Both the position numbers and the translations under genes were made by a program. 47,718 nucleotides of DNA from NCBI GenBank assembly GCA_007124745.1, contig SLEO01000151.1, positions 1 through 47,718 of the forward strand, given 5' to 3'. The first letter of the stretch is position 1. The number at the start of each line of letters is the position of its first letter. This stretch comes from Myxococcales bacterium (GTDB lineage Bacteria; Myxococcota_A; Polyangia; Polyangiales; SLQV01). The notes under the pieces were generated by a model. The model made no database searches and had not been told where the DNA came from. It worked only from the letters and a program-made list of their open reading frames with translations. This document shows positions 1 to 47,718 of this stretch, piece by piece.

Positions 1-145
1 AAGCGAACACTCGGCAACAACGAGCAAGTGGGCGCTGGGACCCCACGCGCAGCTTTGGGCCACCTAGGGGCAGGGGGGGACCGGCCTGCGGGATTGACTC
101 CCGACAACCCGGGGGCATTTTGTAACATGCACCCCCTCACGATCC

Positions 146-289
146 GAGCCATCCCCAGGTTGAGCCTGGGGGACGAAAGCCGCGGGAAAATGGGCCTTCC
201 GTGCGCGGACCCACCCACCCCACCGTACTTACTCCAGGCCCATTTCCCCGCGGCTTTCTGCGTCTCGACTCCATGAGGGGATCGCTCAG
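146..289. repeat. Dispersed nested inverted-repeat element, copy 1 (MITE/REP-like or structured RNA)
   Basis: Aligned without gaps to 15707-15850 with about 9 mismatches. Inner arms 176-197 (AAAGCCGCGGGAAAATGGGCCT) and 236-257 (AGGCCCATTTCCCCGCGGCTTT), one mismatch. Terminal segments CCGAGCCATCCCC / GGGGATCGCTCAG are imperfect inverted repeats. Confidence 0.9.
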
Positions 290-300
290 CTTCACGATAC

Positions 301-1323
301 CTAGGACGCGCTTGTGGTGCGTCTCGCCGTGATGACCTTGGTGACAAACGCGGTGTGGACCTGCACCGCCTCCGCCGCCGCATGCGCTTCGAGCCATGGC
401 TCAAGGGGTGTGCGGCAGTAGTCGCGATAGAACGGCTCATGGAAGTCTCGGGGGAACGCGTTCAGGAGCGGCGCGAACCTAGGCTCGTCCGCGTCCTGGA
501 GCGAATCTGCCACCAGCAGCACGCCGCCCGGCTTGAGGACGCGGAGCATCTCGCTCAACGCCCCAAAGCGGGCGGGCTTGGGCAGTTCGTGCAGCAGATA
601 GATGCTGGAAACAAACTCGAAAGAGCCATCTGCGAAGGGTAGCGCGCAGGCATCGCCGTGTTGCCAGCGCATGCTCGGGTGTCCGTAGGTACGCTGAGCA
701 AAGCGCAGATACGCCTCACTGAGGTCCAAGCCCGTCACCCGCATCCCTGGTTGGGCGCACCTCACCATCGACGCGAAGCGACCCGTACCGCAGGCTACAT
801 CCAGCCAGCGGGCTCCCGCGTGTGCCTCCAGGCGCCCCAAGGCTTGCGCCAGCGCCTGGCGGCGCATGGCATCCGCCGCGCCGAGAAAAAGCACCTCTAC
901 GCCAAGGTCGTAGCGCGCGGCAGATTGCTCGGAAAAGTAGCCGTCGGACTGCCAGTGGAATGTCCGCTGGTAGTAAGCGGGATAGTTCGCCGCGTGCGGA
1001 GGCAGCTGTTGAAAGTCGCCGTGGAGACGGCGTTGAGCGACCCGCCGCGCATCTTTAAGGAAGTCGGGGAGGCGCTTAAGCCACTGTGCGTAGGGCCGGG
1101 AGAAGCGCTGCTGAAATGGCGCGGGTTGCTTCGCCAGCCACGAAGCGTCGTCCGCCAAGCAACCCACGTACGCCGCACGCAGCGCAGCCAGAGCTTCGCC
1201 CTGCAGCGGCGGTGCGGCGGAGTCTGGGTGATTCAGGCCAATCATCCGCTGTAGAGCGAGCGTTGCCGCGAATGCGGCGGACTGTTCCAACCCGTAAAGA
1301 CCCTGAAAAAGTACCTGCCTCAC
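301..1323 (-). CDS. Class I SAM-dependent methyltransferase
   Basis: Motif I WLDVACGTGRFA, then VTGLDLSEAYL, ALPFADGSFEFV and EMLRVLKPGGVLLV. Confidence 0.85.
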   Translation of the reverse strand: MRQVLFQGLYGLEQSAAFAATLALQRMIGLNHPDSAAPPLQGEALAALRAAYVGCLADDASWLAKQPAPFQQRFSRPYAQWLKRLPDFLKDARRVAQRRLHGDFQQLPPHAANYPAYYQRTFHWQSDGYFSEQSAARYDLGVEVLFLGAADAMRRQALAQALGRLEAHAGARWLDVACGTGRFASMVRCAQPGMRVTGLDLSEAYLRFAQRTYGHPSMRWQHGDACALPFADGSFEFVSSIYLLHELPKPARFGALSEMLRVLKPGGVLLVADSLQDADEPRFAPLLNAFPRDFHEPFYRDYCRTPLEPWLEAHAAAEAVQVHTAFVTKVITARRTTSAS

Positions 1324-1364
1324 CGAGGGGGTATAGGGCTGCCCCGCCTTGCCGACGATGGCGC

Positions 1365-1799
1365 CTAGAAAAGACCCAGCTCAAAGCGTGCCGCTTCGCT
1401 CATGCGTGCTTGTGTCCAAGGCGGGTCCCACACCAAACGCATGGTGACCCGGCGCACGCCTTCAAGGGCGACCACGGCGTCAGCAACCTGACCGACAAGT
1501 TCGCCAGCGACGGGACACGCAGGGGCCGTCAAGGTCATGGCAATGTCGACGTCCGGCACCCCGCTTAGGTCGACGGCGTAAATCAGACCCAGGTCCAAGA
1601 TGTTCACCGGAATTTCCGGGTCGAACACCGAAGCGCAGGCGGCACGCACCGCATCCTCTGTCACGGAGGCCTCTGGGTCGAACGCGGCCTCACGCGTCAG
1701 CACACCACCTTCGAGCGGGGTGTTCCCGGGGCCGCCTGCGCTGTCCGCACCGACCGACGACGGCGCTGGCTGCCCCAAGACGTTGAGGCGCGTCTTCAT
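1365..1799 (-). CDS. DUF59/MIP18-family Fe-S assembly protein (SufT-like)
   Basis: VFDPEIPVNILDLGLIYAV...MTLTAPACPVAGEL...RLVWDPPWTQARMSEAAR; sits in the suf locus. Confidence 0.9.
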   Translation of the reverse strand: MKTRLNVLGQPAPSSVGADSAGGPGNTPLEGGVLTREAAFDPEASVTEDAVRAACASVFDPEIPVNILDLGLIYAVDLSGVPDVDIAMTLTAPACPVAGELVGQVADAVVALEGVRRVTMRLVWDPPWTQARMSEAARFELGLF

Positions 1800-1857
1800 C
1801 GCTGGGCCCTCCGAAATGGAATCCGCGATTCAGGCGTGCGGGCGTGCACTATTGATG

Positions 1858-3120
1858 TCATGCAAGCCTCTGGCGAACAGACCGCAAGGCGGTCAAAAAG
1901 CGGCTAAGGTCGGATGGCGCCGAATAAATACCGAGGGAGACCCGGAGCGTCGAGGTGACACCGAGTTCAGCCATCAGGGGCTGGGCGCAGTGGTGCCCCA
2001 CTCGGACCGCAACGCCCTCCAAATCCAGGAAGGTTGCGATATCAAGCGCATGTCCCCAGGGACACACAAAAGGAAAAATGCCCGTATGCGCGGGGCGAGG
2101 GCCAAGCAGCGCGAGCCCTTCCTCGGCGGCAAGTGCGTCTTCGAAGTCTCGCGTTAACGCTTCACTGAGCGTGTGTTCCGCCGCATGCGCCTCAAGGTAA
2201 TCGAAGGCAGCTGCCAGACCAATCGCTCCGGCGATATGTGGCGTACCGGCCTCGAAACGCGACGGCGGCGGCGCAAAAGTGGATGCCTCAAAGGAGACCG
2301 TTTCAATCATGTCGCCACCGGTCTGGTACGGCGCCATCGCCGCGAGCCGCTCGTAGCGGCCATAGAGCACGCCAATGCCGGTGGGCCCATAAAGCTTGTG
2401 CCCGCTGAAGACGTAGAAGTCTGCACCGAGTGCGGACACGTCAACGCTACGGTGCACGACGCCCTGACAGCCGTCCACCAACGACGCGACTCCGCGGGCG
2501 TTTAACGCTTGGAGGATTTCCTGCGCCGGAAGCCCCACCCCAAAGACGTTCGAAAGTTCGGTGAAGGCGACAAAACATGTCTTGTCCGTCACGTGGCTCA
2601 ACACGTCTTCCGCGACCGGTGCGCGGTCGATGGGTAAACGCGCCACCCTAAGGTGCAAACCGAGGCGTGCCGCTGCCTGCTGCCAAGGCACGATATTGGC
2701 GTGGTGCTCCCAAGACGTTAGGAGCACTTCATCGCCCGGCTTGGCAATAGATGGCAAGAAGCTCGCCGCTACGAGGTTGATGCCCTCCGTCGCACCCCGC
2801 GTGAAGACCACCTCCTCCGGCCTCGCCGCTCCGATGCCGCGCGCAATACGGGCCCGGGCGCCTTCGTAGCGCTCGGTGGCCCGTTCGGAGAGCGTATGCA
2901 CGGCGCGGTGGATGTTGCCGCAATCGGCGGCATACACCGACGCGACCGCGTCGATCACCGCGCGTGGTTTCAGGCTTGTGGCCGCGCTGTCGAGGTAGGT
3001 CAACGGTTTGCCGTGGACCTGCTGGTTAAGCGCGGGAAAGTCCGGCCGCACATCACGGAGATGGCGCGAGTGCAAGGCACCGGTACGCTTGCCGAGTTCA
3101 GCGCGCTGCATCATCGGCAT
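1858..3120 (-). CDS. sufS: Cysteine desulfurase, SufS type (group II)
   Basis: YLDSAATSLKP, PLP lysine motif SGHKLYGPTGIGVLYG, catalytic Cys motif RVGHHCAQPLM. Confidence 0.93.
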   Translation of the reverse strand: MPMMQRAELGKRTGALHSRHLRDVRPDFPALNQQVHGKPLTYLDSAATSLKPRAVIDAVASVYAADCGNIHRAVHTLSERATERYEGARARIARGIGAARPEEVVFTRGATEGINLVAASFLPSIAKPGDEVLLTSWEHHANIVPWQQAAARLGLHLRVARLPIDRAPVAEDVLSHVTDKTCFVAFTELSNVFGVGLPAQEILQALNARGVASLVDGCQGVVHRSVDVSALGADFYVFSGHKLYGPTGIGVLYGRYERLAAMAPYQTGGDMIETVSFEASTFAPPPSRFEAGTPHIAGAIGLAAAFDYLEAHAAEHTLSEALTRDFEDALAAEEGLALLGPRPAHTGIFPFVCPWGHALDIATFLDLEGVAVRVGHHCAQPLMAELGVTSTLRVSLGIYSAPSDLSRFLTALRSVRQRLA

Positions 3121-4378
3121 CCCCCCCGAGCTCGGTTTCGACCAAGGCCGCGAGCCAGCGGGCCGCAGGTGAAGTGCGGCCCGTCAATGGCTCAAGCAGG
3201 CATGCCCGAATCAGGAGTCCTTCAGCGACGGCTTCTTCAAGGCCACGAGACATGAGGTAGAAACGTGCGGCGGCGTCCAGGGCCCCCACGCTCGCGCCGT
3301 GGGAGCAGACCACCTCATCGGTTTCGATGAACAGCTCGGGCTTAGCGAAGGCTACCGCGCCCTCGTTGAGCAGTATCGCCTTGGCGCTCTGATGCGCTTC
3401 TGCCCCGGGCGCGCTGCCCTTTACCGCGACCGTACCCGTGAAACCGACGTCGCCCCGGTCTTTGACGACGGTCCGATGCGACATGGTAGAGTGTGTCTGG
3501 GGCGCGCTGGCCTGCAGCTTGACGTGTACTTCGGCCTGGCTCTCGCCGTCGGCAACCACCACCGAGGCAAAGTCCGCCTTCGCCGCCTCACCTTGCAGGT
3601 TGAGCGCGATGTCATGCCGTTGGTAGCGACCCTCCCGCGCAAACAGCGTGCTATTATAGACCGCACCTGCGCCTACGCTGACCTCGACTTCGCTCAGAAG
3701 GTAGCCTCCCTCCGCGGGGGAGGACTCGCGCACATGTTCGACCTGGGCGCCCGCGCCGAGGCGAAACTCAATCAACATCGAGCGGGCTTCAGCGACACCA
3801 CCGACATACCGCTCTACAAGCGTGACGGAAGCGCCCGCGCCCACCTCGCATACGAAGTGAGTGCCGGATGACGGCTCCTCCGCACTGGCGCCGGTCACCA
3901 ACAGCTCGACAGGCGCCGCGAGCGCACAACCCGGCGCCACACGCATGTGTAGCCTCTCACGAGCATGCAACGCGGCGAGACTTGCTGTCACGCTTTGCGG
4001 TCGCTCCTGCGACGCCAACGGTGCGGCGACCACACGGGTAATCTCAACACCACTGTCAGCGCCCTGAAGTCGCTCGACCACGAGGGGATTCGACCCGAGC
4101 CACAACAGGCGAAGCGCGCCCACCTGACTCGCAGGGGTCTCTGTGTTGGATGGCGTCGCCTGAAGGGCCTGCCCAACCCAAGCCTCGCTCACCCACGGCG
4201 GATGCTCGTGAAGGCTGACAATCGGGCTTTCGCGCTGCGACGCCAGCGCAAAGCGCTCTTTTAGGGACGATATGGGGGAGCGCCGCCAGGCCTCCTGCTT
4301 CTTGCTAGGCCAGTTAAGGCGAGAAGGCGCTTCCGCAAGGTCTTCGCGTTGGGCGTGTAGCTGATTCATGGGAGTCAT
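3098..4378 (-). CDS. sufD: Fe-S cluster assembly protein SufD
   Basis: SufBD beta-helix signatures (VVVADGESQAEVHVKLQ, CSHGASVGALDAAARFYLMSRGL); lies between sufC and sufS; 3' end overlaps the sufS start. Confidence 0.9.
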   Translation of the reverse strand: MTPMNQLHAQREDLAEAPSRLNWPSKKQEAWRRSPISSLKERFALASQRESPIVSLHEHPPWVSEAWVGQALQATPSNTETPASQVGALRLLWLGSNPLVVERLQGADSGVEITRVVAAPLASQERPQSVTASLAALHARERLHMRVAPGCALAAPVELLVTGASAEEPSSGTHFVCEVGAGASVTLVERYVGGVAEARSMLIEFRLGAGAQVEHVRESSPAEGGYLLSEVEVSVGAGAVYNSTLFAREGRYQRHDIALNLQGEAAKADFASVVVADGESQAEVHVKLQASAPQTHSTMSHRTVVKDRGDVGFTGTVAVKGSAPGAEAHQSAKAILLNEGAVAFAKPELFIETDEVVCSHGASVGALDAAARFYLMSRGLEEAVAEGLLIRACLLEPLTGRTSPAARWLAALVETELGGDADDAAR

Positions 4379-4455
4379 CGTTCAAGCTCAATGGCATCGA
4401 TTTGAGGGGCGGCCGCGTTCTACGCACCCGCCCCACCAGGATCGCCAGGACATGG

Positions 4456-5247
4456 CTAAGCGTGTAGGGCGTGGTGTGAACCGGCCCCTAAGCCCGGCTC
4501 TGCTTGCGACCAAGCTTGATAGCCCGAAGCTTCAAGCTCCTTCGCCAAGGTCGCCCCGCCGGAGTGGACGATACGGCCCCCCACTAGGACGTGGACGATA
4601 TCCGGCGGAAAGGCGTCGAGCAGGCGGTTGTAGTGGGTCACTAGCAGGAAGGACATACCTGCGGCGCGCAGTCGCCCCGCATTTTCCGCCACCGACGCTA
4701 AGGCATCGATATCGAGCCCGGAGTCGATTTCGTCGAGTATGGCGAGCTTCGGCTGAAGGACGGAGAGCTGAAGCATCTCGTTGCGCTTGCGCTCGCCTCC
4801 CGAGAAGCCGTCGTTGAGCGAACGCTTGATAAGGCCTGCATCGAGCCCTACCCGCGCCGCTTCTTCTTTGGCGAGCCGCAGGAAACTCGGCGCATCCACT
4901 TCCGCCTCACCGCGCCGCCGCCTCTGAGCATTCAGAGCGGTTCGTAAAAAGTAGAGATTATTGACGCCCGGTATTTCGACGGGATCCTGAAACCCCAAGA
5001 AAATACCCTGCGCTGCGCGTTCATCCGGCGACTTCTCGAGCAGCGATTCGCCATCCAAACGAATGTCACCGGACTTCACCGTGTAGTCGGGGTGCCCCGC
5101 GATGATCTTGGCGAGTGTGCTCTTACCGGCGCCGTTGGGCCCCATGATGGCGTGCACTTCGCTGGCGTCTACGCGCAAGGAAAGTCCGCGCAGCACGTCT
5201 GTCTCACCGATACTCGCTACCAGGTTGTCTATCTCAAGTAATGCCAT
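4456..5247 (-). CDS. sufC: Fe-S cluster assembly ATPase SufC
   Basis: Walker A GPNGAGKST, signature FSGGERKRNE, Walker B LAILDEIDSGLDIDAL. Start MALLEIDNLVAS at 5247 preferred; the ORF extends to 5271. Confidence 0.94.
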   Translation of the reverse strand: MALLEIDNLVASIGETDVLRGLSLRVDASEVHAIMGPNGAGKSTLAKIIAGHPDYTVKSGDIRLDGESLLEKSPDERAAQGIFLGFQDPVEIPGVNNLYFLRTALNAQRRRRGEAEVDAPSFLRLAKEEAARVGLDAGLIKRSLNDGFSGGERKRNEMLQLSVLQPKLAILDEIDSGLDIDALASVAENAGRLRAAGMSFLLVTHYNRLLDAFPPDIVHVLVGGRIVHSGGATLAKELEASGYQAWSQAEPGLGAGSHHALHA

Positions 5248-5272
5248 CTTCTCACTCACCATCCCGCACACA

Positions 5273-5317
5273 TCACTGCTGCCTAGGTCACTGCCGCTCA
5301 GGTCACTGCTGCCCGGA
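5273..5317. repeat. 3 x 15-bp tandem repeat in the sufB-sufC intercistronic gap
   Basis: TCACTGCTGCCTAGG / TCACTGCCGCTCAGG / TCACTGCTGCCCGGA read directly. Confidence 0.85.
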
Positions 5318-5319
5318 GA

Positions 5320-6759
5320 CTAGCCCACAGCGCCCTCTAGACTGACGCCGAGTAGCTTTTGCGCCTCGACTGCAAACTCCATCGGAAGCTCCGCCAAGAC
5401 CTCCTTGCAGAAACCATTGACGATCAATGCCACGGCATCTTCCGTGTTGAGGCCGCGCTGCTGCAGGTAGAAAAGCTGGTCCGCACGGATGCGGGTGGTC
5501 GTGGCTTCGTGACCTACCGAGGCGCTTGGTTGCCGGCTCTCGATATAGGGCACCGTATTGGCGGCGCAGTTGCTACCGATCAGCAATGAGTCGCACTGAG
5601 TGAAGTTGCTGGCCCCCCGCGCGCTTGGCTCCATGCGCACAAGACCTCGGTAGGTTTGACGCCCGTGGCCTGCACTGATGCCTTTCGAGACAATCGTGCT
5701 GCGCGAACCTGGGCCGATATGCACCATTTTGGTGCCCGTATCGGCCTGCTGCCGGTGGTGAGATATGGCAACCGAGTAAAACTCGCCGACGCTGTCCGCA
5801 CCCTTAAGGATGCAGCTCGGGTACTTCCAGGTCACCGCAGACCCCGTCTCCACCTGCGTCCAAGATATCTTCGCGCGGTCACCCGCACAGATACCCCGCT
5901 TAGTCACAAAGTTGTAGATACCGCCGCGGCCTTCGGCATCGCCGGGGTACCAGTTCTGTACCGTCGAGTACTTAATCTGAGCATCGGTGTGGGCGACAAG
6001 TTCAACCACGGCCGCATGGAGTTGGTTCTCGTCCCGCATCGGAGCTGTGCAGCCTTCGAGGTAGGACACGTAAGCGCCTTCCTCCGCCACAATCAACGTC
6101 CGCTCGAACTGGCCGGTATTGAGCGCATTGATGCGGAAGTAGGTCGACAGCTCCATCGGGCAGCGCACACCCTTGGGGATGTACACAAAGGAACCATCGC
6201 TGAAGACGGCGCAGTTGAGCGCCGCGAAGTAGTTATCCGCTTGCGGCACTACCGACCCGAGATAGCGCTGCACGAGTTCAGGGTGGCTGTGCACCGCCTC
6301 GGAGATGGGGCAGAACACGACGCCGTACTCCGCAAGCTGTTCACGAAAGGTCGTGACGACAGAAACACTGTCGAAAACCGCATCCACGGCCACACCCGCA
6401 AGACGCGCACGCTCGTGCAGCGGCACGCCCAGCTTCTCGTAGACACGCAGCAGCTCCGGGTCGACTTCCTCTAGGCTCTTGGGCCCGTCCTTCTTGCGCG
6501 GCGCCGAAAAGTAGGAGATCGACTGGTAATCGATCGAAGGTATCTCGAGCGCCGCCCAGTCCGGAGGCGTCATGCGCTGCCACAACCGGTAGGCCTTGAG
6601 CCGCCAAGCCAAAAGCCACTCGGGCTCGCCCTTCTTCGCAGAAATAAAGCGCACCGTGTCTTCGCTGAGGCCCGGCTCAAGCGAGTCAGCCTCGATATCG
6701 CTGATAAAGCCCGGCGCGTAAGCGCGCGCGAGTGCATCTGTGATGACTTCCGTTTGCAT
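5320..6759 (-). CDS. sufB: Fe-S cluster assembly scaffold SufB
   Basis: [35 protein letters not shown]..., [51 protein letters not shown]. Confidence 0.96.
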
Positions 6760-6842
6760 GTTCGAGACCTTCGCTCCGCTCCACTTCAGACGATTTGTGA
6801 CGTTAGGGACCTACCGACTGGAGGTCCGATAGCCACTTCCCT

Positions 6843-7451
6843 TCAGGAGGATAGTTGGCTTCCCTGTCTAAATACCTTGGCTGCGGCCGCCGCCTGCTTA
6901 GCGGTCACCTGCACCGCGGCTAACGGTTCACTTGAAACGGCGACCGGCGCCGCCTCCGGCGAAGCGAAGTGCTCGCGGGCATTCGGCGCACCATCGGTGT
7001 TTTCACGCCTATCGTTCTTGTTAAGCCGTACCTGCACCACCGGCGATGAAGATGTGCCAAGTTCCGCTAGGGTGACCGCCTCAAGTGCGGCGACCAGCGC
7101 GGCGTTGATCTGCTGCCACTTTGCCGCAAGGCTGCAGCGATGCATCCGCACGCAGGCCGGGTCGGAAGTGCTCTCGCCACACTTGACCAAGGCCACCGGA
7201 CCTTCGGTCACCTCAAGCACCTGCGCCACCGTTACCTGACTTGGGTCCACCCGCAGACGATAGCCGCCGTGTACCCCGCGCCGAGCCTCCACCCAGCCCT
7301 GCGCCGCAAAACGCTTGAGTAGCTTAGCGACCGTCGGCGCCGGCAATCCGCTGCGAAGCGCCAAAGCCGAGGCACTCTGGGGCACCTGCGCCTCCGTAAG
7401 CTCGGAGAGCACCACCAACGCATAATCAGACAGCCGTGACACCCGCAACAT
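6843..7451 (-). CDS. Rrf2-family transcriptional regulator of the SUF system (IscR/SufR-like) with C-terminal extension
   Basis: MLRVSRLSDYALVVLSEL...LPAPTVAKLLKRFAAQGWVEARRGVHGGYRL; three-Cys segment VKCGESTSDPACVRMHRCSLAAKW. Confidence 0.9.
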   Translation of the reverse strand: MLRVSRLSDYALVVLSELTEAQVPQSASALALRSGLPAPTVAKLLKRFAAQGWVEARRGVHGGYRLRVDPSQVTVAQVLEVTEGPVALVKCGESTSDPACVRMHRCSLAAKWQQINAALVAALEAVTLAELGTSSSPVVQVRLNKNDRRENTDGAPNAREHFASPEAAPVAVSSEPLAAVQVTAKQAAAAAKVFRQGSQLSS

Positions 7452-7687
7452 AATACAGAACCAATCTAGTCCTGATTAGGTATGGAGGCTCTCAGCTTCA
7501 CTGTCAACCCGCCTGCGCGCCGCGCCGACCGACCTCATTGACTTCATCGGCGTTAGCCGAGCCTCTACTCATCGTAGAACCGCTCGCGGACACGCACGGA
7601 ATAGGGCTCACCTCTGGCCTGAGGTGCGGTTTACTTTGGCGCACGCCCGCCGTGTCCGCCTACCACGGCCATCGACCCCTGGGATCC

Positions 7688-8236
7688 CTACTTGAGGTCG
7701 AAGGAGGTGCCGCAGCCGCAGGCGTCGGCGGCGCGTGGGTGTTTGAAGCGGAAGCCGTAGCTCATGAGGTGGGTTTCCCAGGCGAGCGTGGCGCCGCGGA
7801 GCACTTCCATGCTTTTGGTGTCTACGACGACCTTGAGGCCTTCTAGGTCGAAGACCTCGTCGCGGCTGGGGCGCACCTTGTGCGTCACGTCGATGACGTA
7901 AGCATAGCCCGCGCAACCACCGCCTTTCACGCCCAGGCGCAGCATGACGCCGGTCGCTGCGGAGGAAGCCGCATCCTGATCGTCGTTGGCCGGACGTTGG
8001 GAACTGCCGGCCGTCTTGTCGTAGTCGGCTAGACGCTTGAGGGCCTGGGCATGGGCTTCGGGCGTCAGGGTAATGCCAAAGTGAAAGCCGGTGTCGTCGC
8101 GTCGAACTGGGGACACCGCGAATCCTCCAGCGGGGTTACCTAGCGCAGACCCGTCCGAAGCAGGGCTAGCGTTGTTGGCAGCGTCCAACCCTGCGGCGGC
8201 CGGATGCTCGGAGCTTAGGTGTGCTGGCTGGGTCAT
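7688..8236 (-). CDS. A-type Fe-S carrier / HesB-IscA-SufA family protein
   Basis: LRLGVKGGGCAGYAYVIDV and C-terminal ACGCGTSFDL. ATG at 8236 (MTQPAHLSSEH) preferred over the ORF start 8356. Confidence 0.88.
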   Translation of the reverse strand: MTQPAHLSSEHPAAAGLDAANNASPASDGSALGNPAGGFAVSPVRRDDTGFHFGITLTPEAHAQALKRLADYDKTAGSSQRPANDDQDAASSAATGVMLRLGVKGGGCAGYAYVIDVTHKVRPSRDEVFDLEGLKVVVDTKSMEVLRGATLAWETHLMSYGFRFKHPRAADACGCGTSFDLK

Positions 8237-8394
8237 GGGCTTATTCTCACAGGTTGGTAGGCATCGCGTTGCCCGAGAGTCGAGAGGCACGCGCGGCGGC
8301 ACCACGAGCATCGTCTGGGGTGGGCTGGTGCTCCGCAGGCATTTACCCGCAGGCACTACGCGGGCGCTGCCGCCGCGCCCTTGCTCGCATATCT

Positions 8395-9624
8395 TTATAG
8401 GGTGCCACGGCCGAGGGCGGAAAGCACCTCTACGGCGCGATCAACATCCGCCTGGGTATTGCCACGACCGAGCCCGAAGCGTAGGGCACTTCCCGAACGG
8501 TCAGGACCTGCTCCCATCGCGCGCAGGACGTGGGAGCCAGCATTGCGGGAACAGGCGGCAGCGGAGGTCACCGCGACCCGCGCCACGTCGAGGGCCACCA
8601 GCGATTGCGCGCTTGGAATGCCCAAGAGGGACACATTGAGGTTGCCTGGGTGCCGCGTGGGGCCGAATTCAGGCCCGTTCAGCACCACCTGGTCACGGCC
8701 CAGCGCGCCGCAAAGTTGCCCCAGCAGCTCGCTGCGCAACGCGTCGAGACGTTCTGCTTCTTCCGCTCCCGACGCTTCGAGGATACCCAGCGCGATATCG
8801 AGGCCCATCACGCCATAGAGGTTCGGCGTGCCCTTCACCAGGAGGTCGGCGGCGAACTCGGGACCAAGATGTACCGCGCCACCGCGAAGGTCTTGCGCCG
8901 GGCAGCGCGCGTAGAGGGCTGCCACACCTGTCGGTCCGTACACCTTGTGCCCGGAAAGCGTCACGAAGCTCGCACCTAGCGCTTCCGCAGCAATGTCGAT
9001 GTAGCCGAGGCCCTGACATGCATCGATGTGCAGGAGCACAGGGGCGGGCCATGCCGCGAACGCCTCGCGCAGACGCGACACCTGTACAAGCTCGGCTGCG
9101 CCGACCTCAGAGTTGGTGAGCGAAAGCGTCAAGATTAAAGGGCGTCCGCCGCCCACATGTGCACTTGCAAACGGCGCACCGCTGTCCGCTTCGAGCGGCT
9201 CGGGCAGGCCCGACTTGTTGACGCTCAGGAAGGCCCCAGCTTCCATTGAATGGACAGCGTTCAACACAGCCCGATGCGAGCTTGCCGGCGCGACCGCCGC
9301 AACCTCGGGCAGCCAGCGGCGAAGGACGTGGTGGAGGTGGCGAATCGCTTCGCTTGCGGAGCCGAAGAAGAGCACGCGACCGCTCGCCTGCCCGCCCACC
9401 AACTGGCAGATGCGCTGCGACGCCTTGCCGATGAGCCGGCGACTCCGGCGCGCGGCGTAGTGGCTCGCATCCGGATGGCCGAGGGCTTCGGGCTCTTGGG
9501 CCCAGCCTGCCGCGACCCGCGGGTCAAGCGGTGTTGTCGCGTGGTGGTCTAGATAGACCTCGCGGACTCCGCACGCTGGCTCAGATTCTAGCCCTGACCC
9601 CATTGTTTCAAGCTCCCAACCCAC
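8395..9624 (-). CDS. Cysteine desulfurase, IscS/NifS-like (second desulfurase of the locus)
   Basis: VYLDHHATTPLDPRV, HIDACQGLGYIDIAAEALGASFVTLSGHKVYGPTGVAALY, AACSRNAGSHVLRAMG. Confidence 0.88.
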   Translation of the reverse strand: MGWELETMGSGLESEPACGVREVYLDHHATTPLDPRVAAGWAQEPEALGHPDASHYAARRSRRLIGKASQRICQLVGGQASGRVLFFGSASEAIRHLHHVLRRWLPEVAAVAPASSHRAVLNAVHSMEAGAFLSVNKSGLPEPLEADSGAPFASAHVGGGRPLILTLSLTNSEVGAAELVQVSRLREAFAAWPAPVLLHIDACQGLGYIDIAAEALGASFVTLSGHKVYGPTGVAALYARCPAQDLRGGAVHLGPEFAADLLVKGTPNLYGVMGLDIALGILEASGAEEAERLDALRSELLGQLCGALGRDQVVLNGPEFGPTRHPGNLNVSLLGIPSAQSLVALDVARVAVTSAAACSRNAGSHVLRAMGAGPDRSGSALRFGLGRGNTQADVDRAVEVLSALGRGTL

Positions 9625-9692
9625 AACGCGCGAACTGCCTCCAGCGAAGAAGCCAGGCGCCGCAGGAGCTCCCTTTCGTTGTGCGGAGGAAG

Positions 9693-9959
9693 CTAGGCGG
9701 CCAAGCGGTTCACTTGCTCGCTCAGTCGCGACACGACCCGCGAGGCGGTCTTGCGATGCAAGACCCCCTTCGACGCAGCAGAGTGCAACTTGGACACGGC
9801 AGCACGCAGCGCGGTCTGCGCTTCGGGCGCTGCGCCCTCAGCAATGCTCTGGCGGACGCGCTTCACGTAGGTGCGCAGCGTGGTACGGACATGCTTGTTG
9901 CGTGCCGTACGCTTGAGAGTTTGCCGGATTCGCTTCTTCGCTGATGCGTGACTCGCCAT
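9693..9959 (-). CDS. rpsT: 30S ribosomal protein S20
   Basis: MASHASAKKRIRQTLKRTARNKHVRTTLRTYVKRVRQ...SKGVLHRKTASRVVSRLSEQVNRL. Confidence 0.96.
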   Translation of the reverse strand: MASHASAKKRIRQTLKRTARNKHVRTTLRTYVKRVRQSIAEGAAPEAQTALRAAVSKLHSAASKGVLHRKTASRVVSRLSEQVNRLAA

Positions 9960-10084
9960 AATCTATCTCATTCCACGGGGCTTATCTCGCTATGCAGAGT
10001 AAGCCGTTTTCAGTCCCGCTCTGCCCTCGCCCCAACCGCGGGCGCGAACTCTAGCAGTGGCCACGCCGGATGCAATCGAGGCCA

Positions 10085-11080
10085 CTACGAAGGTTGTTGC
10101 AAGCCGTCCAGCATGCCGCGGTGGACGGTGTAGTCCGTTCGGCAGTAGTCGCATGTCAGCGTCAGGGCCCCCGTATCCCTGAAGAGTTCATGCAGGTCCG
10201 CGCGCGGCAGCGCACTGAGGCTCAGCAGCATACGCGCCTCACTGCAGCTACAGTCCCAGTGGAGGCTTCCATGCTCCGTGACGGTAAACGGCATGCCGAA
10301 GAGAAGCTCTTCAAGCATGCGTCCCGGCACGCCCTGCGGGCCGTACGCGCCCTCAAGCACAAGCTCGCCCGGTGCACTTCGTTCGGCGGCCCCCGGCCAG
10401 AAGGTACCCACACGCGGAAACTCACCGAGACGCGCGGTCATGATAGCCAGCGTGGTTTCGGAAAGCTCCGGCAGCAGTTGCACCAGATATCCGCCAGCGC
10501 GCAACACCGTGCCGCTTGTTGGGTCGATCTCACACGCAACATCCACGGCACTGGCAACCTGTTCGCTCCTCAGCATGTAGCCGACAAGCGCTTCCGCGAT
10601 GTTCGGACGCGCAAGGTCGATAACACCCCGATGCATGTGACCCGACGGCAAGGTACGCTGCGCCTCGAAGAACCAGGTACTCCCCTGGGGACGCGTCTCT
10701 GGGACCAAAGCCAGCCCTCTCCCGGCGCCATCGGGCTGAGATTCCGCCACCAAACGGGCACCCTGCTCGCCCTGGCGCAGCAGCAACTGTACCCGTTCAT
10801 TGGGCGACATCGTTTCGCGTACCAGCGCGGCACCGACGATGAGTTCGCCCAGGGTCTGCGCAACCCCTCCGGTGAGTGCTTGCCGACGCACGACCTCTGC
10901 AACGGTTTGGGTCAGATCGATACAAATAACGCGAAAGCCGCCGTCATCGGTGAGCGCCCGAACGACGGCGTCTCGCTTTGCGGACTCCGGGTCGCTCTGC
11001 CTGGACACGCTTTCGCCGTCGGCTGCGCTAAGCGCGCTTGGCTGTCGAGAAGTAGGTGAAGACGACATACGAAAACGCAT
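10085..11080 (-). CDS. hslO: Redox-regulated chaperone Hsp33
   Basis: C-terminal zinc/redox switch DCSCSEARM...LTCDYCRTDYTV (CxC...CxxC) and Hsp33-like body. Confidence 0.92.
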   Translation of the reverse strand: MRFRMSSSPTSRQPSALSAADGESVSRQSDPESAKRDAVVRALTDDGGFRVICIDLTQTVAEVVRRQALTGGVAQTLGELIVGAALVRETMSPNERVQLLLRQGEQGARLVAESQPDGAGRGLALVPETRPQGSTWFFEAQRTLPSGHMHRGVIDLARPNIAEALVGYMLRSEQVASAVDVACEIDPTSGTVLRAGGYLVQLLPELSETTLAIMTARLGEFPRVGTFWPGAAERSAPGELVLEGAYGPQGVPGRMLEELLFGMPFTVTEHGSLHWDCSCSEARMLLSLSALPRADLHELFRDTGALTLTCDYCRTDYTVHRGMLDGLQQPS

Positions 11081-11111
11081 GCAGCCTAGCAGCTTATGGA
11101 AAATGTGCGGC

Positions 11112-11143
11112 CCCGGGGCACCTCGGCCGCCTGACGCCCCGGG
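11112..11143 (-). terminator. Putative terminator hairpin downstream of the RND/MMPL gene
   Basis: CCCGGGGC (11112-11119) pairs with GCCCCGGG (11136-11143); minus strand continues GCCGCACATTTTCC. Confidence 0.4.
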
Positions 11144-11180
11144 TCAATCAAGGCCACCCAAGACTCATTGAAGCACTTCT

Positions 11181-13856
11181 TTAAGTATGCGACGCGCTAA
11201 GCCCTTCGAGCGCCCCCTTCCGGGATGGGGAACGCCCACGCCTGGTTGGAAAAAGCAAACGCAGCAGCAAGGGCAAGTAGACCAGCGTGGCACACAGACA
11301 CGTGACGACCGTCACACCGACAAGCTCACCAAACTCGCGGATGGGCGGAAAGGCGCTGAAGAGCAGCACGCCGAATCCTAATGCAAGGGCGAGGCTCGCC
11401 ACCGTTACTGCGTAGCCCGCGCGGGCCGCCGCTAGCACGAGCAGCCGCGACGAAAGACGCGGCCGCGCCTTCAGGTGCGGCGCAATGAAGGCCAGTAAAT
11501 GAATGCTCGCGTCGACGGCCAAACCAAAGCTCAGCGTAAAGATCATCGCCGTGGCAGCGCTTAGCTGTATGTCCCGAAACCCCATGTATCCGAAGGCCAC
11601 AACGAGCGGCGCCACACTCGTGGGCAGGGCCACCAGCGCCAGGCGCATCGAGCCAAAGGCGATACGCAGCAGCACCAAAATTGCCAGCAGCGCAAGACCC
11701 AAGCTGAGCGAAAGGTCCCCCACTAAAGTGCCAAGTGCGGAGGCAGCACTCGCGCCGCTGCCAAAGAGCGTCACCTCGACGTTCGTGCCCAGCGCGCTGG
11801 AGAGGTCAGCTTCGAGGGCGCGGGCCAGCAATGGTAGCCGTGCCACCGCTGACGAAGCGAGCCCGACTTCTACCAGCGCCGTGTCACCGGCCAAAGAGAT
11901 GCCGACCCGCGCGGGCTTCTGCGCTCTAATCACGTTGACCAGCGCCTGGAGTGCCTCCGACGATAGCGTTTCGAGCCCACCCGGACCGTTCGGCGACAGC
12001 CTCCGAAGCGCTTGCGCCAGGAGTGGCGTGGGCGCTTCCACAAAGCGCACGCCGGCTTCTGCGCTCAGCGCCGCCGACAGGACCGTATCGAGATTCTGAA
12101 GGTTGCTTGGTTGGTACCAGAATCGCGCCGGTGCTTGGATGGAAAACGTCGCTTGCTCCAAGCCAACCAGCTTGTCGTCGATCATGAGCGCCGCCTTGTA
12201 GGTGGGCGACGCTGGGTCGAGATGGGCCAACGGCGACGTGGTGCGCTCGACCGTCATCGCCGCTGGTATCGCGATAAACGCTGCCAGCAAGCCCAATACG
12301 AGCAGGCGGACGCGATGGCGGAGCACCCATTCGGTGAGCTGAGCGAGCCCGCGCCGCACTTGGCGACCCGTTCGCCGAGCCGCCAGTTTGCCGAGCGCCC
12401 AACGCGGCAGCAGCGCCAAGATGGCGGGCACGAGCGTCACGGACGCCAAGAAGGCGAGCCCTACGCCAAGCGCCCCAGCGAGCCCAAAGCCCCGGATGAC
12501 GTCATTGCGCGTCACGCAGAGCGCTAGCAAGCCCGCCATCGTCGTGGCGGAGGTGAGCAGGCAGGGCCGCAGCAGACGCCGCGCGGATTCGAAGGCGGCC
12601 GCATCCCGCGGCCAGCGCCGGCTCATAAGGCTTTGGCAGTGCAGCACAATATGCACGCCATCGCTCAGACCGATCACGACGATGAGTGCGGGCAACACAC
12701 TGGTAAGAACCGTTAGGCTGAGGCCGAACCAGCCCATCAGTCCAAAGGTGGCAAGCCCCGCCAGCGCCACCGCGAGCAGAGCGACAAGCGTCGGGACGAC
12801 CGCACGGAACGCGAGCGCCATGATCAACGCCGACACTAGAACGGTCAACGGCAACAGCGTCGTCTGGTCCTGCTCCATCGCGAGGACGATTTCCGTCCGC
12901 AGAGGCAGCAGCCCCGAAAGCTTCACGTCGGCCCCTTCCGGGCGGGGAACGGCCCGAATCGTCGCCTCGAGACTGGCGATAAGCGCGCCCCGAGCGGGCA
13001 GCTCGGTGGGCACTTCATGCAAAAACACCGCGACAGGCGCCGCGGTGCCGTCATCGCTGATGAGTCGCTGGTCGAAGTCGGCGCCACCAGCGAACGACGC
13101 TGCCATCTCCTCCGGGTCGGACACAGGTTCCCGCTCGCGGGCCGTGAAGTCGGGCAGACTAGCGAGTCCATATTCGAAATGGTCGCCCGCCTGACGCACA
13201 AAGCTATCGAGGGCGCGCAATACCTCGCCAGGCATGCCGCCCGGTCCGGGCTCGAGCTTGAGGCTCGCCGCACCAGGTCCGCCAGACGCCGAAGACGACG
13301 CCGCGCTTCCCGGCGCCGCCGCTGCGCCGGCGCCAGGGCTCGGGTCCGAATCGTCGTCCGCCAACGCTTCCAGCGCATCGAGGTCGGGACCTTCGGGGGC
13401 CGCGCCCGCCGCCGGATCGCCCCCCCCCCCACGCTCGACCGCATCCACCCACGCAAGGCGCGGGAGCGTGACGAGACTATCGGCGGCGCGCACCTCTGAC
13501 CGCTCGGCGAGCGCTTGGGTCAACGTTTGCAAATAAGCGAGCCCCGGCGCCTCCCGCAAAGAAACCCCGGACACGAGCACGACCACATCGGGCCTCCGGT
13601 CTGGCCAATAACGCGTGGCAGATGCAGCAGCAGCCAGTGCAGCCTCGGATGCGACAAAGAGACGTTCGGGGGTCGGGTCCAGCTGCAACCGGCCAAGACC
13701 CGGAACCGCGACCGCAAGCAAGAGCAACCATGCGCCGAGGGCGGTCCAAGCCCAGCGACGCGGCCGCTCAGGGGACGGCCGTGACGGACGCTGGCGGTTG
13801 GGTTGCGCTCGATGTCTCACGTGAAGCGCCTTGGCTGCAACCGTCGCGGGCTGCAA
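11181..13856 (-). CDS. RND/MMPL-family exporter (hydrophobe/lipid exporter-like)
   Basis: About 890 aa, two TM clusters each followed by a periplasmic domain; GLSDGVHIVLH and FGLAVDASIHLLAF RND-type motifs. Confidence 0.85.
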   Translation of the reverse strand: MQPATVAAKALHVRHRAQPNRQRPSRPSPERPRRWAWTALGAWLLLLAVAVPGLGRLQLDPTPERLFVASEAALAAAASATRYWPDRRPDVVVLVSGVSLREAPGLAYLQTLTQALAERSEVRAADSLVTLPRLAWVDAVERGGGGDPAAGAAPEGPDLDALEALADDDSDPSPGAGAAAAPGSAASSSASGGPGAASLKLEPGPGGMPGEVLRALDSFVRQAGDHFEYGLASLPDFTAREREPVSDPEEMAASFAGGADFDQRLISDDGTAAPVAVFLHEVPTELPARGALIASLEATIRAVPRPEGADVKLSGLLPLRTEIVLAMEQDQTTLLPLTVLVSALIMALAFRAVVPTLVALLAVALAGLATFGLMGWFGLSLTVLTSVLPALIVVIGLSDGVHIVLHCQSLMSRRWPRDAAAFESARRLLRPCLLTSATTMAGLLALCVTRNDVIRGFGLAGALGVGLAFLASVTLVPAILALLPRWALGKLAARRTGRQVRRGLAQLTEWVLRHRVRLLVLGLLAAFIAIPAAMTVERTTSPLAHLDPASPTYKAALMIDDKLVGLEQATFSIQAPARFWYQPSNLQNLDTVLSAALSAEAGVRFVEAPTPLLAQALRRLSPNGPGGLETLSSEALQALVNVIRAQKPARVGISLAGDTALVEVGLASSAVARLPLLARALEADLSSALGTNVEVTLFGSGASAASALGTLVGDLSLSLGLALLAILVLLRIAFGSMRLALVALPTSVAPLVVAFGYMGFRDIQLSAATAMIFTLSFGLAVDASIHLLAFIAPHLKARPRLSSRLLVLAAARAGYAVTVASLALALGFGVLLFSAFPPIREFGELVGVTVVTCLCATLVYLPLLLRLLFPTRRGRSPSRKGALEGLSASHT

Positions 13857-13910
13857 GGTGACGCACCGCCAAGCTTGTGCGAAATTTGCGTGGTAGCGTG
13901 CGGTGGCAGC

Positions 13911-15626
13911 ATGAGTTCAGGCCGACAGATCCGCGGGCGGGCCGCGCGCTTTGCCGGCGGCACGCTGCTATCCCGTGTGACCGGCGCTGCGCGCGACATC
14001 GTCCTAGCGTCCTGTTTACCCACCTGGCTTTTCGACGTCTTCATCGTCGCGTTCACCATACCCAACACCCTGCGAACGCTTATCGCCGAGGGTGCAACTT
14101 CCAGCGCGATTGTGCCGCTCTACGCCGCTATCGATCCAAGTGACCGGGCTGCTCGCGCGGACTTTCTCCGGCGCGCGCTGGGTTTTGTGGTCAGCATCGC
14201 GGCACTGTCGAGCCTCTTGCTTCTCTTCGGCGCCGGGCTGCTGATCAATCTCTACGCGCCCGGGCTCAGCGACGCGTCTCGTGAGCAAGCTGTCGTCTTT
14301 GTCCGCGCCTTCGGGCCTTATGTCATCCTCCTGGCCTGGACCGCGGCGCTCCAGGGCGTTCTCACCGCAGAGCACCGCCTGGGCCTTGTCGGTGCTCTGC
14401 CGGGCCTGCTCAACTTGGGGCTTATCGCCGGCGCTGTCGCAAGCCTCAGCCCGGAGCTGAGCGCCACCTGGACCCTCACGGCGGGGCTTTACGGCGCGGC
14501 CCTAGTGCAGCTCATCGCCTCGGCTCGGGCGCTCAGGCATCTAGGCAAGTCACTTTGGCCCACGCTCCGCCGCTGGGACGCCCTCAGCGGGCAAATGATG
14601 GGCCTACTCGGCCCTACCCTTGTGCTGAGTGCCGTCTACCAGGCGCAGGTCCTGTTGACACGCGCTTACGCTTCCTATGCTGGGCTCGGCGCGCAGACGT
14701 ACCTCTACCTGGGGCAGCGCCTGATAGAAGTCCCTCTCGCACTCGTGGCCGCCTCCCTCTCCACCGCACTGCTTCCGGAACTGAGCCGCAGCGCTGCTGC
14801 GGAAGGGGGCGGTCACCCTGCTTCACAAGGGCGTGCAGACGGCCAGAAGGCTGCACCCACAACGACAAACGACACGAACGCGCGCTCAGATTCGGAAGTG
14901 CGCAACTCAGACCGGGGCGGCACGCCGAAAGACGCGCTAGCAGACGTGGAAGCCATCGACGCCTCCCGCACATCAGAGGGCCATGGCAAGCACCATCTCT
15001 TGGGGTCATCGCTGAGAGGCGGGCTTTTCCTGGTGTGGCCCGTGGTACTGGTACTGTGTCTCTGCGGCTACGAGATAGCGGACCTTCTCTTTGGCCGGGG
15101 CGAGTTCAGTGCCAAAGACAGTGCCGCGACCGCGGCCTCCTTGCGTATCCAAGCCCTAGGGCTCTTGCCCGCTTTCTCCGCCCGCCTGCTCACGCCCGTC
15201 TTCTACGCGCGCAAGCGCCCAAGCTTGCTCGCCTATGCGACGGTCCTGCAGCTCGTCGCCTACGCTGCCTGCGGCGCACCGCTACTTCGCAGCCACGGCC
15301 ACGTGGGCCTCGCACTGGCATCGACGCTCGCCTTGCTCGTGTATGCCGTCACGCTCGCAGCCGTCGCCTGCCGTCTCGACAAAACACTAGCCGCTGCCCT
15401 CCGCGCTCAAACCCTGCCGTTGCTGAAGCAACTCACCGCAGTATCGCTGGCGGCGGGCATGGCGCTGCTCGCGCTACCCTGCCTCGCCCCGTGGCCAGGC
15501 TGGGCACGCCTGGGAGCCGTCAGCCTCGGCGCCAGCAGCCTCTACCTCGTTGTCATCGTCGCACTTGACACCGAGCTGCGCGCGGCGCTTCAGCGCCTGC
15601 TGACGCGCGCCCAAGTCGGCGCCTAG
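13911..15626 (+). CDS. murJ: Lipid II flippase MurJ/MviN
   Basis: ATG at 13911; ARFAGGTLLSRVTGAARDIVLASCL, AFTIPNTLRTLIAEGATSSAIVPLY, many TM helices. ORF track starts at 13803. Confidence 0.92.
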   Translation: MSSGRQIRGRAARFAGGTLLSRVTGAARDIVLASCLPTWLFDVFIVAFTIPNTLRTLIAEGATSSAIVPLYAAIDPSDRAARADFLRRALGFVVSIAALSSLLLLFGAGLLINLYAPGLSDASREQAVVFVRAFGPYVILLAWTAALQGVLTAEHRLGLVGALPGLLNLGLIAGAVASLSPELSATWTLTAGLYGAALVQLIASARALRHLGKSLWPTLRRWDALSGQMMGLLGPTLVLSAVYQAQVLLTRAYASYAGLGAQTYLYLGQRLIEVPLALVAASLSTALLPELSRSAAAEGGGHPASQGRADGQKAAPTTTNDTNARSDSEVRNSDRGGTPKDALADVEAIDASRTSEGHGKHHLLGSSLRGGLFLVWPVVLVLCLCGYEIADLLFGRGEFSAKDSAATAASLRIQALGLLPAFSARLLTPVFYARKRPSLLAYATVLQLVAYAACGAPLLRSHGHVGLALASTLALLVYAVTLAAVACRLDKTLAAALRAQTLPLLKQLTAVSLAAGMALLALPCLAPWPGWARLGAVSLGASSLYLVVIVALDTELRAALQRLLTRAQVGA

Positions 15627-15641
15627 CCCTGTGCATGGGCG

Positions 15642-15668
15642 GAAGCGCGCTACCACCTGCCGCGCTTC
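15642..15668 (+). terminator. Putative terminator hairpin after murJ
   Basis: GAAGCGCG (15642-15649) and CGCGCTTC (15661-15668), 8-bp perfect stem just after the murJ stop; no clear U tract. Confidence 0.35.
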
Positions 15669-15706
15669 AAGACCTGCCACACGCCTAGGGCTGGGGGCTC
15701 GAAGCT

Positions 15707-15850
15707 GAGCCATCCCCAGGGTGAGCCTTGGGGACGAAAGCCGCGGGGAAATGGGCCTTCCGTGCGCGGACCCACCCACCCCACCATACTCACTCCAGGC
15801 CCATTTCCCCGCGGCTTTCTGCGTCTCGAGTTCATGAGGGGACAGCTCAG
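15707..15850. repeat. Dispersed nested inverted-repeat element, copy 2
   Basis: Aligned to 146-289. Inner arms 15737-15758 and 15797-15818 form a perfect 22-bp inverted repeat. Outer imperfect repeat CTGAGCCATCCCC / GGGGACAGCTCAG. Confidence 0.92.
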
Positions 15851-16011
15851 GGCTCGAAGAACGTATGGATAGCTCGCAACAAGAACCAAAGGCCGAAGCA
15901 AAGCGCAAGCGCATAGCCTCCGATGGCCAGAAGGGAATCGGAGACTGAGCCCCTTAGCCAGACCGGCCCGCTTTCCCGTACTAAGGTGCAACCTATGGCC
16001 AAGCCGAGCAC
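15847..16011 (-). CDS. Possible small membrane protein (~54 aa)
   Basis: C-terminal SDSLLAIGGYALALCFGLWFLLRAIHTFFEP looks like a TM helix. A GTG at 16011 could be the start. It slightly overlaps the engB start antisense, so this is speculative. Confidence 0.3.
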   Translation of the reverse strand: MLGLAIGCTLVRESGPVWLRGSVSDSLLAIGGYALALCFGLWFLLRAIHTFFEP

Positions 16012-16759
16012 ACCGCCCAAGCGCAGCCGCGCTGCCAAACCTGCGGCCCCGAAGCGGAACGACGCTAGCAAGCCCACGCCGCCAGCATCTCGGAGCAAAG
16101 ACCTCAACGTCGCGGACAGCCGCTTCGTCATCTCCGCCACCAACAACGCAGGGCTAGTCTCACTTGAAGCATTGCCGCAGATAGCGGTGGCGGGCGCATC
16201 TAACGTGGGCAAGTCGTCACTCTTGAACGCGCTGCTCGCGCGTAAGGGGCTCGTGCGGACTAGCAAGTCGCCGGGCTGCACCCGTCTCCTCAATGTCTTT
16301 GGCGTCACCTTCGGCACGCAGCCGCTCTACTTCGTGGACCTGCCTGGCTACGGCTACGCCGCCCGCTCGAAAAGCGAACGCCGAGAATGGGGGGAATCCA
16401 TCGATAGCTACCTTTCGGAAAGCGCCGAACTCGCCCTAGTCCTGATACTCGTAGACAGCCGCCGCGGCATCGGCCCCTTCGAAGACCAGCTCATCGACTG
16501 GCTCCAAACCCAAGCCCGCAGCATGGAGATAGTCGTCACCAAGCTAGACAAGCTCCCCAAAGCCAAACAAAAGCCCACCATGGCGGCCTTCAAAGCTGAG
16601 CTCAAAGCCCGCGCCGCCCCGATGGCCCTGAGCCCCATTCCAGTGGTGGGCACGTCCAGCGAGACCGGCGAAGGCATCCCCCACCTCCGCGACCGCTGCC
16701 TCCGCGCCGCCCTCACCCACCTCACCACCCCCGCACCGAAAGTCGTTACGAATGCATAA
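15995..16759 (+). CDS. engB: Ribosome biogenesis GTPase EngB/YihA
   Basis: P-loop VAGASNVGKSSLLNALL, SKSPGCTRLLNVF, YFVDLPGYGYA, VVTKLDKL. ATG at 15995 with upstream AAGGTG preferred over 15923. Confidence 0.93.
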   Translation: MAKPSTPPKRSRAAKPAAPKRNDASKPTPPASRSKDLNVADSRFVISATNNAGLVSLEALPQIAVAGASNVGKSSLLNALLARKGLVRTSKSPGCTRLLNVFGVTFGTQPLYFVDLPGYGYAARSKSERREWGESIDSYLSESAELALVLILVDSRRGIGPFEDQLIDWLQTQARSMEIVVTKLDKLPKAKQKPTMAAFKAELKARAAPMALSPIPVVGTSSETGEGIPHLRDRCLRAALTHLTTPAPKVVTNA

Positions 16760-16768
16760 GGCACGGCG

Positions 16769-17095
16769 TTAGCCGCGGAGGGAGGGGTCGCGGCGGAACT
16801 CGCGGCATTGGGGGGAGCCGGGGGCGAACTCGCGGCAGGTGGTGCCGCGGTCGGCGTAGATGGCGCAGGCGTTGTGGGAGGCGGGTGTGCCTAGGTGGAC
16901 GCAGGCACCGCTGGGTGTCGTGGCAAAGGCGCGCTCGCCGAAGTGGCCCGGTTGGGTCGCCGCTACCAGATCGTGGCGGCCGAGCCCGCGCCAGCGCAGC
17001 AGATCTGCCTCAGGCACCAGAATCCTGCCGTCGTGTCCAGTGCGGCAGCAGGCACCGCAGCTCAGGCAGTCGAAGACTTCCTCCGGCTCACTCAT
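16769..17095 (-). CDS. YkgJ-family Cys-rich metal-binding protein
   Basis: FDCLSCGACCR...GACVHL...CAIYADRGTTCREFAPGSPQC. Confidence 0.85.
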   Translation of the reverse strand: MSEPEEVFDCLSCGACCRTGHDGRILVPEADLLRWRGLGRHDLVAATQPGHFGERAFATTPSGACVHLGTPASHNACAIYADRGTTCREFAPGSPQCREFRRDPSLRG

Positions 17096-17117
17096 CCATG
17101 CCTCTTTGATAGCAGCA

Positions 17118-20100
17118 CTAGCTGAGGAGGTCGTTGACTTCGGCCTCGGTTAGGCCCTTCAGGGTGGAGCCTTCCGTGCTCATGACCTTGGAGACAAGAT
17201 CGCGCTTCTTTTCGCTTAGGTTGAGGATCTTTTCTTCGACGGTGCCTTCGGCGATTAGACGGTAGACCGATACCACTTTGTTTTGTCCAATGCGGTGGGC
17301 GCGGTCGGTTGCCTGGTCCTCGACGGCAGGGTTCCACCAGGGGTCGTAGTGCACGACGGTGTCCGCGCCCGTCAGATTGAGGCCAGTTCCGCCGGCCTTC
17401 AGCGAGATGAAGAAGATGGGGAAGCTTTCGTCGCTGTTGAACTGCTCCACGAGGTCGGCGCGATTCTTCACCGAGCCGTCGAGATAGAGGTATGGCCAGG
17501 CCTGCTCGTCGGCCACTTCGCGCAGCAGTGTCAGCATCGACACAAACTGAGAGAAGACGAGCACGCGGTGGCCACCCGCTACCGCCTCGCTCATCAACTC
17601 ACGGAAGGCCTGTACTTTGCCGCTTTCGCGTTCGCCCCATTCGCCTTCGATTTTTGTGAGGCGTGGATCACACGCGACTTGGCGCAGGCGCGTGAGTGCG
17701 GTGAGAATCTGAATCTGAGATTTCGCGATGCTCGTCCGCTCCACCTCGTCCATGACCGTCTGGCGCACTTCCCGGAGTATCTGCGAGTAGAGCGCACGCT
17801 GCTCCTCCGCCATCGGAACCACAATGTCCTGAATGATCTTGGGCGGTAGATCCTGGGCGACTTCGCTCTTGAGGCGGCGCAGGACGAAAGGTTTCACCGC
17901 CGCGCGCAAACGCTCCGCAGGCTCGGTCTCACCGCGGTCAATGGGTCGCGCGAAACGCTCTTCAAAGTTGCGCAGCGAACCCAGGCTACCCGGCGAGATA
18001 AAGTCGAAAATGCTCCACACCTCGCTCAACCTGTTTTCGATGGGGGTACCCGTTAGCGCGAGGCGGCGGTCCGAACGGAGGCGCTTGGCGACCTTGGCCG
18101 TCGCGCTCATCGGGTTCTTGATGTACTGCGCCTCGTCGAGAATGACGTAGCCGAAATCGAGTTCGCTCAGCAGTTCCTCGTCGCGCCGGAGCAGCGCGTA
18201 GCTCGTGAGCAGTACGTCACAGGACTCGAGCTGGCTTTGCTGTCCATGTCGACCTGCACCCTGCCAGACCACCGTGCTCAGCGACGGCGCAAAGCGCTTG
18301 ATCTCGCGGTCCCAGTTCGCCACAACGGACGTGGGTGCCACGACCAGATGCGTCTTGCCCTTGAGCTTGGGCTTCACCCACAAGAGCAGCGCGATAGTCT
18401 GCAGGGTCTTGCCGAGACCCATGTCGTCGGCGAGCACGCCGCCCGCACCCTGTTGGTACAGGAACACCAGCCAAGAGAAGCCGCGCTTCTGGTAGGAGCG
18501 CAGCTCCGCCTTGAGGCCGCGGGGCTTGGCGATAAGTTCGACGTTGTCTAACGACTCAAAGCGAGAGAAGAGGGTCTCTGCGTCCTTGGTGACTGTCGAT
18601 TCGCCCACGAGGTCGACGATTTCGCGCACCTTGCCGAGTTGCGAGATAGGCAGCCGCTGGACGTTGCCATCCTGGGTGTAGAGTTCGGTGACTTTCTCCA
18701 GAAGGGTCGCCATCGCATCGTCATCGAGGCGTGCGTAGCTGCCGTCCTGCAATTTCACGAGCTTCTGCTTGCTCTCGAGCGAGGCACGCACCGCGTCCCA
18801 GTCGGCGGCCGCACCACCCACTTCAAAGCGCAGGTCGAAGTCTAGCCAATCGACGCCCGTCCCGACGCGCACCTGGGGCGCCAACGTGCCCGCGTGGACG
18901 CGCGCGCCCACCAAACCTGGCGGCGCCAACTTCTCCCATTCCTTAGGCAGATCTGCGAAGCCCTGCGTCCAAAAGCTGAGCGCGGGCTCACCCTTCAGCA
19001 CCAGCGCATCCATCGCTTCGTCGAACACAAAACCTGCGTCAAATAGCCGCTGGAGCGCCGTCAACTCCACCCCGACATCGCGACGTACGATGCGCGCTTT
19101 CGGGCCCGCCTCGCCGGGTAAAAAGCCCAAAGGCGAAGGCAGTCCGCCTACGGGAATATCGAAGAGCGTATCGCCGTAGCCCGCCCGAAGGGTAGCCACG
19201 ACCTCGAGAATCTCGCCGCGCGCTTCGAAACGAAAGCGCGGTGGCATGTCGAGCACCTCCGCCACCGTTGAGAGATCCGGCAGATCCGTCTGCAAGTAGT
19301 TCGCGAGCTTTGGTGTAAACTCGGCGATAAAACGCGGCAGATCCTCGACGGGGTGCATCAATGCCGGCGAGCGAAAAAGCCGCTGCAACCACACGGGTGA
19401 GAGCGTGGAGGCGATGGGGCGCGCGACGCCCTCGGTGGGCTCAATGTGCCACCCCGGTGTGCCCTCGAACCACACGCCGGTGCCCAGCCCATAGCGCCGC
19501 CCGGCTCCGTTAGGCTGAAACATCACGCGAATGCGCACCGCATCTGACTGCGGCAGGTCGAGTTCGAGACGCGGCTTCAGTTCCTCGTCGGGAAAGCGGA
19601 GTTCCTTCGCGGAAGGCTCGAGAAGCACCGTCCGGCCACGCATGAGCCCCAGCGCTTCGGACGCATCTTCGCCGCGCAGCTCCGCCGACGAAGCCTGTAG
19701 CTTGCCTGCCGCCCGTGACATCAAACGCACCAGACTGCGTTCAGCGCCCTTAACGCCGTCGAAACCCGACAGGGCGTCTGCGAACGAAACGCCCTGGCGA
19801 CTCCCCGAATGGCACGTCATCACCGTAATCGAGGCGGGGCGGACAGTAATGCGGTAGTCGAGACGTAGCGGCTCTGGGCGCTCGTTGAACGGCAACCAAG
19901 CATCCAGCGCATCACGCGCCTCGCGTTGCACACGCCGGCTGCCGCCCCGCGGATTCAGGCGTCCGCGCCTCCCGCCGGGAGTCTCCCCCTTGGCCTTGGC
20001 AGCCGCGTCGCGCTGAGGTCTTTCTTCGCCCTTACCCCGTCCACCCTTGCGCCCGCGCTTGCCGGAGCGGCTCACTTCCCGAACGGCATCAGCGCTGCTT

Positions 20101-20699
20101 TCGTTGACAGAATCGGCTGCTCGTGACCCGCGGACGTGCTCCTGGACAGGCCCGGTGCCGTTCGTCCCTGCGCCACGTCCCGACTCTCCCCGGGACCTAT
20201 TGCCGGAACGCGTGCCCGCAGCATTTGCCTCGCCCACCGCACGCCCGGCCTGCTCTCGCCGGCCATTCGTCCGCCCGTTCTGCGCCGCAGAGGCGCCGCG
20301 TGCGCCACCGTCGGCGGCAGCTCCGTCGCGTTCTGCGCGGCCCGAAGCCTTCAAACACGCGACCACCGCTGCAACGTGCCGGCAATGCTGCGCAGGCCCG
20401 CCCCACTCACTGCACGAACAGCGACTGGTGATCTTACCCGCACCGTCATACGTCACTTCGACCTGGCGCGTTTCATCGGAAGTGCGCCCGCGTATTGACG
20501 CAGAAGCCCTACCCGAATCGAGGCCTTCTAACGTGACCGCGTTGCGGCGCGCATACATACGGCCCCGCAAAAAGGCGCTCGAACCCACAACTTTCTGCGC
20601 GGCTCGGTCGGAAAGACCGGCTGCCCAATCTTTCAAGTTCACCGGACATGCATCGACCGCAGCAGCATCAAGCGCAGCAGCCCCTTCAGGCTTCGTCAT
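17118..20699 (-). CDS. SNF2-family (SWI/SNF) helicase with N-terminal SWIM zinc finger
   Basis: SWIM CSCSEWGGPAQHCRH; helicase motifs ADDMGLGKTLQTIALL, LDEAQYIKNP, TGTPIENRL, SLKAGGTGLNLTGADTVVHYDPWWNPAVEDQATDRAHRIGQ. ATG at 20699 preferred over 20816. Confidence 0.93.
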   Translation of the reverse strand: MTKPEGAAALDAAAVDACPVNLKDWAAGLSDRAAQKVVGSSAFLRGRMYARRNAVTLEGLDSGRASASIRGRTSDETRQVEVTYDGAGKITSRCSCSEWGGPAQHCRHVAAVVACLKASGRAERDGAAADGGARGASAAQNGRTNGRREQAGRAVGEANAAGTRSGNRSRGESGRGAGTNGTGPVQEHVRGSRAADSVNESSADAVREVSRSGKRGRKGGRGKGEERPQRDAAAKAKGETPGGRRGRLNPRGGSRRVQREARDALDAWLPFNERPEPLRLDYRITVRPASITVMTCHSGSRQGVSFADALSGFDGVKGAERSLVRLMSRAAGKLQASSAELRGEDASEALGLMRGRTVLLEPSAKELRFPDEELKPRLELDLPQSDAVRIRVMFQPNGAGRRYGLGTGVWFEGTPGWHIEPTEGVARPIASTLSPVWLQRLFRSPALMHPVEDLPRFIAEFTPKLANYLQTDLPDLSTVAEVLDMPPRFRFEARGEILEVVATLRAGYGDTLFDIPVGGLPSPLGFLPGEAGPKARIVRRDVGVELTALQRLFDAGFVFDEAMDALVLKGEPALSFWTQGFADLPKEWEKLAPPGLVGARVHAGTLAPQVRVGTGVDWLDFDLRFEVGGAAADWDAVRASLESKQKLVKLQDGSYARLDDDAMATLLEKVTELYTQDGNVQRLPISQLGKVREIVDLVGESTVTKDAETLFSRFESLDNVELIAKPRGLKAELRSYQKRGFSWLVFLYQQGAGGVLADDMGLGKTLQTIALLLWVKPKLKGKTHLVVAPTSVVANWDREIKRFAPSLSTVVWQGAGRHGQQSQLESCDVLLTSYALLRRDEELLSELDFGYVILDEAQYIKNPMSATAKVAKRLRSDRRLALTGTPIENRLSEVWSIFDFISPGSLGSLRNFEERFARPIDRGETEPAERLRAAVKPFVLRRLKSEVAQDLPPKIIQDIVVPMAEEQRALYSQILREVRQTVMDEVERTSIAKSQIQILTALTRLRQVACDPRLTKIEGEWGERESGKVQAFRELMSEAVAGGHRVLVFSQFVSMLTLLREVADEQAWPYLYLDGSVKNRADLVEQFNSDESFPIFFISLKAGGTGLNLTGADTVVHYDPWWNPAVEDQATDRAHRIGQNKVVSVYRLIAEGTVEEKILNLSEKKRDLVSKVMSTEGSTLKGLTEAEVNDLLS

Positions 20700-21182
20700 A
20701 CTTTCACAATCTCCCCCACGCGTTCGCACCCCAGTAAGTGCACACAGATCCGAAATGATTCTGGGTTTGCGGACCGCACAGGAATTCTCATTGTAGAGAG
20801 ATCTTCCTAAACACAAACGTCGTTACCGCTAACAAGTTCAATGATGAGGGCACCCGAGCGAAGCTCGTGGTTCTCGGCGCCCGATGGCGAACATACAATC
20901 CGAACGTCAAGCTTCAGCGTAGCGAAGGAGCAGCCGAGCCCCGAAGGAAGCTCAAGGGTCTTAGAGACCTCAGTGCCTGCTTGAAACTGATGGACGGCGT
21001 AAGCGCATCCAGACCAGTTCACTTCAGCTGAAGAACAAAGCACGGAGGCCAGAGGAGGCGCCTGAGTTCCGTGCCTTGTGCGTTGAGTATGCACGCCAAG
21101 AAATACGATTGCAAGGGCTCTTCAACCAAATCCTGCGCACAAACACAAATTACGGACGAACGCGTGCCGCCTGCAATGACCG

Positions 21183-23768
21183 CTATAGGCGCTCAACCTG
21201 CACAAGAGCGGGGTCGATCAGTGGCGTGGGCGCCGGACCGGAAACGAGCCAGAGCTGGTGAATCGCGCGGGTGACAGCGATGTGCAGCAGATGCCGGCTC
21301 TCCGCCTCGGTATCGTATCGGCTCGCATCCGCATCCGCCACTATGACGTAGTCAAACTCAAGACCGCGGACCTGCGCCACATCCACTACATCGATACCCG
21401 GCTTGAAGCTAAACTCTTCGTCGCTGATGTAACGCATGCGCGCGACTTCGCAGCGTACCAACGCCGCATAAAGACGCTCTGCGTCAGCGGGATGCCGTGT
21501 AATGACCGCCACCGTCGCATGCGGTTCGGCTTGCATAAGTAGCCTGAGCGCCTGACCGAGATGCGCCACGGCCTCGCCGAACTCGTCAAAGATCAGGTGG
21601 CTAATGGGCACACCCTCCCGAAGCGATTCGCGGTCGTGATAGCGGTCAAGATCACCAAGAATTGACGTCGCAAGGCGGGCCACCGGTGCCGTTGCACGAT
21701 AGGAAATCTTCAGTGCTGCGATGGAACGCACGCCGATACCCGCGGCCGAGAGCGTCTTCTCCCAACCTTCGTCGGGCACGGCATCGTCTCCGCTCACGAA
21801 ACGCTGTCGCTGAGCACGGTCGCCCGCAAAGGTAACGCTCGGTGGGCTGCCACTCGCACTGACCACCAGCGCAAGCTCGACTGCCGTAAGGTCCTGGGCC
21901 TCATCGGCAAAGATGTGGGCCAACGCCTGTAGCTTCTCGCTCGCGCTTAGCGCTCGGCCCACCCACACCAGCAACGCGGCGTCCGCCGAAGAGAGAGCCA
22001 GCGGCTCCATCTCGTAGGCGCCGCCCTGCGCTTCGTCACGCGCCGCGAACTCGCGGAGCAAGCGCGAACCATCCGCGGCGAGACGCCCGGGGAGCGTCTC
22101 AAGTTTTGTGCCCGCAACGCCCGTAGTCGCCAGAGCCCGCCGCATGCGCGTACTGTCGCCAAGCACATGCCCGAGGACCCGGTAAGGCTTGTCGATCTCC
22201 GCGACCACGGCCTTGATGGTGCGCCCCAGTACCTGAGACGCACTCGGCGCCACACCGCGCGCGCCAGCGAGTGTCTCCGTCAGGTCTTCAAGGCGCTGGA
22301 CTAGAGGTTGCCCTGCGCTGGCCGCCCAGGCTTCGTCGCAGCTACGGACCGCTGCGGATGCGAGCGCGGACTCCAAGCGCGCAACGAGTTCACCTGTGTA
22401 CTCCCGCAAGGCTATCAGTGCCGCCGCGGAGGATTTCGCCATCTCCACATCGGCGTAGCCGTGCTGTGAGCGTTCGACCTTGCGGCCCGGAACCAGGCGA
22501 GAGGCCTGGTGAAAGAGCCAGTCCTCGAAGACTTCGATGCGCGTGCCCACGACCCCGAGCGCCGGGAGCACCAGCTCGATATAGCGCTGAAGGGCGCGGG
22601 ACGATACGAGAACGAGTAGCTTGTCCGGTGCGAAACGCTTCGGGTTTTGAAAGCTCAGGTAGGCCAAGCGATGGAGTCCTACGGTGGTCTTTCCACTACC
22701 CGCACCCCCCTGAATCGTGACGACCTGGTCGTCCGGCCGCGCGATCACACGGAACTGCTCCGGTGACATAAGACCGGTGACCTCGCTCAAGCGGCGGTCT
22801 TCGCTCGGGCTGTCCGCGCCAACTCCGAGGCCGCTGACCGGCGCCAGGGTGTCTGGACGCAATGCCGCGCCTTGCCCACCTTTGAGTTCGCCGCCGGGAC
22901 GGGGCCGAGCACGCCAGACATCGCCTTGGCGCTCGAACACATCGCTTTCACTGGCGACGCGATGGAGCAAGCCGCGGCGAATCGTGAGCGAACGCTTGAG
23001 ACGTACGGTCCCATGCGTCTCACGGTCACCGAATACCTCATCGAACTCGTCGCCCTCTGCTGCCGAGAAATAGAGACGGCTCACGGGTGCGTGGCGCCAG
23101 TCCACGATCCGAAGCCCGCGCCTAACGTCGATGAGGGTAGCCCGACCGATCAGAATTTCTCTGACACGCGTCCCCTCATCGAGTACCAGCCGTCCGAAGT
23201 ACGGGTTCGCTGGATCGACGCCAGGCCCTGCTGAACGATTCGCTAGGCGACGGTTCAACAACCCCTGGAGGCGCTCCATGTCCTCGATGAGCGGCGGAAG
23301 GTCCTCGCCACGCGCTTCCTTGATCTGGTCACGCAACGAGATGAGCTGCGCGTTGTACTCGGCGGCGAGCGTCTGCGCTTCCTGGGGGGCGGCGTCCGCA
23401 AGTGCTGAAATGACCCGAGCCAAGACCTCGAGTTCCACTCGAACGTTCTCGGCTATGCCAGCTGAGGGGCCAGCTGAGGGGCCAGCCGAGGGGCCAGCTG
23501 AGGTGCCAGCTGCGGTGCCACTTGCGGTGCCACTTGCAGTGTGAGCTGCGGGGCGAGCCGCAGTAGCTACGTCGCGCACGTCCGGGGATCCGACGGGCGC
23601 AGCGCCGACGCTTAAACGTTCATCCGTTTTTGAAGTGTCGCCGGTGGAGCGATGAGGGGCGCGATCCGCGCTGGCTTTAGTCATGGTTGAGCTGGGTAGC
23701 GCTGAGGCTGCGTGGTCGCGACGAAGGGGGGCCGAACCTCTGTCCAGCCAGCCTATTCTCACGCTCAA
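21183..23768 (-). CDS. UvrD-like SF1 helicase, HelD-type
   Basis: VTIQGGAGSGKTTVGLHRLAYL, HIFADEAQDLTAVELAL, VRGLEFDYVIVADAD, LHIAVTRAIHQLWLVSG. TTG start overlaps the argA stop (TTGA); ATG at 23683 is an alternative. Confidence 0.85.
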   Translation of the reverse strand: MSVRIGWLDRGSAPLRRDHAASALPSSTMTKASADRAPHRSTGDTSKTDERLSVGAAPVGSPDVRDVATAARPAAHTASGTASGTAAGTSAGPSAGPSAGPSAGIAENVRVELEVLARVISALADAAPQEAQTLAAEYNAQLISLRDQIKEARGEDLPPLIEDMERLQGLLNRRLANRSAGPGVDPANPYFGRLVLDEGTRVREILIGRATLIDVRRGLRIVDWRHAPVSRLYFSAAEGDEFDEVFGDRETHGTVRLKRSLTIRRGLLHRVASESDVFERQGDVWRARPRPGGELKGGQGAALRPDTLAPVSGLGVGADSPSEDRRLSEVTGLMSPEQFRVIARPDDQVVTIQGGAGSGKTTVGLHRLAYLSFQNPKRFAPDKLLVLVSSRALQRYIELVLPALGVVGTRIEVFEDWLFHQASRLVPGRKVERSQHGYADVEMAKSSAAALIALREYTGELVARLESALASAAVRSCDEAWAASAGQPLVQRLEDLTETLAGARGVAPSASQVLGRTIKAVVAEIDKPYRVLGHVLGDSTRMRRALATTGVAGTKLETLPGRLAADGSRLLREFAARDEAQGGAYEMEPLALSSADAALLVWVGRALSASEKLQALAHIFADEAQDLTAVELALVVSASGSPPSVTFAGDRAQRQRFVSGDDAVPDEGWEKTLSAAGIGVRSIAALKISYRATAPVARLATSILGDLDRYHDRESLREGVPISHLIFDEFGEAVAHLGQALRLLMQAEPHATVAVITRHPADAERLYAALVRCEVARMRYISDEEFSFKPGIDVVDVAQVRGLEFDYVIVADADASRYDTEAESRHLLHIAVTRAIHQLWLVSGPAPTPLIDPALVQVERL
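23459..23566. repeat. 12-bp tandem repeat, about 9 units, in frame near the helD 5' end
   Basis: CAGCTGAGGGGC x2, CAGCCGAGGGGC, CAGCTGAGGTGC, CAGCTGCGGTGC, CACTTGCGGTGC, CACTTGCAGTGT, GAGCTGCGGGGC, GAGCCGCAGTAG; protein TASGTASGTAAGTSAGPSAGPSAGPSAG. Confidence 0.95.
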
Positions 23769-25228
23769 AGCGTTGAAGGATCGGGGTCAATGGTTTCCGA
23801 GCGCGGGGCCGCACTTTCAGGGTCCACGGCTCTAGGTTCTACGGCGTCAGGACCTACGGCAGAACGCCCCCTCAAGCCTTGGCCAGCCCGACCGACGCTC
23901 GCCACGCCAGCGGTCACCCCGGCAGCCGGCAGGTCGCGAACCAGCAGCCAGGATGGCCGCAGAGGAGCCAACGCATCTTGACCGAAAAGCGCCGCTTCGT
24001 CAGGGGTCGCACGGCGAAAACCCTGCGAAAGGAACCAGTGTTCGGTCTGCGTAGTGCGCAGTCCTAGACGTAACAGGCCCTGACGCTGAGCCTCTTCTGA
24101 TGCAAAAGCGACCACTTGCGCCGCCAAACCGCGACCCCGATAAGCGGGGTGCACCGCGAGCGCACTTACCGCGAGAAGGCCGCTACCGGGCTCCTCCGTC
24201 AGGGCGGCGGTGGCGACCACTAAGCCGTCGCGCACGACAACGATGTAGCGCCCGAGTGTGCTGCGAAGCTGTCGGCGCGTGCGGGGGACGACGGTGCCGT
24301 GACTCGCCTCCTGCTTCAGGAGCAAGGTGATGCCGGGAATGTCGCTAGGACGCGCACGCCGAACCACGTCGTAGGGCGAGGCGGAGACCAGCACCCCCGA
24401 ACCGTCGCGGCTAAAGAGCTCCGCCAGCAGCGCACCATCCAACGCGCCGTCGACCACGTGGGCCCGCCGCACCCCTTCGCGCACGGCTTCTTTGGCGGCC
24501 AGCAACGCAGCCTTGAGCTCGACATCGTGTTCCTCGCCAGCTAGGGTTTCTGCCTGCTCGGGGGTCACGTGGCCGCCTTGCGTCTCGTAGCGCTGGCGGA
24601 GCGCGCTAGCCTCCGGCGCCAACACGACGAGCTTCTCCGCCTGGAGGCGCGCTGCAATCGCGCCGCCAAGGGCGTGCGCCGAAAGGTTGAAGACCTCGCC
24701 GGTCAGCGAAAAGCCTAGCGGGGGCAGCAGCACCATGTCTCCCGCCGCCAATGCCTGACGAATGCCATTCTGATCGACGTCGAGCACGCGCCCCGAGAAG
24801 CCGAAATCGGTGCCGTCGATGAGTCCCATCGGCCGGGCTTCCACGAAGTTACCGGTGCGCACGTGCATCTGTGCCCCCGCCATGGGCGAGCCGACGAGGC
24901 GTTGGGAAAGCCCTCCCATCAACTGCATAAGGAGCGCACCCGCCGCCGCTTGCAGCTCATGCAGGGCGGATTCGTCCGTCACGCGAACGCCCCCAACGAG
25001 GGTGGATGCGATGCCGCGTTCCTCAAGCCGTTGTTCGAGCTGCGCACGTGCCCCGAACACGAGGACGACGCGCACGCCCATGGCGTGCAACAGAGCGATA
25101 TCGCCGAGCAACGCAGCCTGGCTTGCGGACGCCAGTACACTGCCCGGCGCCACCACGACGAATGTCCGACCTCGGTGCGCGTGAATGTAGGGCGCGGCGT
25201 CCCTTAGGCTTTGAAGAAAATGGCTCAT
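23765..25228 (-). CDS. argA: N-acetylglutamate synthase (amino-acid N-acetyltransferase; AAK kinase fold plus GNAT)
   Basis: N-terminal AAK domain (DIALLHAMGVRVVLVFGARAQLEQRL), C-terminal GNAT (VHPAYRGRGLAAQVVAFASEEAQRQGLLRLGLRTTQTEHWFLSQGF). Confidence 0.9.
   Translation of the reverse strand: MSHFLQSLRDAAPYIHAHRGRTFVVVAPGSVLASASQAALLGDIALLHAMGVRVVLVFGARAQLEQRLEERGIASTLVGGVRVTDESALHELQAAAGALLMQLMGGLSQRLVGSPMAGAQMHVRTGNFVEARPMGLIDGTDFGFSGRVLDVDQNGIRQALAAGDMVLLPPLGFSLTGEVFNLSAHALGGAIAARLQAEKLVVLAPEASALRQRYETQGGHVTPEQAETLAGEEHDVELKAALLAAKEAVREGVRRAHVVDGALDGALLAELFSRDGSGVLVSASPYDVVRRARPSDIPGITLLLKQEASHGTVVPRTRRQLRSTLGRYIVVVRDGLVVATAALTEEPGSGLLAVSALAVHPAYRGRGLAAQVVAFASEEAQRQGLLRLGLRTTQTEHWFLSQGFRRATPDEAALFGQDALAPLRPSWLLVRDLPAAGVTAGVASVGRAGQGLRGRSAVGPDAVEPRAVDPESAAPRSETIDPDPSTL
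23817..23861. repeat. 3 x 15-bp degenerate tandem repeat in the argA 3' end
   Basis: TCAGGGTCCACGGCT / CTAGGTTCTACGGCG / TCAGGACCTACGGCA. Confidence 0.75.
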
Positions 25229-26403
25229 GGCTGGGTTATCTCGCCTGGCTGACCCGGCTCGTTCCGGGCGCCCTCCCGCAGGGCAACGAACCAGCGGCCG
25301 ACCCCCACTTGCTGCATCCGAACGAGCGCACGGGGCGCTTCGAGCGCGTGCTCGAGGGACGTCTTGCGCTCCTTGAGCCAGCCGCTGACCGGCTCAAGCA
25401 AGCCTCCTTGCGCGGGCTCGGCGAAAAGCTGCCAGTGCCGCCCGAAGGTGAGGAGTAGCGCGTCTTGCGCCGTGAACCAGCGTTCGGGCGCTAGAAGCGC
25501 TTCGCGCGCGAGGACACCGTGGGGCGCATAGAGCGTGACCCGGAGTTCGTGCACGAGTGCCCGCTGCGACGCCGCACCTGCCTGATCTTGAGAGTGCGGC
25601 AGCGGACGTTGGGCGGACCCCCGTAGCCTTTCAAGCGCAGACGGGGCGTAGTTTTCCCACCAGCGTTGCCAGAGCAGGTCCGCCGCGCGCGCTGGCCCCG
25701 TAGGCCCTTGGGCTGAACGCCAGACCTGCAGGGTCTCGCCAAACCAAAGCTCGACGCGCGTCACCACTTCCGGACCCAAGGACTCCATTTCAAACTCCGT
25801 GTCCTGCGCTTCAGGGACGGAGGGAAGTCGGGCCGCGGCCGCCGCCGGTGTCGCCGCTAGACGGTAGCTTAGGTCAACGCTTTTGCGACCACGCTGTCGC
25901 GACGCCCGCTGCGCCAGCGCAGCGGCGAGGCGGTCGACACCAGGGCCCGGCCGCTCAGGCAACCTTCGCCGCAACTCACAGCACGCCCCGCGCCGCTCCC
26001 ACAGCACGAAGGCCGTTCCGGATACGCACTCAAGCGGCACATCACCGCACCTGACCGCGGCAAGTTGCCTAGGCGCTGTCCCGCAGGCACCGCCGGCTGC
26101 CGCCAAAAGCACGCGAGCCGGCGTCGTAGCGCCGGAACATTCACCCGATGCCGTCACCCAGGCCGTAGGTAGAGTGTTCGCGCTATGTTGGGCGTCAGCG
26201 GAGCCGTATCTGCCATCCACCTCGCCGCTTGATGCCCGCTCGGAGGTGCAAGGTCCGCAGTGCAGGACGCCGCTGCTGAGTGCCATGAGTACCAGCCTTC
26301 GCCGCGCCCGACCCCCGGCCACACCGCGGCGACAGCGCAACCGTCGCCGCGCGCCAGCCCGCGCCCGATGCGCCGATCTATCTTTCACGTGTGGACCCTG
26401 CAA
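25225..26403 (-). CDS. Hypothetical protein, possibly exported, translationally coupled to argA
   Basis: Long ORF with hydrophobic N-terminal stretch RRRLVLMALSSGVLHCGPC; stop overlaps the argA ATG (ATGA). Confidence 0.6.
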   Translation of the reverse strand: MQGPHVKDRSAHRARAGARRRLRCRRGVAGGRARRRLVLMALSSGVLHCGPCTSERASSGEVDGRYGSADAQHSANTLPTAWVTASGECSGATTPARVLLAAAGGACGTAPRQLAAVRCGDVPLECVSGTAFVLWERRGACCELRRRLPERPGPGVDRLAAALAQRASRQRGRKSVDLSYRLAATPAAAAARLPSVPEAQDTEFEMESLGPEVVTRVELWFGETLQVWRSAQGPTGPARAADLLWQRWWENYAPSALERLRGSAQRPLPHSQDQAGAASQRALVHELRVTLYAPHGVLAREALLAPERWFTAQDALLLTFGRHWQLFAEPAQGGLLEPVSGWLKERKTSLEHALEAPRALVRMQQVGVGRWFVALREGARNEPGQPGEITQP

Positions 26404-26458
26404 CAGACTGCAGAAGCTAGCGTATGCACCCGGAAGCTCAACGCACTAGACTTAGCGG

Positions 26459-27079
26459 ATGGTGCGGACGCCCATCTCTCCGCCCGGCGGCGCGGCCAGC
26501 TCCGGCGGCTCGAAAGCCAAGCCTCTCCCGACGAGCGAGGCGTCCGCGCTCGCTTCCGACGGACGACCCCGGCTGCGGGCTCGCAGCCACGCCGAAGCTT
26601 TCCACGTTGTCCTCATCGAGCCTGAGATACCGCCCAATACCGGTGCCGTTGCCCGCACGTGTGCGGCGACGGGCGCCACGCTGCACCTTGTGGGACCAAT
26701 GGGCTTCGAGGTTAGCGAGCGCGCTGTGCGGCGGGCGGGACTCGACTACTGGCATCTCGTCGACGTACGCGTCTACGAAAACAGCGAAGTATTTCTGGCC
26801 CAGGTCCCGGAGGCGCGGCTTCGCCTCTTCACGACGGAAAGCGCCACCAACCTCTTCGACACCAACGGCACCGCACCCTTGAGACCCGGCGACTACTTGG
26901 TGTTTGGCAAAGAATCGACAGGTCTTGACCCAAGCTGGGTCGCTCGCTTTCCCAACCAAGCCGTTTCCATCCCCATGCCTGGGCCGATTCGCAGCCTAAA
27001 CCTAAGCAACGCGGTTGCCATCGCCCTCTACGAAGGCCTGCGCCAGAGCGGGACGCTGGACTCAGCCTTCCTTGGCTAA
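26459..27079 (+). CDS. trmL: tRNA (cytidine(34)-2'-O)-methyltransferase TrmL-like (SpoU/TrmH)
   Basis: EPEIPPNTGAVARTCAATGATLHLVGPMGFEVSERAVRRAGLDYW, LVFGKESTGLD, PMPGPIRSLNLSNAVAIALYE. Confidence 0.92.
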   Translation: MVRTPISPPGGAASSGGSKAKPLPTSEASALASDGRPRLRARSHAEAFHVVLIEPEIPPNTGAVARTCAATGATLHLVGPMGFEVSERAVRRAGLDYWHLVDVRVYENSEVFLAQVPEARLRLFTTESATNLFDTNGTAPLRPGDYLVFGKESTGLDPSWVARFPNQAVSIPMPGPIRSLNLSNAVAIALYEGLRQSGTLDSAFLG

Positions 27080-27087
27080 TCGAGAAG

Positions 27088-28212
27088 CTAGCGCGTGAAG
27101 GCGGCCTCGACCTGCAGGCTGTGGGCCATGTCATCGAAATCAAAGCGCGGCGCAAAACCCGTCGCTTCGACAAAACGTCGATTGTCGACAGTGCAAGGAT
27201 AGCGGATGTGGTCGAGCTGCTCAGCGGGAAACCTAGAGGCGCGCAGGCCCCAGGCGTTCGCCACAAAGGTGCGCGCAAGGGTGAGCGGTACACTGCGCGG
27301 TCTCAACCCTAAGCGGTCATGGGTTTGGGAGAGAGGCAACGCGCCCTGCCCCGCTACATTGTAGACCCCGCAACGAAGGCCCTCTCGCGGCTGACCCGTG
27401 GGGCTTACCCCACCCAGGGTCACTTCGATAGCGGCAAGCAAGTCGCGCTCATGAATCAGCTGGATCATGGGGTCGAAGCCCGAGAGCATCAGCGGCCGCA
27501 TCAGATTGAAATACGTGCTGGCGGCGTTGCGCACGGTCCCGACAACGTGGCAGGGGCGTAAGATCACCGTCTCGGTACTCTGCACACGCCACATAAAGTT
27601 CTGGGCGGCTAAATCTAGGCTCACAAGGTCGCGAATCGCGAAAAAACGTTGAGCGCCCAGAAGCGGCGCATCCTCCTTGATGTAAGCCGGGTTCGCGGGA
27701 CCAGGGCCGTAGACGTCAGCGCTCGAAAGGACCACGAGTCGCGGCACCTTGAAGCGTTCCACGCATTCGAGCAGGCGGTGAAAGGCCGTTACGTTCCAGG
27801 AGAAGTGGAGTGCGTCCTTGGCTCGGAGGTTATGCAGGGTGCCGAGGTGTACGACCGCATCGAAGTTTCCGCGTTCGAAGACCTCAATGACGCGAGTTGA
27901 GCGCAGGTCGATGCGATAGAACTCGAGGTCCGTCGGCGCCCCGGGAAACGCGCGACGGTCGAGACCCACAAGCTCGAACGCACGACTCACCTGCCGCAAC
28001 CACACCTGGCCGAGGCGTCCACTCAGTCCGGTGACCAGAACGCGCAAGGGGCGTTGCGTCTCGGTAGCCCCGTCGGGCGGTGCTCGATGATTGCCCGCGC
28101 GGGTGACCTTCCCATCATCGGAAGCGTCAGCAGGCTCTGCACGCTTGAGAGACTGCTCCGCAAGCGCGAAAGGCCACGCGGGGCCTGGCTGTTGGTCGTC
28201 CGGTGTCGTCAT
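27088..28212 (-). CDS. NAD-dependent epimerase/dehydratase (extended SDR)
   Basis: VLVTGLSGRLGQVWLRQ, DAVVHLGTLHN, VVLSSADVYGPGP. Confidence 0.85.
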   Translation of the reverse strand: MTTPDDQQPGPAWPFALAEQSLKRAEPADASDDGKVTRAGNHRAPPDGATETQRPLRVLVTGLSGRLGQVWLRQVSRAFELVGLDRRAFPGAPTDLEFYRIDLRSTRVIEVFERGNFDAVVHLGTLHNLRAKDALHFSWNVTAFHRLLECVERFKVPRLVVLSSADVYGPGPANPAYIKEDAPLLGAQRFFAIRDLVSLDLAAQNFMWRVQSTETVILRPCHVVGTVRNAASTYFNLMRPLMLSGFDPMIQLIHERDLLAAIEVTLGGVSPTGQPREGLRCGVYNVAGQGALPLSQTHDRLGLRPRSVPLTLARTFVANAWGLRASRFPAEQLDHIRYPCTVDNRRFVEATGFAPRFDFDDMAHSLQVEAAFTR

Positions 28213-28337
28213 AGCAGCTAGTGAAACGGAGCGTGTGGCAAAGAAGCGCGGACCTCACGCACTATTGTAGGTGTAGCAGGACCTAGGTGCCGCGTGAGGG
28301 AGCCTCGTGCAGCGCTGTCGTCAGACGCCGGCATGGC

Positions 28338-29231
28338 TCAGAAAATACGGGTTCGTTCGAGCAACCCACGCTCCAGGAGTTCCCCCAAAGCGGCGCGTAC
28401 CGTCTCCGCCAAGATGCGCGGCGACGGCCCCCTCGCACCCACCGCAGGCTCGGGCAGGATCGGTGCGCCAAAATGCAGTGTATAGCGGGTGGGCAAGGGC
28501 AACCACAGGCCGAGCGCCCATTGAGGCACGATGGGAAACCCAGGAATATCGAAGCGCTCGAAGAAGGTTCTAACAAGCCCGAGCGACACGTACTGCTCCT
28601 CGGATCCCACCACAGCCACGGGCACGATTGGCACGCCGCAGTCGATAGCCAGTCGTGCAAAGCCGCGCCCGAAGGGCTGAAGCCGGTACCTATTCCGGAA
28701 AGGCTTAAGCATGCCCGCTGCTCCCTCGGGAAAGACAAGGACCGCTTCCCCGCGCTCCAGCAGAAGGCGTGCGTTGTCCGGGTGCCCGACAAACTGCCCC
28801 GCACGCGCAAAGAGCGCGCTGAGGTACGGCAGCGTCGCCACGAATCGGTCGACGGCAGACCGCACGAGACGTGGCGGCTCAGCATCGAGGGCCAGGGCCA
28901 AACCGACCATCAACCCGTCAAAAGGCAGTTGTCCCCCGTGATTGGCAGCAAGAATGACTGGGCCTTGAGGCACATTCTCTAGACCTACCGTGGTCACGCG
29001 GAAATAGTGTCGATAAACAAGGGCGCCGACGGACAGCACTCTGGAAGCGAGGGATGGGTCGAACCCGAAGGCATCAAGTCCCAACGCATTGGGTGGCGGA
29101 CGGAGCGCCTCGATGCGGTCGGGTAGCGAAAAGCCTAACGCGCGGGTCCGCACTGCTTCGGCGGCATCGCTCACCGACCGTTTTCCGCGCCGGAACGCCA
29201 ACCGAGACTGCCTTAGCGCCGCGAGCATCAT
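28338..29231 (-). CDS. Lysophospholipid acyltransferase family protein (PlsC-like)
   Basis: VILAANHGGQLPFDGLM, VLVFPEGAAGMLKPF, GVPIVPVAVVGSEEQY. Confidence 0.85.
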   Translation of the reverse strand: MMLAALRQSRLAFRRGKRSVSDAAEAVRTRALGFSLPDRIEALRPPPNALGLDAFGFDPSLASRVLSVGALVYRHYFRVTTVGLENVPQGPVILAANHGGQLPFDGLMVGLALALDAEPPRLVRSAVDRFVATLPYLSALFARAGQFVGHPDNARLLLERGEAVLVFPEGAAGMLKPFRNRYRLQPFGRGFARLAIDCGVPIVPVAVVGSEEQYVSLGLVRTFFERFDIPGFPIVPQWALGLWLPLPTRYTLHFGAPILPEPAVGARGPSPRILAETVRAALGELLERGLLERTRIF

Positions 29232-29514
29232 TCAGAGTCTCCAACATAAGCAGCCTAAGTGCCATCTATCGCGCGTATCTGTTCCGGGGGCACTTTACAC
29301 GCATGCCCCCGAGTTTTCGGGCGTGAATCCCGCACGCCTCTCCCCCAAAAAACCAAAGCCGGCAAGTGGGTCCCAACCGCCCACGCGGCTCTTTCCCTCA
29401 GGGTTTTCGCTATCTGGACCCCCTGAACGCTTACTATCGCGCCGATGCGCATGAATACACCGCACCGTTCGCCCGCCGCTTCCGTCGCGCAGACGCGCGC
29501 GCTAGGTTTTCCTG

Positions 29515-30354
29515 ATGCCCCCTAATCGCCTCACACCTGAACGCATCGATGCTCTGAGACTCGCCATCCTCCGAGCTGGACGAAGCGCCCTCGACGCCCA
29601 GCCCGACATGCAGCGCTCCTCTGAGCGCAAAGGCGATGGTTCACCGGTCACCGCACTCGACCGCGCCGTCGAGACGGCTCTCCGCGAGGAAACCCTGCGA
29701 CTCTTCCCGGATGCGCTCGTTCTCGGCGAGGAGGCGGGCCTTGGAGAAGCCACCGACTCAACCATCGAGACAGAAGACGCCGAACGCACCGACCATAGCA
29801 GCGAGCATTCGTCCGCGCGCGAACCTGCGTCGCCTCGTGTTGTCATCGACCCGATCGACGGCACACGCGCTTACATTCGCGGCCTCGACACCTGGTCTGT
29901 GCTCTACGCCATCGAGGTGCCCGGCGAAGGCGCCTACGCCTTCGCTTATCTGCCCGGCCGCGACCACCTGTATGAAGGCGACGGAACACGTACGCGCAGG
30001 GGCGACCGCGAAGTGCGCCTCAAGGGAGCCATCGAGCTCGATGCATCCTTAGTCCAGCACGGATCGCTCGGGCAGTTTGCCGACGCCGATCTCCTCACCT
30101 GGCTGCCCACGCTCGCGAAAGCTAGCTACACCCAACGCGGGTTTTCGGACTTCGCGGGCTACGCCGAGGTGCTCGAAGGACGCGCTGACCTCATGGTCGA
30201 CCCCTCGATACAGGTGTGGGATGTGAAGGCGCCGATGCTGCTCATCGAGGGAGCGGGCGGTCACACGCGACTCGCCACCGTGGGTGGTTCGCTCAACTGC
30301 TTCGCCGGCCGGGAGCCCGCACTCTCCCAGTGCATCGCAGCGCTAGGTCTTTAG
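29515..30354 (+). CDS. Inositol monophosphatase family protein (histidinol-phosphatase HisN-like)
   Basis: GEEAGLGE, VVIDPIDGTRAYIRGLDTWSVLYA, VWDVKAPMLLIEGAGG. Confidence 0.88.
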   Translation: MPPNRLTPERIDALRLAILRAGRSALDAQPDMQRSSERKGDGSPVTALDRAVETALREETLRLFPDALVLGEEAGLGEATDSTIETEDAERTDHSSEHSSAREPASPRVVIDPIDGTRAYIRGLDTWSVLYAIEVPGEGAYAFAYLPGRDHLYEGDGTRTRRGDREVRLKGAIELDASLVQHGSLGQFADADLLTWLPTLAKASYTQRGFSDFAGYAEVLEGRADLMVDPSIQVWDVKAPMLLIEGAGGHTRLATVGGSLNCFAGREPALSQCIAALGL

Positions 30355-30498
30355 CGCACCGAGTTTGTGAAGGCCGGAGGTGTCGCACGCGGCCTGTAGA
30401 GCCCAGACCGCACTTCCCAGCCCAGGACTCCCACAGCCCACGGCCCGTTCTCTGGGAGGGCCGGCGGCCTGCGCCCTACCTAGTGCGGGCCCTGCCTA

Positions 30499-30566
30499 GA
30501 CCGGGTACGCCCAGACTGGGTACGCCCAGCCTGGGTACGCCCAGCCTGGGTACGCCCAGCCTGGGC
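30499..30566. repeat. 15-bp tandem palindromic repeat between convergent genes (possible bidirectional terminator)
   Basis: GGGTACGCCCAG at 30503, 30518, 30533 and 30548 (period 15). CTGGG-TACG-CCCAG hairpins in the later units; the first unit begins CCGGG. Confidence 0.9.
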
Positions 30567-30587
30567 ATTGCCTAAGCTGGATGTTGA

Positions 30588-30785
30588 CTAGACTGCGTCT
30601 TGGCGGTCGAGCGTGCGGAGCGCAGACGTCGACAGCCGTACGCGCACGAACTTGCCGGCCGTCGCGTCCCAGATGCGCTTGGTCTGCAGGTTCGGCAACG
30701 ACCGCTTCTTGGTCTTAATGTTCGAGTGGGACACCTTGTGACCCACAAGCGGGCCTTTCCCCGTGATTTCGCAACGACGTGACAT
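30588..30785 (-). CDS. rpmB: 50S ribosomal protein L28
   Basis: MSRRCEITGKGPLVGHKVSHSNIKTKKRSLPNLQTKRIWD. Confidence 0.95.
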   Translation of the reverse strand: MSRRCEITGKGPLVGHKVSHSNIKTKKRSLPNLQTKRIWDATAGKFVRVRLSTSALRTLDRQDAV

Positions 30786-30924
30786 AACGATAAAACTTTC
30801 TTGTTAACTTCGGAGGAACACCAGCGGGGAGCTGCCGTCATTCGCCAGGGAAACCTGAGCCGCTGTTCGATCCAACAGCAACAGGGTCGGGCCTCGTGGA
30901 ACGCTAGAGTCAACCCTGTCCACG

Positions 30925-31092
30925 TTACTTCTTAGGGTTGGGCATCTTCTGCTCGTTGAAGACAACATGGCGGCGAACCACCGGGTCGTACTTCTTGATT
31001 TCGAGCTTCTCGGGCTTCGTCCTTTTGTTCTTCGTCGTGTAGTAGGCGTAGCCCGTACCCGCCGAGGACATTAATCTAATCATCTCGCGCAT
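30925..31092 (-). CDS. rpmG: 50S ribosomal protein L33
   Basis: Hand translation: [55 protein letters not shown], 55 aa; below the track's size cut-off. Confidence 0.95.
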
Positions 31093-31281
31093 GCTTTGAC
31101 CCCGTCAGAAAAGTCGGCGAAGCCTAGCGTACGGGCCTTGCAGCAGCAAGCAAATCGCGTCATCCTTCGGCCTCTTATTCAGGGGAGCTGCTCGCGATGC
31201 GGCGGGCAGCCCCGGGAACGCCGATTGATGGACGCCCGCCGAGGCTGATTCTGCCGACGGGTTAGGGAAACAGAGGATGAC

Positions 31282-31587
31282 ATGGCCACCAAGGCAAAGA
31301 TTGCGAACAATGACGCGCGCAAGCGCTTGAGTGAGAAGTACGCCGCGCGGCGCACGGAGCTAACGACGTCGCTCAAGGCCGGAAACCTGAGCTTTGAGGA
31401 ACAGCTTGCCGTGCTCGGCAAGCTGCAAAAGCTTCCCCGAAACTCGAGCAAGACGCGGGTGCGCAACCGCTGCGTTCTCTCCGGCCGTCCCCGTGGCTAC
31501 TACCGGAAGTTCGGCCTCTCGCGCATCGCAGTCCGCGAACTCGGCCTCAACGGCGAGATCCCCGGCCTCACCAAGTCCAGCTGGTAG
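31282..31587 (+). CDS. rpsN: 30S ribosomal protein S14 (long, zinc-independent type)
   Basis: [24 protein letters not shown]...[40 protein letters not shown]. Confidence 0.97.
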
Positions 31588-31633
31588 CATCAAGCTGGCA
31601 GACCAAAGGTCTTAAGCTAGCCAAGTGGTCCGC

Positions 31634-31680
31634 GAAACGGGCTCACGCCGGGCAGACGCTCGCGTGAGCCCGTTTCTAAT
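31634..31680 (+). terminator. Intrinsic terminator after rpsN
   Basis: GAAACGGGCTCACGC (31634-31648) and GCGTGAGCCCGTTTC (31662-31676), perfect 15-bp stem, then TAATTTTAG. Confidence 0.85.
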
Positions 31681-31722
31681 TTTAGCGCGCGACGCAACCG
31701 GCCGACGGATGACCACGGCGTA

Positions 31723-31747
31723 GCCTACGGCGTTCACCGCCGTAGGC
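31723..31747. other. Perfect 10-bp hairpin between convergent rpsN and sulfatase genes
   Basis: GCCTACGGCG-TTCAC-CGCCGTAGGC. Confidence 0.7.
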
Positions 31748-31843
31748 ATTCGAACGTGCTGCAAGCACCCACAGCACGCTCGACAACAGCTACGGGTGCT
31801 GGCGTCTTAACCCTGCCAAGACTCAACACCTGTTTGCCAGAAT

Positions 31844-34516
31844 CTAGTGGCCGTAGCCGAGGGCTTTAAGTTGGGCCTCGGTTTCTGGGTCGATATGGGT
31901 CTTCTCTTGGGAGAGGCTCGAGGGCTTCTGCGGGGCGTCGGGAGGGACACCGCCTTCAAGCCAGGTTCGACGGTCTTGCGCGCCGACAAAACGTCCAAGA
32001 AGGCCACGCAGCAGGTGTCCTGCATAGGGCTCCTTCGCCGCATCCAGAGGCGTTTTCTCCCATGCGTCCGACTTTAGGTCGAATACCGTGAGCGAGTGGC
32101 CCTTGAACATGCCCTTCCAGCGGCGCGTTTGAACCGCCTTCTGGTACTCGAGAAAGTCGCTGAAGCCAACCTGGTGGTCAGCGGCCAAGCCGCCTCCCGC
32201 TAGGCGCTGCTCAAGGGTGACGCCTTCTGCCGCCGCGAAGGGTCGAACACCTGCCATGCTGAGCACCGTTGGGGCCACGTGCAACGTACTGACCGTATCG
32301 GCGATGCGCGCAGGCTTGATGCCCCGGGGGTAGTGAAAGAGCAGCGGAACGTGCAGTAGCTCGTTATAGAGCGAGTGCCCGTGACCCCAGGAAGCGTGCT
32401 CGGCGAACTCTTCACCATGGTCCGAAGTGATGACGATGAGCGTGTCCTCTGCGAGCCCGCGCTCCCGCAGCCCCTCCATGAAACGCGCAAGCTCTTCGTC
32501 GTGGTAGGAGATCTCGCCATCATGGAGTGCCATGAGCCGCTTCCGGTCGCGCTCGGTCAGGTTGATTTTGGGAGGATTGCGCTTGGCGTCGGCAAGCTGC
32601 GTTGGCGTGAGCCTGGGCTTGACGGGCCCATCGTAGGGATCGGGATCATACGCCTCTAGCCACTTGCCGGGCGGGTCGTAGGGCACATGCGGATCGATGG
32701 TCTGCAGGTACAGGAAGAAGGGCTTAAACGCCTCGGGGCCTGCCGGGGCATCAGGGCTGCTGCGCTGGGTATCGATCCACGCGAGGCCGTCCTTAAAGAC
32801 GTTCTCCGCCTCCGACCGCTTGCCGTCACGGATGTAGTTGACGTGTTTGCCCCACCCCTGATTGAAGCCGAACTTCTCGGATACAAAGCCATTGGCGATA
32901 AATGACGCCGTTGCGTAGCCGCTGGATTGGAAGATTTCTGATACGAGTTCGGCCTTATCGGGCAGCTTGGAGCCATCCTCTTTAGTCTGATGCGTCATCG
33001 GCCAGAGGCCGGTGAGCAGCGAAGCCACCGCAGGCTTGGTCCAGTTTTCCGGCGAGATGGCGTGCTCAAAGACCACACCGCGCTCCGCGAGCGCGTCGAG
33101 CGCAGGTGTCTTGACCCGCGACGGCTTGTTGAAGGCCTTGAGTCGCTCGGCGCGCAGCGTATCGATGAGCAGCACCACGATGTGCTTCGGCTTGGCCGCC
33201 GCGTCGGGCGGTTCGACCGCGGCCTTCGGCTGGAACAGCGCAAGCCTGCTCAGGACAACGGGCGCGCTGCTAGCGGGCACGCGCACTTCATAGCGATACC
33301 AGTCGCCCGGACCACCTTCGAACGAAAAGGCAAACTCTTGAGCCTCGGAGGCCTTCACAGCGAGCGGTTGAAAGGCCCCCGGCCCCTCCCCCGCGCCAAC
33401 CTGCCAAAAGCGGAACTCCACTGTCCCTTCCCCGCCCTCCGCTTGCGCTTCGAAAGCGAACATGCCTTCAGCGCTTGCGGGCAAGAAACCCGACACGCGG
33501 TCGTCAGCCTGCAGCCGGAGCCCGGGCTTGCCGCTCTCACTCGTGTGCGGTTTGGGTCCAGAAAGGGCGTCGAGCGCTTCAATGGTGGCAGCGCCGGTGC
33601 CCTTAGCCATCTCGTCCGCCGCCTCAGCCTCGCCTTTAGCGCCTTCGGTTGCCTTGGCTGCCGCCACGTCTTTCTCACCGAGGCGCATACGCAGCAATGT
33701 CGCCGCAGGGGTGGTAGCGGTGCCTAAGAAGCGCAAAAGCACATAGTTTTCGCCCGCAACGACAACCTTTTCCGGCACCTTAAAGGTGTAGGTTTGGATG
33801 CCCTCACCCAGCGGGAAGGAGCCGACCTCCTTGCCATTCACGAAGGCGATAATCGACGTCGCACGTTGCTTGCGTACCTGAACCTCAAGGGAGTGCGGGC
33901 GCGTGGTGTTCGCCAGCACAAAGACCCGGGCGGTGCTGCTGACATCGCGTCCGCGCAAGCTGCCAAGCGCCCGCGCCTCGCCTAAGCCATCATAAAATCC
34001 GCCCTGCGTGTACTTGAGGTAATCGTCGTCGGAAAAATCGATCCACGTTCCCTGCCGAAAGCGCTCGACCAGCCCAAAGCTCTTAAGAAGGTCGAGTTTC
34101 ACCTCGAGTTCGGCGAGCACGCTTTCCGTCCCACCCGGCGAAGGCACCGGGGCTTGCGCCGCTTCCTCGGAGGAAGCGCCGACTTCCGTTGTCTGCGAGC
34201 TGCTCGCTCCGCCACAACGCTCGCAGGATACGAGCGTCGCTAGCGTGAGGGCGCTGAGCGCGGCACGGAGCCCTTGGCGTGTCGCCAAAGTGCGAGCGCT
34301 TGGACGCGGGTCCCGCCCGTGCGTGGGAGACTCCGCTCGCGTCTCGACGCGGCGAAGGGCGGAGGCGCCATCTGCCACCCCGCCAACGCACAGGTGCACG
34401 CTTCCAAACCCTGGGTCGTCGGCCGGGCGGGAAACGCCAGCGAATGCAGTCGAAAGTAGCTTGTGGAGCATGGTTCGGTTGCGCACGGTTCGGTTGAGCA
34501 TGGTTCGGTTCCGCAT
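31844..34516 (-). CDS. Sulfatase/alkaline-phosphatase-superfamily protein, probable lipoprotein
   Basis: HIVVLLIDTLRAERL, NWTKPAVASLLTGLWP, VITSDHGEEFAEHASWGHGHSLYNELLHVPLLFHYP. Lipobox-like LATLVSC suggests a start near TTG 34288 rather than 34516. Confidence 0.85.
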   Translation of the reverse strand: MRNRTMLNRTVRNRTMLHKLLSTAFAGVSRPADDPGFGSVHLCVGGVADGASALRRVETRAESPTHGRDPRPSARTLATRQGLRAALSALTLATLVSCERCGGASSSQTTEVGASSEEAAQAPVPSPGGTESVLAELEVKLDLLKSFGLVERFRQGTWIDFSDDDYLKYTQGGFYDGLGEARALGSLRGRDVSSTARVFVLANTTRPHSLEVQVRKQRATSIIAFVNGKEVGSFPLGEGIQTYTFKVPEKVVVAGENYVLLRFLGTATTPAATLLRMRLGEKDVAAAKATEGAKGEAEAADEMAKGTGAATIEALDALSGPKPHTSESGKPGLRLQADDRVSGFLPASAEGMFAFEAQAEGGEGTVEFRFWQVGAGEGPGAFQPLAVKASEAQEFAFSFEGGPGDWYRYEVRVPASSAPVVLSRLALFQPKAAVEPPDAAAKPKHIVVLLIDTLRAERLKAFNKPSRVKTPALDALAERGVVFEHAISPENWTKPAVASLLTGLWPMTHQTKEDGSKLPDKAELVSEIFQSSGYATASFIANGFVSEKFGFNQGWGKHVNYIRDGKRSEAENVFKDGLAWIDTQRSSPDAPAGPEAFKPFFLYLQTIDPHVPYDPPGKWLEAYDPDPYDGPVKPRLTPTQLADAKRNPPKINLTERDRKRLMALHDGEISYHDEELARFMEGLRERGLAEDTLIVITSDHGEEFAEHASWGHGHSLYNELLHVPLLFHYPRGIKPARIADTVSTLHVAPTVLSMAGVRPFAAAEGVTLEQRLAGGGLAADHQVGFSDFLEYQKAVQTRRWKGMFKGHSLTVFDLKSDAWEKTPLDAAKEPYAGHLLRGLLGRFVGAQDRRTWLEGGVPPDAPQKPSSLSQEKTHIDPETEAQLKALGYGH
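34466..34510. repeat. 3 x 15-bp tandem repeat at the annotated sulfatase start
   Basis: GAGCATGGTTCGGTT / GCGCACGGTTCGGTT / GAGCATGGTTCGGTT; encodes MRNRTMLNRTVRNRTML on minus. Confidence 0.9.
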
Positions 34517-34669
34517 CGAAAGTCTCTCCTGGGGGCTCGGCTCCAGCCTAGCGGCCTACCCACCCACACTGTCCGGGCCGCACTGCCTGAGTCGTACTAT
34601 CTAGATCGGACTATCTAGATCGCGTTGAGTAGGCCGCGCTATCCCCGTCGACATAGGGGCGACCGAGCG

Positions 34670-37261
34670 TTAGCGCAGCGCCTGCGCTTGGGCGAGGTGA
34701 ACCTCACCCCCTATCAAATACATGAAGCGGTGAAATGCCGTGTCTTTGTCGAGAAATACGAGGTGTACGCGGCCTTGCGGCAGATCCACTTGAAGGGGTA
34801 AGCTGCCCAAATCTCGGTCGCCGATGCGCACCTGGATATCGCTGCCCTCGTCCGCATCCGCAGCGTCCTTCGGTCGCTCAACAAGCAGGCGCGCCTGGTC
34901 CTCGGGGAGCGCGTCTTGTTTAGGCATCTCGGACAACGTCGCCAGGTCCGCTTTCCCGCCGAAGCGCAAGCGGTCGCTCAAGCGCTGCGCCTCCGATGCG
35001 AGCGATGGCGTCTCGACGACCGTCACCGCTGGCTCCGCAGGGGGTGACGCTGGCGCACGACGCGATGACAAGGTGCCAGCGCCCCCTTGCAGCGTCCGGT
35101 AAAGGAAATACCCGCCTAGGACCGCCAAAAGGAAGAGCAACCAGAACGCGATGCGGGTGCGATTGGACGCCAACGGCAGCAGCGAGTCTGTGTTCCCAGA
35201 ACTTGCATCCCTCTCCCCGTAACCGTCACCGGTGCGCTGCGTGTCGACGGTCTCTGCCGTCACGCTGGAGAGCGCGGCGATATCCGAAGCGTTCAGGTTG
35301 CGTCCGGCGGTATCCTCGGTCGTTGCCCCGGCGCCAGCGCCTGCCGCAACGCCGCCCACCGCGCCCCGCGCATTATCGCGGCCCGGGGTGCGCTCTGATG
35401 CGCTTGGCAGTTCCTGCGACGCTGCCGTTTCGGTTGGGGGAGGCGGCGGTTCGGCGGCGGCGCTTCCCACCGCGACGCGAGGTGCGGCTGCCTCTGACAG
35501 GGCCGACGCCTCCTTTGCAGGGCCAGCAGTCGACACGGAAGAACCAGGTGCCGAGATCGGGGCATCGGGCGTTTCGATGTCGAGTAACGCGCCGTGGCGC
35601 AGCAAATCTCGTAGCGCGTCGCGCACAGCGGCAGCGTCAACAGACTCGCCCAGCAGTGCTAGCGGCGGGGCACCCCCGGCGAGTTGCTGAATCAAGCTTT
35701 TGCGTTCGGGTGGCGAGAACTTAAGCAAGGCCTGAAGGGCTTGATCATCGAGCTTAATCGCGCGGACAGCGGCCAAAGTCGCACCGAGTTCAAAGGACAG
35801 CACAAGCCCACTCAGACGCGCGAACGCTTCTTGAAGCGTGCTTACTGTTCCGCCAGCGAACTTGGCTTTGACCGGGGCGGTGATCTCCGTGACCTGAAAA
35901 ACGCCGGTTCGAGACGCAAGGAATGCGACCAGCGAACCCATGCCCGAGGCGTAATGCCCATCGATGGCGGTCCTCGACGCGCTCATCAACATGCCTTGGC
36001 GCAGGTCGAGCTCAAACATGCTGTGCGCAGCCCTCAAGACGACTTTTGCGTCGGGGCGCAAGCGGGCCACGCGGAGAATGATCTGCCAGGGCGATATAGG
36101 GTGGAGCCGGCCGTTGACCGGGCCCTTTCGGCCCAGCGCTGTTTCCAAGTGACTCAACGGCGCAACCTGGCGTTCGAGCGCAGACCGCACCTCCAGCGCA
36201 GCCGCCTCCGGATCTTTGGCGACAAAAAACTCCGCATCTCGCACACCGAGTTCGATCGCGCGGTCGCGATAGGTCTCGGAGCTGAGCGCCACTACACCGG
36301 GAGCATGCTCACTCAACGGGCAGCCCGTGAGCTGCGCCCAGAGCGCCAACCCTTCTTCGCTTCGGCGACCGATGCCGCAGACAAACGCGTCAATCGGGGC
36401 ATGCGCGAGCGCTCCTCGCGCCTCTGCGATGGTCGTCGCGGTGACCACTTCGACACCCACCGCCCTCAGAACCCGAGGGACTTCACTGAGCTTCTCGAGC
36501 TGCCCGAGGACGATCACGCGCAGTCCGCCAAGCGAGCCGACCGGGCCTGACGCCGCGGGCCTGCGAGAGCCGCTCGTGAGCCCCGGTCGCACCGACCAGT
36601 GCTTCGGCACATCCCTACCCGTGAGCGATGCCCCGACGCGGCGCAATCCCTCCTCAAGCCATTGGGACGCATCTCTGCGCTGCTGGCCTGTCACGGTGCG
36701 CCGCCCCAGCTCGGTTCGCAGCGCATCGAAGGCCTGGCGACTTCGGCTCTCGAGCGCCGCAAGGTACTCGATGCCCGGTTCCCCCGAGTCTCCTCCCGCC
36801 GCGTCTCCCGCCCCGGAAGGACCCGCCCCCGCCGAACCATCGCCACCGTCCTCCGGGCCGACCGCTTGCACGCGCACCTGTGACTGGGTGCCAACGGAGG
36901 CCGCAGCGGCGGCGATCGTCACCGCTTCCGAAGTCTGACCGCTGGTCAGGGTACCGCTGCCGTAGTGACGTCGAAGCCGCGTCAGTTCCATCACGCAGTC
37001 TTGTGCGCTCGTCGCATCGAGCGCTTCGAGACGCCCCACTAACTCCGCCAAACGCTGCGTCAGTCCATCCACGCGAAACACCTTTGCGGAGGCATAAAGC
37101 GCATTGAGACGGCGCCTTAAATCGTCCAGTGTCCGCGGCGAAGCGCCGGGCTTGGAGAGCAGCAACGCAATGTCGACGACCTCCGCAAGTTTGCGGTCGA
37201 GACCGGACAAAAAGCGCTCGCGCGCGGCGGCCATCGATGCGCTTGCGTTTACTTCAACCAC
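34670..37261 (-). CDS. PATAN/DUF4388-like protein with degenerate receiver-like segment, TM helix and C-terminal PEGA-like domain
   Basis: GPVNGRLHPISPWQIILRVARLRPDAKVVLRAAHSMFELDLRQGMLMSASRTAIDG; TM RIAFWLLFLLAVLGGYFLY; C-term IGDRDLGSLPLQVDLPQGRVHLVFL. Confidence 0.7.
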   Translation of the reverse strand: MVEVNASASMAAARERFLSGLDRKLAEVVDIALLLSKPGASPRTLDDLRRRLNALYASAKVFRVDGLTQRLAELVGRLEALDATSAQDCVMELTRLRRHYGSGTLTSGQTSEAVTIAAAAASVGTQSQVRVQAVGPEDGGDGSAGAGPSGAGDAAGGDSGEPGIEYLAALESRSRQAFDALRTELGRRTVTGQQRRDASQWLEEGLRRVGASLTGRDVPKHWSVRPGLTSGSRRPAASGPVGSLGGLRVIVLGQLEKLSEVPRVLRAVGVEVVTATTIAEARGALAHAPIDAFVCGIGRRSEEGLALWAQLTGCPLSEHAPGVVALSSETYRDRAIELGVRDAEFFVAKDPEAAALEVRSALERQVAPLSHLETALGRKGPVNGRLHPISPWQIILRVARLRPDAKVVLRAAHSMFELDLRQGMLMSASRTAIDGHYASGMGSLVAFLASRTGVFQVTEITAPVKAKFAGGTVSTLQEAFARLSGLVLSFELGATLAAVRAIKLDDQALQALLKFSPPERKSLIQQLAGGAPPLALLGESVDAAAVRDALRDLLRHGALLDIETPDAPISAPGSSVSTAGPAKEASALSEAAAPRVAVGSAAAEPPPPPTETAASQELPSASERTPGRDNARGAVGGVAAGAGAGATTEDTAGRNLNASDIAALSSVTAETVDTQRTGDGYGERDASSGNTDSLLPLASNRTRIAFWLLFLLAVLGGYFLYRTLQGGAGTLSSRRAPASPPAEPAVTVVETPSLASEAQRLSDRLRFGGKADLATLSEMPKQDALPEDQARLLVERPKDAADADEGSDIQVRIGDRDLGSLPLQVDLPQGRVHLVFLDKDTAFHRFMYLIGGEVHLAQAQALR

Positions 37262-37494
37262 GGGAACACCTCGATGCGCTGCGCCTCACCGCGCTTCGAT
37301 TGCCTAACGACCAGCTCAATGCCCACTGTCTACTGTCCCTCTCAGCGGGTCCCGCCATGCGTGGGGCTTACCATGAGTGCATTGAGGAAAACAAGCCAAG
37401 GCGGTGGTATGCGGGACAAGGTCGAGTCACACTTAGTGACCTACTGGACGCACCAAGCGCTGACGTTTCGGCGCACTAGCCCCAGACCCCTATC

Positions 37495-39306
37495 ATGACC
37501 GGACCTGTGCACTCGCCGCTGATACCCACCGACCTGCCGAAGCTCGCTCAGGCGGGCGACGTACGCACCGGCGCTCAGCTCATTTGGGAGACCCTAGCGC
37601 GCGAGGGCGTGGACATTGTGTTCGGCTATCCCGGCGGCGCCATCATGCCCGCCTATGACGCCATGCCGGGCTACGGCATCCGCCATATCCTGACGCGACA
37701 CGAGCAGAGCGCGGCGCACATGGCGGACGGCTACGCCCGCGCCTCAGGTCGCGTGGGCGTCGCTATCGCCACCAGCGGACCTGGGGCGACGAATCTGGTG
37801 ACGGGCATTGCGACGGCCATGCTCGATTCGTCGCCGATTGTCTGCATTACCGGCCAGGTGCCCTCGACGCTGATCGGCTCGGACGCGTTTCAGGAAGTGG
37901 ACTTCACCGGCGTCACCCTGCCGGTCACCAAGCATAACTACCTGGTGACGCGCGCCGAGGACATCGTCGCCGCCATTCGTGAAGCGCTCTACATCGCCGC
38001 CTCCGGCCGCCCCGGACCGGTCGTCGTCGACATCACCAAAGACGCGCAGCAGGCGTCGTGTCCTTTTCGTTGGGATAGCAAGCCCATCTCGCTGCCAGGC
38101 TACCGGCCGGACATGCCTGTCTTGCCACCAGAGAAGGTTGCGAAAGCCTGCAGCATGCTGGCCGCAGCACGCACCCCCGTAATTTTGTCGGGACAAGGCG
38201 TCATCCGTTCGGGTGCGACGGATGCGCTTATCGCCTTCGCCGAAAAGACGAACATTCCCGTCGCCTGCACGTTGCTTGGCCTCGGCGGCTTCCCCGCATC
38301 CCATGAGCTGAGTTTGGGCATGATGGGCATGCATGGCGAAGCCTGGGTCAACCAAGCGATACAGCAGTCAGACCTGCTCATCGCCGTGGGCATGCGTTTC
38401 GATGACCGCGTGACGGGCACCCTCGCCACTTACGCGCCGCATGCCAAGAAAATTCATATCGAACTCGACCGCGCGGAGGTCAACAAAAACGTGAAGGTAG
38501 ACTTGCCGCTGCTCGGTGATGCGCGGCAAATTTTGACCGCCCTCACCGCAGAGGTCGCAGAGACCAAGCGCGAGGACTTATGGGCCGGCATCAACAACGC
38601 CAAAGGCGACTCGGCAGTCCGCGATATCCAAACCCTGCCGGACACGGGCAAGCTCTTCGCAGCACACGTCATTCACGATCTCTGGCGCTACACGAAGGGT
38701 GCTGCCGTCGTCGTCACGGACGTGGGCCAGCACCAGATGTGGGAAGCCCAGTACTACAAGCATGACTACCCGCGCAGGCTCATCACCTCCGGCGGACTCG
38801 GAACGATGGGCTTTGCTCTACCCGCGGGCATGGGCGCCTTTTGTTCACAGCCCGAAGGCCCTGCAGTGTGGGTGGTTGCCGGCGATGGCGGCATTCAGAT
38901 GACCGCGGCGGAGCTTTCGTGCTGTGCCCAGGAGGGCATCAAGGTCAACGTCGCGATCATCAACAACGGCTTTCTCGGTATGGTCCGTCAGTGGCAGCAG
39001 TTCTTTTACGGCGGGCGCTACGTGGCCACCCCTATCCAAAGCCCTGACTTCGTTAAACTAGCGGACGCCCATGGACTTAAGGGGCTGCGCGTGACCGAGC
39101 GTGGCGAGGTCAGAGCCGCTATCGAGGCGGCGGAGGCGAGCCCCATCACCACCGTTATCGACTTCCGGGTCGAGCAAGAGGACAGTGTTTACCCGATGGT
39201 GCCCTCGGGCGCGGCGCTCGGTGACATGATCCGAAGGCCGGACAGCGCCACACCTGTAGACGCGCAGCTCGGCCACAACCCCATTTTCGAGACCGCGAAG
39301 GACTAG
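37495..39306 (+). CDS. ilvB: Acetolactate synthase large subunit
   Basis: GAQLIWETLAREGVDIVFGYPGGAIMPAYDAM, HEQSAAHMADGYARASGRVGVAIATSGPGATNLVTGIATAMLDS; TPP motif GDGGIQMTAAELS. Confidence 0.97.
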   Translation: MTGPVHSPLIPTDLPKLAQAGDVRTGAQLIWETLAREGVDIVFGYPGGAIMPAYDAMPGYGIRHILTRHEQSAAHMADGYARASGRVGVAIATSGPGATNLVTGIATAMLDSSPIVCITGQVPSTLIGSDAFQEVDFTGVTLPVTKHNYLVTRAEDIVAAIREALYIAASGRPGPVVVDITKDAQQASCPFRWDSKPISLPGYRPDMPVLPPEKVAKACSMLAAARTPVILSGQGVIRSGATDALIAFAEKTNIPVACTLLGLGGFPASHELSLGMMGMHGEAWVNQAIQQSDLLIAVGMRFDDRVTGTLATYAPHAKKIHIELDRAEVNKNVKVDLPLLGDARQILTALTAEVAETKREDLWAGINNAKGDSAVRDIQTLPDTGKLFAAHVIHDLWRYTKGAAVVVTDVGQHQMWEAQYYKHDYPRRLITSGGLGTMGFALPAGMGAFCSQPEGPAVWVVAGDGGIQMTAAELSCCAQEGIKVNVAIINNGFLGMVRQWQQFFYGGRYVATPIQSPDFVKLADAHGLKGLRVTERGEVRAAIEAAEASPITTVIDFRVEQEDSVYPMVPSGAALGDMIRRPDSATPVDAQLGHNPIFETAKD

Positions 39307-39309
39307 GTC

Positions 39310-39846
39310 ATGACCTCACCAGGCTCACGCACGTTTGTGGCTTATGTCGAAGATAAGCCCGGCGTCCTCAACCGCGTGGCGTCGCTCTTTAGGCGTCGCA
39401 ACTTCAACATCGAGTCATTGAACGTCGGCAAGACGCACATGCCCGGCGTATCGCGTATGACTTTCGTCGCAAGCGCCGACCGCGACACCGCACTCCGCGT
39501 TGAGGCCAACCTCTACAAACTGGTCAACGTCCTGCACGTCGAGGACATCACCGATGCGCCGGCGGTTTACCGACTGCTCGCCCTCATCAAAGTGCGGGTC
39601 GAGCCCGCACAGCGACCTGAGGTGCTGCAGCTCGTGGAGGTGTTCCGCGCCAAGGTAGTGGATGTCAGCGCTTCGACGTTGGTAGTGGAACTCGCCGGAA
39701 CCGGCGAGAAGGTCGAAGGCTTGGTGGCCGTCCTGCGGCCCTATGGCATCGAAGAGCTCGTTCAAACCGGCGTCGTTGCGATGGAGCGCGGCAGTGGCCA
39801 CGGGCCATCTCTCGCGTCCGCATCCCTCCGCCCCCGATTCGACTGA
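39310..39846 (+). CDS. ilvN: Acetolactate synthase small (regulatory) subunit
   Basis: ACT domain FVAYVEDKPGVLNRVASLFRRRNFNIESLNVGKT. Confidence 0.95.
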   Translation: MTSPGSRTFVAYVEDKPGVLNRVASLFRRRNFNIESLNVGKTHMPGVSRMTFVASADRDTALRVEANLYKLVNVLHVEDITDAPAVYRLLALIKVRVEPAQRPEVLQLVEVFRAKVVDVSASTLVVELAGTGEKVEGLVAVLRPYGIEELVQTGVVAMERGSGHGPSLASASLRPRFD

Positions 39847-40179
39847 AGCCCACTAGGCTTGAGGCGCGTTTAGCGGACATCCCGTGCCCGCTGCAAATGC
39901 CGGCTGAGCGTGATGCATTGCCGTCGTCCATGCGCCTTCTCAGCGGACATTTTCACCTTCCTCGAAACGTCCCCTAAACGAAATCAAGCCTATTCTCGAC
40001 GTGTCGGCGCTTTGGATTAAACTTAGCGCCTTGGCCGTGAGCGGCCGTTGCGGGTCAGCCGTCGCGCGTCGACGGTCTGCCCGCCGGACGAACGTCCCAA
40101 GATTAGGCATCCCAAGCAAGCCCAAGGCCCGCCGGAGCACACTGCCGGGCCCGCCCCGAATAGAAGGAAACGCAATCAC

Positions 40180-41193
40180 ATGGCTACCATCCGCTACGAC
40201 CGAGACGCCAACATCGAAGAGATCCGCAGCAAGCGCGTCGGCATTATTGGCTTTGGCTCCCAGGGGCACGCCCACGCCCTCAATCTCAAAGAGAGCGGTG
40301 TTGAGGTCATGGTTGGCTTGCGAGCCTCCAGTAAGTCCGTCGCTGTCGCGCAGAAGGCGGGCCTTACCGTCGCCGAGCCAGCGGAAGTCGCCAAGAGCTG
40401 TGATGTGATCATGCTGCTCGCGCCGGACACCGCGCAGCCCAAGCTTTTCGAGGACGCGATTAAGCCCCACCTCACCGCCGGCAAAACGCTGATGTTCGCC
40501 CACGGGTTCAACATTCGCTACGGCACCATCAAGCCGCCCGCAGACGTGGACGTGTCGATGGTTGCGCCGAAAGGTCCCGGCCACCGCGTGCGCGAGACGT
40601 TCGTGGAAGGCGGCGGCGTTCCTGCACTGATTGCGGTGGCGCAGGACGCGAGCGGTAAGGCGGAGACCGTGGCGCTTGCGTACGCGGCTGCCATCGGTTC
40701 CGCCCGCGCCGGCGTGCTGACGACGACCTTTTCCGAAGAGACGGAGACGGACCTTTTCGGTGAGCAGGCTGTACTTTGCGGCGGCGTCAGTGAACTCGTG
40801 AAGGCCGGGTTTCAGACGCTTGTCGACGCAGGCTATCAGCCCGAAGTCGCCTACTTCGAATGCCTCCATGAGCTGAAGCTTATCGTGGACCTCATGTACC
40901 GCGGTGGCCTCAACTACATGCGCTACAGCATCAGCGACACCGCCGAGTACGGCGACTACGTGTCGGGGCCTCGCGTGATCGGCGATGAGAGCCGCAAGGC
41001 CATGAAGGCTGTTCTTGAAGACATCCGCAATGGCACCTTCGCCAAGAACTGGATTGAAGAGGACCGCAGCGGTCGCGGCAGCTTCCACGGCCGGCGTCAT
41101 GCGGAGCACGAGCTCCTACTCGAGCGCGTCGGCGAAAAGCTACGCGACATGATGCCCTTCGTTGATCCCGTTAAAGTTAAAGAAGGCCAGTAG
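40180..41193 (+). CDS. ilvC: Ketol-acid reductoisomerase (class I)
   Basis: [62 protein letters not shown] at 40180 ([14 protein letters not shown]). Confidence 0.97.
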
Positions 41194-41200
41194 CTGCTAC

Positions 41201-41238
41201 GGCTAGCGACCCCGCATCAAGGAGGGAGGTCGCTAGCC
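41201..41238 (+). promoter_or_regulatory. Intercistronic hairpin 1, ilvC-leuA
   Basis: GGCTAGCGACC (41201-41211) / GGTCGCTAGCC (41228-41238), perfect 11-bp stem. Confidence 0.6.
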
Positions 41239-41256
41239 TCAGCTGCGGCAGGAGAT

Positions 41257-41288
41257 GCCGTGGCGCGCACCCTCGTGCGGGCCACGGC
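41257..41288 (+). promoter_or_regulatory. Hairpin 2 just upstream of leuA
   Basis: GCCGTGGC-g-CGCAC-CCTC-GTGCG-g-GCCACGGC. Confidence 0.6.
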
Positions 41289-41302
41289 CAGAATGGAGTA
41301 CC

Positions 41303-43021
41303 GTGGAGACCACAGCTGAGTGCACGCAAGGTTCTGACTACGTTCGTGTCTTCGACACGACGCTACGCGACGGTGAGCAGTCACCGGGTGCAACACTCAC
41401 CTCATCTGAAAAGCTAGAGATTGCGCGCGCCCTTTCGCGCCTAGGCGTCGACACGATTGAATCGGGCTTTCCCGCGGCTTCCCCCGACGACCTCTACGCC
41501 GTGCAGCAAATCGCTGACATCGTCGGCCAGACCGAGGTGAACTCCCGCGGCGGGCAGTCGATTCCCACTATCTGCGGCCTCGCCCGCGCCTCCGAACCCG
41601 ATATCGAGAAAGCCTGGACAGCCGTGAAGGGCGCCCGCTTTCCGCGCATCCACACCTTCATCGCCACCTCGCCGATTCATCGCGAGCACAAGCTTCGCCT
41701 CTCCCGCGAAGAAATCCTCGCGCGCGTACGGACGATGGTGGGCTATGCCCGCTCGCTCTGCCCGGATGTCGAGTTCAGTCCGGAAGACGCTGGACGAACG
41801 GAAAGCGACTTCCTGCATGAAGTGCTCAGCGTCGCCATCGATGCGGGTGCCACCACACTCAACATCCCGGACACCGTCGGCTACACGCTGCCCCAGGAAA
41901 TGGGCGCGATTATCGCGGGCATTCGCGAGCATGTCCCCAACATCGACCAGGCGGTGATCTCCGTTCACTGTCACAACGACCTCGGCCTGGCGACGGCCAA
42001 CAGCCTCGCGGCCATCCTCAATGGCGCCCGCCAAGTGGAGGTGGCCATCAACGGTATCGGCGAGCGCGCTGGCAATACCGCCCTCGAAGAAATAGTGATG
42101 GCGCTGCATACCCGCTCCGCCATCCTGGGTTTGCGGACCGGCATAGACAGCACGCAGCTCACGCGCACAAGCCGCCTCGTGAGCCAACGTACGGGCATGG
42201 TGGTGCAGCCGAACAAGGCGGTGGTTGGAGCCAACGCGTTCGCCCATGAGGCGGGCATCCACCAGGACGGCATGCTCAAGAATGCCGACACCTACGAAAT
42301 CATGAAGCCGGAATCGGTGGGCGCGGCCAAGTCCGCCCTCGTTCTCGGCAAGCACTCGGGCAGGCACGCCCTGGAGAGCCGTCTCCGCGAGCTTGGCCAT
42401 CAGCTCGACAAAGCTGCCTTGAGTGAGACCTTCGACCGCTTCAAGGCGCTGGCGGACCGGCGCAAGCAAATCACCGACGCTGACCTTGAAGCACTGGTCG
42501 TTAACACCGCCGAGAGCCTGTCCGTCGCCTACGTGCTCGATAGCCTCCAGGTGTCCGCGGGCCATCATGGCCTCGCCACCGCGACGGTACGCCTCCGGCG
42601 CCCAGACGGCGCGGTAGCGACACACGCCTCCGTAGGCACAGGACCCGTCGATGCCATCTACAAGGCTATCGACACCCTTCTGCCCACCAACCGCTCGCTG
42701 ATGGAGTACACGGTGCACTCCGTCACGGAAGGCATCGATGCCCTCGGGCAGGTCACCGTGCGGGTGCATGCACCGCGTATGGAAGGGCGTCTCAATCCCC
42801 AGTCCGAGCAGGGCCAAGGGCTGTTCTTCAGCGGTAGCGGTGCGCACACTGACGTGCTGATCGCGAGTGCCCAGGCCTACCTGGCAGCGGTGAACCGCCA
42901 CATCAGCGCGCTCGGTGGCCTGAAGCAAGAGGGAGGGGCTTGGGTGGGCGCCGTGAGCGAGCCATCCTCGAGCCGGCCGCCTTCCCTAACGACCTCTGCC
43001 GCCTCAGCCGCCAAGGCTTAA
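41303..43021 (+). CDS. leuA: 2-isopropylmalate synthase
   Basis: [67 protein letters not shown]-terminal LeuA dimer domain. GTG 41303 preferred over the ORF start 41255. Confidence 0.95.
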
Positions 43022-43121
43022 AGCAGCGCGCCCCAACCAATTTAACCTGTTTCTACGGGACGCACCGGGCCGGAAAGGCTATTCTACCGCGTTCCGTCGC
43101 GACGATATCAAGCCCCTGGAG

Positions 43122-44543
43122 ATGAAGATGAGTCAGCAAGCACAGACCTTGGTGGATAAGGTCTGGGACCGCCACATCGTAAGTGAGCAACCCGACCGGC
43201 CGTCGATGATCTACATCGACCTGCACCTCATTCACGAAGTGACCTCGCCTCAGGCTTTTGCGGCCCTTGAGGAGCGCGGCCTCAAGCTGCGGCAGCCGGA
43301 GCGAACCGTGGCCACGATGGACCACTCAACGCCCACGGACCCGCGTAGGCTTGAAGTGCTCGATGGGCAGTCACGCAAGCAGCTCGATCTACTGCGGCGC
43401 AACTGCGAGAAGTACGGCGTCACCCTCTACGGCCTCGGACACAACCGTAACGGTATCGTCCATGTCATTGGTCCCGAACTTGGGCTGACCCAGCCGGGTA
43501 TGACCATCGTCTGCGGCGATAGCCATACCTCGACGCACGGCGCATTTGGCGCGCTCGCGTTCGGCATCGGTACCACCGAGGTGTCGCACGTCTTGGCGAC
43601 CCAGTGCTTGCTTCAGCACCGCCCTAAGTCCTTTGAGGTACGCGTCGACGGCGAGCTGCCCGAAGGCGTCGGCGCTAAAGACATCGCGCTGGCGATCATC
43701 GCGGAAATCGGCACGGATGGCGGCACGGGCCACGTCTTCGAGTTTCGCGGCAGCGCGATCGAAGCCCTCAGCATGGAGGGGCGCATGACGCTGTGTAACA
43801 TGTCCATCGAAGCCGGCGCGCGAGCGGGCCTGGTGGCGCCGGACGAGAAAACCTTCGCCTACCTCGAAGGCCGCGACTTCGCCCCCAAGGGTGCGGCTTG
43901 GCAGGCCGCGGTAGCGGATTGGCGCAGCCTCAGCACGGACGAAGGTGCCACGTTCAGCCGTTCGCTTACGCTCGATGCGAGCAAGCTTGCACCGATGATC
44001 ACCTTCGGGACGAACCCCGGCATGGGTCAGGCCATCGACAAGGACCTGCCCCGCCCGGAAGACCTGGGTTCGGATCAGGCAGCGGCAGAGCTTCAGAAGG
44101 CGCTCGACTACATGGGGCTTGAGTCGGGCAAAGCGCTGCTGGGTCACCCCGTCGACGTGGTCTTCATCGGCTCCTGCACCAACTCGCGCATCAGCGACCT
44201 GCGGGAGGCCGCCGAAATCTTCAAGGGCAGGCAGGTCGCAGAAGGCGTCCGCACCCTCGTGGTTCCTGGTTCCCAGGACATCAAGCGCCAAGCAGAAGCC
44301 GAAGGCCTCGATGCGGTCTTTCGCGCCGCGGGCGCCGAGTGGCGCGAGCCCGGATGCTCGATGTGCATTGCGATGAACGGAGACCAGCTCTCGCCCGGTC
44401 AGTACGCCGTGAGCACGAGCAACCGCAACTTTGAAGGTCGTCAAGGACGCGGTGGTCGCACGTTCCTGGCCTCGCCGCGCACCGCTGCCGCCGCGGCCAT
44501 CAAGGGCTGCGTCACCGACCCGAGGACAGTCAAAGCAGGCTAG
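43122..44543 (+). CDS. leuC: 3-isopropylmalate dehydratase large subunit
   Basis: [66 protein letters not shown]. Confidence 0.97.
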
Positions 44544-44648
44544 CCGATTCGGCCGCGCCGCCATTCTGCACCGCTGAGGGGTCAGCCAGCGGAAACGGCC
44601 TGCGCCAGGCAGCCCCCCCAGCACGCACGTTTCGGTACTTTGGAGAAA

Positions 44649-45251
44649 ATGATGGAAGCACTCAAATCGCTCACGGCACAAGCGCTGGTTGTCCACCGAG
44701 ACAACATCGACACGGACCAGATTATTCCCGCGCGCTTCCTGAAAGTGACCGACAAGGCCGGGCTTGGTGACGCGCTTTTCGCCGACTGGCGCTACGCCGA
44801 GGACGGCACGCCCAAGGCCGACTTCGTCCTCAATCAGCCCTGGGCGAAGGGCCGAAAGATCCTCGTCGCTGGTCAGAACTTCGGTTCGGGCTCGTCGCGG
44901 GAGCACGCACCTTGGGCATTGCTGGGTTATGGTTTCCGGGCGGTGCTCGCACGCTCCTTCGCCGACATTTTCCGCAACAACGCGCTGAAGAACGGTGTGT
45001 TGCCCGTGGCACTGGGTGAGGCAGAGCACGGCAAAGTACTCGCCGCCTTGGCCGCCAACCGCGACGAAGCACTCACCGTTGACCTTGAAGCCTGTGCGGT
45101 CAGCCTCGGCGGCGAGCGCATCGCTTCCTTCGAGGTCGACGCCTTCGCCCGCCACTGCCTGCTCAATGGGCTCGACCAACTCGGCTATTTGCTGCACTTC
45201 GAAGCGGATATCGCCCGCTACGAAGCGGAACGAAGCCAGCGTGCTTACTGA
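44649..45251 (+). CDS. leuD: 3-isopropylmalate dehydratase small subunit
   Basis: DNIDTDQIIPARFLK, GQNFGSGSSREHAPWALLGYGFRAVLARSFADIFRNNALKNGVLPV. TTG at 44640 is an alternative start. Confidence 0.95.
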   Translation: MMEALKSLTAQALVVHRDNIDTDQIIPARFLKVTDKAGLGDALFADWRYAEDGTPKADFVLNQPWAKGRKILVAGQNFGSGSSREHAPWALLGYGFRAVLARSFADIFRNNALKNGVLPVALGEAEHGKVLAALAANRDEALTVDLEACAVSLGGERIASFEVDAFARHCLLNGLDQLGYLLHFEADIARYEAERSQRAY

Positions 45252-46878
45252 CCCTGCCCCCACAGGCGGCGTGCTGACTCACGTCGAGGTCTACGACACG
45301 ACGCTGCGTGACGGCACGCAGGCGGAAGGACTTTCGCTCTCCGCCAGCGACAAGCTGCGCATCATTCGGGCCCTCGACGACTTCGGCATCGACTACATCG
45401 AGGCGGGTTTTCCGGGATCGAATCCAAAAGATGCGGAGCTGTTTGCGCGCGCCCGCGAGCTCTCCCTCCGTCATGCCAAGGTGGTGGCCTTCGGGGCGAC
45501 GCGTCACCCGGAACGCACGCCCGAGGGCGACAGCGGTCTCGCTGCGTTGCTCGCTGCGGAAACGGAGATTTGCACGCTCTTTGGTAAGAGCTGGCGGCTG
45601 CACGTTGAAGACGTATTGCGCATCTCCGAGGACGACAACCTCAAACTCATCGAGGATTCTCTCGCGTACCTAGCGGGCCACGGGCGGCGCGTCTTCTTCG
45701 ACGCCGAGCACTTTTTCGACGGCTTTACCGCCGAACCCGAGTTTGCCCTCCGCGTGCTCGGAGCGGCCCTCGCTGGCGGCGCCAGCCGGCTCATTCTGTG
45801 CGACACCAACGGCGGCAAGTTGCCTTGGGAGGTCCATGAAATCGTCAGCGCCGTCCGCGACCGCTTCCCCCAAGCGGTCATCGGCATCCACGCGCACAAC
45901 GATACGGAGTGCGCGGTCGCCAACTCTCTCGCTGCAGTCCAGGCCGGCGCACGACAGGTGCAGGGGACCATCAACGGCTTCGGCGAACGCTGCGGCAACG
46001 GCAACCTCTGCTCGATTCTCCCCGGTCTTGAGATCAAGCTTGGCTTGCAGTGCCTAGATCCAGGCAAACTCAAGCAGCTTAGAGACCTCGCTCGCCTCGT
46101 CTCCGAGGTGTGCAACACAAAGCTCAACCCGCATGCAGCGTATGTGGGCCGCAGCGCCTTCGCCCATAAGGGTGGGGTGCACGTCTCGGCCATGCGCCGC
46201 TCCATTGATTCTTACCAACACATCGACCCTGCGCTCGTCGGCAACGTCTCTCGCGTTCTGGTGAGTGAGCTCTCCGGTCGCTCGAACCTTGTGACCAAGG
46301 CCGAGGAGTTCGGTCTCAAGACCAATGCCGTCGATGCGGCGGTCATCGTGAATCAGATCAAGCACTACGAATCTCAAGGGTTTTCTTTCGAGGCTGCTGA
46401 GGCCTCGGTAGCACTGCTCATCAAGCGCGCCGAGCCGTCTTACGCCCCCCCCTTCAAGCTCACTGATTTTCAGGTGACGGTAGGTGAACGCGGCACAGCG
46501 GAGCCCTTCAGCGAAGCGACGGTGCGGGTTGAGGTCGATGGAGAGCTGATGCACACCGCCGGCAGCGGCAACGGCCCGGTCAGCGCCCTCGACCAAGCAC
46601 TACGCAAAGCGCTGGGCATCCGTTACCCGCAGCTAAGCGCCGTCACCTTAAGCGGCTACAAGGTGCGCATTCTCAACGAGGACGCCGCAACGGGCGCCAT
46701 TACCCGTGTACTCATCGCCCACGACGGTCCCAGCGGCACCTTCAGCACCGTAGGCGCCTCGACCAACATCATCGCCGCCTCTCTCCTCGCCCTCATCGAC
46801 GGCCTCGAGTTCGCCCTACTCACCGCACGCGGCGACTTCCACACCGACCCTCCCGTAGCGGCTCAGGGGGCACCTTAG
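45241..46878 (+). CDS. cimA: (R)-citramalate synthase
   Basis: VEVYDTTLRDGTQAEGLSLSASDKLRIIRALDDFGIDYIEAGFPGSNPKD, FFDAEHFFDGFTAEPEFAL, GIHAHNDTECAVANSLAAVQAGARQVQGTINGFGERCGN. GTG at 45241 overlaps the leuD end. Confidence 0.9.
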   Translation: MLTDPAPTGGVLTHVEVYDTTLRDGTQAEGLSLSASDKLRIIRALDDFGIDYIEAGFPGSNPKDAELFARARELSLRHAKVVAFGATRHPERTPEGDSGLAALLAAETEICTLFGKSWRLHVEDVLRISEDDNLKLIEDSLAYLAGHGRRVFFDAEHFFDGFTAEPEFALRVLGAALAGGASRLILCDTNGGKLPWEVHEIVSAVRDRFPQAVIGIHAHNDTECAVANSLAAVQAGARQVQGTINGFGERCGNGNLCSILPGLEIKLGLQCLDPGKLKQLRDLARLVSEVCNTKLNPHAAYVGRSAFAHKGGVHVSAMRRSIDSYQHIDPALVGNVSRVLVSELSGRSNLVTKAEEFGLKTNAVDAAVIVNQIKHYESQGFSFEAAEASVALLIKRAEPSYAPPFKLTDFQVTVGERGTAEPFSEATVRVEVDGELMHTAGSGNGPVSALDQALRKALGIRYPQLSAVTLSGYKVRILNEDAATGAITRVLIAHDGPSGTFSTVGASTNIIAASLLALIDGLEFALLTARGDFHTDPPVAAQGAP

Positions 46879-47113
46879 AGAATGCGCCCTAGCATTGCGG
46901 GAGCAAATCCCCGACGGCGCCCCCACTCCTCCTCTAGGGTGGCCTAAAGCTGCGTGCGTTGCTTTCGCGCGGGTAGCGACCGCGGCATTCCTTGGCTAAG
47001 CTTCGCCGGGGTTTTTCGAAGACCGAGGCGGCTAGCGTCGACCGACGTGCGAAATCTCTCTGGGCTGCCGCCGGTTAGGCCGCAGTCACCTTACCTAAAC
47101 TCGTTCGCTAACT

Positions 47114-47128
47114 CCTCGATTCACGAGG
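47114..47128 (+). promoter_or_regulatory. Small hairpin covering the likely leuB Shine-Dalgarno
   Basis: CCTCG-ATTCA-CGAGG; GAGG lies about 10 nt upstream of the leuB ATG. Confidence 0.4.
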
Positions 47129-47138
47129 CACCCACGTT

Positions 47139-47718
47139 ATGACCAACTACCACGTTCTGCTCCTTCCCGGTGATGGTATCGGGCCGGAAATCACGAAAGC
47201 AACGCGCGTTGTGCTGGAGGCGCTAGCCGAGCTTCGCGGCTTTAGCTTCAGCTTCCAGGAGGCGCTCATCGGTGGCTGCGCCATCGACCAGACGGGGGAG
47301 GCGCTACCGGCGGCGACACTCGAAGCCGCTAAAGGCGCCCAGGCCATCCTCCTCGGCGCCGTCGGCGGACCCAAATGGGATGACCCTCAAGCCAAAGTAC
47401 GGCCTGAGCAAGGCCTACTTGGGATCCGCAAGGCGTTAGGGCTCTACGCGAACCTGCGGCCCGTGAAGGTGTGGCCGGGCTTCGACGGCGCCTCGCCCCT
47501 CAAGCCTGAGTACGCCCAGGGTGTCGACTTGTTGGTCGTCCGCGAGCTGACCGGCGGACTCTACTTCGGCACGCCCAAAGGCACAGAGCGACAGTCCGAC
47601 GGCTCCGAGCGTGCCGTCGACACGTTGGTCTACACGACGCAGGAAATCGAGCGTGTCACCCGCACTGCGTTTGAGATTGCGCGGGGTCGGCGCAAGCACG
47701 TGACATCGGTGGATAAGG
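47139..47718 (+). CDS. leuB: 3-isopropylmalate dehydrogenase, 3'-truncated by the window edge
   Basis: Hand translation: MTNYHVLLLPGDGIGPEITKATRVVLEALAE...ILLGAVGGPKWDD...GLYANLRPVKVWPGF...LLVVRELTGGLYFG. Confidence 0.95.
   Translation, partial: MTNYHVLLLPGDGIGPEITKATRVVLEALAELRGFSFSFQEALIGGCAIDQTGEALPAATLEAAKGAQAILLGAVGGPKWDDPQAKVRPEQGLLGIRKALGLYANLRPVKVWPGFDGASPLKPEYAQGVDLLVVRELTGGLYFGTPKGTERQSDGSERAVDTLVYTTQEIERVTRTAFEIARGRRKHVTSVDK

Follow-up and report, generated by a model that had tools for sequence, protein, structure and literature searches.

The repeat found twice in the window, the stretch of 47,718 nt analysed here, is very probably a non-coding IS10-type MITE moved in trans by an IS10-like transposase made elsewhere. 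Its multiple copies have fixed, IS10-like ends and 9-bp flanking duplications, empty sites exist, and its insertions are biased towards intergenic DNA. The source genome, a Myxococcota MAG from a soda lake (3.31 Mb, 377 contigs, 83% complete), contains the window as its contig C323, and further copies are carried by a congener (bin 90% complete), which is probably Myxococcales bacterium CSSed165cm_553. In the mechanism proposed, the transposase of an IS10-like insertion sequence would bind the ~13-bp terminal inverted repeats, CTGAGC[C/G]ATCCCC, excise or copy the MITE, and insert it at a 9-bp staggered target that would thereby be duplicated.

Anatomy and distribution of the family

A repeat search of the window returned a direct repeat at 146-289 and 15707-15850 (144 nt each, 94% identity, 9 mismatches, ungapped), in agreement with the about 9 substitutions and no indels that the earlier note gave. 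Comparison with family copies shifts both left ends 2 bp outward, so that copy 1 occupies 144..289 and copy 2 occupies 15705..15850, both on the plus strand and both 146 bp long, and a family-profile search yielded no third copy in the window. Copy 1 reads CCGAGCC...GCTCAG, the family consensus being CTGAGCC...GCTCAG. Its terminal inverted repeats of ~13 bp lie at 144..156 (plus strand, CCGAGCCATCCCC) and 277..289 (minus strand, reverse complement CTGAGCGATCCCC, which resembles the IS10 end), and two 18-bp arms separate them from an inner palindrome with one mismatch, whose own arms at 175..197 (GAAAGCCGCGGGAAAATGGGCCT) and 236..258 (AGGCCCATTTCCCCGCGGCTTTC), both on the plus strand, enclose a 38-nt loop (198..235, plus strand) with a TCCG-TGCG-CGGA mini-stem and C-runs that are G-runs on the minus strand. 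Copy 1 has all three symmetries claimed in the earlier note: an outer inverted repeat, the small CCCCAGG hairpin, and an inner inverted repeat whose A:C mismatch and 38-nt loop were borne out and whose length is 23 bp instead of 22. The CCCCAGG hairpin is a trait of the young subfamily only, older copies having CCCTCAA at the same place. The element has no coding capacity, and 146 bp is too short for a transposase of ~400 aa.

The loop shows some variation of its own. Its minus strand at 198-235, GGTGGGGTGGGTGGG, is a possible G-quadruplex, which the TGCTCGCC-bearing subfamily does not have, and three copies (L090, L098 and L102) contain an identical 12-bp tandem duplication, ACTTACTCCAGG.

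The two copies reported earlier are all that the window holds, but genome-wide there are dozens. A DNA search of the source genome gave 152 candidates, of which the best 40 were scored and all matched. With up to 3 mismatches allowed, 99 instances of the end motif CTGAGCNATCCCCTCATGA were counted, whereas a reversed-pattern control gave 2. From the stretches fetched, 75 distinct near-full copies bounded by CTGAGC...GCTCAG were recovered (65 from the source genome and 10 from the congener); these counts are lower bounds, at least 60 in the source genome and at least 75 in both genomes, and two of the 75 had misassigned ends and were removed by length before alignments were made. The terminal inverted repeats comprise 12 outer pairs, with 96% of cells paired across 70 copies. 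Divergence from the consensus ranges from 0.7% to ~26%, and the history of the family is one of a recent burst over older subfamilies.

Outside these two genomes the family was not encountered. A scan of 85,462 species with a 21-base core motif found CSSed165cm_553 as the only organism, no credible copy was seen in further genomes among 57 relatives, and neither plasmids nor viral contigs gave a match. A weak match in one relative (G042) sits in DNA that reads as protein-coding and was rejected as chance. An Rfam scan returned no family at gathering score, its sub-threshold hits being limited to microRNA models, which any long hairpin will trigger, and a tRNA/tmRNA search returned nothing. The earlier note had named a total of just two genomic copies, or a catalogued family, as grounds against its proposal; what was found is dozens of copies and no Rfam match.

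Target sites, empty sites and insertion context

The 9-bp flanking duplication is exact in 44 of the 75 copies and has at most one mismatch in 59, against 1.1 with shuffled flank partners, 0-2 at other lengths and 0-3 at other offsets. In the window, copy 1 is flanked on the plus strand by CCTCACGAT (135..143) and CTTCACGAT (290..298), which agree at 8 of 9 positions, and copy 2 by exact copies of GGCTCGAAG at 15696..15704 and 15851..15859, likewise on the plus strand. In ~65% of the target sites outside R2, a second repeat described below, the 9-mer begins with G and ends with C.

Copy 2 has a MurJ-like ORF on one side (13803-15626) and an ORF for a GTPase on the other (15923-16759), and is missing at the syntenic locus of the congener (G001), where 51 bp instead of 295 bp separate the gene matches. 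The intergenic flank there is too diverged to reveal the 9-mer of copy 2, so base-exact empty sites were sought in R2 instead. At least 10 MITE copies, in both orientations, share the R2 site GGTCNAGAN. MITE-free R2 copies read TTCAGGG-GGTCCAGAT-AGCGAAAACGC with a single 9-mer, and MITE-bearing R2 copies from which the element and one 9-mer are subtracted align to them without gaps. At one locus (L115), R2 with its own 8-bp duplication, TCATGGCG, encloses a MITE with its 9-bp duplication, ATCTGGACC, which is a clean nested insertion of the MITE into R2.

R2 is itself a high-copy family of ~155-173 bp with the ends GTAACCGTTCAGGGGG and CCCCCTGAACGGTTAC and at least 40 genomic copies; its 8-bp target duplications are exact in 15 of 29 candidate pairs. 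Three copies lie in the window: one at 2..134 (plus strand, 81% to the R2 consensus), which is cut by the contig start and has MITE copy 1 at or in its right end, one at 29275-29434 (minus strand) with exact GCGCGATA on both sides, and one at 46855-46958 (minus strand). R2 resembles an IS66-type MITE. The congener has pieces of an IS66 transposase and of one judged ISAs1-like by eye, each near an R2-type end (L222 ~1326; L086 300-620); they are possible remnants of the R2 mobiliser.

MITE insertions are strongly intergenic: only 7 of 65 interrupt a coding-like ORF, usually close to one of its ends, whereas 55% of positions drawn at random from these loci are coding-like. The ORF calls are approximate, as they were set by a simple codon-position G+C rule. 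The methyltransferase ORF next to copy 1 terminates at 301, 11 bp beyond the element, the distance given in the earlier note. Near copy 1 no match to a sigma-70-type promoter was found, and the sole terminator-like match falls outside the MITE.

The proposed mobilising transposase and alternative readings

Read inward, the right end of the MITE is CTGAGCGATCCCCTCATGA, which matches the IS10 end CTGAGAGATCCCCTCATAA, a sequence confirmed in annotated plasmids. The ends of the family are written CTGAGCSATCCCC, and over 17-19 terminal bp they show specific agreement with IS10 as well as with IS10-like elements from this order. Complete elements of the latter kind (e.g., L132, L138, L143, L178 and L179) measure 1.26-1.47 kb; they share CTGANNNATCCCC ends and exact 9-bp duplications with the MITE, but carry an IS4 transposase of ~400 aa and were not found in the two MITE-carrying genomes. 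Two of their transposases were tested, and both matched the NCBIfam IS4 transposase model. Membership of the IS10 subgroup would further call for a transposase with DDE and YREK motifs that acts on these ends. The CT ends and 9-bp repeats of the MITE are the values published for that subgroup, whose members have CT ends and 9-bp direct repeats (PMC2266710).

An IS10 protein query and a 10-sequence profile, the latter search being run without a positive control, found no IS10-like transposase in either bin. We therefore infer the partner, both its membership of the IS10 subgroup and its action in trans on the MITE. The remark that no transposase explains the element is true of the window and of both binned assemblies, but the type of transposase can be read from the ends. 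Both assemblies break inside repeats. In the source genome (G000), three contigs (L033 1551, L034 119 and L035 120) stop ~120 bp inside an IS10-like end, CTGAGGGCTCCCCTCATAAAA (also given as CTGAGGGCTCCCCTCATAAAAAGCC), which differs from that of the MITE. The source genome thus probably has an IS10-like insertion sequence that was left unassembled, and the autonomous partner of the MITE may simply be unassembled. A Pfam DDE_Tnp_1 search for a partner gave weak fragments only, and a PF01609 fragment on contig C326 was set aside, as the stretch inspected around it lacks ends like those of the MITE. Many contigs of the congener (e.g., C83, C142, C216 and C86) start or end inside the MITE, which is therefore a main cause of assembly breaks.

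The family could also owe its mobility to a different group of transposases, such as the IS50 subgroup, which makes duplications of 8-9 bp. Several families generate 9-bp duplications, and the partner is missing from both bins, which leaves room for such an enzyme; however, the specifically IS10-like terminal 17-19 bp and the published combination of CT ends with 9 bp make it unlikely. REP elements, which are palindromes of 20-40 nt without terminal repeats or target duplications, share with the MITE an intergenic, palindromic and high-copy character. A REP/BIME-type palindrome mobilised by a REP-associated tyrosine transposase is nevertheless extremely improbable, since the element is 146 bp long and its terminal inverted repeats, like the 9-bp duplication of its target, are features of DDE transposition. 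The REP-like reading raised in the earlier note is contradicted on the same grounds, whereas its MITE reading is demonstrated by the many copies with constant ends, the duplicated targets and the empty sites.

The inner palindrome bears on whether the repeat is instead a dispersed structured non-coding RNA or cis-regulatory hairpin, retained for its RNA fold and only incidentally mobile. Both strands fold far more stably than shuffled sequences (z -5.8 and -5.7), and across 70 copies 95% of stem pairs are kept, with double-sided changes at 9 stem pairs and 41 cells altered on both sides against 8.0 in shuffles, a control that related copies inflate. Termini, inner stem and loop have also diverged less overall than the intervening arms. 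However, private mutations in 54 young copies show no bias towards any region, be it termini, arms, stem or loop (chi-square p 0.71), a pattern as in neutral decay in which no selection is seen after insertion, and arm-to-arm templated correction is thus a simpler account than a selected RNA. Several of the paired changes turn C:G into G:C or A:T into C:G; these have no wobble intermediate and suit such correction of a palindrome, and the missing Rfam family and promoter, together with a terminator-like match that lies outside the element, also speak against an RNA. This explanation is therefore very unlikely, and no observation requires the structured RNA that had been proposed as an option. 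The palindrome would rather be a by-product of the origin of the element, its symmetry being maintained by templated correction between the arms. Two old copies (L044 538-683 and L087 1017-1158) have an inner stem-loop that runs the opposite way with respect to the outer ends, as is expected from exchange between palindrome arms. Within the MITE itself the inner hairpin could be a working part, a single-stranded DNA or RNA structure that promotes transposition or alters the expression of neighbouring genes; this would explain why core and termini are conserved between subfamilies despite changed arms, but it is quite unlikely, and there is little sign of a host function of the MITE.

Comparison with known elements

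In a search of the open-access literature no paper on MITEs in myxobacteria was found, and this IS10-type family of uncultivated soda-lake Myxococcota appears to be undescribed so far, although the element is of an ordinary kind. It offers textbook empty sites and nested insertions. Elements of this kind break metagenome assemblies, and the insertion sequences that mobilise them can be lost from bins.

With IS10 (IS4 family, IS10 subgroup; ISVsa5 family in NCBI annotation) the MITE has in common the terminal CTGAG.GATCCCCTCAT and the 9-bp target duplication, but at 146 bp it lacks a transposase gene and its internal sequence is unrelated. In the Bacillus cereus group, the mobile insertion cassettes of IS231 (IS4 family) are likewise non-autonomous and have IS4-family ends. 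However, the IS231 subgroup has CAT ends and repeats of 10-12 bp (PMC2266710), whereas the MITE described here has CT ends and repeats of 9 bp. The Chunjie MITE of Geobacter uraniireducens and QMITE2 of Coxiella burnetii are, like the present family, short and non-coding; they too have terminal repeats, duplicate their targets, fold stably and exist in dozens of copies (PMC10969869). By contrast, their sequences differ from that of the present family, which is G+C-rich and contains a long inner palindrome.

Follow-up and report, generated by a model that had tools for sequence, protein, structure and literature searches.

The window analysed here, a stretch of 47,718 nucleotides from contig SLEO01000151.1 of a Myxococcales draft genome, carries two copies of a repeat that folds into a long hairpin. 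A sequence-only reading of the second copy had noted that the substitutions between the copies largely preserve the pairing, and had proposed either selection for, or recent spread of, a folded form, with a possible role at transcript 3' ends. The locus therefore raises the question of whether the hairpin works as RNA or is a mobile piece of DNA and, in the latter case, why its arms keep matching each other. Taken as a whole, the data are very probably best explained by a MITE with ends of the IS10 type, the arms of which have probably been rewritten by template switching.

Architecture of the folded repeat

The features of the two copies and of the genes that flank copy 2 are as follows.

15705–15850, plus strand (the direction in which the spacer reads TTCCGTGCGCGG...): whole MITE copy 2, 146 bp, ends CTGAGC...GCTCAG
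15696–15704, no strand: left target-site duplication, 9 bp, GGCTCGAAG, exact copy at 15851–15859
15705–15717, plus strand: left terminal inverted repeat CTGAGCCATCCCC, with ends common to IS10/ISVsa5-group insertion sequences
15714–15733, plus strand: small hairpin CCCCAGGG-TGAG-CCTTGGGG, seen in sequence and fold, a feature of the young subfamily
15736–15758, plus strand: left arm of the 23-bp inverted repeat, perfect match to the right arm, covarying
15759–15796, plus strand: spacer (loop), 38 bp, conserved; three further copies, and one of the relative, have it inverted
15797–15819, plus strand: right arm of the 23-bp inverted repeat, perfect reverse complement of the left arm, covarying
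15838–15850, minus strand: right terminal inverted repeat (GGGGACAGCTCAG on the plus strand), ends seen across copies
15851–15859, no strand: right target-site duplication, 9 bp, GGCTCGAAG, exact copy of 15696–15704
144–289, plus strand: MITE copy 1, ends CCGAGC...GCTCAG, target duplication 135–143 / 290–298 with one mismatch
13803–15626, plus strand: murJ, upstream neighbour of copy 2 (PF03023, 1.3e-63)
15923–16759, plus strand: GTPase gene (MMR_HSR1), downstream neighbour in tandem (PF01926, 1.4e-19)

Most of what had been read from the letters stands. The stems are kept in copy 2, with arms that pair perfectly over 23 bp instead of the 22 bp counted before; the small hairpin, with its one G-U pair, is present in both sequence and fold; the inner-stem mismatch of copy 1 (A.C at element pair 44/103) is a G-C pair in copy 2, and plus-strand murJ is its true upstream neighbour. 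The element had been placed at 15707–15850. Its right end is correct, but the start came two bases late and has to be moved to 15705, because the direct repeats GGCTCGAAG bound 15705–15850. Over the copies, the terminal inverted repeats CTGAGC.ATCCCC / GGGGAT.GCTCAG occupy element columns 1–13 and 134–146. The predicted fold of 15690–15870 reaches -97.2 kcal/mol (z -5.45), and none of 200 shuffled sequences was equally stable.

A mobile element found in one genus

The source draft genome (3,314,730 bases in 377 contigs, 83% complete, several contigs ending inside copies) contains the core 24-mer of the repeat at 110 places (54 in forward and 56 in reverse orientation), whereas the reversed control gave no match. 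We gathered 123 distinct copies from the collected loci, some of them out of the related genome. After dropping 41 that had no clear end or fewer than 12 bases of flank, 82 could be analysed, and 81 were aligned, L109 having been removed as misplaced. The three copies with an inverted spacer described below (L102, L126 and L142) were kept in the alignment, the tree and the covariation counts. Direct repeats of 9 bp flank the element exactly in 47 of the 82 copies and with at most one mismatch in 63, while all other repeat lengths from 4 to 13 gave a single exact case (k=8). The most frequent element length was 146 bp (48/82). Two copies of 158 bp were also seen, L055 (C197) and L151 (C277), the former with the spacer stretch ACTTACTCCAGG tandemly repeated. 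The recent spread that had been suggested is thus borne out: the folded repeat is mobile, has duplicated its target sites and is present in some 100 copies. It is almost certainly a MITE, the gene-less remnant of a transposon.

As far as searched, the family is confined to one Myxococcota genus. An order-wide search gave a match in 2 of 183 genomes, both from the genus of the source genome, and among the GTDB contigs, where the source genome is possibly absent, a 21-mer was found only in the MAG CSSed165cm_553, in 20 stretches. A phage or plasmid origin was discarded, the 21-mer being without exact match in IMG/VR and blastn without match in plasmid or phage records. Two sites occupied by the MITE in the source genome appear free of it in the relative; base-exact empty sites were not obtained there, the intergenic flanks being too diverged. 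Among published titles and abstract openings we found no description of the element.

Ends of the IS10 type and the transposase

The MITE ends CTGAGCSATCCCCTCA are those of insertion sequences of the IS10/ISVsa5 group (IS4 family), including some of Myxococcota with identical ends. A query of E. coli genomes with an IS10 end led to loci that carry the annotation "IS4-like element ISVsa5 family transposase". The E. coli IS10 ends are CTGAGAGATCCCCTCA, and the one element that was read out starts with CTGAGAGATCCCCTCATAATTT and has the 9-bp duplication AGCTTGGCC. With the ISVsa5 model NF033591 at E 1e-20, elements were detected in 22 of 377 Myxococcota genomes. Their ends are mostly CTGANNNATCCCCTCA, and the duplication was 9 bp wherever both ends were paired, a length that the script itself required. 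Two loci (L191 and L193) end exactly in CTGAGCCATCCCCTCA, as does the MITE in its older form, and two others (L180 and L200) have the deviating end CTCATGTATCCCCAG. Two marks of membership in the IS10/ISVsa5 group, the ends CTGANNNATCCCCTCA and the 9-bp duplication, were found in the MITE. The resemblance stops there, since the MITE has no transposase gene, an unrelated interior and only 146 bp, against about 1.1–1.6 kb in the insertion sequences read out from E. coli and Myxococcota, with which it shares the ends CTGAG..ATCCCCTCA and the 9-bp target duplications.

Judged by its length, a 146-bp element is too short to encode a DDE transposase and is, for this reason, a dependent derivative and not an insertion sequence. 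No transposase of the ISVsa5 type scored over the cut-off in the source genome or its one relative, both incomplete drafts, so that the element would depend on one that was lost, unassembled or unbinned. A cut-and-paste transposase acting in trans would have attached to the CTGAGCSATCCCC ends and integrated the element, duplicating 9 bp of the target, and the copies that survived would be the intergenic ones. We infer the action of this enzyme from the MITE itself, its gene having been found in neither genome of the genus. The ends are shared with autonomous elements only in other Myxococcota, the own genome having no such partner, and when the consensus was compared by BLAST with 28 loci that carry an IS, in search of the interior of the parent element, the ends alone matched. 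A partner in the same genome is usual for MITEs rather than required, and families with a lost or unknown partner are discussed in PMC3852290. The single PF01609 match of the source genome, a partial ORF at C326 with 20.6 bits (cut-off 23), is unconvincing as an IS10-type transposase, and NF033591 gives 16.6 bits at the same place, against a cut-off of 152. Its coordinates are G000:C326:5120-5386 (L081, L099), and the ORF looks like a partial DDE transposase under both the Pfam and the NCBIfam cut-offs.

Other high-copy families, such as Correia/NEMIS, ERIC, Chunjie and QMITE2, have ends that differ from those of this MITE. Like it, they are MITEs in intergenic positions, with transcripts that would be expected to form stable folds, and processing by RNase III has been proposed for Correia/NEMIS (PMC10969869 and PMC2229807, the latter for RNase III). 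Closer in its family is the IS4-type MITE of Haloquadratum walsbyi, which measures 237 bp and has 34 copies, 17-bp ends and 5-bp repeats (PMC3852290). Both are short, gene-less and multi-copy, with ends from a known IS family; the myxobacterial one differs in its 9-bp duplications, in that the partner IS was not found, and in its internal arms of 23 bp, which covary and enclose a spacer that is inverted in some copies.

Paired changes in the arms

Covariation across all genomic copies had been proposed as the check on the folded form, and it is present in the 23-bp arms. Among the 81 aligned copies, pair 37/110 is CG in 57, AT in 10 and TA in 4, pair 39/108 is GC in 51, CG in 12, TA in 2 and AT in 1, and pair 44/103 is GC in 49 and AT in 11. 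When all 10,153 column pairs were ranked by corrected mutual information, those of the arms came at positions 2, 8, 32, 59 and 89, with many unrelated pairs between them. Arm pairs being a minority of the top 40, family descent makes a strong background, and we have relied instead on counts over a tree with slid partners as control. With the arm columns left out of the tree, both partners changed on the same branch to a different Watson-Crick pair in 24 cases and to something else in 4. When the partners were slid by 1–10 columns in either direction, only 0–5 Watson-Crick double changes were counted, larger slides testing fewer pairs. The tree of all columns gave 17, again against 0–5. Most of the 24 fell on tips (21) and the rest on internal branches, on a tree that rests on about 100 columns and cannot time each change. 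The claim that substitutions preserve pairing thus holds for the arms but fails for the small hairpin, which has 7 bp or more in 47 of the 48 copies of the young type and is missing from 15 of the 30 others (the three inverted-spacer copies excluded).

Divergence is uneven along the element (78 of the 81 copies): 4.8% in the spacer, 3.3–6.0% in the ends, 4.8–7.6% over arms plus spacer and 13.6–15.3% in the subterminal parts. Conservation of the spacer thus comes close to that of the ends, a hint that the hairpin is under some constraint.

Inverted spacers and probable template switching

Template switching is described as homogenising the arms of inverted repeats and inverting the spacer between them (PMC8604942), and as creating compensatory changes in stems (PMC8794818). 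We therefore looked for copies with a flipped spacer. When spacer orientation was scored in the 85 copies with recognisable ends, 82 read as normal with a margin of 17.5 score units or more, and 3 as inverted (L102, L126 and L142), with a gain of 20–28 for the inverted reading, the next copy being at -17.5. In the relative, the spacer of L070 scored 61 as normal and 86 as inverted. A separate BLAST screen of spacers called 80 normal, 3 inverted and 1 tie (L249), 31 copies with short flanks being left unjudged; the three flagged were L070 and L234 and L252, which are the places of L102 and L142. The outer parts of the inverted-spacer copies are nearest to different normal copies, so that several independent inversion events are likely. 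The 9-bp target duplications have one mismatch in L142, two in L102 and four in L126, and by this match the outer ends of the first two come from one insertion each, a support that L126 does not have.

The replication machinery would, on this evidence, copy one arm off the other by template switching within the palindrome, and it would be mainly this, and not selection on an RNA hairpin, that leaves the arms complementary; the same process would occasionally flip the spacer. Template switching between the arms, at the level of DNA, is probably the best explanation for the covariation and the inverted spacers together. We lean towards regarding the family as a natural bacterial record of this process, in which arms were rewritten together repeatedly and the spacer was flipped.

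Among the alternatives, the one that survives best is a requirement for the palindrome in transposition, for instance as a cruciform or as a site to which a protein binds, so that the masters with perfect arms would be the ones to multiply. The lower divergence of the hairpin core relative to the subterminal parts leaves room for such a need, the three double changes on internal branches agree with it, and the double changes in general could also stem from selection on transposing master copies. The prevalence of changes on tips goes against it, as do the insertion sequences with the same ends, which show no such palindrome in the part compared, their ends, and it does not by itself predict inverted spacers. 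We consider it unlikely. It is also quite improbable that the spacers were inverted by site-specific or homologous recombination between the arms, with no template switching at all. Inversion between inverted repeats is an expected product of either process, but recombination alone would not turn the mutation of one arm into the complement in the other, and 23 bp is short for homologous recombination.

Placement relative to genes and the RNA alternative

The remaining alternative is that the hairpin is under selection as RNA, as a terminator or mRNA stabiliser for the genes behind which it landed. The very stable fold and the paired changes of the arms would suit it, and so would part of the placement. 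We have examined 404 kb around copies, window included, with 70 copies of at least 100 bp placed, 4 of them at sequence edges; the genes were predicted with an in-house program based on codon usage (310 genes, 77% coding, with rough starts). None of 66 copies lies inside a predicted gene, compared to 81% of random control positions. The gaps that hold copies are convergent in 22 of the 66 cases, tandem in 34 and divergent in 10, whereas the control intergenic positions were convergent in 540 (15%), tandem in 2,085 and divergent in 1,016. Convergent gaps are therefore enriched (p = 0.0002) and divergent ones depleted (p = 0.025). This is compatible with a role at 3' ends, and equally with plain selection against damage to genes and promoters, the avoidance of which accounts for the placement.

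Other data speak against RNA. Within tandem gene pairs the orientation of the MITE is even, 17 of 34 copies pointing the same way as the genes. A terminator scan of 15500–16100, covering loops of 3–8 only, gave no site, and the long-loop hairpin inspected by eye has the stem end TTTC followed by TGCGTC, with the T run absent. The minus-strand ORF at 15847–16317, which had been offered as a putative reading frame ending at the right edge of copy 2, is very probably not a gene, as it has no Pfam match and overlaps the plus-strand GTPase gene. Selection on a plus-strand RNA would leave G-U in excess of A-C among one-sided arm changes (the reverse for the minus strand), and the counts show no wobble preference: 38 G-U and 50 A-C in the raw data, 38 and 47 on the tree, where transversions, beyond rescue by any wobble, are the commonest class (62). 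This makes an RNA function doubtful. At least one arm pair is not Watson-Crick in 60 of the 81 copies, and half of those outside the young type have no small hairpin. We have therefore set aside the terminator, 3'-end or mRNA-stability role as the main reading, and judge selection on RNA to be decidedly improbable. Rfam 15 gave no match over the gathering score in the window, which speaks against a known RNA family there.

We think that the covariation of the arms does not mean RNA function. The MITE is ordinary parasite DNA of a known kind. Its ends, of the IS10 type, are present at high copy in an uncultured myxobacterium for which the search gave no such transposase; it is the record of arm changes and inversions that merits a second look. 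If template switching is indeed the cause, strong "RNA covariation" can arise in a repeat without any RNA function, and palindromic repeats would give false positives in covariation tests. Discovery of structures by covariation seldom separates a mutational cause from selection. Copies of a palindrome within one genome, with paired changes free of wobble bias and with spacer inversions, would permit this separation.

A second repeat family

A second dispersed, MITE-like family was seen in the window at 29275–29434 and elsewhere, e.g., at L206 3218-3372, L259 93-249 and L241 749-921. It has ends GTAAC/GCGTTCAGGGGG and 8-bp direct repeats, exact in 15 of 47 candidate pairs, with no exact case at 5–7 or 9–11. 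Its ends resemble those of the IS66 family; PF03050 had no match in the source genome and one of 54 positions in the relative. A seeming repeat of this family in the relative (L079 4705-4956) is at the site matching that of a MITE in the source genome (L256 1862-2006). The two families also nest. At the beginning of the window (1–143) and in L206, L226, L231, L241 and L242, MITEs of the IS10 type are found inside the second repeat, at the target GGTCCAGAT and variants of it, and at L241 2892-3008 one MITE end is replaced by an element of the second family.
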